Shown here: in pieces, positions 1-64,000 of the stretch
Numbering within the stretch: the stretch's first letter is position 1
Layout: every line of letters begins with the position of its first letter
Source of the DNA: Deltaproteobacteria bacterium
Lineage (GTDB): Bacteria; Bdellovibrionota; Bdellovibrionia; Bdellovibrionales; Bdellovibrionaceae
DNA: 64,000 nucleotides
Assembly (NCBI GenBank): GCA_017302835.1
Contig: JAFLCC010000001.1
Coordinates: 248,001 to 312,000, forward strand
Reading direction: 5' to 3'
The notes under the pieces: model-generated
Seen by the model: the letters and a program-made list of their open reading frames with translations, nothing else
Told to the model about the DNA's origin: nothing
The model's database searches: none
Position numbers and translations under genes: made by a program

Positions 1-138
1 CAATTTAAAGAATCTATTGAAATTTTAGAAAAGCTAAAAGATATTTATAAACCACCAGAATATATTGAGTTAAGAATTAAAAAGCTAAAAGAACGGCTAA
101 AAAATTTACCTGGAGCCAAAGGATTATATAGAAAATGA
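1..138 (+). CDS. C-terminal fragment of an unidentified protein
   Basis: Frame 1 is open from the first base of the window and ends at TGA 136-138, giving 45 residues that end in LPGAKGLYRK. The fragment is Lys/Glu-rich and looks alpha-helical, perhaps the tail of a coiled-coil or repeat protein. The 5' part lies outside the window, so no family can be named. Its stop overlaps the ATG of the next gene (ATGA), which suggests cotranscription with the ATP synthase genes. Confidence 0.6.
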   Translation, partial: QFKESIEILEKLKDIYKPPEYIELRIKKLKERLKNLPGAKGLYRK

Positions 139-344
139 ATAAGTATATTTTATTTGTAGGAATAGGATTTGAACTTATAGGATTGATTATAGGTGCCCTT
201 GTTCTTTCTGCTTGGTTAGAAGAAAAATACCCTTCCAAGGGGACCCTTACAGCAGGCCTTGTTGTTTTGGCTTTAATAGGTTGGTTTATACATATTTTTA
301 TTCTTTTAAAAAATATTGAAAACCAAGGAAAAAAAGGTAATTAG
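135..344 (+). CDS. small AtpZ/AtpI-like membrane protein
   Basis: This 69-residue protein has two predicted membrane helices (about residues 4-26 and 38-60) joined by a short loop holding EEKYPSKG. The layout matches the AtpZ/AtpQ-type proteins found at the head of bacterial ATP synthase operons, which are thought to help assemble the c-ring or move Mg2+. It begins at an ATG overlapping the upstream stop and is followed two bases later by the GTG start of the AtpI-like gene. The family call rests on size, topology and position just ahead of atpB, not on a diagnostic motif. Confidence 0.6.
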   Translation: MNKYILFVGIGFELIGLIIGALVLSAWLEEKYPSKGTLTAGLVVLALIGWFIHIFILLKNIENQGKKGN

Positions 345-345
345 A

Positions 346-741
346 GTGCTTAAGCGAAGTGGTTTTAAGCCAAAACAGAATAATAAGTTTATTGACAGAT
401 TTTTAAAAACAACAAGCTATATCCTTTTGTCGCAGATAGTTCTTAGTATTTTTTTTATAAGCTTTCTAAGGACTCATTTGCTATCTTTTATACTTGGGGG
501 ATTGATTGCCTACTTAAACTTTGTCGTTTTAACCATTCTTTGGAACTTGATAATTTTTAAAAAAAGAGTTGCCCCTCCGCTCATAGTTGTTGTAATAAAG
601 TATGGAATTTTGATTTATCTTTTTTTAAAAATACCTCAAATAAACTGGATCAACCAAAATGATTTAGTTTATGGGATTCTGATGAATCCAGCAGCTATCA
701 TACTGGGTGGGTTTTTTCTTAAAGATAAGAAAAGCAGATAA
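346..741 (+). CDS. AtpI-like ATP synthase subunit I family protein
   Basis: The 131-residue protein has about four hydrophobic segments after a basic N-terminus, as in the ATP synthase I chain family that assists Fo assembly. The preferred start is GTG 346: it lies directly after the upstream stop (342-344) and has an AAGG ribosome site about eight bases before it. A TTG at 316 would overlap the previous gene by 29 bases and is less likely. Its stop is 13 bases ahead of atpB. Sequence in this family is poorly conserved, so the call leans on topology and context. Confidence 0.65.
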   Translation: MLKRSGFKPKQNNKFIDRFLKTTSYILLSQIVLSIFFISFLRTHLLSFILGGLIAYLNFVVLTILWNLIIFKKRVAPPLIVVVIKYGILIYLFLKIPQINWINQNDLVYGILMNPAAIILGGFFLKDKKSR

Positions 742-754
742 CTAAGGAATTAAA

Positions 755-1441
755 ATGTCTTTTAATTGGACCCAGTTGGTCGTCGGTCATGAAAATGCGC
801 ACATAGCAACCTTAGGCTTGGCCAGCCTAGCAAGCATTGGTCTTGGCCTGGCAGCTAGAAAGCAATTAGGGTCTGGTGAGTCCGCGGTTATTCCCGCTGG
901 AAAATTTTCATTAAGAGGTCTTTTTGAACTTAATGTTGAATTTATCGATAAATTGGCAAATTCAATAATTGGTCGCGAGGGACATAAATATGTGCCTTAT
1001 TTCTCTGCCTTGTTTGGATTTATTTTCTTGAATAATTTAATAGGAGTTATTCCAGGAATGACCCCGGCAACTGAAAACATCAATACCACATTTGCATTTG
1101 GCGTTTTCTCCTTTTTAACGTATAATTTAATTGGATTAAAAAAAGGTGGCGCTCATTATTTAGCACACTTTTTAGGTCCGATTTGGTGGTTAGCCCCATT
1201 GATGTTAGTTATCGAACTGATTGCACATCTTATTCGTCCGTTAACTTTAGGCCTTCGTTTGGCTAATGTTATGACTGGCGACCATACAGTTCTGTCAGTA
1301 TTTTTGTCGATAGTACCCTACCCTATTTTAATACCGATTCCATTTTATATTTTAGGTTTATTAGTTTGTTTTATTCAAGCGTTTGTTTTTACATTATTAT
1401 CTATGGTTTATGTGGCATTGGCTCAAGCCTCAGATCATTAA
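755..1441 (+). CDS. atpB: ATP synthase Fo subunit a
   Basis: Subunit a forms the ion half-channels next to the c-ring in the inner membrane. The 228-residue protein has five to six hydrophobic helices. Its signature stretch PLTLGLRLANVMTGDH carries the essential arginine (about R168), equivalent to the Arg that faces the c-ring glutamate in all F-type enzymes. An AAGGA ribosome site precedes the ATG. atpE follows after 25 bases, but the next gene is on the opposite strand, so the b, delta, alpha, gamma, beta and epsilon genes must lie elsewhere. A split atp operon is the clear reading. Confidence 0.95.
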   Translation: MSFNWTQLVVGHENAHIATLGLASLASIGLGLAARKQLGSGESAVIPAGKFSLRGLFELNVEFIDKLANSIIGREGHKYVPYFSALFGFIFLNNLIGVIPGMTPATENINTTFAFGVFSFLTYNLIGLKKGGAHYLAHFLGPIWWLAPLMLVIELIAHLIRPLTLGLRLANVMTGDHTVLSVFLSIVPYPILIPIPFYILGLLVCFIQAFVFTLLSMVYVALAQASDH

Positions 1442-1466
1442 AGATTAAAATTAAAGGAGAAAAAAA

Positions 1467-1799
1467 ATGAAAAAATATTCTATCGTTATTGCTACAGTTT
1501 TAGCATCAGCATCTGTTTTTGCAGAGGAAGCTGCCACCCAAGCAACGACAGTTGCAGCTGCAACAAGTTCTGACAAAGGAATGCTTGCTTTAGCTGCTGC
1601 ACTTTGTATGGGTATAGCTGTGTTAGGCGGTACTTTTGGTCAAGGAAAAGCAGCTTCTGCTGCATTAGAGGGAATTGCAAGAAATCCAGCAGCTCAGGAT
1701 AAAATCTTTACCCCTATGTTGTTATCACTAGCTCTTATCGAGTCTTTAGTTATTCTTGGATTCCTAGTAGCCTTTGTAAAAATTGGTGGATTATTATAA
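1467..1799 (+). CDS. atpE: ATP synthase Fo subunit c with signal-like N-terminus
   Basis: Subunit c builds the rotor ring. At 110 residues it is longer than the usual 70-90 because of an N-terminal extension: MKK, a hydrophobic stretch, then SVFA followed by EE, which resembles a cleavable signal peptide, and an Ala/Thr-rich linker. The hairpin follows. Helix 1 has [10 protein letters not shown] (Q59), the polar loop has ARNPAA, and helix 2 has the ion-carrying glutamate E92 in ALIESLVI. Q59, E92 and S93 occupy the positions of three Na+ ligands in sodium-type rings, though the tyrosine and threonine of that site are absent. A strong AAAGGAGAAA ribosome site precedes the ATG. Confidence 0.95.
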
Positions 1800-1812
1800 G
1801 CCCTTGGTTGTT

Positions 1813-2811
1813 TTAAAGAAGTGATTCTTTTCGAGTAATAGAATTTTTTAAATAAAAATGAAAGCAGCCGTTCTTTTGTTCGGCTGCCTTCATTTTTTTA
1901 ATGTCTTCATAAATATATTTTTCTCTGTGATTATCGTCTGATAATAAAAAAATAGGAACACCAGTTAGGGAGTTTTTTCCTGATACGATCATTTTTAGTC
2001 GTTCTATATAAATAATTTGATTAATTATAGAAAGTTGCTTATGCGAGTATCGCACAGCATCTCCAGACAATTTATAGGGAAAGTATAGCAGAATTTCCCA
2101 AATAGGATTTTTTGTTTTAACAGTGAGAGGTTCAACCTTACCTTCTAATAAATTGGCATGAACGAAATCAAGCAAAATCCATTTTTCTCCATCAAAAACA
2201 ACTTGATCTGTCCAAAAATCTCCAATTTCAATAAAGGGAGCTAATTTTTCTGAAAATTCAAGCAAAGCATCTTCTGCAGCAGTTCTAATGTTATCACCTA
2301 TTGGAATGGAAAAATTTAAAAATTGAGTTAGGTTAAAGTCTAAATTTACTTTATCAAGCAGTACATATTGTCCTGCTAATTCACTATGAACTTGTGGGAT
2401 CAATTTAGCTTTTTCTAAAGGAGCCTTATTGCGCATAAAAAAATTTAAAAATTCATAATATGGCAGTTCAAAAACATGGTTGTGAAAAATCCCATTTGCC
2501 TTCGGAAGTCTCATTGCAAAAGGGCCAGGGTTAGTCGGATTATCTATTGCTGCTACCTCAATAATTTGAGTTGTATTACCGGCTCCAAGGTAATCGATAA
2601 ATTGATATCGAGTTTGATTGTCAAAAGTTAAAATATCTCCGCTTTTTAAAGATTTTAACAGATGATTATAATTAAATACGGGCTGTCCTTCAGAAAATAA
2701 ATATACCTCCTGGTGAGGTATTGCACCTATGATTTTAGCTATAAAGATAAAAAATAAAACAAACTGAACTAAGAACTTGGAAGTGGTATTAAATGGGCCC
2801 ATCAAGCGCAT
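1813..2811 (-). CDS. exported protein-kinase-like protein
   Basis: A 332-residue protein with a hydrophobic N-terminal segment (about residues 10-30) that looks like a signal peptide or anchor. The mature part carries degenerate landmarks of the protein-kinase fold in order: a glycine-loop-like YLGAGNTTQ (about 74-82), FAMRLPK where the usual ATP lysine would be Arg, a hinge-like QYVLLDKV, a catalytic-loop-like IGDFWTDQVV with the catalytic Asp kept and Gln in the metal-Asn position, and ILLDFVHAN in place of DFG. The kinase reading is my inference from motif order; activity and substrate are unknown. The last codons overlap a terminator hairpin. An alternative start is the ATG three codons in. 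Confidence 0.6.
   Translation of the reverse strand: MRLMGPFNTTSKFLVQFVLFFIFIAKIIGAIPHQEVYLFSEGQPVFNYNHLLKSLKSGDILTFDNQTRYQFIDYLGAGNTTQIIEVAAIDNPTNPGPFAMRLPKANGIFHNHVFELPYYEFLNFFMRNKAPLEKAKLIPQVHSELAGQYVLLDKVNLDFNLTQFLNFSIPIGDNIRTAAEDALLEFSEKLAPFIEIGDFWTDQVVFDGEKWILLDFVHANLLEGKVEPLTVKTKNPIWEILLYFPYKLSGDAVRYSHKQLSIINQIIYIERLKMIVSGKNSLTGVPIFLLSDDNHREKYIYEDIKKMKAAEQKNGCFHFYLKNSITRKESLL
1857..1894. terminator. bidirectional intrinsic terminator between atpE and the convergent gene
   Basis: The arms AATGAAAGCAGCCG (1857-1870) and CGGCTGCCTTCATT (1881-1894) pair over 14 positions with one mismatch around a 10-base loop. The stem is followed by a T run on the plus strand and by a T-rich tract on the minus strand. 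It can end the atp transcript. Unusually, it lies inside the last 27 codons of the convergent minus-strand gene. Confidence 0.85.
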
Positions 2812-3097
2812 CTTTCTCGTTATTCAATATTACCATCCTTGTCACAAAAGAGGTCTCAAAAGAAGTCTGGTAAAGAGGTTAATATTTGAATATGAAAGAA
2901 AGGTGCCAAAGGAAGCCGTCGTAGGACAAAATAGACTATTTAAAGGAATGATAGTTAAAGAAAATCAATGAAGACGAAATTGAGCTTTACAGCTGTCAAA
3001 TTAGTATTCATATCTGTAGAAGTCTAAACCGCTTTAACCTAATACTCTTAAAAAAACTCGTTACAAACTGGTGAACCTTGATTTTTAATAACCGTAT

Positions 3098-4465
3098 TTA
3101 TAAATACTTGTTTACGACTTCTTCCACTCGATGTTTGATTCTATTTAGCCCATCCTGGGTTGAGGACTCGTATCTTAATACTAAGACAGGTTGAGTATTA
3201 GAATACCGGCATAGGGCCCAGCCATCTTCGAAAGAAATTCTAATTCCATCTGTTAAATTGACTTTGAAATCAGAGCCACCCTTACCAAAGGACTGAATCA
3301 TTTTTTCTACAATAAGTATTTTTTTTTCTTCGGTCGTGTCGATTCGAATTTCTGGGGTATTAAAAGCCGTTGGCAATCCTTCCAATAGTTGAGGAATGGT
3401 TTTACCCGTTTCGGATAAAATTTCAATTAATCTGAGGGCGGCATAAGGGGCATCGTCGTAACCATAGTTTCTATCAGAGAAAAAAATATGACCGCTCATT
3501 TCACCTCCAAAAGGAGCTTTTTCTTCTTTAATCTTCTCTTTGACCAGGCTGTGACCTGTTTTCCACATAATGGGAATTCCTCCATTTTTTTCGATGTCTT
3601 GATACATTCTATCTGAACACTTTACGTCACCAATAATTTTGGCGTTTTTAGTCTTTTTAAGAATACTTCTAGAGATAATGACCATGAGCTCATCCCCATA
3701 AAGCATTTTTCCAGTATGATCAACGACACCAATGCGATCAGCATCTCCATCGAATCCAATACCACACACAGCTCCAGTTTTTAAGACGGCATTTTTTAGA
3801 TCAACAAGGTTTTTTTCAACCGTAGGATCTGGGTGATGATTTGGAAAGCTTCCATCTGGAGTTTCAAACAAAATAACGGGATCTAACCCAACAGCATTAA
3901 AAAGTCCCCTCACAACAGAGCCTCCAGCCCCATTCCCACAATCTAAAACAACCTTGATGGGTTTGAGATTTCCAAATTCATTTTTATATCGTTGATAATA
4001 TGTAGGCTTGATATCTATTGAACTTTCCTTTGCCGATCCAGAAATAAAGTCCTTTTTCTCCATAATCTCGCGAAGTTTTTGAATTTCAGACCCAAAAATA
4101 GTGCTCTTCCCAAAAGAAATTTTAAAACCATTATATTCTGGAGGATTGTGCGACCCAGTTACTTGAATAGCTCCATCTACATTAGGAACTTCGAAGGTTG
4201 AAAAATAGCAGACAGGTGTTGAGACAAGACCTAAATGAATAACATTCACTCCAGACTCAATAAAAGCTTTTGACAGGGATTTTATAATACTTGAACAAGA
4301 GTTTCTAGCATCGTGCCCCAAGGTGATGGTCAAATTTGATTTATTAAGCCGTCGAGACAAATAACAAGAGAAAGACTTTCCAAGAAGATAAGCAAAATCA
4401 TCATCAAAATCTTTGTTATACACTCCGCGAATGTCATATTCTCTAAAAATCACTTTGTTATACAT
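3098..4465 (-). CDS. phosphomannomutase / phosphoglucomutase
   Basis: This 455-residue alpha-D-phosphohexomutase interconverts hexose-6-phosphate and hexose-1-phosphate for sugar-nucleotide, LPS or exopolysaccharide synthesis in the cytoplasm. All four family motifs are present: the phosphoserine loop VTGSHNPPEYNGFK (S105), the metal loop GFDGDADRIG, the sugar-binding loop GGEMSGH and the C-terminal phosphate loop RYSNTQPVL. Length and motifs fit the ManB/AlgC-type bifunctional enzymes. Sequence alone does not separate mannose from glucose preference. AAGGAG lies ahead of the start. The gene stands alone, about 110 bases downstream of pdxA on the same strand. Confidence 0.9.
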   Translation of the reverse strand: MYNKVIFREYDIRGVYNKDFDDDFAYLLGKSFSCYLSRRLNKSNLTITLGHDARNSCSSIIKSLSKAFIESGVNVIHLGLVSTPVCYFSTFEVPNVDGAIQVTGSHNPPEYNGFKISFGKSTIFGSEIQKLREIMEKKDFISGSAKESSIDIKPTYYQRYKNEFGNLKPIKVVLDCGNGAGGSVVRGLFNAVGLDPVILFETPDGSFPNHHPDPTVEKNLVDLKNAVLKTGAVCGIGFDGDADRIGVVDHTGKMLYGDELMVIISRSILKKTKNAKIIGDVKCSDRMYQDIEKNGGIPIMWKTGHSLVKEKIKEEKAPFGGEMSGHIFFSDRNYGYDDAPYAALRLIEILSETGKTIPQLLEGLPTAFNTPEIRIDTTEEKKILIVEKMIQSFGKGGSDFKVNLTDGIRISFEDGWALCRYSNTQPVLVLRYESSTQDGLNRIKHRVEEVVNKYL

Positions 4466-4574
4466 AAGATGGGTCTCCTTAATTTAGAAAACGAAATACA
4501 GTGAAATATCCGGGTTAAGCAGTGAATTATTGATGTAAAATCGATGAAAAATCAAGCAGGAAAGAGTAAAAATT

Positions 4575-5537
4575 CTAAATTGTAAGCTTAACGGCCCACA
4601 AGAGCGCATCAATCATTGAATTGGGATTGGCGCGATTGGAACCAAAAAGTTCTTTAGCTGTTCCGTGATCTACGCTGGTTCTTATGAAGGGCAATCCAAG
4701 CGTTATATGAACTCCAGAATCTTGGCCATGAATCATTTTGAAGGGAATTAAACCCTGATCATGATAAGCAGCAATATAAACCGAAAACAGGGGCCAATTT
4801 TTTTTAAGAAAAGCAGCATCAGGAACCAGACTACCGACAAAATTCAATTTTTTTCGTGTAAAAAATTTTTCTAAATGGGTTTCAGTATAACCTCCAATAA
4901 TTCCTTTTTCTCCAGCGTGGGGATTTACACCGAGTAAAGCAAATGGCTTGTCTTTAATGGGTTGAGGTAAAAATTTTTGAATGTTCTGTAATGAGCGAAT
5001 AAAATGAGTGTCATTGAATTTATTAAGACTTTTAGAAACTTTTGCAAGCGGAAGGTGGCCGGTTAATAAAACAACGTTAAAAAATTTTCCTAAAAACAAC
5101 ATGTATAAGTTCTTACAACCAGATACTTTTTGCAAAATTTCAGTATGACCAATCTCTGTATACCCAGAAGATTTAATCAAAGTTTTAGATAATGGTGCCG
5201 TAACCATGGCTTGAAAAAAATAAATTTTACTTAGTTTGGCTGCTGAGAAAACCCAATCCGCTGGCGAACGTAGGGAAAAAATAAAAACAATTTTTACTTC
5301 AGCAGTTAAATCAGCTGGATTGAATTTGAGAAATCCTTTCGTGTCTTCTTTTATAATTACGAATTTAAAATTATTTTTTAACCTTGCAACAATAGATTTC
5401 TGTGAAAAAGGTCCAATATATATAAAAAAAATATAATTTTCAAAAATAGATGGGGGTATTTTTTTAAGAGCTTTGTAGGTTATCTCAAGGCCGATCCCAT
5501 CAAAATCTCCGGTAGTAATAACAATTTTTTTTTTCAT
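4575..5537 (-). CDS. pdxA: 4-hydroxythreonine-4-phosphate dehydrogenase
   Basis: PdxA oxidises 4-phosphohydroxy-L-threonine with NAD in the DXP-dependent route to pyridoxal phosphate. The 320-residue protein keeps the family landmarks: an N-terminal TTGDFDGIGLE (usually TxGDPAGIGPE), TAPLSK, IGHTEIL, GVNPHAGEKG, AAYHDQGLIPFK with metal-binding histidine and aspartate, and SVDHGTA near the end. The start ATG is two bases after the stop of the upstream parvulin gene, with no clear ribosome site, so translation is probably coupled. Proline of the usual DPAG motif is replaced (GDFDG), a small departure from the family norm. Confidence 0.9.
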   Translation of the reverse strand: MKKKIVITTGDFDGIGLEITYKALKKIPPSIFENYIFFIYIGPFSQKSIVARLKNNFKFVIIKEDTKGFLKFNPADLTAEVKIVFIFSLRSPADWVFSAAKLSKIYFFQAMVTAPLSKTLIKSSGYTEIGHTEILQKVSGCKNLYMLFLGKFFNVVLLTGHLPLAKVSKSLNKFNDTHFIRSLQNIQKFLPQPIKDKPFALLGVNPHAGEKGIIGGYTETHLEKFFTRKKLNFVGSLVPDAAFLKKNWPLFSVYIAAYHDQGLIPFKMIHGQDSGVHITLGLPFIRTSVDHGTAKELFGSNRANPNSMIDALLWAVKLTI

Positions 5538-5539
5538 AC

Positions 5540-6502
5540 TTATTCGTTAATTTTTATAAATGAGTCTTCTCTTTTTGCTTGTAACCAAATTTTTAGTTGT
5601 CTCTTAAAGTTTTTTTCAACAAGCATCGCGGTAAGTGCTGCTCGTTCTTTTTCAAATTTTGGATCTTTAACTGATTTTTTTTCTAATAGTTTAAAAATAT
5701 GCAGTCCTTGCTTTGTTTTTAATATAGGGGTGAATTCATTTAATTCAATATTTCGAATAGAGTCTTCGATTTCTTTTGAAAAATCACCTGCCTTAAAAGT
5801 TCCTAATAACCCCCCTTGGGAGAATTCAGGATCTTCGCTAAACTGTTCCGCCAGAGTTTCAAATTTTTCGCCTTTTTTAAGGCGATTAAAAACCAACAAG
5901 GCTTTTTCTTGAGCTGCTTGAATACCATTTTTTTTGGGGTTAAACAAAATATGAGAAATTTTGTACTCTGCAACTGAATTTTTAGCATGAGGGTTTTTCT
6001 TCATAAACTCAGAGAAAGCATCTTCTTCAGTAACACGAATTTTTGAAATAATTTCTGCTTCTAAAAGGCTCTGACGTTCCATCCTAGTTTTTTGAAAATT
6101 TTGATATTCAGAGACAGACATTCCTTGAGCTTTAACGGCGGATAATAATTCATCAACGGAGATGTTGTTTCGTTTTGCCATTTCTTTAATATCCAGTTGA
6201 ACTTTTTCCATGGTAACATTGAGACTTAATCTCTTCACTTCAGAGTCAAGAATTTTTTCGTTGATGAGATAGTCCAACTGAGCTTTTCTATTATTAAGAA
6301 TTGTCGAAGGATCTCCAGATTCAATCAATGAGTCATCAATCATTGTTGAGGACTTAATTTTTCCTTGTAGAGTTTCAAAATCTGTTTCTAAGATAATTTC
6401 TGAATTCACAATGGCCACAATCTTTTCCACAATGGCTGCACTTGAAAAAACTGCGAAATAAAACAGGATCATAAAGAAAACGAGTACACTATTTTTTTTC
6501 AT
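5540..6502 (-). CDS. SurA-like periplasmic peptidyl-prolyl isomerase
   Basis: A 320-residue exported chaperone with a signal peptide (MKKN, a hydrophobic run, ending near SSAA). A SurA-type N-terminal helical domain opens with VEKIVAIVNSEIILETDFE, a typical SurA start. One parvulin domain follows (about residues 178-275), with ISHILF, FSEDPEFSQGG and GLHIFKL as parvulin landmarks. It probably helps outer-membrane proteins fold in the periplasm. Its first 14 bases overlap the end of the upstream parvulin gene, and pdxA follows directly, echoing the surA-pdxA order of E. coli. Confidence 0.9.
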   Translation of the reverse strand: MKKNSVLVFFMILFYFAVFSSAAIVEKIVAIVNSEIILETDFETLQGKIKSSTMIDDSLIESGDPSTILNNRKAQLDYLINEKILDSEVKRLSLNVTMEKVQLDIKEMAKRNNISVDELLSAVKAQGMSVSEYQNFQKTRMERQSLLEAEIISKIRVTEEDAFSEFMKKNPHAKNSVAEYKISHILFNPKKNGIQAAQEKALLVFNRLKKGEKFETLAEQFSEDPEFSQGGLLGTFKAGDFSKEIEDSIRNIELNEFTPILKTKQGLHIFKLLEKKSVKDPKFEKERAALTAMLVEKNFKRQLKIWLQAKREDSFIKINE

Positions 6503-7421
6503 TAGATTGTCCTTGGGTTTCTATTTTAAGCGAGTTAATTAACTCGAGATCTTTATAAACCTTACTGCTCCGTAGTTGAGTATCCATCCAAGAAACATAC
6601 TCGGACTTTTCTTTTAGTTCAATTATTCTTCTTTCAAGTTTAGTTTTAATTTCACTAAATGAGGGAATTGAGTCTGGAGTTTTTTTTTCAACTTTAACAA
6701 TTAAAAAACCAAAAGGTGTTTTAATTGGAGCGCCAACCTGATTTAGAGGCCATTTAAAAACAGGGTCATAAAAATCAATACTCCCTTTTTCCACCCAACC
6801 AAGGATTCCACCATTTTGCCCCTCAGGACCGATAGAGTATTTTTTAGAAAGATCAGAGAATTTTTCTTTTTTTAAGAGTTCCCTGATAAATTCAGCCCGA
6901 GCTTCATCTTTTAATACAATTTGGTGAATAAAAACACTTTCTTTTTTGCGAAAGGACTCTTTATTTTCTGCATAAAATGTTTGAAGTTCTTCCTCGGAAG
7001 AGGGCTTGATCTTTTTATTAATTTCTTGGGAAACTTTTTTTTCTAATAGATTCATTTTAAGGTTTATTTTCCAATCAGCAAAAGAAATGCCCTCCTCTGC
7101 TAAAACCCTACGAAAAGAAAGATCATCGGGGTAAAGACTACGAATATTTTTAACTTCTCTTTCAACGTCTTCTTCCAAAACATCAATTTTGTTCTTAATG
7201 GCCCAATCAAGCATGAGACTGCGAACAATAAAGACATTGAGGATTTCGTTTTTTGTTCTTTCATTAACACGAGGATCTTTGGCAGCTAAAGAATCTAAAT
7301 CTTTTAAACGAATAGCCAGTAAATTTGAAAATTCTTTGACCGTGAGAATATTATTATTCACCTTGGCTACGGGCTTATTTGAGACGAAAGACGATTTATG
7401 GAAGCAGGACGACAAGAACAA
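6489..7421 (-). CDS. parvulin-type isomerase lipoprotein, start probably disturbed by a frameshift
   Basis: The open frame of 310 codons from TTG 7421 reads a SurA N-domain-like region and a parvulin domain (FIHQIVL, YSIGPEGQNGGILGW, GFLIVKVEKK). The protein begins MFLSSC, so only a lipobox remains of a signal peptide. Upstream the frame stays open and hydrophobic but has no ordinary start codon. A GTG at 7477 overlaps the previous stop (GTGA), yet reads in another frame and stops at 7441. One extra base in the A7 run at 7448-7454 would join that GTG to this frame and give a complete lipoprotein signal ending at Cys25. The true start is therefore uncertain. Confidence 0.85.
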   Translation of the reverse strand: MFLSSCFHKSSFVSNKPVAKVNNNILTVKEFSNLLAIRLKDLDSLAAKDPRVNERTKNEILNVFIVRSLMLDWAIKNKIDVLEEDVEREVKNIRSLYPDDLSFRRVLAEEGISFADWKINLKMNLLEKKVSQEINKKIKPSSEEELQTFYAENKESFRKKESVFIHQIVLKDEARAEFIRELLKKEKFSDLSKKYSIGPEGQNGGILGWVEKGSIDFYDPVFKWPLNQVGAPIKTPFGFLIVKVEKKTPDSIPSFSEIKTKLERRIIELKEKSEYVSWMDTQLRSSKVYKDLELINSLKIETQGQSNEKK

Positions 7422-7473
7422 ACTAGAAAATAAACTTATTAATACTGAAAAAAAGAATGAAGAGCTAATAAAA

Positions 7474-8304
7474 TCACTCGAGAAGTGAAGGGTTTGATTT
7501 AATAGTATAGGACTTTTTTAATTTTTCCATGTACTCGTCAAAATATCTTTTCCTTTTCTCTTCAAAAACAGCAAGTCTCACGGCACGTTTATTCGCGTTT
7601 GAATAGTTTCTTTTATCAGTAAGTTTAATAATATGAAATCCAAATTGAGTTTCAATAATCCCTTTGATTTCACCTATTTTAGAGTTAAGGGCCGCCTCAT
7701 ATAACTGAGGAACAATGGTTATTCGTGATTGCCAACCAGCGTCTCCCCCAACTTGTTTTGAGAGAGGATCATCCGAATAGAGCTTAACAAGTTCAGGAAA
7801 GGGTCTCTTTGATTTTTTAACCTCTTCAAAAATAGTTTTTGCTCTGTCCAAAGCCTCAGCCCTTTGTTCGTTATTAGGATTTGGTTTTAATTCAAAAAGG
7901 ATGTGACTGAATCGCAATTCAGGATTTGATTTGTAGTAGGTCTCCATTTCTTTTTCAGAAATGGGCATATCTTGAATTTTTTGTCCTAATTCTTTTTCGA
8001 GTAGGCCTTTATACAATTCTCGCTTCATGGCCTCTTGAACAATGGGATCATTTTCTAATTTTCTTTTTTCAGCCTCTTGGACACCAACTTCAAAACGAAT
8101 CAATTCTTCCAAAAACTGTTTTCTTGTTGGTGGTAGATTTACAGAAAATTTAGTTGCCCGTTGATATTTTTCAGTAAATTCTTTAAAGGTAATTTTTTTT
8201 GAACCAATAGTAGCAACGGTTTCATCAGGACCAGCGGCTGCCAAAGAAGGAATATTGTCGAAATGAAATAGGACCAAAGTTGTAAGCAAAAATAGACGAT
8301 TCAT
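7474..8304 (-). CDS. periplasmic parvulin (PpiC-type) peptidyl-prolyl isomerase
   Basis: A 276-residue exported protein, first in a run of three parvulin genes. It has a signal peptide (MNRLFLL through about SLAAAG). A helical region starts with ETVATIGSKKITFKEFTEKY, as in SurA/PrsA N-domains. A parvulin domain follows with RFSHILFEL, LYSDDPLSKQVGGDAGW and GFHIIKLTDKR. It probably acts as a folding catalyst in the periplasm. An AAGGA ribosome site lies about eight bases ahead of the ATG. It is the promoter-proximal gene of the parvulin-parvulin-SurA-pdxA operon. Confidence 0.9.
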   Translation of the reverse strand: MNRLFLLTTLVLFHFDNIPSLAAAGPDETVATIGSKKITFKEFTEKYQRATKFSVNLPPTRKQFLEELIRFEVGVQEAEKRKLENDPIVQEAMKRELYKGLLEKELGQKIQDMPISEKEMETYYKSNPELRFSHILFELKPNPNNEQRAEALDRAKTIFEEVKKSKRPFPELVKLYSDDPLSKQVGGDAGWQSRITIVPQLYEAALNSKIGEIKGIIETQFGFHIIKLTDKRNYSNANKRAVRLAVFEEKRKRYFDEYMEKLKKSYTIKSNPSLLE

Positions 8305-8386
8305 TTAAAAATCCTTTTTTAAATTAAAATTCAAATCATTACCATAAAACACGAATAACCTAACTCCAAAAATCCTAGCATTGAAG

Positions 8387-9040
8387 TTATCTTTGAGCAA
8401 ACAATTCCTGGGCCATTTTTTGCGCTTGAAAGAGAGCCTTCTCTGCGGATTCTGCTAACTCTTGACTTCGCGGGTCCATATCTTTGGAAATTGGCCCAAT
8501 TGGTCCAGACCAAACAATTTCAATTTTAGCAAATGGCTTTGGCAAATAGGTTTTATTCCACGATTTTGGAAAATGAAAAGCATTATTACAGTAAATACCA
8601 GAAACAAATATAGGAGCTTTCATCAACCTAGAGGTCTCAAAAATTCCAGGCTTAACCTTGTGGAGAGGGCCCTTTGGTCCATCAACAGCAAAACTGCAAT
8701 TTCGATGTTGCTCCTTCATTAAACGAATAAGTCCCTTGAGAGCCTGAACCGCTCCGCGAGTCGAAGATCCTCTAGAGGTTTTTCCACCAACAAGGTGGAC
8801 GAGGGTGTTCATTATTTCTCCATCCTTGCTTTGAGAAGAAATAGTGGCAATGCGATAGTAGCCGATCAAGGAGAGAAGAACAATTTCATCACCATGAAAA
8901 TGTCCTAAAATAAAAGGTTCTTTATTGTGAAGGGAATATTTTAATGCTTCTGGCTCGTGAATGCGAATTTTCCAGGTAACCCAGAAAGCACGGTAGATAA
9001 TCCAAATTATTACGGGAAGGATATATTTTCTTAAAAGCAT
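8387..9040 (-). CDS. DUF374 lysophospholipid-acyltransferase-like protein
   Basis: The 217-residue protein has an N-terminal membrane helix and a DUF374 domain related to the LpxL/PlsC acyltransferases. Visible landmarks are LGHFHGDE (the H-x4-D-like catalytic site), KTSRGSSTRGAVQAL, the nucleotide-like FAVDGPKGPLHKVKPG and the following APIFVSG. Family members are thought to acylate lipid A or related lipids at the inner membrane; the substrate here cannot be read from sequence. It follows etfA after five bases and is probably cotranscribed with etfBA. Confidence 0.85.
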   Translation of the reverse strand: MLLRKYILPVIIWIIYRAFWVTWKIRIHEPEALKYSLHNKEPFILGHFHGDEIVLLSLIGYYRIATISSQSKDGEIMNTLVHLVGGKTSRGSSTRGAVQALKGLIRLMKEQHRNCSFAVDGPKGPLHKVKPGIFETSRLMKAPIFVSGIYCNNAFHFPKSWNKTYLPKPFAKIEIVWSGPIGPISKDMDPRSQELAESAEKALFQAQKMAQELFAQR

Positions 9041-9045
9041 GAGAA

Positions 9046-10014
9046 TTATTTATTTAAGACTTTTTTAAATTCTTCAATAAGCTTGGGAACGATTTCTGCG
9101 AAGTCTCCAACAATGCCGTAGGTTGCTTTTTGAAAAATCGGGGCATTGCCATCATTATTTATAGCCACAATGACTTTACTTCCTGTCATTCCTGCCAAGT
9201 GCTGAATAGCTCCAGAAATTCCAACAGCAATGTAGAGAGTGGGCGCCACTGTTTTTCCCGTTTGCCCTACTTGCATAGAATGAGGCACCCATCCGGCATC
9301 CACCACAGCCCTTGAGGCGCCTACAGTAGCACCCAAAACTTGGGCTAAATCTTCTAGAAGTTTAAATCCACCCGCTTCTTTTAAACCTCTCCCGCCTGAG
9401 ACAATAATATTTGCTTCAGTTAGATCCAATTTTTCAGAAGTTCCCTTGACGATTTCTTTTAAGAGAACACCCAGGTTAGGCTTAGCAAAGGAGAGCTCTT
9501 GAATTGGTGCTGTTTTCGTTGTGTCCGCAGGGTTCACATTCAGCTGGTTGGCCCTCATAAGTACGATTTTAAGAGTTGAATTCTGGAATTGATGGGTTGA
9601 AAAACATTTTCCAGAATAAAGAGGTTTTTTGGCTGAAATGATGTCGTTAGACAATGTCAACTCTGTGGCATCGGAAACAATTCCTGTGTTTAGCCGAGCC
9701 GCCAACTTGGGAAATAAATCTTTACCGGTCGCAGAAGCGTTGGCTAATAAAATTGAAGCTTGCGAAGTTTTATAAGCTCCTTCAATAGCGCAAGCGTAGA
9801 GTTCGGGATTATAACCATCCAAGCTTGGATCAGAGAAGGTGTACACAAGACTGGCGCCATGCTGAGCCGCTTGTTGAGCTACCGTTTTGGCATGCGCGCC
9901 TAAAACAATACCAATAACTTCAGTTTGCTGCCTGCTAGCAAACTGAAGTAGCTCTTGAGAGCTGCGTTTTAATAATTGATTTTGATGTTCACAAAAAACA
10001 AGAATTTTATTCAT
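9046..10014 (-). CDS. etfA: electron transfer flavoprotein alpha subunit
   Basis: EtfA binds FAD and passes electrons from acyl-CoA and related dehydrogenases toward the quinone pool. The 322-residue length is typical. The C-terminal FAD domain is clear: SGGRGLKEAGGF, GASRAVVDAGWVPHSMQVG, QTGKTVAPTLYIAVGISGA and IQHLAGM. The N-terminal domain is also conserved (LANASATGKDLFPKLAARL). A GGAG ribosome site precedes the ATG. etfB is nine bases upstream on the same strand, the standard etfBA order. Confidence 0.97.
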   Translation of the reverse strand: MNKILVFCEHQNQLLKRSSQELLQFASRQQTEVIGIVLGAHAKTVAQQAAQHGASLVYTFSDPSLDGYNPELYACAIEGAYKTSQASILLANASATGKDLFPKLAARLNTGIVSDATELTLSNDIISAKKPLYSGKCFSTHQFQNSTLKIVLMRANQLNVNPADTTKTAPIQELSFAKPNLGVLLKEIVKGTSEKLDLTEANIIVSGGRGLKEAGGFKLLEDLAQVLGATVGASRAVVDAGWVPHSMQVGQTGKTVAPTLYIAVGISGAIQHLAGMTGSKVIVAINNDGNAPIFQKATYGIVGDFAEIVPKLIEEFKKVLNK

Positions 10015-10023
10015 AATTTTCTC

Positions 10024-10800
10024 CTACAATACCTTGGCATCGTCTCTTAAAAGTTTAACTAGTTCTGTGACCTGGGCATCCGCATTTCCTGAAATCATTT
10101 TTACTGGACTTTTGTCTGCGGGAAAAGAAAAAGTCGTTTGTTTAACCTTGATATCTGTTGGGCCCATATCCAATTGCGAAAAAGCATATTCTTTTAAGAC
10201 CTTTTTCTTTGCTTTCATAATTCCAGGTAAGCTGGCATATCTTGGTGTATTTAATCCTTTATTTGCAGTGACAAGACAGGGAAGGGAAATTTCAAAAACT
10301 TCCTTAGCTCCCCCATCTACATCTCTTTCTACCTTAAGTGATGTACCGAGATATTCTATTTTGCTGACCACGCTGACATGGGGAATTTTTAAAAACTCTG
10401 CTAGCATGGGCCCAACAGAATTCCCATTATCATCAATGGCAAGTTTTCCGGTGTAAATTAAATCAGGAGCACCTTCAGCTTGAATAACCTTAGCCAAACA
10501 TTTAGCCGTGGCATAACCGTCAACATCTGTTGGAGCATCAATTAAAATACCTTCATCAGCACCCATAGCCAAAGCTGTTCTTAATACCTCGGAGACACGT
10601 TGTTTGGGGCCCAAAGTTAAAACAAAAACTTGGGTTGAGGGATTTTTTTCCTTAAATTTAACGGCCTCTTCAACAGCGTATTCATCATAAGGATTTAAAA
10701 TCCACTTAATGCCTTGAGGGTCAACAGAGGAATTATCGGGTAAAAATTTAACCTTGGTTTCCGTGTCTGGCACTTGCTTTACACAAACAAAAATTTTCAT
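10024..10800 (-). CDS. etfB: electron transfer flavoprotein beta subunit
   Basis: EtfB pairs with EtfA and holds AMP. The 258-residue protein opens with MKIFVCVKQVPDTE, the family's start, and carries NPYDEYAVEEA, ALAMGADEG, TGKLAIDDNGNSVGPMLAE and the signature VERDVDGGAKEV. An AGGTGG ribosome site lies just ahead of the ATG. It is the first gene of an etfB-etfA-DUF374 transcript, and its promoter must lie in the 220-base gap shared with sdhC. Confidence 0.97.
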   Translation of the reverse strand: MKIFVCVKQVPDTETKVKFLPDNSSVDPQGIKWILNPYDEYAVEEAVKFKEKNPSTQVFVLTLGPKQRVSEVLRTALAMGADEGILIDAPTDVDGYATAKCLAKVIQAEGAPDLIYTGKLAIDDNGNSVGPMLAEFLKIPHVSVVSKIEYLGTSLKVERDVDGGAKEVFEISLPCLVTANKGLNTPRYASLPGIMKAKKKVLKEYAFSQLDMGPTDIKVKQTTFSFPADKSPVKMISGNADAQVTELVKLLRDDAKVL

Positions 10801-10840
10801 AGACCACCTACTTTACAAATATAATTTTTTAGAGCTTGGT

Positions 10841-10884
10841 TATGTTACCGCTTAACGTTCACATTCTAACCACACCCTAACATA
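10841..10884. repeat. 7-bp inverted repeat in the etfB / sdhC divergent gap
   Basis: TATGTTA (10841-10847) and TAACATA (10878-10884) form a perfect inverted repeat 30 bases apart, just upstream of etfB. The same gap holds AACGTT twice, near 10853 and 10924. These could be operator half-sites for control of the divergent etf and sdh operons. They could also be chance in AT-rich DNA; I see no confident promoter boxes. Confidence 0.3.
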
Positions 10885-11020
10885 GACATCAAACTTCTAA
10901 AAAAAACAAAAAAATAGAAAAATTAACGTTCTGCAAAACCAAGCGATTTGCATCATATTATTTTAGACAATTTTTAATTATGGAAGTAATAATTAAGTTT
11001 GCAAAAAAGGAAAAAATAAG

Positions 11021-11695
11021 ATGAAGAAGTTTTTTTGTTCCACAGTGGGGAAGAAATACCTAATGGGCTTGTCTGGTTTTGTATGGGCAGCATTTATTTT
11101 TGTTCATATGGCTGGCAATATGCTTATTTTAATTAGCTCAGATTTATACAATGCCTATGGAAACGCCATTGTTACCAATAAGCCCCTTTTATTTTTAACA
11201 GAGGCTGTTTTGATCGGCGCGCTACTCACCCATGTTTTGTGTGCTGTTTCCTTAACAAAAGGCAATCGTGCAGCTCGAAATTCAAGATATGCAATCTCTC
11301 CCAACGGAGAAAAAGCTCCCTCTTTTGCTTCTCAATGGATGGCGGTCCACGGTTCGATCATTTTGGTTTTTATTATCTCTCATTTGATCACTTTTAAATA
11401 TGGAGCCTATTATGAAACCACAGTTCATGGGGTCGTGATGCGTGATTTAGCTCGTTTAATCTATGATGTTCTTCACCAACCAGCGGCATTTAGTTGGTAT
11501 CTTGTTTCTTTAGTTCTTCTTGGTTTTCATTTGACCCACGGAGTGAGATCTATTTTTCAATCCTTCGGTTTGTTACATCCAGCTTATCAACCCCTCATTC
11601 AAAAAGCAGGAATCGTTTATGCGATTGTTGTGGCTGGGGGCTTTATTTCACAAGCGGTTTTTGTATTTTTCACGGCCACCATGACGGCGTCTTAA
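11021..11695 (+). CDS. sdhC: succinate dehydrogenase cytochrome b subunit (B-type)
   Basis: The membrane anchor of succinate:quinone reductase. The 224-residue protein has five hydrophobic helices and the SdhC/FrdC b558 signatures: KKYLMGLSGFVWAAFIFVH, GNMLI, then histidines in helices 2, 4 and 5 (LTHVLCAVSLTKGNRAAR, WMAVHGSI, LGFHLTHGVRSIFQSFG) that likely bind two haems. One five-helix subunit followed by SdhA and SdhB is the arrangement of B-type enzymes, with no separate sdhD. An AAAAAGGAAA ribosome site precedes the ATG. Confidence 0.93.
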   Translation: MKKFFCSTVGKKYLMGLSGFVWAAFIFVHMAGNMLILISSDLYNAYGNAIVTNKPLLFLTEAVLIGALLTHVLCAVSLTKGNRAARNSRYAISPNGEKAPSFASQWMAVHGSIILVFIISHLITFKYGAYYETTVHGVVMRDLARLIYDVLHQPAAFSWYLVSLVLLGFHLTHGVRSIFQSFGLLHPAYQPLIQKAGIVYAIVVAGGFISQAVFVFFTATMTAS

Positions 11696-11725
11696 CGTAA
11701 CTAAAATTTTATCGGAGATAAAACA

Positions 11726-13639
11726 ATGGCAATAAATTTAGATAGCAAAGTTCCTTCAGGCCCTATCGAGTCAAAATGGACCAACCATAAATTCAATATG
11801 AAGTTAGTAAATCCAGCCAACAAAAGAAAACACTCGGTCATTGTTGTTGGAACAGGTCTAGCTGGGGCTTCTGCAGCTGCTGCTCTTGGAGAATTGGGTT
11901 ACAAAGTCAAAGCTTTTTGCGTTCACGAGTCCCCAAGAAGAGCTCACTCCGTAGCGGCGCAGGGCGGAATCAATGCGGCTAAAAATTATCAAAATGATGG
12001 AGATTCGGTTCACAGATTGTTTTATGACACTATTAAGGGCGGAGATTTTAGAGCACGTGAAGCCAATGTTCATCGCTTGGCTGAGGTTTCTGCGGCAATC
12101 ATCGATACCTGTGTTGCTCAAGGCGTGCCCTTTGCTCGTGAGTATGGCGGCTTGCTTGCCAATCGATCTTTCGGAGGGGCTCAGGTTTCAAGAACTTTCT
12201 ATGCTCGAGGGCAAACAGGACAGCAGCTTTTAATAGGTGCTTATTCAGCAATGATGAGACAAGTCGATCTAGGTCAGGTGGAGCTTAACACCCGAAGAGA
12301 AATGCTAGATGTTGTTGTGATTGATGGTAAAGCTCGTGGCGTGACCATGAGAAATTTGCTCACAGGTCAGATTGAATCTTACGAAGCCGATGCCGTCATT
12401 GTTGCCACTGGCGGTTATGCAAATGTTTTTTATCTATCAACAAACGCTATGGCCTGTGCGGTAACTGCAGCGTGGAAAGCTCACAAACGCGGGGCTTTGT
12501 TTGCTAATCCTTGCTACACACAAATTCATCCAACATGCATTCCTGTTCATGGTGAGAATCAGTCAAAATTGACCTTGATGTCAGAATCATTAAGAAATGA
12601 TGGACGAGTTTGGGTACCAAAAAATAAAAATGAAAAACGACAAGCTTATGATGTTCCAGAAACAGATAGAGACTACTTTTTAGAAAGGATCTATCCAAGC
12701 TTTGGAAATCTAGCACCTAGAGATGTAGCCTCCCGGCAGGCGAAATTTAGATGTGACGAAGGTTTTGGAGTGGGTGAAGGTCAGGCCGTTTATTTAGATT
12801 TTAAAGATGCAATTCAAAGATATGGTGAAGATAAAATTTCTGAAAAATACGGAAATCTTTTTCAAATGTATGATAAAATAACTGGTGAAAACCCCTACAA
12901 AACGCCGATGAAAATTTATCCAGCTCCCCATTACACTATGGGAGGTCTTTGGGTTGATTACAATTTAATGAGTACAGTTCCAGGATTATTTGTTGCTGGA
13001 GAGGCTAATTTTTCTGATCATGGAGCCAACCGATTGGGAGCTTCTGCTTTGATGCAAGGTTTGGCTGATGGATATTTCGTTCTTCCCTATTCTGTAGGTG
13101 ACTATATTGCTAGCACCAAACTTGAAAAAATAAATACGGATCATCAAGCATTTAAAGATACTAAAAATGAAGTGGAAACTGAAGTAAGTCGATTAATGAA
13201 TATCAAAGGCGCACGAACTGTAGAAAGCTTCCATAAAGAGCTTGGTCGTGTGATGTGGGATAAATGTGGTATGTCTAGAGAAAAACAAGGCCTTCAAGAA
13301 GCCATTGTAAAAATTGGTAAAATCAAAGAAGAATTTTGGACCAACGTAAGAATTCCAGGCGATGCGAATTATTTAAATCCTGAGCTTGAAAAAGCAGGGA
13401 GAGTTGCAGACTTTATCGAGTTGGGTGAATTGATGTGCAAAGATGCTCTGGAGCGAGAAGAATCCTGTGGGGGGCACTTCCGCGAAGAACATCAAGAAAA
13501 TGGAGAAGCCAAAAGAAATGATGAAAAATTCTGTCATGTTGCCGCCTGGGAATGGAATGGGGACAAAAAACCACAAACCAGACATACAGAAGAGCTTAAG
13601 TTTGAAAATGTAAAACTATCAACTAGAAGTTACAAATAG
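11726..13639 (+). CDS. sdhA: succinate dehydrogenase flavoprotein subunit
   Basis: SdhA oxidises succinate to fumarate on covalent FAD. The 637-residue length is normal. The Rossmann motif [19 protein letters not shown] is near residue 41. The FAD-linking histidine lies in [15 protein letters not shown]. Substrate-site residues are in QIHPTCIP and SESLRNDGR, and a second FAD patch is [19 protein letters not shown]. The C-terminus shows the usual [21 protein letters not shown] ribosome site precedes the ATG. sdhC lies 30 bases upstream and sdhB 9 bases downstream, so the three form one operon. Confidence 0.97.
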
Positions 13640-13648
13640 GAAGTGAGT

Positions 13649-14437
13649 ATGGCAGGTAAAACGATTAATTTAGTTTTAAAAGTATGGCGACAAAAAGGAT
13701 CTAAAGAAGAAGGTCAGTTTAAAGAATATGAAGCAAAAAATATTTCAACAGACGCCTCTTTTTTAGAAATGTTAGACGCTGTAAATGAAGAGCTGATTTC
13801 AAAAGGTGATGATCCCATTGCTTTTGACCACGACTGTCGTGAGGGAATTTGTGGTACTTGTGGATTTATGATTAACGGAAATGCTCATGGTCCACAAAAA
13901 TCAACAACAGTCTGTCAACTACATATGCGTCACTTTGTTGATGGAGAAGCTGTGACCCTTGAGCCTTGGCGAGCCACCGCGTTTCCAATTATTAAAGACC
14001 TCATGGTCGATCGCTCTGCCTTTGATAGAATTATCAAATCTGGTGGGTATATTTCTGTAAATACAGGGAATGCTCCAGATGGAAATGTGTTACCTATTCC
14101 CAAACAAGATGTAGACGAAGCTTTTAACTCAGCTGCGTGCATTGGTTGTGGTGCCTGTGTGGCCTCTTGTAAAAATGCCTCAGCCGCCTTATTTACGTCA
14201 GCCAAGATCACTCACCTGGCTTTATTGCCCCAAGGAAAAGTGGAAAAGGATCAGCGAGCACTTCGAATGATTTCGCAGATGGATGAAGAGGGTTTTGGAG
14301 CCTGCACGAGCACGGGAACTTGCTCTGCTTCCTGCCCAAAAGATATTAGCCTTATTAATATTGCCAGTATGAATATGGATTATTTAAAAGCAAGTATTAC
14401 CAAAAAACCAGAAATTGAATCTGGCGGCGGTGCTTAA
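13649..14437 (+). CDS. sdhB: succinate dehydrogenase iron-sulfur subunit
   Basis: SdhB wires electrons from FAD to the quinone site. The three cluster motifs are present: [2Fe-2S] in [11 protein letters not shown] with a later Cys in TTVC, [4Fe-4S] in [11 protein letters not shown] and [3Fe-4S] in [15 protein letters not shown] place the start at ATG 13649, six bases after an AGGAAG ribosome site; an in-frame GTG at 13643 sits on that site itself and is unlikely. The 262-residue product is similar in size to B-type SdhB proteins. Confidence 0.96.
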
Positions 14438-14502
14438 GATCGTTTTTTGAAAAATATCGATTCATAGACCTTGGTCCTTTTTATTTCTATAGACAAAAGT
14501 AT

Positions 14503-14530
14503 AAATCAGTACTTTCTAAAGTATTGATTT
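14503..14530. repeat. hairpin downstream of sdhB
   Basis: AAATCAGTACTTT (14503-14515) and AAAGTATTGATTT (14518-14530) are complementary over 13 positions with one G-T pair and almost no loop. No T run follows, so it is not a classical terminator. It may protect or process the sdh mRNA end. The rest of the gap to 14686 shows no gene. Confidence 0.45.
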
Positions 14531-14686
14531 ATCTACACGCATCCGCTCTTATCTTATTCCTAAGTCTAATTTTTTATTCTGCTTAAGAAACAATCATTAC
14601 AAGTAACCCGCTGACCTATACCGTAAATAAATAGATTTATAAATAAAATGAAAAAAATCTCTAAAAAAAAATCTCAAGGAGGGGAA

Positions 14687-16309
14687 ATGAGACTTTTAGT
14701 AGGATTTGTATTATTATCATTTGGGGCGTTAGCGGGCAAACCAGAGTCTGTTCCTGGAGAGTTTATTGTTACTTTTAAAAATAACAAAAATGCGGTCAAA
14801 TTACTTGCAGAGAATTTCGGGAAAAAAATAAATAGCGAAGTAAATATGATTTCGCCTACTTTAAGGATCGCACATATTAGATCAAACGCTGTCATCACAT
14901 CTGAAGCTTTTGTTTCAAGTATTAAAAATGATCCCAATGTTGACATTGTTGAACCCAACTATATCTATCACGCCAATTATTCCTTTGGGAACAAAGCTAA
15001 TGATCCCTTATTTGGAAAGCTTTGGGGTTTAAACAACACAGGTCAGCCTGATCCGAGCGGTCAAGCTGGTGAGCCTGGAATAGATATTAATGCTTTAAAG
15101 GCTTGGCAAGTCCAAACAGGTTCAAAAGATGTTGTTGTGGCGGTCATTGATACAGGAGTTAATTATAAAAGTCTTGATTTGAAAGAAAATATCTGGACTA
15201 ACGAAGCAGAAAGAAAAGGAAAAAAAGGGATTGATGATGATAAAAATGGTTTTATTGATGATGTCTATGGTTGGAATTTTGTAAAAAACAATAATAACCC
15301 CATCGACGATCAAGGCCACGGGTCTCATTGTTCAGGAACTATTGGGGCCAAAGGAAACGATGGTAAAGGTATCGTAGGAGTCAATTGGAACACACGAATC
15401 ATGTCACTCAAATTCCTAGATAGCGGTGGTTCTGGAACTCTTGAAAATGCTCTTAAAGCCATTGATTATGCAACTAAAAACGGAGCTCGAGTGATGAGTA
15501 ACTCTTGGGGCGGTGGAGGATTTTCTGAAACCTTGAAGCAAGCAATTGAAAGAGCTCATAAAGCAAACGTCATTTTTATCGCTGCTGCTGGAAATGAATC
15601 AAATAACAATGATGATAACCCGTCCTATCCCGCAAGTTATGATGTTCCTAACGTTATTTCTGTAGCGGCCATTGATAACAAAGGCGTTATGGCGAGTTTT
15701 TCAAATTATGGAAAAAACACAGTTCATATCGCAGCTCCCGGTGTAAATATTTTTTCAACTACCAACAAAGGATATGACTCATGGTCTGGAACATCCATGG
15801 CAACTCCCCATGTCTCTGGGGTTGCGGCTTTGGTATTGGCCCAATATCCAGAGATGACAAATCTTCAATTGAAAGAACTAATATTAAAAACAGCACGACC
15901 TTTAAAAACGTTACGAGGAAAAACAAAAACAGCTGGACTTGTTGATGCCTATGCCGCTCTCATGCAAATAGTTCCAGCTCCTGATATGGAAGATCCAGCC
16001 AACTGGCAAACGGTCTCCTATCAATTGTCTTCAGAGCATCCGTACAAAACAGAAAGCAAATCCACTTGGGAAGTCACTGTTCCAGATGCTAAAGAAATTT
16101 CCTTATACTTTCAAAAATTTGAAACAGAGTATAATTATGACACTTTAAAGTTATATGATATTGATGGAAATTTGTTACAAACAATTTCAGGAAACCAAAC
16201 AGATTCATTTAGTCCGGCGATCAAAGGAAATTATGTAAAAGTAGTCTTAGAATCAGATAAATCACAAGAAAAATACGGTTTTGATATCAGTAAAGTGGCG
16301 TATAGGTAA
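14687..16309 (+). CDS. secreted subtilisin-like serine protease (S8) with C-terminal beta domain
   Basis: A 540-residue exported endopeptidase. The start at ATG 14687 is set by the strong AAGGAGGGG site just upstream; an ATG at 14648 would put 13 basic residues before the signal peptide. Order: signal peptide (to about 17), inhibitor-I9-like prodomain (GEFIVTFKNNKNAVKLL), then the S8 catalytic domain with Asp155 in VVAVIDTGV, His211 in GHGSHCSG and Ser370 in SGTSMATPHVSG. A C-terminal region (about 445-540) with aromatic and Asp-rich beta strands resembles a CUB or P-type domain. It probably digests protein outside the cell or in prey; that role is inference. Confidence 0.93.
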   Translation: MRLLVGFVLLSFGALAGKPESVPGEFIVTFKNNKNAVKLLAENFGKKINSEVNMISPTLRIAHIRSNAVITSEAFVSSIKNDPNVDIVEPNYIYHANYSFGNKANDPLFGKLWGLNNTGQPDPSGQAGEPGIDINALKAWQVQTGSKDVVVAVIDTGVNYKSLDLKENIWTNEAERKGKKGIDDDKNGFIDDVYGWNFVKNNNNPIDDQGHGSHCSGTIGAKGNDGKGIVGVNWNTRIMSLKFLDSGGSGTLENALKAIDYATKNGARVMSNSWGGGGFSETLKQAIERAHKANVIFIAAAGNESNNNDDNPSYPASYDVPNVISVAAIDNKGVMASFSNYGKNTVHIAAPGVNIFSTTNKGYDSWSGTSMATPHVSGVAALVLAQYPEMTNLQLKELILKTARPLKTLRGKTKTAGLVDAYAALMQIVPAPDMEDPANWQTVSYQLSSEHPYKTESKSTWEVTVPDAKEISLYFQKFETEYNYDTLKLYDIDGNLLQTISGNQTDSFSPAIKGNYVKVVLESDKSQEKYGFDISKVAYR

Positions 16310-16547
16310 GCAAGATTATACTGGCATCAAAAAAATTATGAAATAAAAACAAATCATTGCAAAGGCAACTGAGGCATAGGTCTGTGCAGGCAATCCTATG
16401 TCATATAGTTAACCAGATGGTTCCAATTAATGTTCTGCATGGATTCTCTATTATGCTATAAGCATGTAAGATATCGAATTCTTTCATTTAAATCAAATTA
16501 TTTTCTTTTTTGAGTCAAGATTTTTTGGCATCAAACTTGTATTTATT

Positions 16548-18350
16548 ATGAGGATGAGTAAAGTTTTCCAAGTATTATTAATGATGTTGTTTTTTACTTT
16601 TAATGTTTTCTCTGAAGATTTGTGTAAAAGAAATTATAAAAAGTCATCCGAAAAAATTGATCAATATAAGGACGCTAACAGTAAAACGTCTTTTGCCTCT
16701 AGATATAATTTATCAGAAATGGACCCTTTTTATGGATTAGATTCAAATTGGGTTGAATTTTTGAAATATGAAAGAGAAAAAAATGTTTATCTTTTAAATG
16801 CAAAAAATATAGAAAAAGACGAACTTTCAACATTTGTACTTTTGAAGTTTAAAGTGCCTCGTGATCAAAATGAAAATGATGTCTTTACGTCTATACAACT
16901 AAATAGAAATGAAAAATTAGTATTATTTGATTCTGAAACCGAAACAGAGACAATTTCCTATTTCGTTAAAGCCACATCCAAAAAAGAAGTAGCTTATTTA
17001 ATAGAAAAATTTGGTATGCCAACAAAAGAGTTACTTGCTGTTAAATTATCTGGTAGGTCGTCGATATTAATTTGGGATCCTCAAGGTAGTTTCACTCCAA
17101 TTGTTTTAAAGATGGATAGTTATTCGAATCGACATATGAAACAAGGAGTTATTGGAACTGACATACTTGATGAGTTAAATTCATCAGAGTTTAGAATACT
17201 GAAAGAGAAGTCGGTTGTAACTATTAGGGTTGGAAATTTTTATAATCGTTATTTACTTCGTGATGTTTCTGAAATAACAGCTTCATTTTCTTCTGCAAGA
17301 AAAATATACCCACTTCATGGTTTTATTGGATCAGATTTAATTGAACAAATGGCAAGTTTAATGAAAATAAATAAAGAGGAGTGGGTTAAAAGAGAATACT
17401 TACCAGCACTGGCTAAGAAAATTGCAAATCAGAACTTTAAATTAGGAGTTTACCTTCAAAATCACACCCAAAACACATTAATTGAACTTGATCCGTTAAC
17501 AGGAAAAATAACGGATTTTGTTTTCAAAGATATACAAGACATGATGGTCGATAATTATGTTTTTGATCAAAACGCAAATTTAAATTTAACGAAGTCGATA
17601 GACATGGTGTTAAATAAATATTTTCAGGATAATTCATATTTAGCTAGAAAAAGGGGGAAAGAAATTGGAATACATTTCGCGCTATATGATTTTCAGTCAA
17701 TTATATCTTTAACCCAAGACCCGGTTCTTTCAAGAAAATATGTTGGAATATATCTTAAAAATTATATTGAAGAGGTTGATAAATTAACGAATAGAAAATT
17801 AAATCTAAGTGATGAAAGTCAAAGTTTATTGGAAAACTTAGAATATGGATTAGAGGCAAACACCATTGAGTCTTCGAAACTAAGTCATCTTCAATCTGTG
17901 GCAGCTCGAATTTTGAATAATGTGTACGAACAATATATTCGTTCTGAGTTTTATGGTCTTAATATGGAAAATTTTAAATATGATCAAGGAAAGTTATATA
18001 GTCTGTTCTATCTTTTTCATTTACAGGGTAAGATTATTCAAACTTCTCCTGAGGCCAGCATAACCGCAAAATATGGTGTTTATGGGAATAGATTGATATT
18101 ATTTGACCCTAAAAAACAAAAAGTCATTGCTGTTTCGATAAGGCTTTCAGATAAACAAATTTCTGAGATCAAAGAAGAGGTAATGGGAAGCCCTAAAAGA
18201 TTAGATGTTGCCAAAGTTGCGTTGAAAAAAATGGAAAATGTAGCAAAAACAACAAAAATTGAATTAGAAGTCGAGGCAGGGATTCTGAAAAGGGAAATGA
18301 ATGAATTATTAAAAGAGATAATTAAAGTATTTAAATTTTTCAAATTTTAA
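16548..18350 (+). CDS. exported protein of unknown function (600 aa)
   Basis: I do not recognise this protein. It starts with a signal peptide (MRMSKVFQVLL, a hydrophobic run to about residue 22, then EDLCK). The mature part is hydrophilic with alternating beta-like segments (about 60-260) and a more helical C-terminal half rich in Lys, Glu, Asn and Tyr. No catalytic motif or repeat stands out. The gene is more AT-rich than its neighbours and sits alone between the protease and a convergent hydrolase, so it may be an accessory or lineage-specific gene. An in-frame ATG two codons later is an equally good start. Confidence 0.75.
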   Translation: MRMSKVFQVLLMMLFFTFNVFSEDLCKRNYKKSSEKIDQYKDANSKTSFASRYNLSEMDPFYGLDSNWVEFLKYEREKNVYLLNAKNIEKDELSTFVLLKFKVPRDQNENDVFTSIQLNRNEKLVLFDSETETETISYFVKATSKKEVAYLIEKFGMPTKELLAVKLSGRSSILIWDPQGSFTPIVLKMDSYSNRHMKQGVIGTDILDELNSSEFRILKEKSVVTIRVGNFYNRYLLRDVSEITASFSSARKIYPLHGFIGSDLIEQMASLMKINKEEWVKREYLPALAKKIANQNFKLGVYLQNHTQNTLIELDPLTGKITDFVFKDIQDMMVDNYVFDQNANLNLTKSIDMVLNKYFQDNSYLARKRGKEIGIHFALYDFQSIISLTQDPVLSRKYVGIYLKNYIEEVDKLTNRKLNLSDESQSLLENLEYGLEANTIESSKLSHLQSVAARILNNVYEQYIRSEFYGLNMENFKYDQGKLYSLFYLFHLQGKIIQTSPEASITAKYGVYGNRLILFDPKKQKVIAVSIRLSDKQISEIKEEVMGSPKRLDVAKVALKKMENVAKTTKIELEVEAGILKREMNELLKEIIKVFKFFKF

Positions 18351-18376
18351 TGGTTTAATACACACTTATCCGCAGG

Positions 18377-19255
18377 TTATTCTTTGGTCTTATTAATAAA
18401 ATTTTCAATCTTAAGGTTAATATAATCTGGAAAATCTAATTGAGTGCAGTGACTGCCATAAGGGACTCGAACGAGTTCGGAGCCTTTGATTTTCGTGGCC
18501 ATTTCTGTTTGGAAGGTTTTAGGGGTTACATTGTCTTCATCGCCGGAAATGATAAGAGTTGGGACGTCGATCTTTTTTAAAATCATGTCCCCATCAAAAT
18601 TCATCATGTCTTCAAAAAATGAGAGGAAGACGTGGATGTCCAGGTGAGCCACTCCTTTTGCATAGACTTCAATATCTTTAAAATGTGTTAATTTTAAATT
18701 AAACCCGCCGAGCATGGCGGCGGCCCTCATGGAGATAGGATTATAAACAGCCCACTTCCATAGTTGAGTAAAAAATATGGGTGATTCTTGAAATTGTTTT
18801 CGAAAGAAATGAAAAAAAGGCTCGATGACGTCGAGACCAAACATTCCTTTTATAGGGTTTCTAGAAAAACCATTTATGAGGCTAATGGAGAGAAACTTTT
18901 CTGGAAACTGATTGAAGGCTGAAAAAATAATGGGAGCCCCAAAGCTGTGGCCAACAAAATGAGCCGCATTGATTCCTAAGCTTTCTAAAAGGGAGTTAAT
19001 GTCTTTTGCGGCAGAGGATATATTGATGTTTTGTGGATTCGTAATGGGATTGCTCTGATGGTGACCACGAATATCAAAAGTGATCACACAAAAATTTTTG
19101 GAAAAATATTTAATTTGATGATGCCAATGGTTCATTAAACATGCGATCCCATAGACAAACACAATAGCCTCGCCTTTTCCTCTTGTTTCATAGTAGATGG
19201 TACTTCCATCAAATGATTTGATCTTGCCTGATGATTTCTCAAAAATTTCAACCAA
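18377..19255 (-). CDS. alpha/beta-hydrolase
   Basis: A 292-residue cytoplasmic alpha/beta-hydrolase with no signal peptide. The nucleophile elbow is GHSFGAP (Ser104), an early TFDIRGHHQS follows strand 4, the acid is probably the Asp of GDEDNVTP and the base is the His of YGSHCTQLD. The cap region lies between about 130 and 215. The oxyanion-side motif is VYGIAC instead of the common HG. Such enzymes include esterases, C-C hydrolases and epoxide hydrolases; the substrate cannot be predicted. The neighbours give no pathway clue. Confidence 0.88.
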   Translation of the reverse strand: MVEIFEKSSGKIKSFDGSTIYYETRGKGEAIVFVYGIACLMNHWHHQIKYFSKNFCVITFDIRGHHQSNPITNPQNINISSAAKDINSLLESLGINAAHFVGHSFGAPIIFSAFNQFPEKFLSISLINGFSRNPIKGMFGLDVIEPFFHFFRKQFQESPIFFTQLWKWAVYNPISMRAAAMLGGFNLKLTHFKDIEVYAKGVAHLDIHVFLSFFEDMMNFDGDMILKKIDVPTLIISGDEDNVTPKTFQTEMATKIKGSELVRVPYGSHCTQLDFPDYINLKIENFINKTKE

Positions 19256-19315
19256 GTTTGTTTCCTTGTTTCTGTGTTTTCAGGGGTAAAAGCGGTATTC
19301 CTTCCCGAACTTGCG

Positions 19316-20008
19316 TTAAGCAGTTAGGAAAAGAACATTTATTACTGTATCCCCGATTTTGATTTTATCACCACTAATCAATATTGAGGATTCAAAAACA
19401 TCGTCGTTTAGAAAAACCTTGTCTAAAGAGCAGTTTAAAATTTTCGCTCCTTCGGTCGTTGGAATTAGCTTAAAAGCTTGCTCAGGACAGGCTTCATCAT
19501 GAATGGCTAGATCTAAAGAATAGAGACCAGCGCTTCGAGGCCCATAACCAACAAGATAAGTTTCCTCAAACTGTAAACCTTGCATAAAATGGAGTTCAAT
19601 TTTGGGAACAAATGGGATTAATTGCTCAGATTTATGAAAAATAGGTTTGTGGGAATTCAGATAATTAGAAAAACGCTCCTCCCAAATTTTAGTAGGTAGC
19701 AGACGCTCAAGCTCCTTGTCTGTGACCTCAAATACTTTAAATGGAGTGTCTCCAACAATAAACTCTGTGTCATTTTGGAGCGTAATTCTGGAGACAACAA
19801 TTCCATTTAAAATGAGTCCATTTCGTGAGTTTTGATCCACGATAATGGGTGGTTGATTCGGAACCATTTCAATTTTAGCATGAAGGGAAGAGACATTTGG
19901 ATCTTTAATCGCAATATCCGCTTTTCTTCTTCCAAGGGTCGCGCCATTAACTACCCGAAAGCGCTCACCTTTTTGAATTCCTTCTGTAATTTCGATAAGA
20001 AAGGCCAT
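19316..20008 (-). CDS. FHA-domain protein with a second degenerate FHA-like half
   Basis: The N-terminal half (about 1-95) is an FHA domain that binds phosphothreonine peptides: GATLGRRKADI with the conserved Arg, SSLHAKIEM with the Ser and His, and DQNSRNGLILNG with the Asn. The C-terminal half (about 145-230) repeats the strand pattern (YLVGYGPRSAG, KVFLNDDVF, LISGDKIKIGDTVINVLF) but lacks the binding Ser-x-x-His, so it looks like a degenerate second FHA fold. FHA proteins act as adaptors in Ser/Thr kinase signalling or secretion. The 230-residue product has no membrane segment. Confidence 0.88.
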   Translation of the reverse strand: MAFLIEITEGIQKGERFRVVNGATLGRRKADIAIKDPNVSSLHAKIEMVPNQPPIIVDQNSRNGLILNGIVVSRITLQNDTEFIVGDTPFKVFEVTDKELERLLPTKIWEERFSNYLNSHKPIFHKSEQLIPFVPKIELHFMQGLQFEETYLVGYGPRSAGLYSLDLAIHDEACPEQAFKLIPTTEGAKILNCSLDKVFLNDDVFESSILISGDKIKIGDTVINVLFLTA

Positions 20009-20116
20009 TTGAATATTTGATCACCGAAGGTCTCATCACGCAATTAACTTTATCTTGAGGTTAGACCAAAGACATGGTATTTGAAACAATCCTTGCTCAT
20101 GTTATGCGCAAAAAAT

Positions 20117-20140
20117 TGGTAATAATGAATTAAATTACCA
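20117..20140 (+). promoter_or_regulatory. hairpin in the rpsF leader, possible ribosomal-protein operator
   Basis: TGGTAAT (20117-20123) pairs with ATTACCA (20134-20140) around a 10-base loop, about 35 bases ahead of the rpsF start. S6 (with S18) regulates its own operon through leader RNA in many bacteria. The position fits such a control element, but I cannot match the known consensus, so the role is a guess. Confidence 0.3.
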
Positions 20141-20174
20141 GCCATGAATGTGAGCTTTAACCGGAAGGAAGCAA

Positions 20175-20624
20175 ATGAAATTAGACCTTAAGAGGCCAAA
20201 ATTAATCAACAATTATGAAGTTGTTGTACTTTTTCACCCTGATACTTCTCTTGAAGAGCAAAAAGAAGTTTTTAGAAAAAATAAAGAAACTCTAAAAAAT
20301 TATACGGGTGAGTTTTACTCTATGGAAACATGGGGAAAAAGAAATTTAGCATACCCAATTAATAAATTAAAAAAAGCTTATTTTGTTCATGCTTTATTTC
20401 AATCGGAGCCAAGCGCTGTGGCCGAGCTTGAAAGAACCATGCGTATTAATGATAAGGTTTTAAGATTTATGCACACGAGATTAGATTCTAGAAAAAATTT
20501 GGCTAAACATCTTGAAGCCTTTAAGAGTCAATTAAAGATCTCTGCAGAAAAGGAAAGAGAAAAAGAAGCCAAGATTCAAGCTAGAAAAGCGGCAAGAGCG
20601 GCAGCAGCTTCATCAGGAGATTAA
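20175..20624 (+). CDS. rpsF: 30S ribosomal protein S6
   Basis: S6 binds the platform of the 30S subunit with S18. Family motifs are clear: NNYEVVVLFHPD, then TWGKRNLAYPINKLKKAYFVH and the RxxRxMxMR-like end RINDKVLRFMHTRLD. The protein is 149 residues, longer than the usual 95-135, because of a basic, Ala-rich C-terminal tail (about 120-149). A GGAAGGAAG ribosome site precedes the ATG. The stop overlaps the next ATG (TAATG). rpsR, normally the next gene, is absent. Confidence 0.95.
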   Translation: MKLDLKRPKLINNYEVVVLFHPDTSLEEQKEVFRKNKETLKNYTGEFYSMETWGKRNLAYPINKLKKAYFVHALFQSEPSAVAELERTMRINDKVLRFMHTRLDSRKNLAKHLEAFKSQLKISAEKEREKEAKIQARKAARAAAASSGD

Positions 20625-21559
20625 TGTCCAGAAACAGTAGAACACCAAAGAAACTGAGTCTCCTGTTGCTGTTTTCACTGTTATCTTCTTTGGTGACAAT
20701 GTTTTTTGGGGGTCCATTTTTAAGAGTTTTGAGAAAAAGTTATGGCCCTTTAATATATTGGTTTTTTTTTAGTTTGATTTTAGTTTTAACCCTAATAGCA
20801 AAAACATATTTGTTATTATTTATATTAGGTTCTTTGTGGTTAGCGGTTGGAATGAGTGTTGAATTAGAAAAATTAAAAATATCTTTTTCTTGGAACATTT
20901 TACTTAGTTCTTTACTTGGTTCCGTCATTTCTATTTTAGGATACGGATATGTTTTGAATGAACAGGGAGTTAATAATTTAGAAAGATTTAAGGATTATTT
21001 TAAAGAGACTATCGATAAAATGATTAATTCTAAATCTGGCGCTGAAATAGATATGGAAGCTTTGATTTTTCAGATTCCTTCCGTGGTGATTTTATTATTT
21101 TTGGTGAGTTTGGTTGTTAGTTTTTTGTTTGAAAGAAGAGTTTATTTTTGGATGAAACTTCCAAAACAAGTTTCAAGTTATAAATTAAACTTCTTAGAAT
21201 ATAAAACCAAAGAAGCTACGATTTGGACGGCTTTGGTAGCGCTTTTAATAAGTGTTATAGATTTAAAGAATTTTAATTTTGAAATGGGCACTCGAGGTTT
21301 TGAATATTTTAAAATAATTCAATCCCTGAGTTCAAATTTAATTAATATTTTTGTTGTTGTTTTTTTCTTTCAAGGTTTTGCGGTTTTGGAAGTTTTTTTA
21401 AAAAAGATAAGAGCAAGTATTTTTTTTAGGGCGTTTACGTATTTTATTTTTATTGGGCAACTATTTTTAGTTCTTTCATTTATAGGTTTTATCGATTTTT
21501 GGATCGATTTTAGATTTAGATTGGAAAAAACAGGTTGGCTGAAAAATGAGAGTATATAA
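20624..21559 (+). CDS. DUF2232 multi-spanning membrane protein
   Basis: A 311-residue integral membrane protein with about eight hydrophobic helices and a basic N-terminus (MSRNSRTPKK). Size, topology and the position between rpsF and rplI fit the DUF2232/YybS-like family, which in many bacteria lies in the ribosomal S6-S18-L9 cluster. Function is unknown. The ATG shares one base with the rpsF stop, so translation is probably coupled. It fills the place where rpsR would be expected. Confidence 0.8.
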   Translation: MSRNSRTPKKLSLLLLFSLLSSLVTMFFGGPFLRVLRKSYGPLIYWFFFSLILVLTLIAKTYLLLFILGSLWLAVGMSVELEKLKISFSWNILLSSLLGSVISILGYGYVLNEQGVNNLERFKDYFKETIDKMINSKSGAEIDMEALIFQIPSVVILLFLVSLVVSFLFERRVYFWMKLPKQVSSYKLNFLEYKTKEATIWTALVALLISVIDLKNFNFEMGTRGFEYFKIIQSLSSNLINIFVVVFFFQGFAVLEVFLKKIRASIFFRAFTYFIFIGQLFLVLSFIGFIDFWIDFRFRLEKTGWLKNESI

Positions 21560-21580
21560 TTTATTAGAAGAGAGGATGAT

Positions 21581-22024
21581 ATGAAAGTCATTTTACAGAA
21601 AGACATTAAAGATCTTGGAAAAGCCGGAGATCTTTTGAGTGTATCAACAGGGTATTTTAGGAATTTTTTGTTTCCCAGAAGCTTAGCTTTAGAGGCGACT
21701 GAGTCTAAAGTGAAAGAGTGGGACCATTTAAAGAAGGTTTCTGAAGCCAAAAAGAAGAAAGCGTTAGAAGAAAAGAAAACCATGATTGCGAAATTAAGTG
21801 GCTTATCTTTAACTTTTAAAGCCACAGCTGGAGAAACGGACAAGCTATTTGGGGCTATTACTCACTTGGAAATTTCAAAAGAATTAGAAAAACATGGATT
21901 TTCAGTAGATAAAAGAGACATCGTTCTTGACGAACAAATAAAAATACTTGGAAAACACAAGGCTCATGTTAAATTTGCCGAAGGTTTAGTTGCTGAGCTT
22001 TCTATTAATGTCGAGAGGGCATAA
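21581..22024 (+). CDS. rplI: 50S ribosomal protein L9
   Basis: L9 binds 23S rRNA and reaches toward neighbouring ribosomes. The 147-residue protein has the N-terminal domain (MKVILQKDIKDLGKAGDLL, GYFRNFLFPRSLALEAT), the long connecting helix (about 45-75, rich in Lys, Glu and Ala) and a C-terminal domain (TDKLFGAITHLEISKELEK, VDKRDIVL, HAHVKFAEGLVAEL-like pattern). An AGAGAGGA ribosome site lies ahead of the ATG. A strong terminator follows. Confidence 0.95.
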   Translation: MKVILQKDIKDLGKAGDLLSVSTGYFRNFLFPRSLALEATESKVKEWDHLKKVSEAKKKKALEEKKTMIAKLSGLSLTFKATAGETDKLFGAITHLEISKELEKHGFSVDKRDIVLDEQIKILGKHKAHVKFAEGLVAELSINVERA

Positions 22025-22061
22025 TTCAAAAAATAATGAATTTATAAACTATTGTAAGTTC

Positions 22062-22096
22062 TAACAAAAAAGGCTAAAAACTAGCCTTTTTTGTTA
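22062..22096. terminator. bidirectional intrinsic terminator after rplI
   Basis: TAACAAAAAAGGCTA (22062-22076) and TAGCCTTTTTTGTTA (22082-22096) form a perfect 15-bp stem with a 5-base loop. A and T tracts flank the GC core in both directions, so it can end rplI and the convergent small gene, whose stop codon lies at the loop edge. Confidence 0.92.
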
Positions 22097-22278
22097 ATTT
22101 CTAATATCAAATCTTGTAAATAATTCGAGAGGATTTCTCTTAGGTCATCGAGTGATAATTCTTTAGGATCTAAATGATAGTTTTCAAGAATTTCTGAAAA
22201 ATGATAATCAAAGTTTTTGCTTTCAATTCCAGAATGAAGACTCAGTTCTGAAATTAATTCTTGTCCTTTTAGATCCAT
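22081..22278 (-). CDS. small acidic protein of unknown function (65 aa)
   Basis: I do not recognise this protein. It is hydrophilic, acidic and probably helical (MDLKGQELISELSLHSG, then SLDDLREILSNYLQDLI), with no signal or membrane segment. The ATG has an AGG-containing upstream stretch (GGAGGCTTGA). It lies about 100 bases downstream of dnaB on the same strand and may be the last gene of that transcript. Its stop is inside the terminator stem-loop. Reality is supported by codon pattern and placement more than by homology. Confidence 0.6.
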   Translation of the reverse strand: MDLKGQELISELSLHSGIESKNFDYHFSEILENYHLDPKELSLDDLREILSNYLQDLILEINKKG

Positions 22279-22381
22279 TCAAGCCTCCATGCTATCATAA
22301 ATATAGACTTTATAATTGGACCAAAGGGTTAGAAACTAAACAACAATAGAAAATAATTTATTCCTTAGTCTGGAGAATGGT

Positions 22382-23785
22382 CTAGGCCTGAGGGGCAAAG
22401 TTTTTAGGTCTATTGCTAAATTGATTTGGGGGCAACTGTGGTGGCGGAAGAGGATTAATGACCTCGGGATCTGCATCTCTAAATCGGTTAAACTTAGCAT
22501 CGAAACGAAGCTTTACGGTGCCAGTGGGGCCGTTTCTTTGTTTACCAATAATGACTTCTGCATGTCCTTGTTTTTCTGGATCTTCTTTATCGTAATAATC
22601 ATCTCTATATAACATCATGATGACATCGGCGTCTTGTTCAATAGAGCCTGACTCCCGCAAATCAGATAACATAGGTCTTCGATCGGAGCGGCCTTCAACA
22701 CCTCGATTTAGCTGGGCTAGTGCCAATACGGGAATGGAGAGTTCTTTGGAAATAACTTTCAATGCTTTTGAAATTTCCGAAACAGCACGCTCTCTACTTT
22801 CCACTTTTTGTTTTAAGTCCATCAATTGAAGGTAATCGATCATGATACAATCAATACCGTGCTGTGCCTTTAAACGACGACAACGAGCACGAATTTCATA
22901 GGGAGAAATTCCCGAAGTATCATCAATAAAAAGTTTGGCCTCGCTCAGTTGGGAGGCCGCAGATATTAACTTAGGCCAGCTGGTGTCTTGGATACGTCCC
23001 GTTCGAACTTCAGACATCGAAACTTTAGATTCAGCAGCGAGGAGTCTCATCATCACGGCTTCTTTGCCCATCTCCAATGAAAAGTAGGCTACCGTTCTTT
23101 TTTGCCTTAAGGCCATGTGCGAGGCCAAGTTTAAACTGAAAGCTGTTTTTCCCATGGAGGGACGGGCCGCGATGATGGTGAGTTCGCCAGAGTGAAATCC
23201 AGCGGTCATTTTATCCAGATCTGCAAAACCACTTGAAATACCTGTAACATCTTCTTTGCGTTGATAAAGTGATTCAATTTTTTTAATACTCTCTTTAACA
23301 ATATCCATGGAGTTGACTAAACCCTGGGTGGTTTTTTGTTCTCCAATTTTAAAAATATCAGACTCGGCTTTATCTAAAATAAAGTCTACGTCTTGTTTAT
23401 CACTATTATAGGCGCTTTCAATAATTTGCGAACTGGTATGAATAAGTCTTCGTAAAGTTGATTTTTCCTTAATTATTTGAGCATAGGTAGCAATATGAGC
23501 CGCAGAAATAGTTTTTTCTAAAAGATTAGCAAGATAAACATAACCACCAATGGCATCGAATTCATTTCGAGACTGAAGGGCATCCGTAACAGTAACTAAA
23601 TCGATAGGTCTTGCTTTGGCGTGCAAATCCACAATGGCTTGATAAATTTTTTGATTAGCTGGAGAATAAAAGTCATCAACAGAGATGACATCGCTCACTT
23701 GATCATAAGCTTCACGCTCAAGCATCAAGCCACCGATTATAGATTGTTCTGCCTCTAAATTTTGAGGCGGTAACCGTGTGCTCAA
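22382..23785 (-). CDS. dnaB: replicative DNA helicase
   Basis: DnaB unwinds DNA ahead of the replisome. The 467-residue protein has the N-terminal helicase-loader domain (PQNLEAEQSIIGGLML), the linker, and a RecA-like domain with Walker A ARPSMGKTAF (about 212), CIMIDYLQLM for Walker B, ALAQLNRGVEGR and the arginine-finger region GSIEQDADVIMMLYR. It ends in a Pro/Asn-rich tail. The start is TTG 23785: GGGAGGGG lies directly upstream, and the only nearby ATG runs into a stop. No intein is seen. Confidence 0.96.
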   Translation of the reverse strand: MSTRLPPQNLEAEQSIIGGLMLEREAYDQVSDVISVDDFYSPANQKIYQAIVDLHAKARPIDLVTVTDALQSRNEFDAIGGYVYLANLLEKTISAAHIATYAQIIKEKSTLRRLIHTSSQIIESAYNSDKQDVDFILDKAESDIFKIGEQKTTQGLVNSMDIVKESIKKIESLYQRKEDVTGISSGFADLDKMTAGFHSGELTIIAARPSMGKTAFSLNLASHMALRQKRTVAYFSLEMGKEAVMMRLLAAESKVSMSEVRTGRIQDTSWPKLISAASQLSEAKLFIDDTSGISPYEIRARCRRLKAQHGIDCIMIDYLQLMDLKQKVESRERAVSEISKALKVISKELSIPVLALAQLNRGVEGRSDRRPMLSDLRESGSIEQDADVIMMLYRDDYYDKEDPEKQGHAEVIIGKQRNGPTGTVKLRFDAKFNRFRDADPEVINPLPPPQLPPNQFSNRPKNFAPQA

Positions 23786-23832
23786 TTCCCCTCCCGAGCC
23801 ATAAATAAAAAAGTAACTTTAAAAAAGAAAAG

Positions 23833-24165
23833 CTACTGAGGAGTTGTTGTTGGGATTGCAGTTAAAAGAGAGTTTCTTTTAACTTTGATTTTATAATTAT
23901 CAATTTTTTTCTTAAGAGTATTTCTATTAATACCAAGCATTTGTGCAGTCTTCACTTGATTTCCATTATAAGCCTTCAAAGCTAGCTCAAGGAGTGGTTT
24001 TTCAACCTGTTCAAGGACCACGTTATATAGACCATTTAGTTCAACTTGAGCTTCTTTTTGTTGTTGGAACAAAACTTCGAGTTTGCTTTTTACTAATTTT
24101 TCTAAACTAACAGATTGAAGGTTTGCAACGAAGAGATTGTCTGAACTATTCAAATTGGGCGTCAT
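23833..24165 (-). CDS. Fis-family DNA-binding protein
   Basis: A 110-residue protein whose C-terminal third is a Fis-type helix-turn-helix: LALKAYNGNQVKTAQMLGIN followed by RNTLKKKIDNYKI. The N-terminal part (about 1-65) is a helical dimerisation-like region. Small Fis proteins bend DNA and modulate transcription and replication. It sits between queE and dnaB on the same strand and is probably cotranscribed with them. The name fis is withheld because the domain is shared with the C-termini of NtrC-type regulators; size favours a stand-alone Fis. Confidence 0.85.
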   Translation of the reverse strand: MTPNLNSSDNLFVANLQSVSLEKLVKSKLEVLFQQQKEAQVELNGLYNVVLEQVEKPLLELALKAYNGNQVKTAQMLGINRNTLKKKIDNYKIKVKRNSLLTAIPTTTPQ

Positions 24166-24242
24166 GGAGCTCCTAAAAAATCGAATTGTTAATTGTTAAT
24201 GTTTTTTGTAGGTGATATACATACAGGAGGAAATCATGGAGG

Positions 24243-24881
24243 TCAAACTCCTCTTTTGTTTGGATCCCAAATAATTTTATGTAATTGGAGTTGAAGTCTT
24301 GCGGAAGAATTTTCATTTAAAATTTTCTCTGCCAACCATCGTTCTGAAACATTTCCATAAGAAGGACTGTATAACACAGTGTATTTTTCAAACAAATCAT
24401 GTTGACGGCAAAAATTTTCTGACCAGTTAAAATCATTTTCAGAACAAATAACAAATTTTAATTCAGTCAAGGTATTTGCAAAATTTAAATTTTCTAACAA
24501 AAAACTATTTTTAGCACCACTGTCTGGGGTTTTAACATCTAAAATAATTTTAACCCTAGGATCAACTTGGTCAATAACTTTTGATCCACTTGTTTCTAAA
24601 GACACCTTATAATTTAAGTCACATAATAAACTCATCAAAATAAGGACTGATTTTTGTAATAAAGGTTCTCCGCCAGTGATGCAGACATAGTTAGTAGAAT
24701 ACTTTTTTATTTCTGATAGAATTTCTGAACTATCTTTAAAACGACCCTCATAATAAGAATACTGAGTGTCGCAATAGGTGCATCGAAGATGGCAGCCCGT
24801 GGTTCTAACAAAAACAGTGGGAAGGCCTGAATAAGTTGTCTCGCCTTGAATGCTATAAAAAATTTCATTTATTTTTATCAT
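24243..24881 (-). CDS. queE: 7-carboxy-7-deazaguanine synthase (radical SAM)
   Basis: QueE converts 6-carboxy-tetrahydropterin to 7-carboxy-7-deazaguanine in queuosine synthesis. The 212-residue protein has the short N-terminus typical of the family (INEIFYSIQGE), the CX3CX2C cluster motif with C30, C34 and C37 in GCHLRCTYCD, the glycine-rich ITGGEPLLQ and LETSGS for SAM binding. The rest of the barrel is reduced as in other QueE enzymes. Other queuosine genes are not in the window. Fis and dnaB follow on the same strand. Confidence 0.92.
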   Translation of the reverse strand: MIKINEIFYSIQGETTYSGLPTVFVRTTGCHLRCTYCDTQYSYYEGRFKDSSEILSEIKKYSTNYVCITGGEPLLQKSVLILMSLLCDLNYKVSLETSGSKVIDQVDPRVKIILDVKTPDSGAKNSFLLENLNFANTLTELKFVICSENDFNWSENFCRQHDLFEKYTVLYSPSYGNVSERWLAEKILNENSSARLQLQLHKIIWDPNKRGV

Positions 24882-24986
24882 TAATTTACTTCGTTACGGT
24901 CTATAGGTCTGGACTTAAATCATCCAAAAGTCAAGCTAGCCCAATGGGAGCTACCCTTAGTGAGGAAAAAAAAGTAAATTTTATAG

Positions 24987-27290
24987 ATGACTGCATTTTT
25001 TAAAAAATTTAGGCAAGACGTAAAGACGATATTATATTTTGGTTTGGGTGTGTTTTTTGCCTTAGCCATCTATAGTTATAACCCCAAAGATCCCTCACTT
25101 AATTCCATTGGTAACAAACTAATACCAGAAAATTATTGTGGATGGATAGGCTCCTTTTTATCAGATTTTGTTTACCAGGCCTTTGGGGTTTCTTCCTGGC
25201 TTATCGTGGCGGCTTTTCTCAAATTAAGTTGGAATAGTTTTCGTGGCGGCGAGACCCACAATAGGAACACCAATTTAATTTGGTTAAGTTTTTTAGTAAT
25301 AAATTTTTCGGCCCTAATCTCTTTTTATTATCCAGATACAAAAATATTTAGCGGAAAAATTTATTTATCTGGAATTGTGGGGCTTTCGATTGCACACGCT
25401 TTAGTAAAAGTTTTAAATTTTGCAGGAGTGCAAATATTTTTATGGTGTAGCGCTGTTATTTTATTTATTTTTTATTCAGAAAAAAGCTTGAATCAAATTG
25501 CCTATTCACTAAGAAAAACAGCAGAAGGTTTAAAGGATTTTTTTTCAAAACAATCTGAGAAATTAAAAACTAAAAAAGAAATGGAAATAGAAAAAAAAGC
25601 AGAAACGGATTTAAACTTTAGACAAAGTTTTAAATCTGACAAATTTGACAAGCCTGACAAATCTGACAAACAAGATGAAAAGCCCATAGAAGAAAAAGCT
25701 AAATCTATAAATGAGATAGAGATTGAAGACTACTTACCAAGAAGGAAAGTTATTCTCAAAGTAAAAACTCCGAAGAGGGTCGAAAATTGGGAAATGCCAA
25801 AACTTTCCTTATTAGATGACCCGCCCTTAACGAGAGTTAAAATTGAAGAGAAGGAAATAAGAAGAAAGGCAGATATTTTAACAGATAAGCTAAGACACTT
25901 TTCTGTAGAAGGAATGATTGTTGATGCCAAGCCGGGACCCCTAGTAACCATGTTTGAATTTAAACCAAATGCGGATGTGAAACTTAGCAAGATCACAGAA
26001 TTACAAGACGATCTAGCCTTGGCGCTTTCGAGTGAGTCCCTTCGCGTGATCGCGCCTATTCCCGGAAGAGACGTTGTTGGTATTGAGACCTCTAATTCCA
26101 AAAGAGAAACGGTATACTATAAGGATTTATTAGAAGAAGAAGCTTTTTGGTCAGACGAGTTTAAACTACCTATTGCTCTTGGAAGACAAGTAAATGGAGA
26201 GCCAAAAATAGTGGATCTTAGAAAAATGCCACATTTGTTGGTGGCAGGAACGACAGGTTCTGGAAAATCAGTACTGATAACTTCTATTATTGCGGGACTG
26301 ATATTTAAACATTCTCCCAAAACTTTAAGACTAATTCTTGTAGATCCTAAGCAAGTGGATTTGGCCGCATATGCTAATATTCCACATTTATTAATGCCTC
26401 CTGTAACCGACCCAAAGAAAGCCGTTACGGCGCTGAAATGGGCCATCAGAGAAATGGAAAAACGATATAAATCCATGAGTAAGTTTGGAGCGCGAGGCCT
26501 TGAGGGTTTTAATGAAACAGTATCAAAATTGAGTGCTGAAGAGATTTTAGAACATGAAAAAATTAATAAAGAATATGAATCCCAGGGGGTGATGAAGCTT
26601 GAGCAATATTATTATGCCCCCCTACCCTATGTCGTTATTGTGGTTGAAGAGTTTGGTGATTTGATGGCAGTAGATAAGCAAAATGTGGAGCATGGTGTGG
26701 TACGGTTGGCGCAAATGGCCCGTGCTTCTGGAATGCATTTAATTTTAGCGATGCAATCTCCCAGAAAAGAAGTTGTCACAGGATTAATAAAAACAAATAT
26801 TCCAGGCAGAGTCGGACTCAAAGTGGCATCAAAAATGGATTCTCGAATCATCTTAGATGAAGGAGGGGCTGAACGGTTATTACCAAATGGAGACATGTTA
26901 TTTTTAGCCCCCGGAATATCCAAACCGATGCGCCACCATGGACCTTATTTATCTGAGAAAGAAATAAATGGATTAGCAGAACATTGGTCCATACAAGGGG
27001 CCCCTGAGTACGATGCGATGGCATTAAAAGCTTTGGAAACAAACCTCGAAGGAAGCGAAGGGGACTCTTTGGCGACCACTGGGGATGAAGATATAGATGA
27101 AATGTATGATCAAATTTTATCTTGGACTGCAGAGCAAAAAGAGGTTAGCGCTTCTTTGTTACAGCGGCGGTTTAGACTGGGATATCCAAGGGCGGCAAGA
27201 ATAATTGAAATTTTTGAAAAAGAAGGCGTTGTGGGACCATCAAATGGAAGCAAACCCAGATCTGTTTTGGTAAACAGCTTGAACCATTAA
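24987..27290 (+). CDS. ftsK: FtsK/SpoIIIE-type DNA translocase
   Basis: FtsK pumps chromosomal DNA through the division septum. The 767-residue protein has an N-terminal membrane domain with about four helices (1-175), a short charged linker holding four SDK/FDK/PDK repeats (about 217-228), the alpha and beta motor domains with Walker A GTTGSGKSV (about 422) and a winged-helix gamma domain at the C-terminus (SASLLQRRFRLGYPRAARI) that reads KOPS-like sites. The Walker B region reads VVEEFGDLM, so the usual Asp before Glu is Glu. It is shorter than E. coli FtsK because the linker is short. Confidence 0.95.
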   Translation: MTAFFKKFRQDVKTILYFGLGVFFALAIYSYNPKDPSLNSIGNKLIPENYCGWIGSFLSDFVYQAFGVSSWLIVAAFLKLSWNSFRGGETHNRNTNLIWLSFLVINFSALISFYYPDTKIFSGKIYLSGIVGLSIAHALVKVLNFAGVQIFLWCSAVILFIFYSEKSLNQIAYSLRKTAEGLKDFFSKQSEKLKTKKEMEIEKKAETDLNFRQSFKSDKFDKPDKSDKQDEKPIEEKAKSINEIEIEDYLPRRKVILKVKTPKRVENWEMPKLSLLDDPPLTRVKIEEKEIRRKADILTDKLRHFSVEGMIVDAKPGPLVTMFEFKPNADVKLSKITELQDDLALALSSESLRVIAPIPGRDVVGIETSNSKRETVYYKDLLEEEAFWSDEFKLPIALGRQVNGEPKIVDLRKMPHLLVAGTTGSGKSVLITSIIAGLIFKHSPKTLRLILVDPKQVDLAAYANIPHLLMPPVTDPKKAVTALKWAIREMEKRYKSMSKFGARGLEGFNETVSKLSAEEILEHEKINKEYESQGVMKLEQYYYAPLPYVVIVVEEFGDLMAVDKQNVEHGVVRLAQMARASGMHLILAMQSPRKEVVTGLIKTNIPGRVGLKVASKMDSRIILDEGGAERLLPNGDMLFLAPGISKPMRHHGPYLSEKEINGLAEHWSIQGAPEYDAMALKALETNLEGSEGDSLATTGDEDIDEMYDQILSWTAEQKEVSASLLQRRFRLGYPRAARIIEIFEKEGVVGPSNGSKPRSVLVNSLNH
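25635..25670 (+). repeat. four 9-bp tandem repeats in the ftsK linker
   Basis: Units TCTGACAAA, TTTGACAAG, CCTGACAAA and TCTGACAAA run head to tail in frame and encode SDK, FDK, PDK and SDK. They fall in the disordered linker of the translocase, where copy-number change would not shift the frame. Confidence 0.8.
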
Positions 27291-27313
27291 CAATATTCTG
27301 ACACACTTTCTGA

Positions 27314-28159
27314 ATGTTTAAGAAAACAAAATCAACTCCTTTTATCATTTATATCGTTTGCTTTTTTGGAGTCCTTCTTTCGGAGGGGAAAGAGAAACTC
27401 ATTGCGGGTCTTAAAGAAAAAAACAAAGAATACAGGTCAGAAATTAAAGAAGCAGAAGAGCTCATTATAAAAAAAAACAGATTGGGTGCGGTCAAGTTAT
27501 TATTAAAGACCCTTGAAAAAGAAAAATTGAACAAAGTTGCTACCTTAGAAATAAAGAAAATTCTGAAAGAAATCAATGGCCTTTTTTTAAACGAAAAAGT
27601 GCAACAAAACTATGAGTTAGCATTAAACCTAAAAAATTCAGACATCAATCAATCAAATCAAAAATTGGAAGAGGCCCTTAGTTGGGAGCCCGATAATTTT
27701 AATATCATTTCTGAACTCGCTCGTCAAAAAATTAAAGCAAAAGATTGTAAAAACATAATAGGAGTGTTGGAAAATGCTGCTGCCATAAATCCTTGGGATG
27801 AGGCTATTAACTTAACCCTGGGGCAGGGATACTTTTGCAATAATGAAATGGCCAAATTGGCTCAAATTATATTAAGGAATAAAGATTCTAAAAGAAAAAA
27901 ATTTAGCTCCGAATGGTTACAATTAGAATTTTTAAATAAACTGAAAAACAAAGAAATTAATAAATGTAAAGAATTATTGAAAGAATTCAAAGATAAAGAT
28001 CCTAACAATCTACAAATTGAGGTTTTAGAAACTTTGCTTTTTAAAAACAATCCTGCTTCTTTAGCCTGCAAGTCAATGAGTCCTAATTTGTTATGGAAGT
28101 ATCAATTCGATCCTTATTTTTGTGAGCTGGAAAAATTAGTAGAACTTATTGAAAAGTAA
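27314..28159 (+). CDS. exported TPR-like repeat protein
   Basis: A 281-residue protein with a short signal peptide (about 1-23) and a mature helical region. Around residues 95-175 it shows TPR-like spacing: EEALSWEPDNFNIISELARQ and ENAAAINPWDEAINLTLGQG both have the Pro-Asp/Trp-Asp turn that opens a helix pair. Such repeats bind protein partners. Several cysteines are present (KDCKNI, YFCNNE, NKCKELL). No family name can be given. It follows ftsK after 23 bases and precedes the lipoprotein-dapF genes. Confidence 0.7.
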   Translation: MFKKTKSTPFIIYIVCFFGVLLSEGKEKLIAGLKEKNKEYRSEIKEAEELIIKKNRLGAVKLLLKTLEKEKLNKVATLEIKKILKEINGLFLNEKVQQNYELALNLKNSDINQSNQKLEEALSWEPDNFNIISELARQKIKAKDCKNIIGVLENAAAINPWDEAINLTLGQGYFCNNEMAKLAQIILRNKDSKRKKFSSEWLQLEFLNKLKNKEINKCKELLKEFKDKDPNNLQIEVLETLLFKNNPASLACKSMSPNLLWKYQFDPYFCELEKLVELIEK

Positions 28160-28194
28160 ATTGATCTTTATCGTAAAAAAGAATAGACAAAGAC

Positions 28195-28398
28195 ATGACT
28201 AAAAACAGATATTGTTTTGTTTTATTATTGATGTGGCAGCTATTTCTTAGCGCGTGTGGGGTCAAAGGCAAGCCACTGCCACCACTTCAAGAACCATTTA
28301 TTTCAAGTGGGAATAGGCAAGAGGATTTGCAAAAGCGAGAAAAAAATCAAAAAAAACAACAACTATTGCCAAACGAAAAAAATGCTAATGGACGTTAA
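28195..28398 (+). CDS. LptM-like small lipoprotein
   Basis: A 67-residue lipoprotein precursor: N-terminal MTKNRYCF, a hydrophobic run and a lipobox LSAC with the acceptor Cys at about 21. The mature start CGVKGKPLPP closely matches the CGxKGPLYxPP opening of the YifL/LptM family, followed by a charged tail. In E. coli that protein helps LptD, the LPS translocon, mature, and its gene also lies directly before dapF, as here. The last 11 bases overlap dapF. The name is inferred from motif and synteny. Confidence 0.75.
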   Translation: MTKNRYCFVLLLMWQLFLSACGVKGKPLPPLQEPFISSGNRQEDLQKREKNQKKQQLLPNEKNANGR

Positions 28399-29275
28399 TA
28401 TATTTTTTAAATATTCTGGAGCAGGAAATACTTTTTTGTTAGCAAAAGCAAAACCGTCAACAGAATTTTCTGCAACTCAAGAATTTGTAAAAAGAATTTG
28501 CAATCCAACGGAGGGCTTTGCGGCCGACGGGGTGTTATTTCTAGAAAAAAAAGAAGATCGTATCGTTTGGACTTTTTATAATGCCGATGGATCTAGTGCA
28601 GAAATGTGTGGGAATGCCGCAAGGTGTGCCTATGCTTTTTCGCGTGATCATTTTTTTGGTGATGCAGAAGAAAACAAGCCGAAAATTATTTACTTTCAAA
28701 CACTTGCAGGAATTATAAAAGCAGAAAAAATAAACGATAAAATTTGCATTGAAATGCCTGAAGTTAAAAATGAATTAGGTGAAATTGAGTTTGTAAAATT
28801 TCAAAATCAATTCATGAAATATATCAAAGATCATTACCCTACTGAGATACTTGAAATGCAAACTATTTTTGACAAGAGCTTGGTGCAGGAATCTTTTTTA
28901 TCTTTAAACACAGGTGTTCCTCATTTTTTAATTCAGGTAAAAGAATATTCTGAATATTTAGAGTTAAGAAAATTTTGTTCAAGAGTCAGAAGTCTTCCTC
29001 TTTTTCCAAGAGGTACAAATGTTACCTTGCTAAAAATTCAAGATATTAAATCAGAGGCTGTGGCGGTAACGTTCGAGCGAGGAGTCGAAGACTTTACCGC
29101 TGCTTGTGGAACCGGGGCTGTCGCTGTGGGTATTTTTTTGGAACAAAAATATCATCAAAAAATTTCGACAATAAAAATGCCTGGCGGTAGGCTTGTCGTA
29201 GAAACCAATCAGGCGACAACGAAAAAGCCTTTTTTAATAGGCGAAGCCCACTTTGTAGGGAAAATTGTTTTATAA
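28388..29275 (+). CDS. dapF: diaminopimelate epimerase
   Basis: DapF converts LL- to meso-diaminopimelate for lysine and peptidoglycan synthesis. The catalytic pair is Cys74 in AEMCGNAARC and Cys240 in TAACGTGAVA. Other landmarks are FFKYSGAGNTF near the start, NADGSSAE and the later GVPHFLI. The start is set at ATG 28388 (the in-frame ATG 28382 is an alternative), since an upstream extension would only read the lipoprotein gene out of frame. At 295 residues it is slightly longer than the usual 275. Confidence 0.95.
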   Translation: MDVNIFFKYSGAGNTFLLAKAKPSTEFSATQEFVKRICNPTEGFAADGVLFLEKKEDRIVWTFYNADGSSAEMCGNAARCAYAFSRDHFFGDAEENKPKIIYFQTLAGIIKAEKINDKICIEMPEVKNELGEIEFVKFQNQFMKYIKDHYPTEILEMQTIFDKSLVQESFLSLNTGVPHFLIQVKEYSEYLELRKFCSRVRSLPLFPRGTNVTLLKIQDIKSEAVAVTFERGVEDFTAACGTGAVAVGIFLEQKYHQKISTIKMPGGRLVVETNQATTKKPFLIGEAHFVGKIVL

Positions 29276-29310
29276 AAATCTGTATAAAGAAGTAAGGAGA
29301 TGGTCATAAA

Positions 29311-30189
29311 ATGGAAAAATTCAAAGGTATTTTTACAGCTTTAATAACACCATTCAAAAATGGTAAGATTGATTTTTCGTCTCTAGAAAAACTGGTAAAG
29401 TTTCAAATAAACAAGGGAGTTAATGGTTTTGTAATTAATGGAACAACGGCAGAGTCTCCGAATTTGTCCAGTGAAGAAGTGAATGAAATTTTTAAAAAGG
29501 TAAAAGGTTGGGCTGGTTCTTTGCCCTTAATTGTTGGCACGGGTACGAATTCAACAAGTCAAACTATAGAAAACACTAAAAAGGCTCAGCTCATGGGTGC
29601 CGACGCGGCCCTTGTTGTTGTGCCTTATTACAACAAGCCTCCTCAAAGAGGACTAGAATTGCATTTTAGGGCTGTTGCTAAATCAACCAATTTACCAGTG
29701 ATCCTATACAACGTGCCCGGCCGAACGATTACTTCTTTAGACCCAGAAACAGTAAAAAAGATTTCTCTTGAACCCAATGTGATAGGGATTAAAGAAGCAT
29801 CTGGAAAAATGGATGTCGCAGAAAAAATCTTGGATTTAATGAGTCAATCATTTCTTATGCTTTCAGGTGATGACGCTAGTTACGTAGATTTTCTTGGCGT
29901 TGGAGGGCATGGCGTGATTTCAGTTGCAAGTCACATTATACCCAATCAATTTGTGGATTGGACAACTCTTGTTAAAAATAATCAATTAGAACAAGCTAGA
30001 AAAGAAATAAAAAAATATGAAAGACTTATTAACTTACTTTTTGTTGAGGCAAATCCTATTCCAGTAAAAAAGGCTCTGGAATTTATGGGAATAATTGAAA
30101 GCGCTGAATGCCGTTTGCCATTGGTAGAACTCAAGGAAGTCTATTCAGAAGCATTAAAAGAAGAAATGAAAAATGTGGGTTTATTATGA
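29311..30189 (+). CDS. dapA: 4-hydroxy-tetrahydrodipicolinate synthase
   Basis: DapA condenses pyruvate and aspartate semialdehyde. The 292-residue TIM-barrel protein has GIFTALITPFKNGKID, the substrate motif NGTTAESPNLSSEE, YYNKPPQRG with the relay tyrosine, VPGRT and the Schiff-base lysine in GIKEASGKMD. The usual GTTGE reads GTTAE. An AAGGAGATGG ribosome site precedes the ATG. The stop overlaps the dapB start (ATGA), so dapF-dapA-dapB form a coupled operon. Confidence 0.95.
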   Translation: MEKFKGIFTALITPFKNGKIDFSSLEKLVKFQINKGVNGFVINGTTAESPNLSSEEVNEIFKKVKGWAGSLPLIVGTGTNSTSQTIENTKKAQLMGADAALVVVPYYNKPPQRGLELHFRAVAKSTNLPVILYNVPGRTITSLDPETVKKISLEPNVIGIKEASGKMDVAEKILDLMSQSFLMLSGDDASYVDFLGVGGHGVISVASHIIPNQFVDWTTLVKNNQLEQARKEIKKYERLINLLFVEANPIPVKKALEFMGIIESAECRLPLVELKEVYSEALKEEMKNVGLL

Positions 30190-30896
30190 AGTCATTAAAT
30201 ATCGGAGTTATTGGTGCCTCTGGTAAAATAGGGAAAGAATTAATTTCTATAATTGAAGAGAAGCAACATATCCCTTTCTTTGGTATTTATGCAAAAAACA
30301 AACCTACGGGATACTTGAATAAGGCTTTAGATATTACTTCTGAAAACAATTATTCTTTAGCAGAAAAGGTTGATATTTGGATCGATTTTTCTTTGCCTGA
30401 AAGTTTTGAAAAATTTATTCCTCAGGTGGCTAGCTTTCATAAACCTATTATTTCGGGAACTACGGGTTTGACTCCAGCACAAAAAGAAATTCTTAAGGAG
30501 GCTGCAGGAAAGTGTCCCATTTTGTGGTCTTCAAATATGAGTATTGGTATTGCTGTATTAGCAGAAGCCCTAAACGTCTTTAAGAGAATTAAACATTTTG
30601 ATTTTCAAATAGAAGAGCTTCATCATCGAAGAAAAAAGGACGCACCCAGTGGCACGGCAGTAACATTACAAAATAAATTGGTCGATGTTATTGAAAAAGA
30701 AGCTCCTCCTCCGGTTTCGATAAGAGGTGGTGGTATTTTTGGAATTCATAAGATATGGGCTATGTCAGAGCAAGAGGTTATCACATTTGAGCATCAAGCG
30801 CTTAATCGTCGAGTTTTTGCTGAGGGAGCTATGTTCGCAGGATTAAAACTGTTAGGGAAACCAAATGGCTTTTATGAGTTGAAAGATTTGTTGTGA
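30186..30896 (+). CDS. dapB: 4-hydroxy-tetrahydrodipicolinate reductase
   Basis: DapB is the next step after DapA. It has the NAD(P) motif IGVIGASGKIGKE, FSLPESFEKF, SGTTGLTPAQ, the conserved SSNMSIGIAVLAE, and the catalytic-site run EELHHRRKKDAPSGTA. The start at ATG 30186 overlaps the dapA stop; 236 residues is a little short of the usual 240-270, mainly in the N-terminal domain. Its TGA overlaps the GTG of the next gene. Confidence 0.95.
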   Translation: MKSLNIGVIGASGKIGKELISIIEEKQHIPFFGIYAKNKPTGYLNKALDITSENNYSLAEKVDIWIDFSLPESFEKFIPQVASFHKPIISGTTGLTPAQKEILKEAAGKCPILWSSNMSIGIAVLAEALNVFKRIKHFDFQIEELHHRRKKDAPSGTAVTLQNKLVDVIEKEAPPPVSIRGGGIFGIHKIWAMSEQEVITFEHQALNRRVFAEGAMFAGLKLLGKPNGFYELKDLL

Positions 30897-31363
30897 ACAG
30901 TTGCCTGATTCGCTTTCAGTTTAGTACCTTGGATTCAAAAGATAAAATCAAAGCATTTATTCAAGATTTTAAATCAAAATTTGATATCGAAAAAGTTTCT
31001 TCTGTTTTTAAAAGAAGAACGAATAAGCTCTCTGACCTCTATGATCTTCAAGAGTTTGTTGCCAAAGTAAGGACGACTATCCCTTCAATGGAATTAAAAG
31101 TAAAAATCAATATTCAAAAATTAAATAGCTATAACTCCTTTAAAATAGAATTATTGGCCTATGATGGAGAAACGAAAATAACTCCGCAATTAACTCTTCC
31201 ACATCCAAATCTCTATTTGGACTCTTTGATTCTTCACTGTTCAGCAGAGATCTGGCCGGAATACATTCATCCTATTTATCGTAAAACTTTAAAAACATGT
31301 GATCTGGAGAGAAATATTGAGGGTTTAGATTTTTTATATCAGGGTAAGTTTTTTTTAGATTGA
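30893..31363 (+). CDS. degenerate HPPK (FolK)-like protein
   Basis: This 156-residue protein lines up with hydroxymethyl-dihydropterin pyrophosphokinase along its whole length. IEKVSSVFKRR matches the SSxYxT strand, DLQEFVAKVRT the FLNAVxxxxT helix, and LTLPHPNLYLDSLILHCSAE plus IWPEYIHP the C-terminal LxxPHPxxxxRxFVLxPLxEIAP run. The magnesium-binding DLD motif is replaced by Lys-Ile-Glu and the Arg/Trp substrate residues are missing, so normal folate-pathway activity is doubtful. The GTG start overlaps the dapB stop (GTGA). The relation is my reading of the sequence; a role is unknown. Confidence 0.6.
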   Translation: MNSCLIRFQFSTLDSKDKIKAFIQDFKSKFDIEKVSSVFKRRTNKLSDLYDLQEFVAKVRTTIPSMELKVKINIQKLNSYNSFKIELLAYDGETKITPQLTLPHPNLYLDSLILHCSAEIWPEYIHPIYRKTLKTCDLERNIEGLDFLYQGKFFLD

Positions 31364-31406
31364 TTCTGTCTTGACATTTTTAAGAGCTAAAGACTTAATT
31401 GTTTTA

Positions 31407-31844
31407 ATGTTTAAAAATTTTATTATCTTCATTAATTTTTTTTTTCTAATAAGTTGTGTGACTCCTACGGGAGCTGTTATTAATGAATCAGATATAAGTT
31501 TAACTGAGACAAGAAAAGTTATTTTTAAAATGTTTGGAGAACCCAAGTCGATTTCTCAAAACGGAAGAGAATTAATTACAGAATTCATGGATAAAAAGGG
31601 AAGAATTCTTGAGTCTGCTAAAAAAGGTAAAGAAAGACGTTACGCCCATATCACCATCCTAGGCGAAAGGCGACCCTATAAAATTGTTGTTAATGCGGTT
31701 GTTGAGACTCTTGTCGAGGGAAATGAGTATGAATTGGCAGGAGATGATGAGGTTCTTTCAGAATCCCTAGCTAAGGACCTGAAGAAGGAACTCCTCAAAA
31801 GTCTCGATAATCGCAATATGTTTGACGATTTTAAACCTTTCTAA
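31407..31844 (+). CDS. putative lipoprotein of unknown function
   Basis: The ATG at 31407 gives a 145-residue precursor with MFKNF, a hydrophobic run and lipobox LISC (Cys at about 17). A longer in-frame start at 31371 (TTG) would place 12 extra residues before the signal and is less likely. The mature part has ETRKVIFKMFGEP, a pattern seen in BamE/SmpA-like proteins (short helix, then a GxP turn), but the match is too weak for a name. It sits at the end of the dap cluster, 14 bases before the next gene. Confidence 0.7.
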   Translation: MFKNFIIFINFFFLISCVTPTGAVINESDISLTETRKVIFKMFGEPKSISQNGRELITEFMDKKGRILESAKKGKERRYAHITILGERRPYKIVVNAVVETLVEGNEYELAGDDEVLSESLAKDLKKELLKSLDNRNMFDDFKPF

Positions 31845-31858
31845 GATTCTGATAACAG

Positions 31859-33934
31859 ATGAGTATTTTAAATATTGCTCTTATCATGGGCGTTTTTTTA
31901 ACGACTTGGCTTTTTCCATCAACGATGGATCGACGAAAATTTATTTCTCTCACCCAACAGGTAACAATCAAAACTAATAAAAACAGTCCTCCGCGAATTG
32001 CATTCGACGCAATTCAAACAGAGACTCATAAAGATGAGGAGAAGAAAAATTTAAATTCGAATATTATTTATCTTTCAACACAAAACAACCAGGCCCCAGA
32101 AGAAGATCCTAGGCCACTTTTAAGGAAGATGGTTTTGTCACCGATAAATGTTATCAAGGAAAAACAAGTTATTTTTCAAGCTCCTACTGAAGAAGAGGAA
32201 ACCGTTGGATATAAAACGGAGCCTGCTGGTTCTGATAATTCATGGATGCAAGAATTAAGACCCTATTTAAGAAAAAAACTTTCTGAATCTTCAAACATAC
32301 AAGGGACAAATAAACCTTTGCATGAAAGTCTAGAGGATGAGGCTCTCTATTCGGAAACGGCAGTCAATTTATTGGACAAAAAAAGAATTACAAAGAGCCG
32401 ATCAAAAAGTCGTGATGAAAGAATTTATCAAAATGTGAGTGATCAAAGTCAAGCAAGTGTAGATAAAGATTCAGTTGATTCTGAAAAAAACGTTGTTGTG
32501 GGATTGCTTGAAATAAAAGATGGACTGGCAATTACAAACGATCACCACATTGAGATACGAAGATATGAAGAGGGAGCCTTTCAAGAAAAGGGTAGTTTTG
32601 ATTTAATTCAGGGAACCTATCAGCTCGAGGTTGCAAAACCCAGAGGCTATATTCTGGCCAGATTACTGAATGAAAATGGAAAAATTCTAGGTGAAGGGGT
32701 TGGTAGAGTATCGGATGTCAAATGGAATAAATTTCATACTCATGCGGGACCGAAAATATACATTACTAAAAAGGTGGATATAAAGGGAAGAACCGTGAGT
32801 GCCTACAATCTTGAAAAGGTAGAGGCCCTAAGCACGCCAGGAAAGGCCGGTGTTTTTAAGGGTTACGTTTCTCAGTCCTTAGATAAGACAGGTCGAGTGG
32901 CTTTAGATAATATTGTCGCTGGTTCATCGACTAATTTGGTTTCTCGGGTAAAAGGCCATTTAACAACTCAACAAATTATTATTGCCGGAGCCGAATTTGA
33001 AAATATTGTTTACCCTCAGAAAATGATTGAATCATTAAAAGCAATGGTATCAGAGCAACGACAACAAAATTTGAATGATCCAAATTTATCAGTCATCATG
33101 GGTCAAGTTCTTTTCGATAAAAAGTCCATGTCGGGAGTGAGGGTACATTTAGAAAACTACAATGAGCTAGAACCAATTTATTTCAATACATTGATGTTGC
33201 CGGATTCAAATTTAAAAACAACTTCTGAAAACGGATACTTTGCTTTCATTGGAGCGCCCGATGAATTACATCATCTGGTGGCCTTCAGAGGTGAAAACTA
33301 TTTTGGACATGTTAACACGAAGGTGAATGCAGGAATTCTTTCTTATGCAAAGATTGAAAGTACTGTTAAAACGGAAGAAGTTGAAATTAAAGTTTACGAT
33401 GCTTTTAGAGGTCAGGCTCAGAGTGCTGAACTTACCCTGCAAAGTTTAAGTGAGAAAGTGCAAGTGGATCAGGGCGCTCAATCTGTTTTTTTACCAGCAG
33501 TTGAAAGGTGGAGCTTGTTGCATGCCAAACCAAGTCTTGATTATCAACCCGCTTACTATACTTATGTTGATAAAACAGATTACATCAATGTCCCGCTGAT
33601 TTCTAAGGCTTGGTTATGGCAGATAGTTTCTCAACTAAATATCAAAGTAGATCTTAAAAGTGGAATGGTTTTAGGTTTTGTTCATGATGAGAACTTTTCA
33701 GTAGAGATTCCCAATTATGAAAGCATGAATAAAAACGTAATTTATTTTGATTATGCGGGGAGAATCTTAAAACAACCCAGTGGGACAATGGGCGGAGGCT
33801 TTATTATTTTTAACCTTCCAGAAGATTCTTTAGAAATTTTAGTACTTGGGGCGAAATCTCAGAAAATATATTCAAGAATGACGCCATTGAAGGCTCAGGA
33901 TTTATATGTTTTTAACTTCAAATTGGATAATTAG
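31859..33934 (+). CDS. large N-terminally anchored protein of unknown function (691 aa)
   Basis: I do not recognise this protein. One hydrophobic segment (about 3-20, with Trp and Leu) anchors it, followed by a long Glu/Lys/Ser-rich, probably disordered stretch to about 210. After that the sequence is beta-rich: GTYQLEVAKPRGYILARLLN and VRVHLENYNELEP resemble carboxypeptidase-regulatory or transthyretin-like modules. It probably works in the periplasm. It overlaps the convergent murD by 17 bases. Bdellovibrio-type genomes hold many such proteins; no role can be assigned. Confidence 0.7.
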   Translation: MSILNIALIMGVFLTTWLFPSTMDRRKFISLTQQVTIKTNKNSPPRIAFDAIQTETHKDEEKKNLNSNIIYLSTQNNQAPEEDPRPLLRKMVLSPINVIKEKQVIFQAPTEEEETVGYKTEPAGSDNSWMQELRPYLRKKLSESSNIQGTNKPLHESLEDEALYSETAVNLLDKKRITKSRSKSRDERIYQNVSDQSQASVDKDSVDSEKNVVVGLLEIKDGLAITNDHHIEIRRYEEGAFQEKGSFDLIQGTYQLEVAKPRGYILARLLNENGKILGEGVGRVSDVKWNKFHTHAGPKIYITKKVDIKGRTVSAYNLEKVEALSTPGKAGVFKGYVSQSLDKTGRVALDNIVAGSSTNLVSRVKGHLTTQQIIIAGAEFENIVYPQKMIESLKAMVSEQRQQNLNDPNLSVIMGQVLFDKKSMSGVRVHLENYNELEPIYFNTLMLPDSNLKTTSENGYFAFIGAPDELHHLVAFRGENYFGHVNTKVNAGILSYAKIESTVKTEEVEIKVYDAFRGQAQSAELTLQSLSEKVQVDQGAQSVFLPAVERWSLLHAKPSLDYQPAYYTYVDKTDYINVPLISKAWLWQIVSQLNIKVDLKSGMVLGFVHDENFSVEIPNYESMNKNVIYFDYAGRILKQPSGTMGGGFIIFNLPEDSLEILVLGAKSQKIYSRMTPLKAQDLYVFNFKLDN

Positions 33935-35219
33935 TTTTAACCCAGTTTTTAAAAAATTCACCGCGCTCCTCAAAATTTTTAAACTCATCATAGCTTGTAC
34001 CCCCTGGGCTTAAAAGAACGACATCTCCCTTATGTATTAAAGAGTTTAAGTTTTTTAAAAGCTCTGATAAAGAAGGATAACAAGGGCCATCAACTAACAG
34101 CTGAGCTTTTATATTAGAACCACTTTCACCAAAAAAGAGAGGAAAAATTTTCTTATTCATGAGTTTTGGCCTAAGTTCAGGCCATGGCAATTTTTTATCC
34201 TTGCCGCCCAGAAGCACAACAACTCTTTGATAATTTTTTTTAAACAAACAAGACTCAATGGCGGTTTCTACACTATCGATAGTTGTGGCTTTGCTGTCGT
34301 TGATAAATAAAAGCCCCTCGCAGCTACCAAGAACTTCTAATCGGTGCGATAAGCCAGAAAATTTTTTAATCTCTTCAATGCAAGATTTTGGGATTTCAGC
34401 AGCGAGAACTAAGTTTATGGCCAAAGCTAAATTATCCTGATTGTGTTTTCCAAGAATAACCGCCTCTTCCGGAGAAAATAATTTAATATGATGATCATGG
34501 GGGTCAGACCAAATCACATTGGACAAATTTTTGGTGGAAGCAAATGATTTTAAATCTCCCCCATGAGTGTTTAAAATCATTTTATTTTTTGTAAGAGATT
34601 GTATATGCCATTTCGTCTCATAATAGTGAAATAAATGATGATAACGTTCCAAATGATTCGGAGTTAAATAAGTTATAATGGAATAATCTAATTTGAGTTT
34701 CTCAGAGTTTTCAAGTTGATAGCTAGAAAGCTCAAGGACAATCCAGTTGGCCTTATTTTGAGGGTTTTGGATTAATGACAAGGCATACTCACAAAAAGGC
34801 GTTCCCAGATTTCCACCAACAAAGGCATTTCTATCAATAGACTTAAGTCCAGCTCCAATAAGAGAAGTGGTTGTGCTTTTCCCCAAAGATCCCGTGATTC
34901 CAATAATTTTTTCATCAGTTAAAAATGAACACGCCAAGTTAATTTCACTAGTGACGAAAGCACCTTGATCACGCCAGATTTTTATCAATGGATCGCTCAA
35001 TGGAAAACCAGGGGAAACGATGATCGTTTTTGGAAGTATCCTATTAAGCACCTGATCACGGTTTGTAAAGTCAGCTTCGGTAGACTTCTCATCAAAAGTA
35101 AATATGTCGTTAGGACCAAAGCCTGAGGCTAGCAAAAGGTGTTTGGCACTTAGGCCACTAAGACCTAGGCCGATGATACCTATCGGAGGTAGTAATTGAG
35201 TTTTTAAATTTATTAACAT
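33918..35219 (-). CDS. murD: UDP-N-acetylmuramoylalanine--D-glutamate ligase
   Basis: MurD adds D-Glu to the peptidoglycan precursor in the cytoplasm. The 433-residue protein has the N-terminal Rossmann-like GIIGLGLSGLSAKHLLL, the ATP loop GITGSLGKSTTTSLIG with the usual GTNGKST altered, LELSSYQLE, ITYLTPNHLERY, HNQDNLALAINL and the C-terminal FINDSKATTIDSVETAI. murD normally lies in the dcw cluster; here it stands alone. Its ATG is only 11 bases from the ATG of the divergent phosphoesterase. Confidence 0.92.
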   Translation of the reverse strand: MLINLKTQLLPPIGIIGLGLSGLSAKHLLLASGFGPNDIFTFDEKSTEADFTNRDQVLNRILPKTIIVSPGFPLSDPLIKIWRDQGAFVTSEINLACSFLTDEKIIGITGSLGKSTTTSLIGAGLKSIDRNAFVGGNLGTPFCEYALSLIQNPQNKANWIVLELSSYQLENSEKLKLDYSIITYLTPNHLERYHHLFHYYETKWHIQSLTKNKMILNTHGGDLKSFASTKNLSNVIWSDPHDHHIKLFSPEEAVILGKHNQDNLALAINLVLAAEIPKSCIEEIKKFSGLSHRLEVLGSCEGLLFINDSKATTIDSVETAIESCLFKKNYQRVVVLLGGKDKKLPWPELRPKLMNKKIFPLFFGESGSNIKAQLLVDGPCYPSLSELLKNLNSLIHKGDVVLLSPGGTSYDEFKNFEERGEFFKNWVKTNYPI

Positions 35220-35230
35220 AGATTTGTATT

Positions 35231-36655
35231 ATGTCGGATCTGGATTTCAGTAAAGCAAAATATACAGCAATTATAAGTGATTTACATTTGTGCGAGGCCG
35301 AACCGATTCACTTAAAATATCCGCTCTGGAAAAAATATAAAACAAAGGAATTTTTCTTTGATGATGAGTTTGCTTTATTTCTAAAGAAAATCCAAGCTCA
35401 GGCGAACTATGAGCCGGTAGAGCTTGTTCTTAATGGCGACATTTTTGATTTTGATTCCATTACTAGCTTCCCCGAAGATGCCATTTACAAAGTGTCCTGG
35501 TTAGAAAAGATTAGAGGCTTAAAACCACGGGAAGAAAGATCCCTTTATAAAATTACAAAAATTATTGAAGATCACCCTCAGTTTTTTCAAGCCTTAAAAG
35601 AGTTTTTAGAAAGCGACAATAAAGTTATTTTTATTTTTGGAAACCATGATATCGAACTTCATTTTGAAAAGGTACAGGCAGAAATTTTAAAATCACTAAA
35701 TCTAAAGGATATGAAAGCTCAAAATGTACGGTTTAATGAATGGTTTTATATTTCAAATCAAGACACCTTGATTGAACATGGAAATCAATATGATCCTTAT
35801 TGTGTTTTTGATGATCCTATAAACCCGTTAGTTCGTGGGTATAATTACTTGTATATGAAGTTGCCATTTGGAAATATCGCGAGTCGATATATTATGAATG
35901 GAATGGGTTTCTTTAATCCCCATTCAGACGGTAATTACATTATGAATTTTTCTGATTATGTTAAGATGTTTACGAAATACATGTTGAGGGCTCAACCGTT
36001 TCTTATCTTAACCTGGTTTATGGGCGCTGTCTGGACTTTGTTCTATACGATTAAGGATCAATTTGCTGAACCTATAAAAAATCCTCTTTCGACAGAAGAG
36101 AGAGTCAATTTCATTGCGCATAAAGCGAATGCCTCGCCCAGACAAGTTCGTGAGCTCAAAGAATTGTTTGTTGAAAATGCAAACAAAGATCCGATGCTCA
36201 TCATGAAAGAATTGTGGCTGGACCGAGCTTTTATTATTCTTATTTCTTTTTTGATCATCTACTGGTTTTTTTCAAGCCTAAAAGATGTTTTTGGAATTTC
36301 TTTGTTTTGGGGTTTTATTCCGCTTTTTCTAATGATTCCTTTCTTTTTGTTCTATACAAAATCAATCGTCTCTTTAGTTTCTGGTTACAAAGAACCGGAT
36401 GATAAAATTTTGGCAATTGCAGGATATATTGCGGGGGTTTCCAGAATTGTCTTTGGTCATACACATATTAGTCGCCATGAAATGATTGGCTCTATCGAAC
36501 ATCTAAATTCGGGAACCTGGTCGCCAAGCTATTTAGACATAGAATGCACCCGACCAACGGGGCAAAAATACTTCGTCTGGCTTGGGCCTAAAAGTGATGG
36601 AGAAGGTCGTTGCGCAAAACTTTCGACCTATGTTTCGCATCGCATTGTTGAATAA
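35231..36655 (+). CDS. membrane metallophosphoesterase (calcineurin-like)
   Basis: The 474-residue protein carries the calcineurin-type metal motifs: ISDLHL (Asp17, His19), NGDIFDFD, FGNHDIELH and, much later, VFGHTHISRH. Three hydrophobic segments (about 257-277, 336-353 and 358-382) lie between the third and the last motif. The active-site halves are thus separated by a membrane insert, unlike soluble LpxH-type enzymes. EHGNQYD supplies a further metal His. The substrate is unknown. The start has no strong ribosome site, and the promoter must lie within murD. Confidence 0.85.
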   Translation: MSDLDFSKAKYTAIISDLHLCEAEPIHLKYPLWKKYKTKEFFFDDEFALFLKKIQAQANYEPVELVLNGDIFDFDSITSFPEDAIYKVSWLEKIRGLKPREERSLYKITKIIEDHPQFFQALKEFLESDNKVIFIFGNHDIELHFEKVQAEILKSLNLKDMKAQNVRFNEWFYISNQDTLIEHGNQYDPYCVFDDPINPLVRGYNYLYMKLPFGNIASRYIMNGMGFFNPHSDGNYIMNFSDYVKMFTKYMLRAQPFLILTWFMGAVWTLFYTIKDQFAEPIKNPLSTEERVNFIAHKANASPRQVRELKELFVENANKDPMLIMKELWLDRAFIILISFLIIYWFFSSLKDVFGISLFWGFIPLFLMIPFFLFYTKSIVSLVSGYKEPDDKILAIAGYIAGVSRIVFGHTHISRHEMIGSIEHLNSGTWSPSYLDIECTRPTGQKYFVWLGPKSDGEGRCAKLSTYVSHRIVE

Positions 36656-36725
36656 GATTCCTTTGTCTGGACTTGGTTCGGTATGTCAACATCTATAAGT
36701 TAATATATTCAACATGGAGGCCAGG

Positions 36726-36926
36726 ATGTCAGAAGATTTAGTATTAGTAGTAACTAGCAAAGTAAAAAAATTAATTAAAGAAAAAGGCGAAATGAACACA
36801 TCGGCAGCAACGGTAGAGGTTTTAAGCAAAGCGGTTGAAAGACTTTGCTTAAAAGGAATTGAAAGTGCGAAGGCAGATGGAAGAAAAACGGTAATGGATA
36901 GAGACATTATCATTGATCACATATAA
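36726..36926 (+). CDS. bacterial histone (Bdellovibrio type)
   Basis: The 66-residue protein is a single histone fold: a first helix (VVTSKVKKLIKEKG), loop with MNTSAATVEVL, a long middle helix (VEVLSKAVERLCLKGIESAK), then the loop-helix GRKTVMDRDIIIDHI. The GRKT(V/I)xxxD pattern is the L2 hallmark shared with archaeal histones, and the MDRD form is that of the Bdellovibrio histone already characterised as a main chromatin protein. The start is ATG 36726, five bases after GGAGG; an ATG at 36714 overlaps that site. A hairpin with a short T tract follows the stop. Confidence 0.92.
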   Translation: MSEDLVLVVTSKVKKLIKEKGEMNTSAATVEVLSKAVERLCLKGIESAKADGRKTVMDRDIIIDHI

Positions 36927-36933
36927 CTGAGAA

Positions 36934-36954
36934 TATAGTCCGTAACGGACTATA
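36934..36954 (+). terminator. hairpin after the histone gene
   Basis: TATAGTCCG (36934-36942) and CGGACTATA (36946-36954) form a perfect 9-bp stem with a three-base loop, starting eight bases after the stop and followed by AATCTTTT. The T tract is short, so termination may be partial. Confidence 0.6.
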
Positions 36955-36960
36955 AATCTT

Positions 36961-37000
36961 TTGGTAGTTATTTTAAAATGCTATTTGGAATAACTACCAA
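36961..37000. repeat. 12-bp inverted repeat at the 3' end of the minus-strand gene
   Basis: TTGGTAGTTATT (36961-36972) and AATAACTACCAA (36989-37000) are perfectly complementary with 16 bases between. The left arm spans the stop codon of the minus-strand gene and the right arm lies in its last codons. No clear T run follows on either strand. Confidence 0.7.
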
Positions 37001-37519
37001 TGCAGAGTCACGAAAAGACTCACCTGTATTTGCAAGGCTTCCAATAAACATATCAATACTTAAGGTTGTCGTATCAAAACTCTTTGAAACTTGTGATATA
37101 TGCATTTTGCCGATAGCCTCGTCATCAATAAGAGACCTTGATAAAGTCACTTTTTTAGAAGAATTAGAACCAGGTATCCAATTAATAAGGTTAAAGCCGC
37201 TTTTTTCAACAGAAAATTGAGATATGGAAAATTTTGAACATATCCACATAGAGTACACAAGTGTATGTTGGCTTTGTGGATCATAAGTTGTTAGAAAATA
37301 CCCAACTTGATTTTCTCCCTTAAACAAGGTGTGGAGTTTAGAGTTTTTGGTTTTTTGGACGGCATCGAAGGCATCATTGCTAACATATTGATCCATGGAA
37401 CAGGATCTAAAAGTATTTGGCAAATTTGCAAATGAATTAGAAGTGAACAGTAAGAAAACGAAAGTGGTAAGTGACAAAATTTTAAAAGATTTATATTTTT
37501 CTAGAGACCTATAGTTCAT
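36968..37519 (-). CDS. exported protein of unknown function (183 aa)
   Basis: I do not recognise this protein. The preferred start (37519) follows a GGGAG ribosome site. It gives a basic N-terminus, a hydrophobic run and a cut near SNSFA, followed by NLPNTFRSCSMDQY, so a signal peptide is likely. The mature part has two cysteines (RSCSM and WICSK) that could pair, and beta-like segments. It ends within an inverted repeat convergent with the histone gene. A longer in-frame start at 37582 would add 21 residues with no signal character. Confidence 0.7.
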   Translation of the reverse strand: MNYRSLEKYKSFKILSLTTFVFLLFTSNSFANLPNTFRSCSMDQYVSNDAFDAVQKTKNSKLHTLFKGENQVGYFLTTYDPQSQHTLVYSMWICSKFSISQFSVEKSGFNLINWIPGSNSSKKVTLSRSLIDDEAIGKMHISQVSKSFDTTTLSIDMFIGSLANTGESFRDSALVVIPNSILK

Positions 37520-37733
37520 AAAAAACTCCCTATTAACTGTTTCTATGGTTTGTGCCGGGATTACGCATTTGCGCAATCCCATAGTTAGTTAAGCCGTTAA
37601 GTATTGTTTTACGTATCTTTGTTTAAGTAGTTAAGTGTTGTTTGTTGCGGGTAGTTTACAACAAAACTGTGGAACTTGAAATGTCGAAGATTTAGACAGT
37701 AAAAAAGTAATAGTTTTTAAAAATTAATCGAAA

Positions 37734-39770
37734 TTAAGAAATCATTTTTACAAGTTCATCCCAAGAAATAATATGGACGCCAAGGTTCTTGGCCTTTTCA
37801 AGTTTGGATCCCGGATCGTTGCCAACAACTAAATAATTTAATTTAGACGAAACAGAGCTCAAAAGCTTGCCGCCATTTACTTCGATGAGTTCTTTGGCCT
37901 GATCCCTAGGTATTTCAAGGGTTCCAGTAATTAAAAAACTCTTGTTTTGCAGAGGTCCGTCGTTGGTGCGTTTGATTTTTTCAAATGTAATTCCGACTTG
38001 AATTAAATTTGAAACCTCTTCAATATTAGCTGGAGATTGCAGCCAATTCAAAATAGCCATTGCGACCTTTGGGCCAATTTCTGGAATTTGCAAAAGGTTA
38101 GTTTCCTCTGTTCCAAGAAAATTTTCAATTGTTAAAAAATGATTTGCCAAGTGTTTGGCGGTGGTTTCTCCAACAAAACGAATGCCTAAACCGAAAAGCA
38201 ATCGAGCCAAGGTAGTTTTTTTACTTTTATTCAGACTTTCAAGAATATTTTGAGCTGATTTCTCGCCTTGTCTTTCTAAGGTGAGAAGATCTTCCTTAGT
38301 TAGTCTGTAAAAATCAGAAAACTTACGAACAAACCCTTTATCAACCAAAATATCGATCCATTTATCACCGAGCTTTTCAATATTGAGTGCTTTTCTTGAA
38401 GCAAAATGTTTTAGAGATTCTTTCAGTATGGCTGAGCAGTTCATATTAACACAACGGAAGACAACCTCCTCTTCGGCAGCTAGTAGAGGCTCGCCACAGG
38501 AAGGACAGTGGGTTGGCATTTTGAAGGGACTTGAATTCGAATTTCTTTTTGACAAAACCACATCCACAACTTCCGGGATAACATCCCCTGCCCGCTGAAC
38601 GACAACGGTATCACCAATGCGAATATCCTTACGGTCAATTTCTTCTTGATTGTGGAGAGTGGCGTTGGTAACGGTAACCCCGCCGACTGATACGGGACTC
38701 ATAATGGCGACGGGAGTGATAGCCCCAGTTCTTCCAACCTGACAAATAATATCTGTAATGATTGTTTGGGCTTGCTGTGGAGGGAACTTAGCAGCCGTAG
38801 CCCACCGAGGGCTTTTAGAGATCATTCCGAGCTCGGCTTGGAGTTTAAAAGACGAGACTTTAATAACGATGCCATCCACATCAAAAGGCAAACGATGTCG
38901 TTTGCTTTCAAACTCATGATAAAAGTTAACAACTTCTTGAGCGTTTTCACAAACACGAGTTAATGAGGGAAATGTAGGGATGCCAAGCTGGGAAAACTTC
39001 TCATAAAGTTCAAGCTGAGTCTCGAAACCGATGCCAACAAAATCTCCAAGAGTATAGGCATAAAATTTCAATGGTCTTGATGCTGTGATTTTTGAATCTA
39101 ACTGACGAATGGTGCCAGCAGCAGCATTTCTAGGGTTAGCAAAAGCAGGCAAACCTTCTTCTTGTTGAGAGTTATTAAGCTCAAAAAAATCTTCTTTATG
39201 GATTAAAACCTCACCGCGAACCTCAAGCAATTCAGGAGGTGCCGTCGTTTTCAGTTTGAGAGGAATGGATTTAATGGTTTTTACATTTTGCGTGACGAGT
39301 TCCCCTGTAAGGCCATCACCCCGAGTCAGGGCTTTGGTGAGAAGGCCGTTTTCATATACCAATTCCATGGATAATCCGTCAAATTTGGGTTCACAAAAAT
39401 AGTGAATATTTTCTTTCGTGTTTAAAAACTTTTTGATTCTCTCATCAAAGGAAAAGATATCATCTTGGTTATAACTATTGGAAAGGCTCAGCATGGGGGC
39501 GCGATGATTTGATTTTTCAAAATGAGAAAGAGTTTTTCCACCAACTCGATGGCTGGGGGAATCTGGCCGGATCCAATCAGGGTGAAGTTCCTCGGTATGT
39601 TTTAACGCAAGAAATAACTGATCGTATTCAAAATCCGTAATAACAGGAGCGTCCTTAGAGTGGTATAGATCATCATGATATTGAATCAATGAAACAAGTT
39701 GAAGGTAATTTTCAAGAGTGAGAGGTTGATGGATAGGCTGGTATGAAGGCTTAAAATGAGAATCATTCAT
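37734..39770 (-). CDS. ligA: NAD-dependent DNA ligase
   Basis: LigA seals nicks in replication and repair. The 678-residue protein has the Ia domain, the adenylation lysine K129 in EPKFDGLS, TRGDGLTGE, VRGEV, NPRNAAAGTIRQLD, KFPPQQAQT and the OB-fold region with VGRTGAITPVA. Four zinc-binding cysteines follow (CPSCGEP, RCVNMNCSA), then the helix-hairpin-helix repeats and a C-terminal BRCT domain (SFLITGTLEIPRDQAKELI). The start is ATG 39770; a TTG five codons upstream is less likely. Confidence 0.97.
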   Translation of the reverse strand: MNDSHFKPSYQPIHQPLTLENYLQLVSLIQYHDDLYHSKDAPVITDFEYDQLFLALKHTEELHPDWIRPDSPSHRVGGKTLSHFEKSNHRAPMLSLSNSYNQDDIFSFDERIKKFLNTKENIHYFCEPKFDGLSMELVYENGLLTKALTRGDGLTGELVTQNVKTIKSIPLKLKTTAPPELLEVRGEVLIHKEDFFELNNSQQEEGLPAFANPRNAAAGTIRQLDSKITASRPLKFYAYTLGDFVGIGFETQLELYEKFSQLGIPTFPSLTRVCENAQEVVNFYHEFESKRHRLPFDVDGIVIKVSSFKLQAELGMISKSPRWATAAKFPPQQAQTIITDIICQVGRTGAITPVAIMSPVSVGGVTVTNATLHNQEEIDRKDIRIGDTVVVQRAGDVIPEVVDVVLSKRNSNSSPFKMPTHCPSCGEPLLAAEEEVVFRCVNMNCSAILKESLKHFASRKALNIEKLGDKWIDILVDKGFVRKFSDFYRLTKEDLLTLERQGEKSAQNILESLNKSKKTTLARLLFGLGIRFVGETTAKHLANHFLTIENFLGTEETNLLQIPEIGPKVAMAILNWLQSPANIEEVSNLIQVGITFEKIKRTNDGPLQNKSFLITGTLEIPRDQAKELIEVNGGKLLSSVSSKLNYLVVGNDPGSKLEKAKNLGVHIISWDELVKMIS

Positions 39771-39850
39771 GGTAACAATACACAATAAAAGTTAAAACTT
39801 TGCAACTTAGATATTGGCCTATTTCAAATGATCAGGTACAAATAAAAAGA

Positions 39851-40813
39851 ATGAAAAATATAGTAGGGAAAGCATTTACAGCTCTAGTTATCTTTTGCGC
39901 ACTGGTCATTGCCCTGCTTGCGATCGTTTTTAAAATAAAATATTTTGTACCAGAACTAAAAGCTCCAGAAATAAAAAACCCTGAGCTTTATATTAAAAAT
40001 TCTGAAGGAAAAATTAATACAATAAAACAAGATTGTGAAAAAAAAATTATTTGGGCAAATAAAAATAAAGATAAAACTAAATTTAGTTTGGTCTATATTC
40101 CTGGTTTTTCAGCAACAAGAAAAGAAATTTTCCCCGTAATGGAAACTCTGGCAAAAGATTTAGGGCTTAATCTTTTTTTATCAAGATTCCCATATCATGG
40201 CGAAAACAATCCTGAAGCCTATAAAAATCTGACGGCTCAAGACTTATTTGATACCGCAGTGGAGGCGTATGAAATCGGTAAAGAATTAGGAGATGAGGTT
40301 ATTATGATTGGAACCTCTACAGGAGCCGTCATGATCTCTCAACTTTCGGTATGGCAAAAAGAAATTAAAGCGATGGTATTAATTTCTCCAGCCTTTAATA
40401 TTATGCCATGGGCAACAGAAACCTTAGCTTCTCCATTAGGTAATATAATTAATAAACTGGCCAATGATGAGTACAGAACCTGGGAGCCAAAGAATCCTGA
40501 TATTAAAAAATATTGGGACACAAAGTATCACAGAGATGCTATCCCAGAACTAATGAGGGCGATCTATTATGTGGATTCTCATAATTTTGTTCAAATAAAA
40601 AATCCAACGTTGATGATCTACACAAAAGAGGACAAAATTATTTCACTTAAAGAAGTAGAGAAGAAATTTGCAGAAATTGGATCTCCACGAAAAAAATTAA
40701 TTTTAATGCCTTCTCCATCCCATGTTTTGGCTGGAGAGTTTACTTCCCCTCAAACAACACAGCTTGTAATAGGGGAAATTAAAGAATGGCTAGAATATCA
40801 GGGTGTAAAATGA
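39851..40813 (+). CDS. membrane-anchored alpha/beta-hydrolase (esterase-like)
   Basis: The 320-residue protein has one N-terminal membrane helix (about 8-28) and an exported or membrane-bound alpha/beta-hydrolase domain. The nucleophile elbow is MIGTSTGAVM with Ser between Thr residues, the Asp is in IYTKEDKII and the His in SPSHVLAGE. Upstream, YIPGFSATRKEIFP gives the oxyanion region. The nearest known groups are carboxylesterases and monoacylglycerol lipases; the substrate is unknown. The start at ATG 39851 leaves a normal anchor. Its stop overlaps the gatC start (ATGA). Confidence 0.85.
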   Translation: MKNIVGKAFTALVIFCALVIALLAIVFKIKYFVPELKAPEIKNPELYIKNSEGKINTIKQDCEKKIIWANKNKDKTKFSLVYIPGFSATRKEIFPVMETLAKDLGLNLFLSRFPYHGENNPEAYKNLTAQDLFDTAVEAYEIGKELGDEVIMIGTSTGAVMISQLSVWQKEIKAMVLISPAFNIMPWATETLASPLGNIINKLANDEYRTWEPKNPDIKKYWDTKYHRDAIPELMRAIYYVDSHNFVQIKNPTLMIYTKEDKIISLKEVEKKFAEIGSPRKKLILMPSPSHVLAGEFTSPQTTQLVIGEIKEWLEYQGVK

Positions 40814-41091
40814 TTGATGCGAAGACAATTAAATACATAGCAAAATTAAGTCGAATTGAGATGGATGATTCTCATGTTGAAAAGTATTCCAAGGATCTTT
40901 CGAATATTTTAGATTATTTTGCTCAAATATCAAAAATAGATACACTAGGTGTTGAGCCAATGACAACCCCAGTGGAGTATGAAATCAGATGGCGTGAAGA
41001 TCATGTTGTTAAAGAGTACTCGCCAGAAGAGATGTTAAAAAATGCTCCCGAAAAATCAGGGAATTTATTCAAAGTTCCCCCGGTGGTGTGA
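40810..41091 (+). CDS. gatC: Asp/Glu-tRNA amidotransferase subunit C
   Basis: GatC is the small linker subunit of the GatCAB complex that amidates Glu-tRNA(Gln) or Asp-tRNA(Asn). The 93-residue protein shows KTIKYIAKLSRIEMDD, LSNILDYFAQISKIDTLGVEP and the later RWREDHVV near-consensus (usually LREDxV). The start is ATG 40810, sharing bases with the hydrolase stop. gatA begins seven bases after its stop. Confidence 0.92.
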   Translation: MIDAKTIKYIAKLSRIEMDDSHVEKYSKDLSNILDYFAQISKIDTLGVEPMTTPVEYEIRWREDHVVKEYSPEEMLKNAPEKSGNLFKVPPVV

Positions 41092-41098
41092 GGAATAT

Positions 41099-42592
41099 AT
41101 GGAAGCAGTAACTAAATCCCTCAAACAACAAGTCGAAGCCATTAAAAGAAAAGAACTTTCTTGCGAAGAATTGGTAAATAGTTATTTAAAAAGAATTCAA
41201 AAAATAAATCCGTTGTTGAATGCTTTCATTACGTTGAACGAAAAAGTATTAGAAGAGGCCAAGGAATTAGACCAACAAATTGCTAAGTCCTATAGTGCAA
41301 AAACAAGTAATGATTTAACTGCGAATAAACTTTTAGGAATTCCATTTGGGATAAAAGACATGTTTTGTACCAAAGGAATAAAAACAACCGCAGCTTCAAA
41401 AATGCTAGAAGAATTTATTCCGCCCTATGAGTCTACAGTGACAAAAAGAATTAAAGAGCATGGGGGCTTGGTGTTAGGTAAACTTAATTTAGATGAGTAT
41501 GCCATGGGAAGCTCAAACGAGACTTCGTATTTTGGTGTTTGTAAAAACCCTTGGGATTTATCTCGTGTTCCTGGGGGCTCTAGCGGTGGATCTGCCGCAG
41601 CTCAGGCTGCCATGTTGGCTGCAGCTACGATGGGAACAGATACTGGTGGCTCCATTCGCCAACCTGCAAATTTTTGCAATGTGGTAGGAGTCAAACCAAC
41701 CTATGGCAGGATCAGTCGATATGGAATTGTGGCCTATGCTTCTAGTTTGGATCAGGCTGGACCTATAGTACGTACGGTTGAAGATGCCGCTTTGATTTTA
41801 GAAGTAATTTGTGGCCAGGATAGCAACGATTCAACAACTTCTTCTCGTAAGGTAGAGAATTTTTCAGAAAATTTAGCTCAAGATTTAAAGGGAATTAAAA
41901 TAGGGATCATCAAAGAATTTATTGAAGATAAAATTGACAAAGACGTTCAGCGCATTTTTCAGGAAGCCATTGAAAACGCAAAAAAAATAGGTGCAGAGAT
42001 TGTTGAGGTCTCAATTCCCATGATTGAACATTCTATTCCTATATATTATTTAATTGCCGCTAGCGAAGCGTCTTCAAATTTAGCCCGGTACGATGGAGTT
42101 AAATATGGACACAGAGCTAATTTCAAAAACTTATCAGCAGTTGATTTGGAGCAATTCTATTCACAAACAAGAGCTGAGGGATTTGGTTCTGAGGTACAAA
42201 GACGGATCATGTTGGGAACTTATTGTTTGTCATCCGGCTACTTTGATGCCTATTACAATAAAGCTTGCCAAGTGAGACGGTTGCTAAAAAATGAATTTAC
42301 TGAGCAATTTAAAAAGTGCGATGTCCTTCTTTCTCCGGTGACAACATCTCCGGCATTTAAAATTGGTGAAAGAATTGAAGATCCTTTAACAATGTATTTA
42401 AATGATATTTTCACCGTGTCCACTAATTTAGCCGGACTTCCAGGGATGAGTCTCCCCTATGGTTTTTCTAAGGAAAATTTACCCATCGGAATTCAGTTAA
42501 TGGCAGCGCCCTTTGCAGAACAAAAAATGTTGAGCATTGCCCATGCCCTTGAGCTAACAACAACAGCTTCAAAAAAGAAGCTCATTTTATAA
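41099..42592 (+). CDS. gatA: Asp/Glu-tRNA amidotransferase subunit A (glutaminase)
   Basis: GatA releases ammonia from glutamine for the transamidation. It is an amidase-signature enzyme with the Ser-cisSer-Lys triad: Lys in FGIKDMFCTKG, cis-Ser in GGSSGGSAAA and nucleophile Ser in TDTGGSIRQPA. The glutamine-binding region YDGVKYG is present. The start is ATG 41099, after AGGA, giving 497 residues. It is encoded between gatC and gatB as one operon. Confidence 0.96.
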   Translation: MEAVTKSLKQQVEAIKRKELSCEELVNSYLKRIQKINPLLNAFITLNEKVLEEAKELDQQIAKSYSAKTSNDLTANKLLGIPFGIKDMFCTKGIKTTAASKMLEEFIPPYESTVTKRIKEHGGLVLGKLNLDEYAMGSSNETSYFGVCKNPWDLSRVPGGSSGGSAAAQAAMLAAATMGTDTGGSIRQPANFCNVVGVKPTYGRISRYGIVAYASSLDQAGPIVRTVEDAALILEVICGQDSNDSTTSSRKVENFSENLAQDLKGIKIGIIKEFIEDKIDKDVQRIFQEAIENAKKIGAEIVEVSIPMIEHSIPIYYLIAASEASSNLARYDGVKYGHRANFKNLSAVDLEQFYSQTRAEGFGSEVQRRIMLGTYCLSSGYFDAYYNKACQVRRLLKNEFTEQFKKCDVLLSPVTTSPAFKIGERIEDPLTMYLNDIFTVSTNLAGLPGMSLPYGFSKENLPIGIQLMAAPFAEQKMLSIAHALELTTTASKKKLIL

Positions 42593-42602
42593 GTGGAGTT
42601 AT

Positions 42603-44042
42603 ATGGAAGCGCCGATATATCGTGGTTTTTACGCAACGATTGGTATTGAAATTCATGTTCAGTTAAACACGGAAAGTAAAATATTTTGTGGGGATTCTAC
42701 GGGGTTTAATTCAGGAGACAATGAAAATGTTTCTCCCGTCAGTGCGGGCATGCCAGGAACCCTTCCTGTTTTAAATAAAAAGGTAGTTGAGTTTTCAATC
42801 AAAACCGGTTTGGCACTTAACTGTGAGATCAGAAGAAAGTCCATCTTTGCTCGAAAAAATTATTTTTATCCGGATCTTCCAAAGGGTTATCAAATTTCAC
42901 AGTATGAAGAGCCTATTTGTGAACATGGTCACGTGACGATCAAGCTAGAGGATAAATATAAAAAAATTTCAATCACGAGAGCCCATATGGAAGAAGATGC
43001 GGGAAAGTCGATTCATAGTGGAGAGTGGACCCTGCTTAATTACAACAGAGCGGGTGTTCCGTTACTAGAAATAGTTTCTGGACCAGAAATGAGTTCTGCC
43101 AAAGAGGCTGTTGAGTACGCAAAAACGATACGTCAAATTGTTCGTTATCTTGATGTTTGTGATGGCAACTTGGAAGAAGGCTCCTTGCGTTGTGATTGCA
43201 ATGTGAGCGTGAGAAAAGTAGGAGAAGATAAATTAGGTACCAAGGTCGAACTTAAAAACATTAACTCTTTTAGATTTGTTGAAAAAGCGATTGATTATGA
43301 AATTGAAAGACAAATTGATTTAATTGAAAGGGGCGACAAAATTATTCAAGAGACGAGACTCTATGATCCGGATAAAAATCGAACTTTTGCCATGAGAACT
43401 AAAGAAAATGCTCAAGACTATAGATATTTCCCTGATCCTGATTTGCTTCCTGTTATATTAACCGAAGAGATGATTTCAGAAATTAAAAAAACCTTGCCCG
43501 AGTTGCCCCAAGCTAAAGTTCAAAGATGGCAAAACGAACATCATTTGCCCGAATACGATGCCACCGTGCTTACTGCGGAAAAAGAAATTGCAGAGTACTA
43601 TGAACAAACGGCAAAAATCTGTGGAAATTACAAAGCGGCCTCGAATTGGATCATGACAGAAATTATGGGAGAAATTCACTCAAAGCCAAGCAGTCTTCAG
43701 AATTTTCCAGTCACCCCTGCCCGATTGGGAAAGCTTATTTTAATGATAGACAGTCAGGCGATCTCTGGAAAAATTGCGAAGCAAGTTTTTTTCGAAATGC
43801 TCACGTCTCGCTTGGATCCTGAGGCCATAGTTAAAGAAAAAGGATGGCAACAAATTTCAGATGTTAATTCCGTTGAAAAAATTATCGACGAAGTCTTGGC
43901 AGCCAATGTAAAATCAGTTGAGGAATATAAAAAAGGAAAAATAAAACTATTTGGATTTTTTGTTGGAACAGTTATGAAAATTTCCAAAGGTCAGGCAAAT
44001 CCAGATTTAGTGAATGAACTATTAAAGAAAAAATTGGATTAA
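42603..44042 (+). CDS. gatB: Asp/Glu-tRNA amidotransferase subunit B
   Basis: GatB phosphorylates and amidates the misacylated tRNA. The 479-residue protein has IGIEIHVQLNTESKIFC, GMPGTLPVLN, FYPDLPKGYQISQYE, RAHMEEDAGKSIH, NYNRAGVPLLEIV, RCDCNVSVR and EVKNINS-like KVELKNINSF, then YRYFPDPDL. The C-terminal YqeY-like tail (about 330-479) is present. A GGAG ribosome site precedes the ATG. Gln-tRNA or Asn-tRNA synthesis by this route suggests that one of those synthetases may be missing from the genome; that cannot be checked here. Confidence 0.97.
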   Translation: MEAPIYRGFYATIGIEIHVQLNTESKIFCGDSTGFNSGDNENVSPVSAGMPGTLPVLNKKVVEFSIKTGLALNCEIRRKSIFARKNYFYPDLPKGYQISQYEEPICEHGHVTIKLEDKYKKISITRAHMEEDAGKSIHSGEWTLLNYNRAGVPLLEIVSGPEMSSAKEAVEYAKTIRQIVRYLDVCDGNLEEGSLRCDCNVSVRKVGEDKLGTKVELKNINSFRFVEKAIDYEIERQIDLIERGDKIIQETRLYDPDKNRTFAMRTKENAQDYRYFPDPDLLPVILTEEMISEIKKTLPELPQAKVQRWQNEHHLPEYDATVLTAEKEIAEYYEQTAKICGNYKAASNWIMTEIMGEIHSKPSSLQNFPVTPARLGKLILMIDSQAISGKIAKQVFFEMLTSRLDPEAIVKEKGWQQISDVNSVEKIIDEVLAANVKSVEEYKKGKIKLFGFFVGTVMKISKGQANPDLVNELLKKKLD

Positions 44043-44043
44043 C

Positions 44044-44997
44044 ATGAGAATAGCGGCGTTAGACTTAGGGTCAAACTCCTTTCTTTGTTTGCTTTGCGAA
44101 GCAAACCAGAACGGAGTGATTGAAATTCATAAAGATTTAATCGAAATAGTTCGCATAGGTCAGGATTTGAATAAGACAAAACGCATTAGTAAGGAGGCCT
44201 TGGAAAGAGCGAGGCAGTGCTTGACCCAATTTAAATCTGAAATTGAAATTTATAAACCAGAAAAAATAATTGCCTATGCCACTTCTGCAGCGAGAGACGC
44301 AGAAAACAAAGAAGATTTTTTTGCAATTGGAAAATCATTAGGCATTTCCATTGAAGTCATCTCTGGAGAAAAAGAAGCTGCAACCACCTACAAAGGTGTT
44401 TTTTGGGGAAATCCAAGTCTTTCTAACAATGACGACGGACATGAAAAACAGAGCGCCATGGAAGATCCAACAAATCTTTTAATTGATATAGGAGGTGGCT
44501 CCACAGAAATTATTTGCGGAAAAGGATGTGTGTTCACAGAGTCGATGAGTCTAAACATAGGTGCCGTTCGAATGACTGAAAAATGGATCACACACTACCC
44601 TATTTCCGATGGCGAAAAAAAGCAGCTTAAGGAAGACATCGTTTTAAATTTATCAAATAAATTAGACAAGATAAAAGCTCTTAAACCAAGGTTTGTTTAT
44701 GCTGTTGCGGGAACCCCAACCACATTAGCTGCCGCCCATATGGGAGGAGCTTTCTTAAAAGAAAAAATTGAAGGGTTCAGTTTTACGATAAAAGAACTAG
44801 AAGACTGGGAATATAAATTAAGTTCAGCAAGCCTTGTCGAAATAATCAACATATTAAAAATACCCAAGGGGCGTGCTGACATTATTTACTCTGGAGTTGT
44901 TATTTTGAAAACAATTCTAGAAACAGTGGGAGCTGCGCAGGTATTAGTTTCCACAAAAGGGGTTAGGTATGGCATTGTCGCAAACGCCTTTCCTTAG
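44044..44997 (+). CDS. Ppx/GppA family phosphatase
   Basis: The 317-residue protein is an exopolyphosphatase/pppGpp phosphatase of the ASKHA fold. It has the phosphate-1 loop AALDLGSNSFLCLL, the SAARDAENKEDF motif, EVISGEKEAATTYKG and the phosphate-2 loop LLIDIGGGSTEIICG, then AGTPTTLAA. It is a short form without the C-terminal HD domain. It begins two bases after gatB and overlaps the next gene by 29 bases. Family members hydrolyse polyphosphate or pppGpp; which substrate cannot be told. Confidence 0.92.
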   Translation: MRIAALDLGSNSFLCLLCEANQNGVIEIHKDLIEIVRIGQDLNKTKRISKEALERARQCLTQFKSEIEIYKPEKIIAYATSAARDAENKEDFFAIGKSLGISIEVISGEKEAATTYKGVFWGNPSLSNNDDGHEKQSAMEDPTNLLIDIGGGSTEIICGKGCVFTESMSLNIGAVRMTEKWITHYPISDGEKKQLKEDIVLNLSNKLDKIKALKPRFVYAVAGTPTTLAAAHMGGAFLKEKIEGFSFTIKELEDWEYKLSSASLVEIINILKIPKGRADIIYSGVVILKTILETVGAAQVLVSTKGVRYGIVANAFP

Positions 44998-45484
44998 AGC
45001 TGCTGTTTATTTTTCCATCCATTTTTTGTTTTCTTTTTTCTTGTTCACCACAAGTTATGCAAAAGATAAAGATAAGAATTTGGATGAGGTAAAGATCCTC
45101 TTTAATAAAGGAACCTTAAAAATAAACAAAAAAGAATTAAAAATTGAAATTGCTGAAACTCCTTCTCAGCATGCCTATGGATTGATGAATAGATCTTCTT
45201 TGCCAGAAAACCAGGGAATGCTTTTTGTTTTTGAAGAAGAAGATTTCAGATCGTTTTGGATGAAGAATACTTTTATTGATTTGTCTATTGCTTACATTGA
45301 TAAGAATAGAAAAATTATTGAAATTCTAGATATGAAAGCGGTTTCCAGCTCTTTGGATGTGAACTTACCATCCTATCCAAGTAGCGGGAAGGCGAAGTAC
45401 GCCCTAGAAGTTAGTCAAGGTTGGTTTAAAAAAAATAATATCAAAGTCGGTAATTTCATTTCTGAGTATAAAATTTTGAAGTAA
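44969..45484 (+). CDS. exported DUF192 protein
   Basis: The 171-residue protein has a signal peptide (ending near TTSYA) and a DUF192 domain: EIAETPSQHAYGLMNRSSLP, then GMLFVFEEEDFRSFWMKNTF, DLSIAYIDKNRKI and AKYALEVSQGWF. DUF192 proteins are small beta-barrels of unknown function and are often exported. The start overlaps the end of the Ppx/GppA gene by 29 bases. The GMLFxF...FWMKNT signature makes the family call firm. Confidence 0.92.
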   Translation: MALSQTPFLRAAVYFSIHFLFSFFLFTTSYAKDKDKNLDEVKILFNKGTLKINKKELKIEIAETPSQHAYGLMNRSSLPENQGMLFVFEEEDFRSFWMKNTFIDLSIAYIDKNRKIIEILDMKAVSSSLDVNLPSYPSSGKAKYALEVSQGWFKKNNIKVGNFISEYKILK

Positions 45485-45648
45485 AAAGACATAGTCTTTG
45501 GTATGAGAAATCAGGTTTAAGTCTAGAGTTTTAATAGTTTTGCAAGTCTGGGGCTATAAAATAATTGATTGTCCAAGAAGATATGGTCTAATCAAATAGT
45601 AAGAATATATGAAACAGAAAGTTTCAGATCTACATCAAGGATGAATGC

Positions 45649-46995
45649 ATGAAAAAACAATTTGTCATTTTTTTAGCAGCAATAACCCTAGTGCTAAGTC
45701 ATTTAGCATGTACTTCTTCTAATACCGATGATGGCGGAGGTGAGCAAATCGCCGCCGAAGGTGGTGATGCATCACCAGAAGGTGTGAATGAAGGGCTTGG
45801 AACTGATGGAACAGAAAAACCTGGAGAGTTGGGTTCTCCACAAACAGTTGCAGAAGGTGGATTGGAAGACCCGAATCTGCAGCCTTCTGGAGATAGTTCT
45901 ACAGCACAGGTGACGGATCCAAATGCGCCTCCAACAACAGATCCCTCGGCGGAGAACGCGACAAATTCAAATCCACCTCCTGTAGAGACTTTAGCAAATA
46001 ACCCACAACCTGCTGAGCAGGCAAAACCAACAGAAACGCTTCCTGTAGCAATTACCGAGGCTCCAGCACCAGCTCCTGTAGAGGCCAAACCTGCTGTGGT
46101 AGTGGAATACAAGAAAATGGAAACGACTCCGTGGGTTGTCGGCGGAAAAATGATGAACTCAGTTTATTTTGCAAGGCCGAATGACACCCTCGAGTCGGTA
46201 GCTGAAAAAATTTATGGAGATAAAACAAAAGTTAAAGAATTAAAAAAAGCAAACAAGTCAGTTGCTAAAAGAAATCTAAGAGCTGGTGATAAAATATATT
46301 ACAACTCTCCGACAAGGACCGAAGATTCTTCACAGATCATTACCTATTATGCGGATAAGGGAGTGCCTCCGCTTACCTACACAACCAAAGAAGGTGATAA
46401 TTTAAGAAAAGTAGCAAAGGAACTTTTGGGATTCAAAGACGCCTGGAAGGAAGTTTGGGCATCAAATAGTTTTGAGTCCAATAGAAAATTGGATCCAGGA
46501 ATTGAAATAAAATATTGGAAAGAAGAAGTCTCTGCTCCGGCTCCAACAACCTTGGCTGAAAACAATCCTGTAACTCCCCCTATGCCCACGAAAGATGTTC
46601 CCCCGCCTCCTACGGTAGCAGAAATGCCGCCGCCTCCTCCACCGCCAGCGGATATTCCTCCACCGCCTCCTAATATGGCAAGTAATGATTTTCCACCCCC
46701 TCCACCTCCGCCAGTAGATGTTCCACCTCCGCCCCCACCACCAGATATAGCAAATAATGATTTACCTCCTCCTCCACCGCCACAAAACCCAACTCCAGCT
46801 ATTGGAAACAATAAACCAGCCTCTGCTTCTTCAGAAGGAGGACCTCATTTAGTCGCTGGAATGGATGAAGAAACCCTTTATATGGCCATCGGTGGAGCTG
46901 TGGTCTTATTAGCAGTAGCTGTATTTATTGTGAGAAGAAAAAATAAACAGCGTGAACAGTTTGAACAAGCAATGAATGAAACACAAGTGGGTTGA
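45649..46995 (+). CDS. LysM lipoprotein with proline-rich stalk and C-terminal membrane helix
   Basis: The 448-residue protein has a lipoprotein signal (lipobox SHLAC, Cys21), a Pro/Thr/Ala/Glu-rich spacer (22-165), two LysM-like domains (about 172-220, FARPNDTLESVAEKIYG; and 242-290, YTTKEGDNLRKVAKELLG), a proline stalk (300-385) and a hydrophobic helix (about 408-428) followed by RRKNKQR. LysM domains bind peptidoglycan. Two membrane attachments, a lipid at the N-terminus and a helix at the C-terminus, are unusual and could tie two membranes or both ends to one. Function unknown. Confidence 0.85.
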   Translation: MKKQFVIFLAAITLVLSHLACTSSNTDDGGGEQIAAEGGDASPEGVNEGLGTDGTEKPGELGSPQTVAEGGLEDPNLQPSGDSSTAQVTDPNAPPTTDPSAENATNSNPPPVETLANNPQPAEQAKPTETLPVAITEAPAPAPVEAKPAVVVEYKKMETTPWVVGGKMMNSVYFARPNDTLESVAEKIYGDKTKVKELKKANKSVAKRNLRAGDKIYYNSPTRTEDSSQIITYYADKGVPPLTYTTKEGDNLRKVAKELLGFKDAWKEVWASNSFESNRKLDPGIEIKYWKEEVSAPAPTTLAENNPVTPPMPTKDVPPPPTVAEMPPPPPPPADIPPPPPNMASNDFPPPPPPPVDVPPPPPPPDIANNDLPPPPPPQNPTPAIGNNKPASASSEGGPHLVAGMDEETLYMAIGGAVVLLAVAVFIVRRKNKQREQFEQAMNETQVG

Positions 46996-47010
46996 TTAGC
47001 CCACTTTTTT
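46985..47010 (+). terminator. terminator after the LysM gene
   Basis: AAGTGGG (46985-46991) and CCCACTT (47000-47006) pair around an 8-base loop and run into a T tract. The loop holds the stop codons of both convergent genes, so the coding regions end inside the terminator. Confidence 0.8.
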
Positions 47011-47361
47011 AAAGATCTTATCAATTACATTTCGACGGTCTGATCGCTGTGATTCTACAAAATAAATGAGGTCATCAATAATCTGGACATCTCTGTTGTT
47101 AGTAGGATTGAATTTTAGCCCACAACCGGCAGAGTTTGACCAGATGACAGTTGCAGCTAGCTTTCTTTCGCGGCCAGCGACCTCAAGATAGATAACCACT
47201 TTTTCGTGAGGGCGAAAAGCCTCTTGGTCATGTTCTAAAAAAGCGCCCGTAAGGCTGATGTTTCGTAAATTTCCTTTTGAGTCTTCTCGAGAATAATTTT
47301 TCTTAAAAGACACGGGAAGCAAGAGTGGGGTTCTTGGTGAAGGGATATTTGAAGAGTCCAC
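46996..47361 (-). CDS. PilZ-domain protein, probably impaired in c-di-GMP binding
   Basis: The 121-residue protein is a single PilZ beta-barrel: LRNISLTGAFLEH holds the (D/N)xSxxG motif, HEKVVIYLEVAGRERKLAATVIW gives the barrel strands and AGCGLKF the later strand. The RxxxR motif that usually precedes the barrel and grips c-di-GMP is not clear (SREDSKGNLRN is only partial). The start is GTG 47361, five bases after AAGGAG. It is convergent with the LysM protein and ends at the same terminator. Confidence 0.85.
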   Translation of the reverse strand: MDSSNIPSPRTPLLLPVSFKKNYSREDSKGNLRNISLTGAFLEHDQEAFRPHEKVVIYLEVAGRERKLAATVIWSNSAGCGLKFNPTNNRDVQIIDDLIYFVESQRSDRRNVIDKIFKKVG

Positions 47362-47806
47362 TAAATCTCCTTTGTTAAGGGGTCGTTTAATGAACTCGGA
47401 GTAAATGCATAAATACTTTACAATAAATTGAGATAAATTTGAGACAAAAATATTTTACCTAAATTTTTCTAGAATAAATGGATCTTTAGTTCTTTCTAAA
47501 ATTAATTGGTAGTATTGGTGGTTTACTTGGATAGCCATTCATATCAAAATGAGATTTATTTATTCTTAATTAGGGACATAGAATAAAATTATTAATTAAA
47601 ATGAAAATAGGGGCTAGATTTTAGTATTGACAAGCTAAGTATTTTGTTACAGACTTGATAACAAGTAAATCCAAAAGTCTGAGACAATCAATAAATTATA
47701 TTACTTTCTTTAAAATCATTTATACCTAAATCATGAATTATAAAGAAAAATAATCGGCTTGTGTCTCGTCTTAATTTTTTCCAAAATCATATCAAGGAGT
47801 TTTTGT
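47362..47806. other. 445-bp gap before rho, no gene
   Basis: No supported gene is seen. The gap holds an inverted repeat (CAGACTT at about 47650-47656 with AAGTCTG at about 47675-47681) and a TTGACA at 47627-47632 without a matching -10 box at normal spacing. A long untranslated leader is plausible, because rho is self-regulated through its leader in other bacteria, but nothing here proves it. Confidence 0.5.
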
Positions 47807-49906
47807 TTGTCTGATACAAAAAGCCAAGCTAACGAGCAAGCTAACGAGCAAGCTAACGAGTCTAAATCCGTAGAAATTACTAAAAAAAGAGGTCGCCCAA
47901 AGGCAGCAGAAGAAGTCAAGAAAGCCAAAACAGAGGCAGCAGAAACGGTCAAGGCGGCGTCGACTCCAGCTCAAGAATCGTCACCTCCACCCACACCGAC
48001 GGCGGCGCCAGCGCCAGTGTCGGCAGCAGCACCAATGCAGTCATCAGCGCCAACACCAACGTCAGCACCGACGACAGCTCCAAAAGCCACTTCTGCTTCA
48101 GAGACATCGGCGCCTTCAGCAGCAGGAACAGGGGTTGAAGCGGCCCCAGCCACAGGGATTGCAACAGGAACAAGCGCAGAGGGATCTGTAGCCCCTTCAG
48201 CGCCAACAGCGGAGGCTCCAAAACGATCGGAGCATAAACCGGAAAGACATCATGAGGGTAAACCAAAATATGAAAATAAAGGCGGAGGTCACAACCCCTC
48301 TGGCGGTAATCCCAATAATCGAAATAGCTATTATAAAAACAATCATAAGCAACAGTATGACAATCGAAATAACAACAATCGCAATCGAAATGATCGATTT
48401 GATAGAAACGATCGCTTTGACCGTGGGGATAGAAATGACCGTGGCGAAAGAAGCGAGCTAAGGGAGCAATATTTACAACGACAACAGCAAAAAGCACAAC
48501 AAGCCAGTGGAATCTATGATCCCGAGAATCCAGCTGGAATTATTCCACCAATGAATCAAGGAGAAGATTCTTCTTTGAAACAAAATCAAGGAGCTGAACA
48601 GCTGGATGTGGATGTATCTGGAATCAATTTAACTGAAGAGGAAAAAAGCTGGTTATCCTCAAAAGATTTGAAGACCAAAAACATTCAAGAGCTAACGGGT
48701 TTGGCAGTTAAATTAAAAATTGAAAATGCGGCGGGGCTCAGACGTCAGGACATGATTTTTGAAATCCTAAAAAGATCTGCAAAATTAGGGGTTGATATTT
48801 ATGGATCAGGGGTATTAGAAATTTTGCCAGATGGTTATGGGTTCTTACGATCACCAGATTACAATTATCTTCCAGGGCCTGATGATATTTATGTTTCCCC
48901 CTCACAAATTAGAAGATTTGGTTTAAGGACTGGTGATACCGTAACGGGTACCGTGCGGCCGCCCAAAGAAGGCGAACGTTACTTTGCACTCCTTAAAGTG
49001 GATTCACTTAATTTTGAAAATACCGAAACAGGTAAAGACAAAATATTATTCGACAACCTGACTCCGCTTTATCCCAATGAAAGATTAAAGCTTGAACATG
49101 GTCCTGCGGAATACACAACCCGTGTTGTGGATCTTATGAGCCCTCTGGGTAAGGGACAAAGGGCCCTGATTGTGGCCCCCCCAAGAACTGGAAAAACAGT
49201 ATTGTTGCAAAATATTGCGAATGCCATTACGGCCAATCACCCGGAAGTAAAATTAATCGTTTTGTTAATTGATGAGCGTCCTGAAGAAGTGACTGATATG
49301 CAAAGAACGGTCAAGGGCGAAGTTGTTTCTTCAACCTTTGATGAGCCACCAACAAGACATGTTCAGGTCGCTGAAATGGTTCTGGAGAAAGCTAAACGGC
49401 TTGTCGAACACAAACATGATGTAGTGATATTACTTGATTCGATCACTCGATTGGCCAGAGCCTATAATACTGTGGTGCCGCCATCGGGAAAAATTTTATC
49501 TGGTGGTGTGGATTCCAACGCTCTTCATAAACCAAAAAGATTTTTTGGTGCTGCTAGAAATATCGAAGAAGGAGGCTCACTCACAATTATTGCCACCGCC
49601 CTTATCGATACCGGATCCAGAATGGATGAAGTAATTTTCGAAGAATTTAAAGGAACTGGTAATTCTGAAATCATCTTAGATAGAAAATTGATGGAAAAAC
49701 GAATGTTCCCTTGCATGGACATCAACAAATCTGGAACTAGAAAAGAAGATTTGCTTATCGACAAAGGGGATCTCACCAGATTATGGATTTTAAGAAAAGT
49801 CCTAGCCCCGATGAATCCCGTCGATGCCATGGAATTTTTGTTAGACAAAATTTCTCAAACCAAATCCAACGCTCAGTTTTTACAAAGCATGAGCGGCGGA
49901 GGTTAG
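47807..49906 (+). CDS. rho: transcription termination factor Rho with a long disordered N-terminus
   Basis: Rho ends transcription as an RNA-dependent hexameric ATPase. The first ~265 of 699 residues are low-complexity: QANE repeats, KKRGRPK (AT-hook-like, about 26-32), an Ala/Pro/Thr/Ser tract and an Asn/Arg/Asp/Gly-rich tract (about 165-225). The standard domains follow: Rho_N ([20 protein letters not shown]), the RNA-binding cold-shock fold ([20 protein letters not shown]), Walker [13 protein letters not shown] (about 457), [13 protein letters not shown] and the Q/R-loop region [21 protein letters not shown]. The start is TTG 47807, seven bases after AGGAG. Confidence 0.95.
47825..47860 (+). 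repeat. three 12-bp tandem repeats at the start of rho
   Basis: CAAGCTAACGAG occurs three times without a break (47825-47836, 47837-47848, 47849-47860). It is in frame and encodes QANE three times near the N-terminus of Rho. Copy-number change would preserve the reading frame. Confidence 0.9.
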
Positions 49907-49944
49907 ACCACGAAGGGTTGAGTCAAGGTCCTGAAATAAAAAAA

Positions 49945-51279
49945 CTATTTTGAAAAACCAATTTGATACCAACAGTATGGGGTTTGTGTTTGAGGTGGAT
50001 CAAATCTTTGTGAATAAATAAATAAACCTGGTGGATACTTTGAATTATCTAAATAAACAGTGGGAATGATTTGAACTTCTGGGGAGTCAAACTCAGGATT
50101 TCGGCTATCAATCGTAAGGATCGACTTCTTTATTATTTTTAAAGAATTCTCATTAATTTCAGCAATTGAAATATTATCTCTTGGAAAATTTCCAATACTG
50201 TTTTGTTCAGATATTGGGCCAATCCAATATAATTTACCATTTTGTGCCCTTATTAAATTTGAAGCTGTAGAGGAGCTAAAAAAACAGGATCCATCATCAT
50301 TGCAAAGAGGCTCTGGTTGACTCCAATTTTTTCCATAATCATTAGAAATAGAAATCCAACGTCTTGACGGCAATTGGTTATCATACTCATTAGATCCGCG
50401 ACTTACCATAATTAGCGTACCTGGTTTATTTTTTAACTCTTGAACTGCCGGTTCCAAAATACCTCTAGTTGATTTTGATTCCGGCAAGAAAGCTCTATCA
50501 CTCAAAGTCCATGATAAATCCGTCTGCTCTTTGTTCCAATTGCCGGTGATAATGGCACCTACAGAATAACTAGCTACAGGAAATCTTTGTTTTGTAGGTT
50601 CGTTTCTTGAATCTAATGGCCAATAGGAAACAGGGATGACTATTGATTGATTACTTAGTTCTATCAATGAAGAAACCCCGCTAGGCCAAATACCATTCTT
50701 TCCTGTTATTATTCCTGGAAATGGATTTTCTTCTGAAAAACCATTTTGAATTATGGGTTTAAATTTAGAAAAAGTTTCCCCTCCATCAGTGGAAATTCTG
50801 TACCAGATGCTTTGCGTATTCACACCAATTAAGGTTTCTTCTGAGCCCTTTTTCATAACATTGGCAATCTGAATTAGACGATTAATGTTAGATTTTTTAA
50901 ATATCCATGCCGGTGAGGTAGAGGTGAATACTTCCATTTCTAAGCCACTAGAATTGGTTATAAATTTAGGATAAATAAAAGCATTTCCTGTTCCGCCTTT
51001 ACCCGCATCCCAATCCTTTGGAATTGCTAATGGACGGGCTGAGGCAATAGCTGCTGAAGACTCGGAAGGATAATGAATTTCCTTATCAATTACTATTAAA
51101 TTAGGACCAAGAGAGTTTGCCATAGCGTTATTTGAATCATTATCGAAGGCATTATTTGATTTTAAATTGTTACTTTCGTTAATGTGAAAGGAATTTTGCG
51201 AACAATTTTGAAAAAACGAAATAAAAGAAAAAGACAATAAAGATACTAAAAAAAATTTCAAATTTAAGAATTTAGACAC
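49945..51279 (-). CDS. Asp-box (BNR, sialidase-like) lipoprotein
   Basis: The 444-residue precursor has a hydrophobic signal and a lipobox-like SFFQNC (Cys at about 26). The mature part reads like a sialidase-type beta-propeller. Asp boxes are seen at RISTDGGETFSKF and ISNDYGKNWSQ, and a third is possible near DLSWTLSD. Arg residues of the sialidase triad are suggested in VSRGSNEYD and PSRRWIS but cannot be aligned with certainty. It could cleave or bind sugars on prey surfaces, which is inference. It ends 38 bases from the convergent rho. Confidence 0.75.
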   Translation of the reverse strand: MSKFLNLKFFLVSLLSFSFISFFQNCSQNSFHINESNNLKSNNAFDNDSNNAMANSLGPNLIVIDKEIHYPSESSAAIASARPLAIPKDWDAGKGGTGNAFIYPKFITNSSGLEMEVFTSTSPAWIFKKSNINRLIQIANVMKKGSEETLIGVNTQSIWYRISTDGGETFSKFKPIIQNGFSEENPFPGIITGKNGIWPSGVSSLIELSNQSIVIPVSYWPLDSRNEPTKQRFPVASYSVGAIITGNWNKEQTDLSWTLSDRAFLPESKSTRGILEPAVQELKNKPGTLIMVSRGSNEYDNQLPSRRWISISNDYGKNWSQPEPLCNDDGSCFFSSSTASNLIRAQNGKLYWIGPISEQNSIGNFPRDNISIAEINENSLKIIKKSILTIDSRNPEFDSPEVQIIPTVYLDNSKYPPGLFIYSQRFDPPQTQTPYCWYQIGFSK

Positions 51280-51657
51280 CCAATGCTTCCTTCATCTTTA
51301 AGAAAAAATAATTAATAAGTCTCACAGCAAAAGTTAATATTAATAAAACGTAAAACCTACTCTTGAAGAAGAGTACTACAGTAATTTTACATCTAAACCT
51401 ATAATAACTCCAAGAGTTGTCTCATCGGAGGATTTCTATCAATGGCACGCGTCTTGCTATGATAATTTCTTGATTGCGATTTTAAAGCCAACAGTATTAA
51501 TAGAGAAACCGCGTATTGTTAAATTTATATGTCAAAAATTAATTCAATATGAAATTTTCTAATTTCGTCTATAGTCTCTCGTCTATATAAAATTTAACGA
51601 AAACAAGTTGTTTTTCAACGGTTTCGTACCAAAATGCATTGAGCCTAGGGAGTTCCC
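51280..51657. other. 378-bp gap, no gene
   Basis: I see no gene in this divergent gap. It holds a small hairpin (TACTCTT at 51359-51365 with AAGAGTA at 51370-51376) and the 9-bp direct repeat listed separately, near a TATAAAAT stretch that may be part of the promoter of the following operon. Confidence 0.5.
51565..51587 (+). repeat. 9-bp direct repeat upstream of the exported-protein operon
   Basis: TCGTCTATA occurs at 51565-51573 and 51579-51587, 14 bases apart start to start, immediately before an AT-rich stretch ATATAAAATT. Repeats at about 1.3 helical turns can be regulator half-sites, but no regulator is known. Confidence 0.4.
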
Positions 51658-52575
51658 ATGAAGATGAAAATAAATGCAAGTTCAAACCAAAACCCAAATC
51701 CAAACCAAAACCCAGAGAAAAAGATAAATCTAATGAGCTTTCTGGCTCTGGGTTTGATGATGATTTTGTTGGGTCCTCATAACGATAAAGCCAAGGCGCA
51801 AAATCAGACTGAATCAGAGAAACAAGCTTTGCGAATTAATCTTGTCGAGGCAACGGCGCCAGCCCCCAAAACATCACCGTCCCTGGGCAAGAAAAGTTTC
51901 AAGGGGGTTCCGGCGGCTAAGGATGCTAAAGAAACTCAGGATATTCAGGATGAAAATTTAATGGCGGCTATTATAGAGAAAATTTTAAACAATGTAAAAA
52001 GAATAGAAATTGAGAATGAATTTCATATAAGTTATCAGTCTAAAATGGTGGCAAATAAGCCTGTGCAGTTTTTAGATATCTATCAGTTAAATTTAGGGGC
52101 GATTATTCAATTTGATAAGGATCTAAAGTTCTTTTTATCTATGGAAAAAAATCTAGATGGTAATAGTTTGAAGCTCGTACCCTATCTTAGTTTAAACACT
52201 CAAAATTTGTATTTAGTTGGAAAATTAGAAGTAAATCCAAAAGGGAAATTTATAGTTAGAATTTGTAACAACTATAGCGAATCAAATGACTATTGTGATC
52301 CCAAAAGACTATCTATCATGCTGAGTAATCAAACGTTTAATACAATTAAAAAGCTAGAACTAGGAAAAATCACTTTGAATTTTAATAATCTTGCGGGAAG
52401 TAACGGTTATCAATTTGAGGGAGTTTGCGAATCTTTTGAGGAAAAATATGATAAAGAAACAGCCTCAAAAATCATGGCGGCAAAAGATTGTCGTTTTGGG
52501 GGGTATTATAGTTTTAATCCCGAGATTGGTTTCAAAATTGAGTACACGTATAAAAATATTAAAAAACAACAATGA
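51658..52575 (+). CDS. exported protein of unknown function, first of three coupled genes
   Basis: I do not recognise this 305-residue protein. The start ATG follows AGGGAG. A basic, Asn/Gln/Pro-rich N-terminus (NQNPNPNQNP, about 9-18) precedes a hydrophobic segment (about 25-40) and a cut site near KAKAQ, so the signal peptide is unusually long. The mature part has charged helices, then beta-like strands (FLDIYQLNLGAI, LNTQNLYLVGKLEV) with several Cys (RICNNY, DYCDP, GVCESF, KDCRF). No motif is known to me. Its TGA overlaps the next ATG. Confidence 0.75.
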   Translation: MKMKINASSNQNPNPNQNPEKKINLMSFLALGLMMILLGPHNDKAKAQNQTESEKQALRINLVEATAPAPKTSPSLGKKSFKGVPAAKDAKETQDIQDENLMAAIIEKILNNVKRIEIENEFHISYQSKMVANKPVQFLDIYQLNLGAIIQFDKDLKFFLSMEKNLDGNSLKLVPYLSLNTQNLYLVGKLEVNPKGKFIVRICNNYSESNDYCDPKRLSIMLSNQTFNTIKKLELGKITLNFNNLAGSNGYQFEGVCESFEEKYDKETASKIMAAKDCRFGGYYSFNPEIGFKIEYTYKNIKKQQ

Positions 52576-53402
52576 AAATAATGAGTTTAAAACTTTTTGT
52601 TGCGACTGCCTTTTTGGGAATTATAGGTTTTGCGGAACCCCCACCAGCGGCTTATTCTAAAGAGCCTTGGTTGTATTCAGTTTTTAAAAATATGGTTGTT
52701 GATTTAGATTTAATGTTTAAGGAAATGGGATTGGAAATTTATTCTTGTCAGTTAATTCAAACCAACACAATGAATATCATTTCAAGTTATGCTTCTTTAA
52801 CCAATTGTTTGGGTGACTCGATCAAAAATACATTTAAGACAAAGGACAGAACAAAAATTAAAGTATGGGTTTTAAATGAAAAAGGCGAATACTTGCCCCC
52901 TTTGAACCTGGAATGGAAAAACTCGCAAAAAGGTTGGTGGTCTTTAATTTACGAGTTTGCTTATTTAGCGAATGAAGATTTTTTTAAACATTTTTCTCAT
53001 GATTCAAGAACGCAGGGTGCTCATGGCTCCCAAAAAGAAGGTCCTTGTAGAATAAATTCTTCAGACTTCTTAGAAAAAGATATGGGAAATATTGTAGGGG
53101 AATTGCAGATAACAACGGCAGAGCCATGGGCCCTGAGTGATTATTTTGATTTGTCAGGACTCAAAACAATTCCTGGATTGAAGAATGCCAGCAAGGCTGA
53201 AATCAAAGTCACCACCCCCGAATATATTAATGGTAAAAGAATTTATGAAGCTCGAATGACTATTCAGAACACCTACGAGGTGAGTCGCGAAAATAAATTT
53301 ATTAATTTAAAAATTAGATCAGATTTTAATATCGTCTCGCAACGAGATTCTTGTGTGAACTATTTATTTTATTTTATAAATCAACAAAGGGGTTTGCCAT
53401 GA
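52572..53402 (+). CDS. exported protein of unknown function, second of three coupled genes
   Basis: A 276-residue protein of no family I can name. It starts with MKIMSLKLFVATAFLGIIG and a cut near FAEPP, so it is exported. Conserved-looking aromatic and Cys residues are spread through it (YSCQLIQ, TNCLGDS, GPCRINSS, DSCVNYL). The region around 85-130 with WVLNEKG and LNLEWKNSQKGWWSL is beta-rich. The ATG overlaps the previous stop and the TGA overlaps the next ATG, so the three genes are translated as a unit. Confidence 0.75.
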   Translation: MKIMSLKLFVATAFLGIIGFAEPPPAAYSKEPWLYSVFKNMVVDLDLMFKEMGLEIYSCQLIQTNTMNIISSYASLTNCLGDSIKNTFKTKDRTKIKVWVLNEKGEYLPPLNLEWKNSQKGWWSLIYEFAYLANEDFFKHFSHDSRTQGAHGSQKEGPCRINSSDFLEKDMGNIVGELQITTAEPWALSDYFDLSGLKTIPGLKNASKAEIKVTTPEYINGKRIYEARMTIQNTYEVSRENKFINLKIRSDFNIVSQRDSCVNYLFYFINQQRGLP

Positions 53403-54184
53403 ATCAGAAAGCGAGATTGATGGATTTCAGGATGGTTAGTTTTATCAGCCTGATCTGCATGATTAGTGCAGTTTCTTTTCAAGCCTTTTCACTGGAGTAT
53501 GGTTGCACCTTACAGCCCAACGAGCTTAATAATTTTGGAACGAAGTTGGTTCAATCTATTCAAGAGTCAAAACAATCCCTGCCTGATAATATAGAGATCA
53601 ATACAGAAATTGAAGGAGTTTATAGTACAACTTCAGAAAGCAAAACCACAGCCTCTTTTGAGGGGTTTTTCAGGCCAGCGGAAAGTGATTTTTTATCGAT
53701 TGTTCCAGAAATTCCTGTGCTGGGTTTTGATATTGATAAGGACCGAATTGTTGTTTATGCTTGCGCCCATATAGATATTGATCCTAAAAAATCTCATTTA
53801 ACGATCTATTTTCTTCGGGGATATCACCTAGATCCGATTTCTTTTAGTAATTTTATTGGAAATGTATTATTTAGTCCGAGCATGGAAGTAAGACCTATCC
53901 CAGCAAGTATATTAGGAATCAGCAAAATCAAGAAATTCTTTTTGCAAATTTTTAGATTTATTCCTTTTTCAAGTTTTCCATTTGATGCACTTGGATTGGT
54001 CCAAACTTTTTTTGCAAAAATATTTGGAGATGTCACTGGGTTTGGAGTTGAAAGAGTTGAAGTGACCCAAGACTATGTCAAGGTATCATCGGGTGTCGAT
54101 TTAAAATCACCAAGAGAGGCTTTGTATCGAAAAACCTTTAACTTGAAAAAACCAAGATTAGGACCTGGGATTGACAATCCATAG
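53399..54184 (+). CDS. exported protein of unknown function, third of three coupled genes
   Basis: A 261-residue protein with a signal peptide (to about SFQAFS) starting at ATG 53399, which overlaps the previous stop. The mature part is mainly beta (YGCTLQPNELNNFG, SHLTIYFLRGYH) with one hydrophobic stretch (about 175-195, KIKKFFLQIFRFIPFSSFPF). I do not recognise the family. It ends with a basic segment (FNLKKPRLGPG). Its role is presumably tied to the two genes before it. Confidence 0.75.
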   Translation: MNQKARLMDFRMVSFISLICMISAVSFQAFSLEYGCTLQPNELNNFGTKLVQSIQESKQSLPDNIEINTEIEGVYSTTSESKTTASFEGFFRPAESDFLSIVPEIPVLGFDIDKDRIVVYACAHIDIDPKKSHLTIYFLRGYHLDPISFSNFIGNVLFSPSMEVRPIPASILGISKIKKFFLQIFRFIPFSSFPFDALGLVQTFFAKIFGDVTGFGVERVEVTQDYVKVSSGVDLKSPREALYRKTFNLKKPRLGPGIDNP

Positions 54185-54207
54185 AAAAAACTGGAAAACC
54201 TTTTGTT

Positions 54208-54882
54208 ATGAATCAAATTAAACACAAAATACTAATGATTTCAAAAGCTCTGCATTCAAGGAATTTACTTGCTGCGGCTGATGGGAACATTAGTTTTCGT
54301 CAGAGTGACGAAGAAATTTGGATCACTCCAACAGGACAAACCAAGGCCTTTATTTCTGAAGGCGAACTTGCAAAAATCAATATTAAAAATGAAGTTTTGT
54401 TTGGTAAACCATCGAGTGAAAGATTAATGCATCTTGAAATTTATAAAAAATGTCACCAAGCGAAGGCTGTGGTTCATGCTCATCCTCCAACAGCGATTGC
54501 CTGGTCATTGGCATTTCCAAAACTGAAAGAACTTCCGTATCATTCTTTGCCAGAGGCTATCTTGGCAGCTGGAATCATTCCGATCGTTGAGTATGCACGT
54601 CCAGGAACAGAAGCCATGGGAAAAAATCTAGGGCCCTATTTGCCGGAGCATCGACTTTTAATTCTGGCTCGTCACGGGGCTGTTTGTTGGGGTGAAGATT
54701 TGGATGAGGCCTATCGAGGGCTCGAGCGAGTGGAACATGTATGCCAAATATTAAAATCAGCCCACGAGCTAAGATTATCTCGGGAGGCAGAGCTTGATCA
54801 GGACACCGATCTTGAGTTGTCCAAAGATGAAATACTAGCCCTTTTTGAATTACGAAAAGAAATTGGACCCAAGATTTTATGA
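54208..54882 (+). CDS. class II aldolase, candidate methylthioribulose-1-phosphate aldolase
   Basis: A 224-residue class II (zinc) aldolase. The metal site is AVVHAHPPTAIAW, a later His in LARHGAVCWGE, and a catalytic Glu in PSSERLMH. The HAHPP form is typical of fuculose-1-phosphate-type aldolases, while MtnB dehydratases usually read HTHS. Next to mtnA and mtnP, the likely substrate is 5-methylthioribulose-1-phosphate: either aldol cleavage (Ald2 of the DHAP shunt) or dehydration (MtnB). I favour the aldolase. Its stop overlaps the mtnA start. Confidence 0.8.
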   Translation: MNQIKHKILMISKALHSRNLLAAADGNISFRQSDEEIWITPTGQTKAFISEGELAKINIKNEVLFGKPSSERLMHLEIYKKCHQAKAVVHAHPPTAIAWSLAFPKLKELPYHSLPEAILAAGIIPIVEYARPGTEAMGKNLGPYLPEHRLLILARHGAVCWGEDLDEAYRGLERVEHVCQILKSAHELRLSREAELDQDTDLELSKDEILALFELRKEIGPKIL

Positions 54883-55916
54883 GTCAGTATTCAAATGACA
54901 GGCTAGAAACCATAGCTATCAAGTGGAACCCAACAGAAATGTGGGCCTTAGATCAAACTCAGTTGCCAGAAAAGGAAGTTTGGCTTGAGTTAAGGTCCTT
55001 AGAGGATTTCATAAAGGCGATAAAAAATTTGAGCATTCGAGGGGCACCTCTTATAGGAGTGACGGCGGCCTTATTTTTAGCTAAATTAGCAAAGGCCAAT
55101 TTCGACAAAGATAGATTAGTTTCAGAGGCCCTTGAGATTCGCAAAGCACGACCTACCGCAGTTAATCTAATGGTTTGTATAGATCGCATGATTCAGGCCA
55201 TTCATCATTCTGAAAGCGCTGATGATATTTTGAGAGAAGCTAAGAGTATTTTTTACGAGGACCAAGCCCTTTGTTTGCGAATTTCAGAAAATGGTTCCAA
55301 ACTGATTCAAGATGGTGACGCCGTTGTCACACATTGTAACACCGGGGCCTTGGCGACGGCTGGTATGGGAACAGCTCTGGGCGTTTTAAAACAGGCATTT
55401 AAATCAGAAAACAAAAAGATTCATGTTTATGTTGATGAGACGAGGCCCCTTTTACAGGGTGGTCGCCTCACAGCCTGGGAGCTCGAGAAATTAGAAATTC
55501 CCTACACTCTCATTACGGATTCCATGGCCGGCTTTTTAATGAAGAATAAAAAAATTCAAAAAGCCATTGTGGGCTGTGATCGAATTGCTTTGAACGGGGA
55601 TTTTGCTAATAAAATTGGAACTTATTCCCTAGCGGTCAATTGTTATTATCATCAAATTCCTTTTTATGTGGCGGGTCCTTATACGACCATCGATTTTAAT
55701 TGTCTTACCGGGGATCAAATACCTATTGAGGAAAGACAGAGGGAAGAAATTTTAGGATTCAAACAAAATGAGCAGCAAATGATTTGGGCTCCCAGAAATG
55801 CAAAGGTCTATAATCCTTCATTTGATATCACCTCGGCCAAACTTGTTTCTGCATGGATTTTAGATTCAAATATTTACACACAAGATAATATTCACACCTT
55901 GGAGAAAACATGCTAG
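54879..55916 (+). CDS. mtnA: methylthioribose-1-phosphate isomerase
   Basis: MtnA turns methylthioribose-1-phosphate into the ribulose form in salvage of methylthioadenosine. The 345-residue protein has the signatures LSIRGAPLIGV, the catalytic Cys region VTHCNTGALATAGMGTALG, VDETRPLLQGGRLTAWEL and IVGCDRIALNGDFANKIGT with the catalytic Asp. It shares fold with eIF2B-type subunits, but the RGAP and DETRP motifs favour MtnA. The ATG overlaps the upstream aldolase stop and it ends in a 7-base overlap with mtnP. Confidence 0.93.
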   Translation: MSQYSNDRLETIAIKWNPTEMWALDQTQLPEKEVWLELRSLEDFIKAIKNLSIRGAPLIGVTAALFLAKLAKANFDKDRLVSEALEIRKARPTAVNLMVCIDRMIQAIHHSESADDILREAKSIFYEDQALCLRISENGSKLIQDGDAVVTHCNTGALATAGMGTALGVLKQAFKSENKKIHVYVDETRPLLQGGRLTAWELEKLEIPYTLITDSMAGFLMKNKKIQKAIVGCDRIALNGDFANKIGTYSLAVNCYYHQIPFYVAGPYTTIDFNCLTGDQIPIEERQREEILGFKQNEQQMIWAPRNAKVYNPSFDITSAKLVSAWILDSNIYTQDNIHTLEKTC

Positions 55917-56758
55917 CGATAATTGGCGGATCTGGTTTTGAAAATTTTGAAGATTTTATTTCCTTAGAAAAACTAGAAAGAGAAACACCCTTCGGATTAG
56001 CTTCTTCGGGTCTTAAAAAGGTCAAAATTCAAGATGAAGAATGTCTTTTTCTTTCTCGGCATGGTGAACATCATGAACATTTACCTAGCGAAGTTAATTA
56101 TGCAGCAAATATTTATGCCTTAAAAAAACAAGGTGCTAAGGCCATCGTTTCATTTTCTGCAGTGGGTAGTCTGAAAAAAGAATTTAAACCTGGCCATTTG
56201 GTCGTTCCCAATCAATACATTGACAGAACCAAAGCGCATCGAAGAGCTAGTTTTTTGGGAAACGGTTTGATTGGGCATGTATCACTAGCAAAACCAACTT
56301 GTGAAGTGATGAATAGAAAATTACAAGAATTACAAGCGACATTTAAATTTGAATCCCATTTTGGTGCTACTTATGTTTGTATAGAGGGGCCGTATTTTTC
56401 AACTCAAGCAGAATCAAAGTCCTATCAGCAAATAGGAGCTGATATTATAGGCATGACAAATTTTCCGGAGTATGCCTTGGCCCGTGAGGCAGGCTTGCCT
56501 TATTTACCCTGCTGTTGGGTAACTGATTTTGATTGTTGGGATGACAGCATTCCCCATGTCACGGTTCAAGAAGTAATTAAAGTGATGAAACAGAATAATT
56601 TAAAAGCCTTCGAAATTTTAAGAAAATTAGTGACTTTAAAAAGCAAACTGTGGGAAGGATCTAACTGTATCGATTCTGGTCTTAGAACGGGTTTATTTAT
56701 GCCAGAAAAGCTAATTCCTCTTGATAAAAAAAATTGGCTATCTATCTTGAGAGATTAG
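55910..56758 (+). CDS. mtnP: 5'-methylthioadenosine phosphorylase
   Basis: MtnP splits methylthioadenosine into adenine and methylthioribose-1-phosphate, which feeds MtnA. The 282-residue PNP-family protein has IGGSGFENF, SRHGEHHEHLPSEVNY, SFSAVGSL, the purine-site YVCIEGPYFSTQAE, GMTNFPEYALAREAGL and the base-selecting TDFDCW. The Asp pair in DFDCW fits an adenine-type phosphorylase. With the aldolase and mtnA it forms one coupled operon. Confidence 0.93.
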   Translation: MLAIIGGSGFENFEDFISLEKLERETPFGLASSGLKKVKIQDEECLFLSRHGEHHEHLPSEVNYAANIYALKKQGAKAIVSFSAVGSLKKEFKPGHLVVPNQYIDRTKAHRRASFLGNGLIGHVSLAKPTCEVMNRKLQELQATFKFESHFGATYVCIEGPYFSTQAESKSYQQIGADIIGMTNFPEYALAREAGLPYLPCCWVTDFDCWDDSIPHVTVQEVIKVMKQNNLKAFEILRKLVTLKSKLWEGSNCIDSGLRTGLFMPEKLIPLDKKNWLSILRD

Positions 56759-56813
56759 AATTACAATCTTTAGTTAAGTTAAAATTGTAGTGTCTAAATA
56801 TATTGTATCTAAG

Positions 56814-56867
56814 TTATTAGGAATTATAGGCATTATAGGAACTATAGAAATTATTAGGAATTATAGG
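56814..56867 (+). repeat. 17-bp direct repeat in the desaturase leader
   Basis: TTATTAGGAATTATAGG occurs at 56814-56830 and again at 56851-56867. Further partial copies (ATTATAGGA, CTATAG) lie between. The repeats carry AGGA boxes, and the last ends eight bases before the desaturase ATG, so they could also act as stand-by ribosome sites. Confidence 0.8.
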
Positions 56868-56874
56868 AATACAG

Positions 56875-58005
56875 ATGGATCTTAAAAAATACGATTTACC
56901 GGTGGCATTGTTTTTAATTTTAAATCCTCTTTTGGGATTTTCTTTATTTTTTGTTTATATTTTTTATTTTGATGTTCCCATGAGCCTTTGGATCTTATTT
57001 TTAATTTTTTGCGCGGCTACGAATTTAAGTATCACAGCTGGTTATCATCGATTATTTGCCCACAGAAGTTATGAAATTAATAACTTTGCAAAATTTTTAT
57101 TATTACTGGTAGGATCTTCTGCGTTTCAAGGGTCAGCGTTAAAATGGTCATCAGACCACCGACGCCATCATCAATTTATCGATACAGAAAAAGATCCGTA
57201 TTCTATCGAAAAGGGCTTTTGGCATGCTCACATGGGATGGTTATTCTATAAATCAACGGTTGATTTAAAAATTAAAGCTCCTGATTTGGAAAAGGATCTT
57301 TTAGTAATGAATCAACATCAGTACTATTTAATTTGGTCTATCTTATCGGGTTTTATTTTTCCTCTTTTTGTGGGAGCTTTATTGGGAGTGCCTTTCGCAG
57401 GGCTAATCATTTTGGGCTCTTTAAGGATTTTCTTTACACAGCAGAGCACTTTTTTTGTAAATTCGTTATGCCATACCTTAGGGAAACAAACCTATTCTAA
57501 AGAAATTTCGGCTCGGGATAGTTTTATTGTGGCGCTATTAACTCATGGTGAAGGCTATCATAATTTTCATCATCAATTTCAGTATGACTACAGAAATGGG
57601 ATTCGGTGGTATCATTGGGATCCGACTAAATGGGTGATACTATCATTAAAGTGGACTGGGTTCGCCAAGAAACTTAAAATAATTCCGGCACAAGAAATTT
57701 TAAAGGCTAAACTAAATGCGGAAGCAAAATGGCTAGAAACCAAAGGGTTTTCCAGGGATAAAATTGAAAACTTAAAGATAAAAATTCTAGAAGCACAAAC
57801 TCAGTTTGCACTCTTAAGACAAGAATATAAGAAAATGAAGATGAAATCTTCTGATAAAATCAATGATCTTAAGTTAACCTCCACCGAAAGGCTCAATGAG
57901 GTTAAGCTGCAAATTGCAGAACTTAAAATAAATATTCTTCGAGCCAAGGCTGATTTCAAATTTTCTATGAAACAGTGGAATGTCCAAGTTTCACTCTACA
58001 GGTAA
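56875..58005 (+). CDS. acyl-CoA / acyl-lipid delta-9 fatty acid desaturase
   Basis: A 376-residue di-iron desaturase that introduces double bonds in membrane acyl chains. The three His boxes are GYHRLFAHRS, SSDHRRHHQFIDTEKDPYS (second box) and EGYHNFHHQFQYDYR (third). About four membrane helices are present (10-60 and 145-190). The core ends near 280; the last ~95 residues form a Lys/Leu/Glu-rich helical extension (EAQTQFALLRQEYKKMKM), probably a coiled coil, which typical desaturases lack. The start ATG lies after AGGA repeats. It overlaps the end of convergent oxyR. Confidence 0.93.
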   Translation: MDLKKYDLPVALFLILNPLLGFSLFFVYIFYFDVPMSLWILFLIFCAATNLSITAGYHRLFAHRSYEINNFAKFLLLLVGSSAFQGSALKWSSDHRRHHQFIDTEKDPYSIEKGFWHAHMGWLFYKSTVDLKIKAPDLEKDLLVMNQHQYYLIWSILSGFIFPLFVGALLGVPFAGLIILGSLRIFFTQQSTFFVNSLCHTLGKQTYSKEISARDSFIVALLTHGEGYHNFHHQFQYDYRNGIRWYHWDPTKWVILSLKWTGFAKKLKIIPAQEILKAKLNAEAKWLETKGFSRDKIENLKIKILEAQTQFALLRQEYKKMKMKSSDKINDLKLTSTERLNEVKLQIAELKINILRAKADFKFSMKQWNVQVSLYR

Positions 58006-58950
58006 GATATTGAGATCTTTTTGTCTTATTTTTCTTAGCTCCAGAGGGATGGATTCTAAGATCGATTCCCCTAGGGCTTCGATCAAAGGCATTTTATAGT
58101 GTTCTCTTCGATAAACAAGACCAATTTCTCTGGCCGGAATGGGTCTTTCAAAGGGCAAAGAGATCGTTCTGCTTCCTAGATTTTCATTAGCCAGACTTGG
58201 AATCAAGGTGTAGCCACCATAAGAATATATGAGGTTTTTGATTGTTTCTAAGCTGCCACTTTCAAATTTATATTTTCGATTTAATGAAGGATCTTTTTTA
58301 AGTGAGCAGATATCAAGAACTTGATTTCTAAGGCAATGGCCCTCTTCTAAAAGCCAAATGTCATTAAATTTTAAGGAAGAATATTTGATCTTTTTCAGCT
58401 CCGCAAGCTCGTGATCCTTTCGGCACAAAACATAAAAAGGCTCAAAAAATAAGGGATACTCAAAAATTCTTGAAATCTTTAAAGGTGTTGCTAACAGCCC
58501 AACATCAATGTCATCGGAATCAAGAGATTCAATAATTTTATGAGTTTGTAGTTCAAATATTTTTAAAGCCAGCTCGGGATATTTTTTTTCAAGAACGGGT
58601 AAAAGGCGAGGTAAAACATAAGGGGCAATCGTTGGAATAACTCCAATAACCAGCTCTCCTTGAATTTTATCAGAGATCGCAGTGTTAATAAGAGAATCTA
58701 TTTTTTTTACCTCGGAAAGGATCAATTTAATTTGTTCAATTATTTTTTTTCCCGTCTCGGTAAGTAAAACAGGTTTTTTTGACCGATCAAAAATAATAAT
58801 GCCTAGCGTATCTTCAAGCTTGTGAATTTGCATACTCAAGGTTGGTTGAGTCACATGACAGGATTCGGCAGCCTTGCCAAAATGACCAAGCTTATGAACA
58901 GCAAGGACATATTCTAATTGGGTTAAAGAAAAATTTAGATTTACTAACAT
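57991..58950 (-). CDS. oxyR: hydrogen peroxide sensor OxyR (LysR family)
   Basis: OxyR activates peroxide defence genes after oxidation of a Cys pair. The 319-residue LysR protein has the N-terminal helix-turn-helix (KLGHFGKAAESCHVTQPTLS) and a substrate-type domain with GHCLRNQVLDIC. C206 and C215 are nine residues apart, exactly as C199 and C208 in E. coli OxyR. The divergent ahpC-ahpF genes are its classical targets. An OxyR-type site lies in the shared gap. The name rests on the Cys pair and the context. Confidence 0.93.
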   Translation of the reverse strand: MLVNLNFSLTQLEYVLAVHKLGHFGKAAESCHVTQPTLSMQIHKLEDTLGIIIFDRSKKPVLLTETGKKIIEQIKLILSEVKKIDSLINTAISDKIQGELVIGVIPTIAPYVLPRLLPVLEKKYPELALKIFELQTHKIIESLDSDDIDVGLLATPLKISRIFEYPLFFEPFYVLCRKDHELAELKKIKYSSLKFNDIWLLEEGHCLRNQVLDICSLKKDPSLNRKYKFESGSLETIKNLIYSYGGYTLIPSLANENLGSRTISLPFERPIPAREIGLVYRREHYKMPLIEALGESILESIPLELRKIRQKDLNILPVE

Positions 58951-58979
58951 AGCAGCCTATATATCATTTAAACCAAATA

Positions 58980-58994
58980 ATAGATAAAATCTAT
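58980..58994. promoter_or_regulatory. OxyR binding half-site pair
   Basis: ATAG (58980-58983), seven bases, then CTAT (58991-58994) is a perfect half of the OxyR consensus ATAG-N7-CTAT-N7-ATAG-N7-CTAT. The second half, expected at about 59002-59016, is weak. It lies in the gap between oxyR and ahpC, ending next to the -35 box listed below. This is the usual place for activation. Confidence 0.7.
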
Positions 58995-59015
58995 CAAATA
59001 AAATATATTATCGAT

Positions 59016-59044
59016 TTTACAAACTTGATCATCAGATCTATTAT
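59016..59044 (+). promoter_or_regulatory. sigma-70-type promoter of ahpC
   Basis: TTTACA (59016-59021) and TATTAT (59039-59044) each match the consensus at five of six positions with a 17-base spacer. The promoter sits downstream of the OxyR site and about 95 bases ahead of the ahpC ATG. The predicted leader carries an AAGGAG ribosome site. Confidence 0.65.
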
Positions 59045-59139
59045 GGGCTTAGATGTGCGCTGTGGCGCAAAGCCTCAATAAACCATCAGGGGTTACGTGT
59101 GTATCTCCTGATTAAACCAAAGTAAAAAAGGAGACGTTT

Positions 59140-59706
59140 ATGCAAACGCTAATAAATACAAAGGTGACTGACTTTAAAGTTCAGGCCTATCATAATGATA
59201 GTTTTAAGACGGTAACTCAAAATGAGTTGAATGGGAAATGGTCTATTTTCTTTTTCTATCCAGCAGATTTTACATTTGTATGCCCTACAGAATTAGGGGA
59301 TATGGCTGATAAATATCCTGAATTTCAAAAAATGGGAGTTGAAGTTTATTCCGTAAGCACAGACACTCATTTCGTTCATAAAGCTTGGCATGATGCCTCT
59401 GAAACAATTAAGAAAATAAAGTATCCAATGCTTGCAGATCCTACGGGGCATTTGTCTAGAGCTTTTGGAGTTCATATTGAAGAAGCAGGGATGGCATATC
59501 GTGGGACATTCTTAGTTAATCCAGAAGGTCAGATTAAGTTAGCCGAAGTGAATGACAACGGTATAGGAAGAAATGCTGATGAATTATTAAGAAAAGTGCA
59601 AGCGGCTCAATTTATTGCCAAACATCCAAACGAAGTATGTCCGGCAAAATGGAAGCCAGGTGGCGAGACCCTAAAGCCCGGCTTGAATCTTGTTGGTAAA
59701 ATTTAA
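59140..59706 (+). CDS. ahpC: alkyl hydroperoxide reductase peroxiredoxin subunit
   Basis: AhpC reduces hydrogen peroxide and organic peroxides. The 188-residue typical 2-Cys peroxiredoxin has the peroxidatic Cys48 in PADFTFVCPTE and the resolving Cys167 in NEVCPAKW. SVSTDTHFVHKAWHD and the AFGV segment are AhpC features. AAGGAG precedes the ATG. It is followed by a terminator and then by ahpF, whose product re-reduces it. Confidence 0.97.
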   Translation: MQTLINTKVTDFKVQAYHNDSFKTVTQNELNGKWSIFFFYPADFTFVCPTELGDMADKYPEFQKMGVEVYSVSTDTHFVHKAWHDASETIKKIKYPMLADPTGHLSRAFGVHIEEAGMAYRGTFLVNPEGQIKLAEVNDNGIGRNADELLRKVQAAQFIAKHPNEVCPAKWKPGGETLKPGLNLVGKI

Positions 59707-59730
59707 GAAAAATAAATTATTTTGTGAAAT

Positions 59731-59777
59731 GAAAAACTCAGCTGGGGGTTGCGATTTAAACCCCTACTGAGTTTTTC
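59731..59777 (+). terminator. intrinsic terminator between ahpC and ahpF
   Basis: GAAAAACTCAG (59731-59741) and CTGAGTTTTTC (59767-59777) are perfectly complementary, with an inner GGGGTT/AACCCC pairing. The T run is inside the right arm. Read-through could balance AhpC over AhpF. Confidence 0.85.
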
Positions 59778-59870
59778 AAAAAAATTAAAGCAATTTATAG
59801 AAATTCAAGTAATTAATAGAAAATTAAGTAATAAAAAGAAATTGGAATTCCCAAAGGACAGGAGGATTGT

Positions 59871-61424
59871 ATGCTTGATCAAGAAATAAAAGAGCAGCTA
59901 AAAAATGCTTTCGCTCAACTAGAAAATAATATTGATTTAGTCTATACTCCATCGTTGAACTCAGATCAAAGCACACTTTTAGAACTACTGAATGAAGTGG
60001 CAACAACAAGTAAAAAAATAAAAGTCATTAGCAGTTTACAGCCACTGACGGATGTTCCTCCTCAATTTAAAATTTATTATCAGGGGAAGGCTACGGGTGT
60101 TTCATTCAAGGGAATTCCGACAGGACATGAATTTACTTCTTTAATCGTGGCTATCTTGAACGCAGATGGTAAAGGTAAAATGCCAGATGCATCGATGATT
60201 CAAAGAATTAAGAACTTAAAAGGGCCGATTCATCTTCGAACCTATATCTCTCTAACGTGTGAGAATTGTCCCGACGTGGTTCAAGCCTTGAATCTAATGT
60301 CATTTTTGCATGTCGATTTTAAACATGAAATGATTGATGGCGCTTTTGTGCAAAGTGAAATAGAGCAATTGGGCATTCAAGGAGTCCCAAGCGTTTTTGT
60401 AGACTCTCAGTTTATTCATTCAGGGAAAATTCAATTTTTAGATTTACTTAAAAAATTAGAAGAAACTTTTGGTAGCGAAGTAAAGCAAAATATAAATCAA
60501 ATTCAAGATTTGGGCTTATATGATGTTGTCGTCATTGGCGGAGGACCCGCAGGTGCTTCGGCTGCGATATACAGCGTGAGAAAGGGACTCAAGACGGCTT
60601 TAATTGCAGAAAAAATTGGTGGCCAAGTTCAAGATACCAAAGGAATTGAAAATTTAATTTCAGTTGTTTACACGGAAGGACCCCAGCTGGCCGCGCAGCT
60701 TCAACAGCATCTAAATCATTATCCGGTTCAAGTGTTAGAACATCGACGTGTTGAAAAACTAGATAAAGATACAAAGACGATTTATTTAGAGGGCGGAGAA
60801 AAAATAAAAGCTCAATCGATAATTATTACTACGGGGGCTAAGTGGCGTGAATTAGGTATTCCTGGAGAAAAAGAATATCTTGGAAGGGGTGTAGCCTATT
60901 GCCCTCATTGCGATGGTCCTTTTTACAAAGGAAAGAAAGTCGCTGTTATCGGGGGTGGAAACTCGGGGGTTGAGGCGGCAATAGATTTAGCTGGAATTGT
61001 GAAAGAAGTCGTATTGTTTGAATTTAATGATGTATTAAAATCAGATCAAATTTTAGTTGATAAGTTAAAATCGCTATCTAATGTTTCGATTGTTACCTCG
61101 GCTAAAACACAAAAGATTCACGGAGATGGGCAAAAAGTCCTAAGACTTGAGTACCAAGACCGGCTTACAGAAAAAGAGATTCAATGTGAGCTTGATGGGA
61201 TCTTTGTTCAAATAGGATTATTACCCAACAGTCAATTTTTGAAAGATTCCGTCGAGCTAACAAAATTTGGGGAAATTATTGTGGATAACAAAGGAAGAAC
61301 TTCAATACCCGGAATCTATGCGGCTGGGGATGTCACAACAGCGCCGTATAAACAAATCATTATTGCCATGGGTGATGGAGCCAAAGCGGCATTAGCAGCC
61401 TTTGAAGATCGAATGTTCCATTAA
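59871..61424 (+). CDS. ahpF: alkyl hydroperoxide reductase subunit F
   Basis: AhpF is the NADH-dependent flavoprotein that reduces AhpC. The 517-residue protein has the N-terminal tandem thioredoxin-like domain with CENC in [11 protein letters not shown] (about 130), an FAD Rossmann motif [17 protein letters not shown] (about 218), the redox-active [18 protein letters not shown] motif [19 protein letters not shown] and FAD motif [21 protein letters not shown] ribosome site precedes the ATG. Confidence 0.97.
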
Positions 61425-61485
61425 GGCCCTTGATCTCATCCCTTGAGACATGATAGCCTTTCTCAGAAAATTAAGAGGAGAGAAT

Positions 61486-61824
61486 ATGAAAAAAATTATT
61501 TTAATTGCAACAGGCTTGCTGTTTGTTCAATTGGCAGCTGCTGAAGATTTAAATTGTCAGATTTCTTTAAACACTAAACTTGTAGTCAATAAAAATATTA
61601 ATTTGCCCATGACGAGATCTGTTTCCTTTGGAGAGGTAGAAGCTTTTCGTTTTAAAATCAATAATTTTGGAAATTCAAAATTTCAAATCGAAGTATTTGA
61701 TGGAAATAATCCTTCTCGAGGCTACGCAGATGGAGTTTTAAGAAGCCCTTCAGACCAGATTAAGTGGTCTTTTTGGAGCAGAGAAATTCTATTAGAATCA
61801 GTTTGTACTTTATTAAAAAGGTAA
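61486..61824 (+). CDS. small exported protein of unknown function
   Basis: The 112-residue protein starts at ATG 61486, about five bases after GGAGA. It has a signal peptide (MKKIILIATGLLFVQLAAA, then EDLNCQ). The mature part of about 90 residues is beta-like with two Cys (LNCQ and SVCTLL), possibly disulfide-linked. I do not recognise it. An upstream in-frame ATG (61450) would add 12 residues before the signal and is unlikely. Confidence 0.7.
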   Translation: MKKIILIATGLLFVQLAAAEDLNCQISLNTKLVVNKNINLPMTRSVSFGEVEAFRFKINNFGNSKFQIEVFDGNNPSRGYADGVLRSPSDQIKWSFWSREILLESVCTLLKR

Positions 61825-61833
61825 TTAAAGAAA

Positions 61834-62082
61834 TTGCAAGATCCTATTTTAGATATAGCTCAAAATTTTTCCTTTGATTGGTACATTCTTATTCCAAGTA
61901 TTTTATTTGGAATAATTGGAATGTATGTTTTTAAAAAAGGCCGAAGAATTGATAATAGAACGCAAATTATTATTGGCATAATTTTAATGATTTATCCTTA
62001 TTTCGTTTCGGGATTGTGGCAAAATTGGCTCGTGGGATTTGCTTTTTGTGGAATTGCTTATCTAGAAAATAAAGGATTTTAG
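61834..62082 (+). CDS. small membrane protein of unknown function (82 aa)
   Basis: The only good start is TTG 61834 with a weak AAAGAAA region before it. The protein has about three hydrophobic segments (18-35, 45-58, 60-76) and the patterns FGIIGMYVFKKGRR and IYPYFVSGLWQNWLVG. It begins nine bases after the previous gene. Small proteins with this GMxxFxxGRR...YPYFV layout occur in many Bdellovibrionota and other deltaproteobacterial genomes as far as I recall, but none has a known role. Confidence 0.6.
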   Translation: MQDPILDIAQNFSFDWYILIPSILFGIIGMYVFKKGRRIDNRTQIIIGIILMIYPYFVSGLWQNWLVGFAFCGIAYLENKGF

Positions 62083-62149
62083 AAGATCCAAAAGGCCAAA
62101 TGCCAAATGCCAAAGGATAGAAAATGAATAACTCATTTGGAGAGAACTT

Positions 62150-62788
62150 ATGAATTCAATGGAAACACTCTTATCGGTACCTGTAGAGAAAAGGGACACT
62201 CCTTGGGAAATTGATTTTTTTAATATTTTTGTTAATTCTAAGTTAAATGTCCTTTCACCAGACCCTCAAGTTGGCCCTGATAATTGGCCTTATTTGATGA
62301 CCGAGTGGACAACTGAATCAACGGAATCAGTTCAAAAAATAATTCATTGGCTGCACGATAAAGGAATCGGCTTGGTTGTCAATCCGACAAAGGATTATCC
62401 AGATTATGTTTTTTCCTACGGAATGATTTGGTCGTTTAAAGAAAGTGGATTTTTCTATAAAACAACAGATAATATTAAGAATGGGGTTCTGGAAATTAAG
62501 GAAAATTCAAATTGTTTTTATGGGGCCCCCAATGAGGAATATTTACCAAAGTATGCACGGCAAATTTTAAAGGATTTTTTTCGAGATCAAGGTTTATTGA
62601 ATGTTAAAATACTCATGATTTCAACGGACAGTAAATTTTTTGATTTTGCTATTTCAATAGAAAGCCTAGGGAATCCACCCATCTCAGAACATGAAGGAAT
62701 TGCCGAGGCCATCAGTTGGTTCTTGCCCCCTCACTATAGCATCTTACTCATCAGCCAAAACAACTTGCCACCATTTGTTGATTTATAA
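62150..62788 (+). CDS. cytoplasmic protein of unknown function (212 aa)
   Basis: I do not recognise this protein. It has no signal or membrane segment, and it contains DTPWEIDFFNIFVNSKL, DNWPYLMTEW and HEGIAEAISWFLPPHYSILL. The Trp/Pro/Tyr-rich composition and regular beta/alpha pattern suggest a compact globular domain. An AGAGA site before the ATG supports the start at 62150. It is convergent with the truncated propeller protein, 23 bases away. Confidence 0.7.
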   Translation: MNSMETLLSVPVEKRDTPWEIDFFNIFVNSKLNVLSPDPQVGPDNWPYLMTEWTTESTESVQKIIHWLHDKGIGLVVNPTKDYPDYVFSYGMIWSFKESGFFYKTTDNIKNGVLEIKENSNCFYGAPNEEYLPKYARQILKDFFRDQGLLNVKILMISTDSKFFDFAISIESLGNPPISEHEGIAEAISWFLPPHYSILLISQNNLPPFVDL

Positions 62789-62811
62789 AAAGCAACCTAT
62801 ACTCTGCCGGT

Positions 62812-64000
62812 CTAAGGTTGAGTGTTCATATCTTCAAGGTCTACTTCGACTTCAAGTTCTTTCACAATTGGTTTCCAAATATAAACCTCTTTCACTTGCC
62901 CATGGTAACCCTTGTTCATGTAATCTATTAGCGTTGGATCTCCAGAAATAATAAAATTTCCATTTTTAAGTACGGTCAAATATCGATTCATCCCAATCAT
63001 TTTATCTTGCAGTTTATGCGGAGTGAAGTCTCCAGTTCCATCTTTGGAGAGGATGTAAACTTTGGCCTGATTGTTATTTACAACTAAGTTTCCATTCGGA
63101 AGTTCACGCGCATTCCATACAAAGCCCCCTAGAAATATATTTTGTTGGTTGAGGTATTGATTTGTTTTTGGATCGAGTTCCCAAATACGAACATGACCAT
63201 CATAGCCGGCGGTAGCTATGCGTCCATCTTTTAGAAGCTCAACGCTAGAAATCTTGCCGCTTCCAGGCGGGTTCTGAAATTTGTATTGGTACACATGAGT
63301 TTGCCGTTGCTGATCCCAGCGATAGTATTCGAGCCGGCCAGAGTAGTCCCCCGTCACGAAATCGTTGTTAGGAAAAACCGCAATGTCCATGATGCCAGCC
63401 GTACCTGGTTGAATGGCACCTTTGTGCTGTGTTGAGATGTAGGTGTATGTTCCTCCCTGGTTAGGTACCGACGATTCTGTAAATATAAGTAATTCCCCGT
63501 CATTGTCACCCAATATCGCGCGACCATTTGGTAACGCTTTTAGTGGCCCAACAAGAGTTCCTGGGAATACCACGGCTGTAGGCCGCACACTCGGATTCAT
63601 TGGGATGAACATCATGGCATTTTTATTGTTGGTGGTTGTGTAGTATACAATTGTCCCACTGGTTAGTTCAGCGAAAGGCCCCTGAACAGAACCAGGAGTT
63701 TTTGATAAGTGACTGTAGTATTCGAATGAACCATTGGGTTTAGGTTTCAAGAATTCACTTTTACCATATCGAGTTTCTGCTAACAACCGTCCACTTTGCA
63801 ATTCAAAAATTTGATCGGGATTTTGTTCAAAGAGATCTCCGATGTCGTGTACTGGTTCGTATAGCTCGGATTCGACTACTATTTTTTCAATGCGCTTTAG
63901 GGGAATTCTAGGTTTCGGTTTTTCTTCTTTCTCAATTTTAGGTTCTGGGCGATTTTGAATTTCTTTGATTTTTGCTTTTAAAATTCCATCAAATCCAGGG
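62812..64000 (-). CDS. WD40-like beta-propeller protein, N-terminus outside the window
   Basis: The minus-strand frame stays open to the last base, so the protein is cut at its N-terminus. The visible ~396 residues start with a Lys/Pro/Glu-rich linker (KEEKPKPRIPLKRIE) and then form repeated propeller blades. LLKDGRIATAGYDGHVRIWE is a textbook WD40 blade, and GDYSGRLEYYRW, GDNDGELLIFTES, ELPNGNLVVNNN and VLKNGNFIISGD are partners. Such proteins bind other proteins. The codon at 63801 is not the true start. The C-terminus is EVEVDLEDMNTQP. Confidence 0.8.
   Translation of the reverse strand, partial: PGFDGILKAKIKEIQNRPEPKIEKEEKPKPRIPLKRIEKIVVESELYEPVHDIGDLFEQNPDQIFELQSGRLLAETRYGKSEFLKPKPNGSFEYYSHLSKTPGSVQGPFAELTSGTIVYYTTTNNKNAMMFIPMNPSVRPTAVVFPGTLVGPLKALPNGRAILGDNDGELLIFTESSVPNQGGTYTYISTQHKGAIQPGTAGIMDIAVFPNNDFVTGDYSGRLEYYRWDQQRQTHVYQYKFQNPPGSGKISSVELLKDGRIATAGYDGHVRIWELDPKTNQYLNQQNIFLGGFVWNARELPNGNLVVNNNQAKVYILSKDGTGDFTPHKLQDKMIGMNRYLTVLKNGNFIISGDPTLIDYMNKGYHGQVKEVYIWKPIVKELEVEVDLEDMNTQP

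Follow-up and report, generated by a model that had tools for sequence, protein, structure and literature searches.

A Bd0055/HBb-type single-domain histone gene in a conserved gene neighbourhood of the Bdellovibrionales

The histone gene and its flanking elements

The window, i.e. the whole 64,000-nucleotide stretch of DNA analysed here, contains a small histone gene located between a phosphoesterase gene and a DNA ligase gene. The features of this locus are as follows (positions within the window):

35231–36655, + strand: calcineurin-like phosphoesterase (PF00149) with hydrophobic segments; upstream neighbour, syntenic in Bdellovibrionales
36674–36701, + strand: upstream element TGGTTCGGTATGTCAACATCTATAAGTT, matching a motif common to many orthologues, at −52 from the start codon
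36716–36720, + strand: Shine-Dalgarno sequence GGAGG, 5 bases 5′ of the histone start codon
36726–36926, + strand: Bd0055/HBb-type single-domain histone gene, 66 aa, assigned to the bacterial dimer histones of the α3 family
36934–36954, + strand: hairpin with a 9-bp stem and a 3-nt loop, with AATCTTTT behind it; may act as an intrinsic terminator
37734–39785, − strand: ligA (NAD-dependent DNA ligase, named from reading of its sequence); convergent downstream neighbour, syntenic

The histone open reading frame comprises 66 codons, starting with ATG at 36726 and ending with the stop codon at 36924–36926. The gene was proposed in the sequence-only reading to have its own start site, which agrees with the position of the GGAGG sequence, the presence of GGAGG-type sites upstream of the start codon in most histone orthologues, and the alignments of these orthologues, which begin at the same Met. 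An alternative in-frame ATG at 36714 would yield a 70-residue product, but was considered less likely because the ribosome-binding site would then lie within the longer reading frame. The product passes the Pfam cut-off for PF00808 narrowly (22.0 versus 21.4 bits, E = 2e-4), while a sequence search against the PDB retrieved the solved Bdellovibrio histone (8fvx/8cmp) with an E-value of 1.7e-29, followed by HTkC at 3.6e-4. Together with the HBb-like predicted fold described below, these matches uphold the earlier description of the product as a single-domain bacterial histone with a complete fold, and the GRKTVMDRD stretch indeed forms residues 52–60 in the second loop. The genome context had also been called compact, which does not hold for an assembly of 3.63 Mb. 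A search for a phage origin of the histone gene gave no matching phage record.

Upstream of the gene, sampling of 63 non-redundant histone gene upstream regions for shared motifs revealed the consensus c.aG.cC.tATGtAA..cTTTTtaagTt. It is most pronounced in genomes of Bdellovibrio and of Pseudobdellovibrio-like bacteria, and distant genomes show it weakly or not at all. Its information content is 12.3 bits, compared with 7.5–7.8 bits in shuffled controls, with several distant sequences aligning poorly. Within this element (−52 to −25), TATGCAAACCTTTT constitutes a conserved block, and the core of the element, CCCTATGCAAACCTTTTA, allowing up to 2 mismatches, occurs once per genome in three Bdellovibrio genomes, in each case at the histone gene. 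By eye, a TTGTC block can be recognized about 13–14 bases 5′ of TATGtaA..cTTTT; the conserved element lies at about −60 to −25 of the orthologues. As read from the sequence, TTGTC and the core lie too close together to form a standard sigma-70 promoter, and a sigma-70 promoter scan gave no match on the + strand. The upstream element may represent a core promoter or a control site.

Downstream of the gene, a hairpin terminator had been claimed. The hairpin itself is real, with a 9-bp stem and a z-score of −2.98 in its context, but its function as a terminator is no more than plausible because it is followed by an interrupted T-tract (AATCTTTTGG). Its sequence is not conserved in the orthologues, which carry other hairpins at the same place. 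Between the histone gene and ligA, an open reading frame on the − strand (36968–37582) encodes a 204-residue protein that gave no significant family match. None of the related loci compared contains a copy, and ligA there mostly lies about 500–800 bp nearer to the histone gene; this open reading frame looks like a lineage-specific insertion.

Gene order and orthology with Bd0055/HBb

With strain kdesi (L043) used as the reference for B. bacteriovorus, the histone shares 84% identity over 61 residues with its counterpart in that species, and the histone of the nearest relative within its own genus is 94% identical. Furthermore, the histone gene lies in the order murD(−), phosphoesterase(+), histone(+), ligA(−), gatC(+), gatA(+), which is common to B. 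bacteriovorus and most of the Bdellovibrionales loci; the neighbours are those we take to be murD, ligA, gatC and gatA from reading of their sequences. Matching loci were mostly found in Bdellovibrionaceae and Pseudobdellovibrionaceae. A histone match was present in 59 of the 60 relatives searched at the genus, family and order level, including all 50 good-quality genomes, and the single relative lacking a match is represented by a 67% complete assembly. Judged by these search scores, the sequence groups with HBb and not with face-to-face (FtF) or nucleosomal histones (E = 1.7e-29 to HBb versus 3.6e-4 to HTkC).

Based on three independent lines of evidence, namely sequence identity, predicted fold and gene order, the histone is orthologous to and syntenic with Bd0055/HBb, and comes from a different genus of that family. 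Both proteins share the reported DNA-contact residues, the RD clamp, the truncated α2 and α3 helices and the gene order (HBb structures 8fvx, 8fw7, 8cmp, 9ezz and 9f0e). Compared with HBb, our histone has two additional N-terminal residues (MSEDLVL versus MAEVL), and Ala56 and Glu26 of HBb are replaced by Asp58 and Ala28, respectively, besides conservative core changes such as Ile35 of HBb to Val37. The Bd0055-type histone is herewith confirmed as a conserved syntenic core gene of the Bdellovibrionales under strong purifying selection, while this histone gene taken alone is of little importance, being an ordinary representative of an already studied type. Neither can bacterial histones be called rare, as had been stated, given that their classification and solved structures are the subject of several papers (PMC10627809, PMC11317129, PMC11390915, PMC12701072).

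Predicted fold, DNA contacts and proposed mode of action

The AlphaFold monomer model of the histone (pLDDT of 87) contains helices at residues 2–21 and 27–50 and a 3-residue α3 at 58–60. This short α2 and one-turn α3 are those of a bacterial dimer histone, and the three-turn α3 of archaeal and eukaryotic nucleosomal histones is not found in the model. When the model was compared with the PDB using Foldseek, the best five matches were all HBb structures with 81–85% identity (TM-score of 0.81, RMSD of 1.7), followed by weaker matches to archaeal HTkC, an Asgard histone, Leptospira HLp and eukaryotic histones. Alignment to HBb, which carries A48 at the position of the archaeal tetramer histidine (PMC10627809), places Ala50 where archaeal histones have His49. 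The proposed check of the structure and of a tetramer interface thus yielded an HBb-like fold at the level of the monomer model and a replaced tetramer histidine. The FtF dimer–dimer residues R48/N52 (FtF numbering; PMC11390915) and the torus tetramer of FtF histones are probably absent as well, given the grouping with HBb, and the sprocket arginine R19 has been reported missing from bacterial histones (PMC10627809).

In HBb, DNA is contacted by T8, S9, K10, K12, K16, N22, T23, S24, A25, K52, T53 and R57 (PMC11317129). All 12 residues are identical in our histone with the numbering shifted by +2 (T10, S11, K12, K14, K18, N24, T25, S26, A27, K54, T55 and R59), and most of them are invariant across 27 diverse relatives. 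They include the T-S-K start of helix 1 with its contacting lysines (T10, S11, K12, K14 and K18), as well as K54 and R59, which answer the question raised earlier about Lys/Arg contacts in loop 2 by matching K52 and R57 of HBb. The RKTxxxD motif of loop 2 is likewise present, whereby the RD clamp (R51–D58 in HBb) is formed by the invariant R53–D60 pair, with D51 in support.

These data bear on three other readings of the gene. A tetrameric, DNA-wrapping FtF histone of the α3 family, such as Leptospira HLp or archaeal HTkC, would share the short α2/α3 and the RKT...D loop, and both proteins appear shortly after HBb in the sequence and fold comparisons. HLp of Leptospira perolatii (9qt0), shown to be tetrameric and DNA-wrapping (PMC12701072), and HTkC (9f2c) resemble our histone in their α3-truncated fold, but reach only 34–38% identity in the fold alignment compared with about 84% for HBb, and Bdellovibrionia have the bacterial dimer type (PMC11390915), which makes the FtF assignment very improbable. 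A histone-fold protein with a non-chromatin role, for example a TAF-like regulator, has precedent in some other histone folds (PMC10627809, PMC11390915), but it deserves hardly any weight here, since none of the HBb DNA-contact residues has been lost and most do not vary within the family. Finally, the gene had been introduced as a second, independent lineage member, and acquisition by an unrelated lineage would fit this description. The order of genes shared with B. bacteriovorus and the near-universal presence of the histone in the family and order reduce the chance of this to practically nil; an independent or transferred histone is ruled out by synteny. As an orthologue of HBb itself, with about 84% identity and the same gene neighbourhood, the gene therefore reveals little about variation within the family.

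The reading we favour, with a probability of roughly 0.96, is that the HBb orthologue is a dimeric nucleoid protein without sequence preference, which bends or sheathes DNA beside HU and does not form archaeal-type tetramers. By homology with HBb, the predicted α1–loop1–long α2–loop2–short α3 fold would assemble into a head-to-tail dimer, which would bind across the minor groove to the backbone of the DNA, irrespective of sequence. Binding would involve loops 1 and 2 (N24, T25, S26, K54, T55 and R59) as well as the beginning of helix 1 (T10, S11, K12, K14 and K18), and the DNA would consequently be bent or sheathed by an abundant protein working alongside HU. With a truncated α3 and Ala50 in place of the tetramer histidine, archaeal-type tetramers are not expected. 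That the protein dimerises, bends DNA, is abundant and matters to this organism is extrapolated from HBb, on which the literature disagrees, as it was reported either to sheathe straight DNA (PMC10627809) or to bend DNA (PMC11317129). The histone sequence as such is compatible with both modes and does not decide between them.

Selection, the Asp58 variant and other histones of the group

Compared with the nearest relative, the histone gene shows 3 non-synonymous and 30 synonymous differences (about 144 and 39 sites, respectively), the latter being saturated, so that no ratio is given; compared with the relative L010, dN/dS is about 0.02. Judged from these substitutions, the histone gene is under strong purifying selection. 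The one lineage feature that stands out is Asp58, which corresponds to Ala56 of HBb; it is common to the genus of the window and some neighbouring genera, and adjoins the contacting Arg59. Such an acidic residue might weaken or modulate DNA binding. It seems rather unlikely that the acidic loop-2 variant of this clade (MDRD for MARD, with AAT for AET in early α2) alters how strongly DNA is bound, or how far bending prevails over sheathing, relative to HBb; if it does, the MDRD variant would provide a natural test case for the two disputed binding modes. The orthologue set could also guide mutagenesis of HBb at the invariant contacts, the clade-specific A56D exchange and the upstream element.

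A search of the genome for HU and other histones, as had been suggested, returned three proteins of the HU/IHF family and a single ZZ zinc-finger histone with 144 residues (L005:1246–1680), all of known kinds. Within its own genome, the histone has a single relative, a histone domain that forms part of a longer protein. ZZ histones are a described category (PMC11390915), and the one found here presumably corresponds to Bd3044, a second and longer histone (PMC10627809). Like our histone, the Bd3044-type ZZ histones of Bdellovibrionota have a bacterial-dimer-like histone domain, but they carry an N-terminal ZZ zinc finger and share about 47% identity with our histone in the histone part. The ZZ histone was also observed in same-genus and Bdellovibrio genomes (L106, L109 and L112). 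In Bacteriovoracaceae (L096, L097, L098, L099 and L100), two tandem histone folds are present per chain of 131–149 residues, each with an SKVKK helix and an RKT(V/I)M loop; such doublet histones are a known kind.
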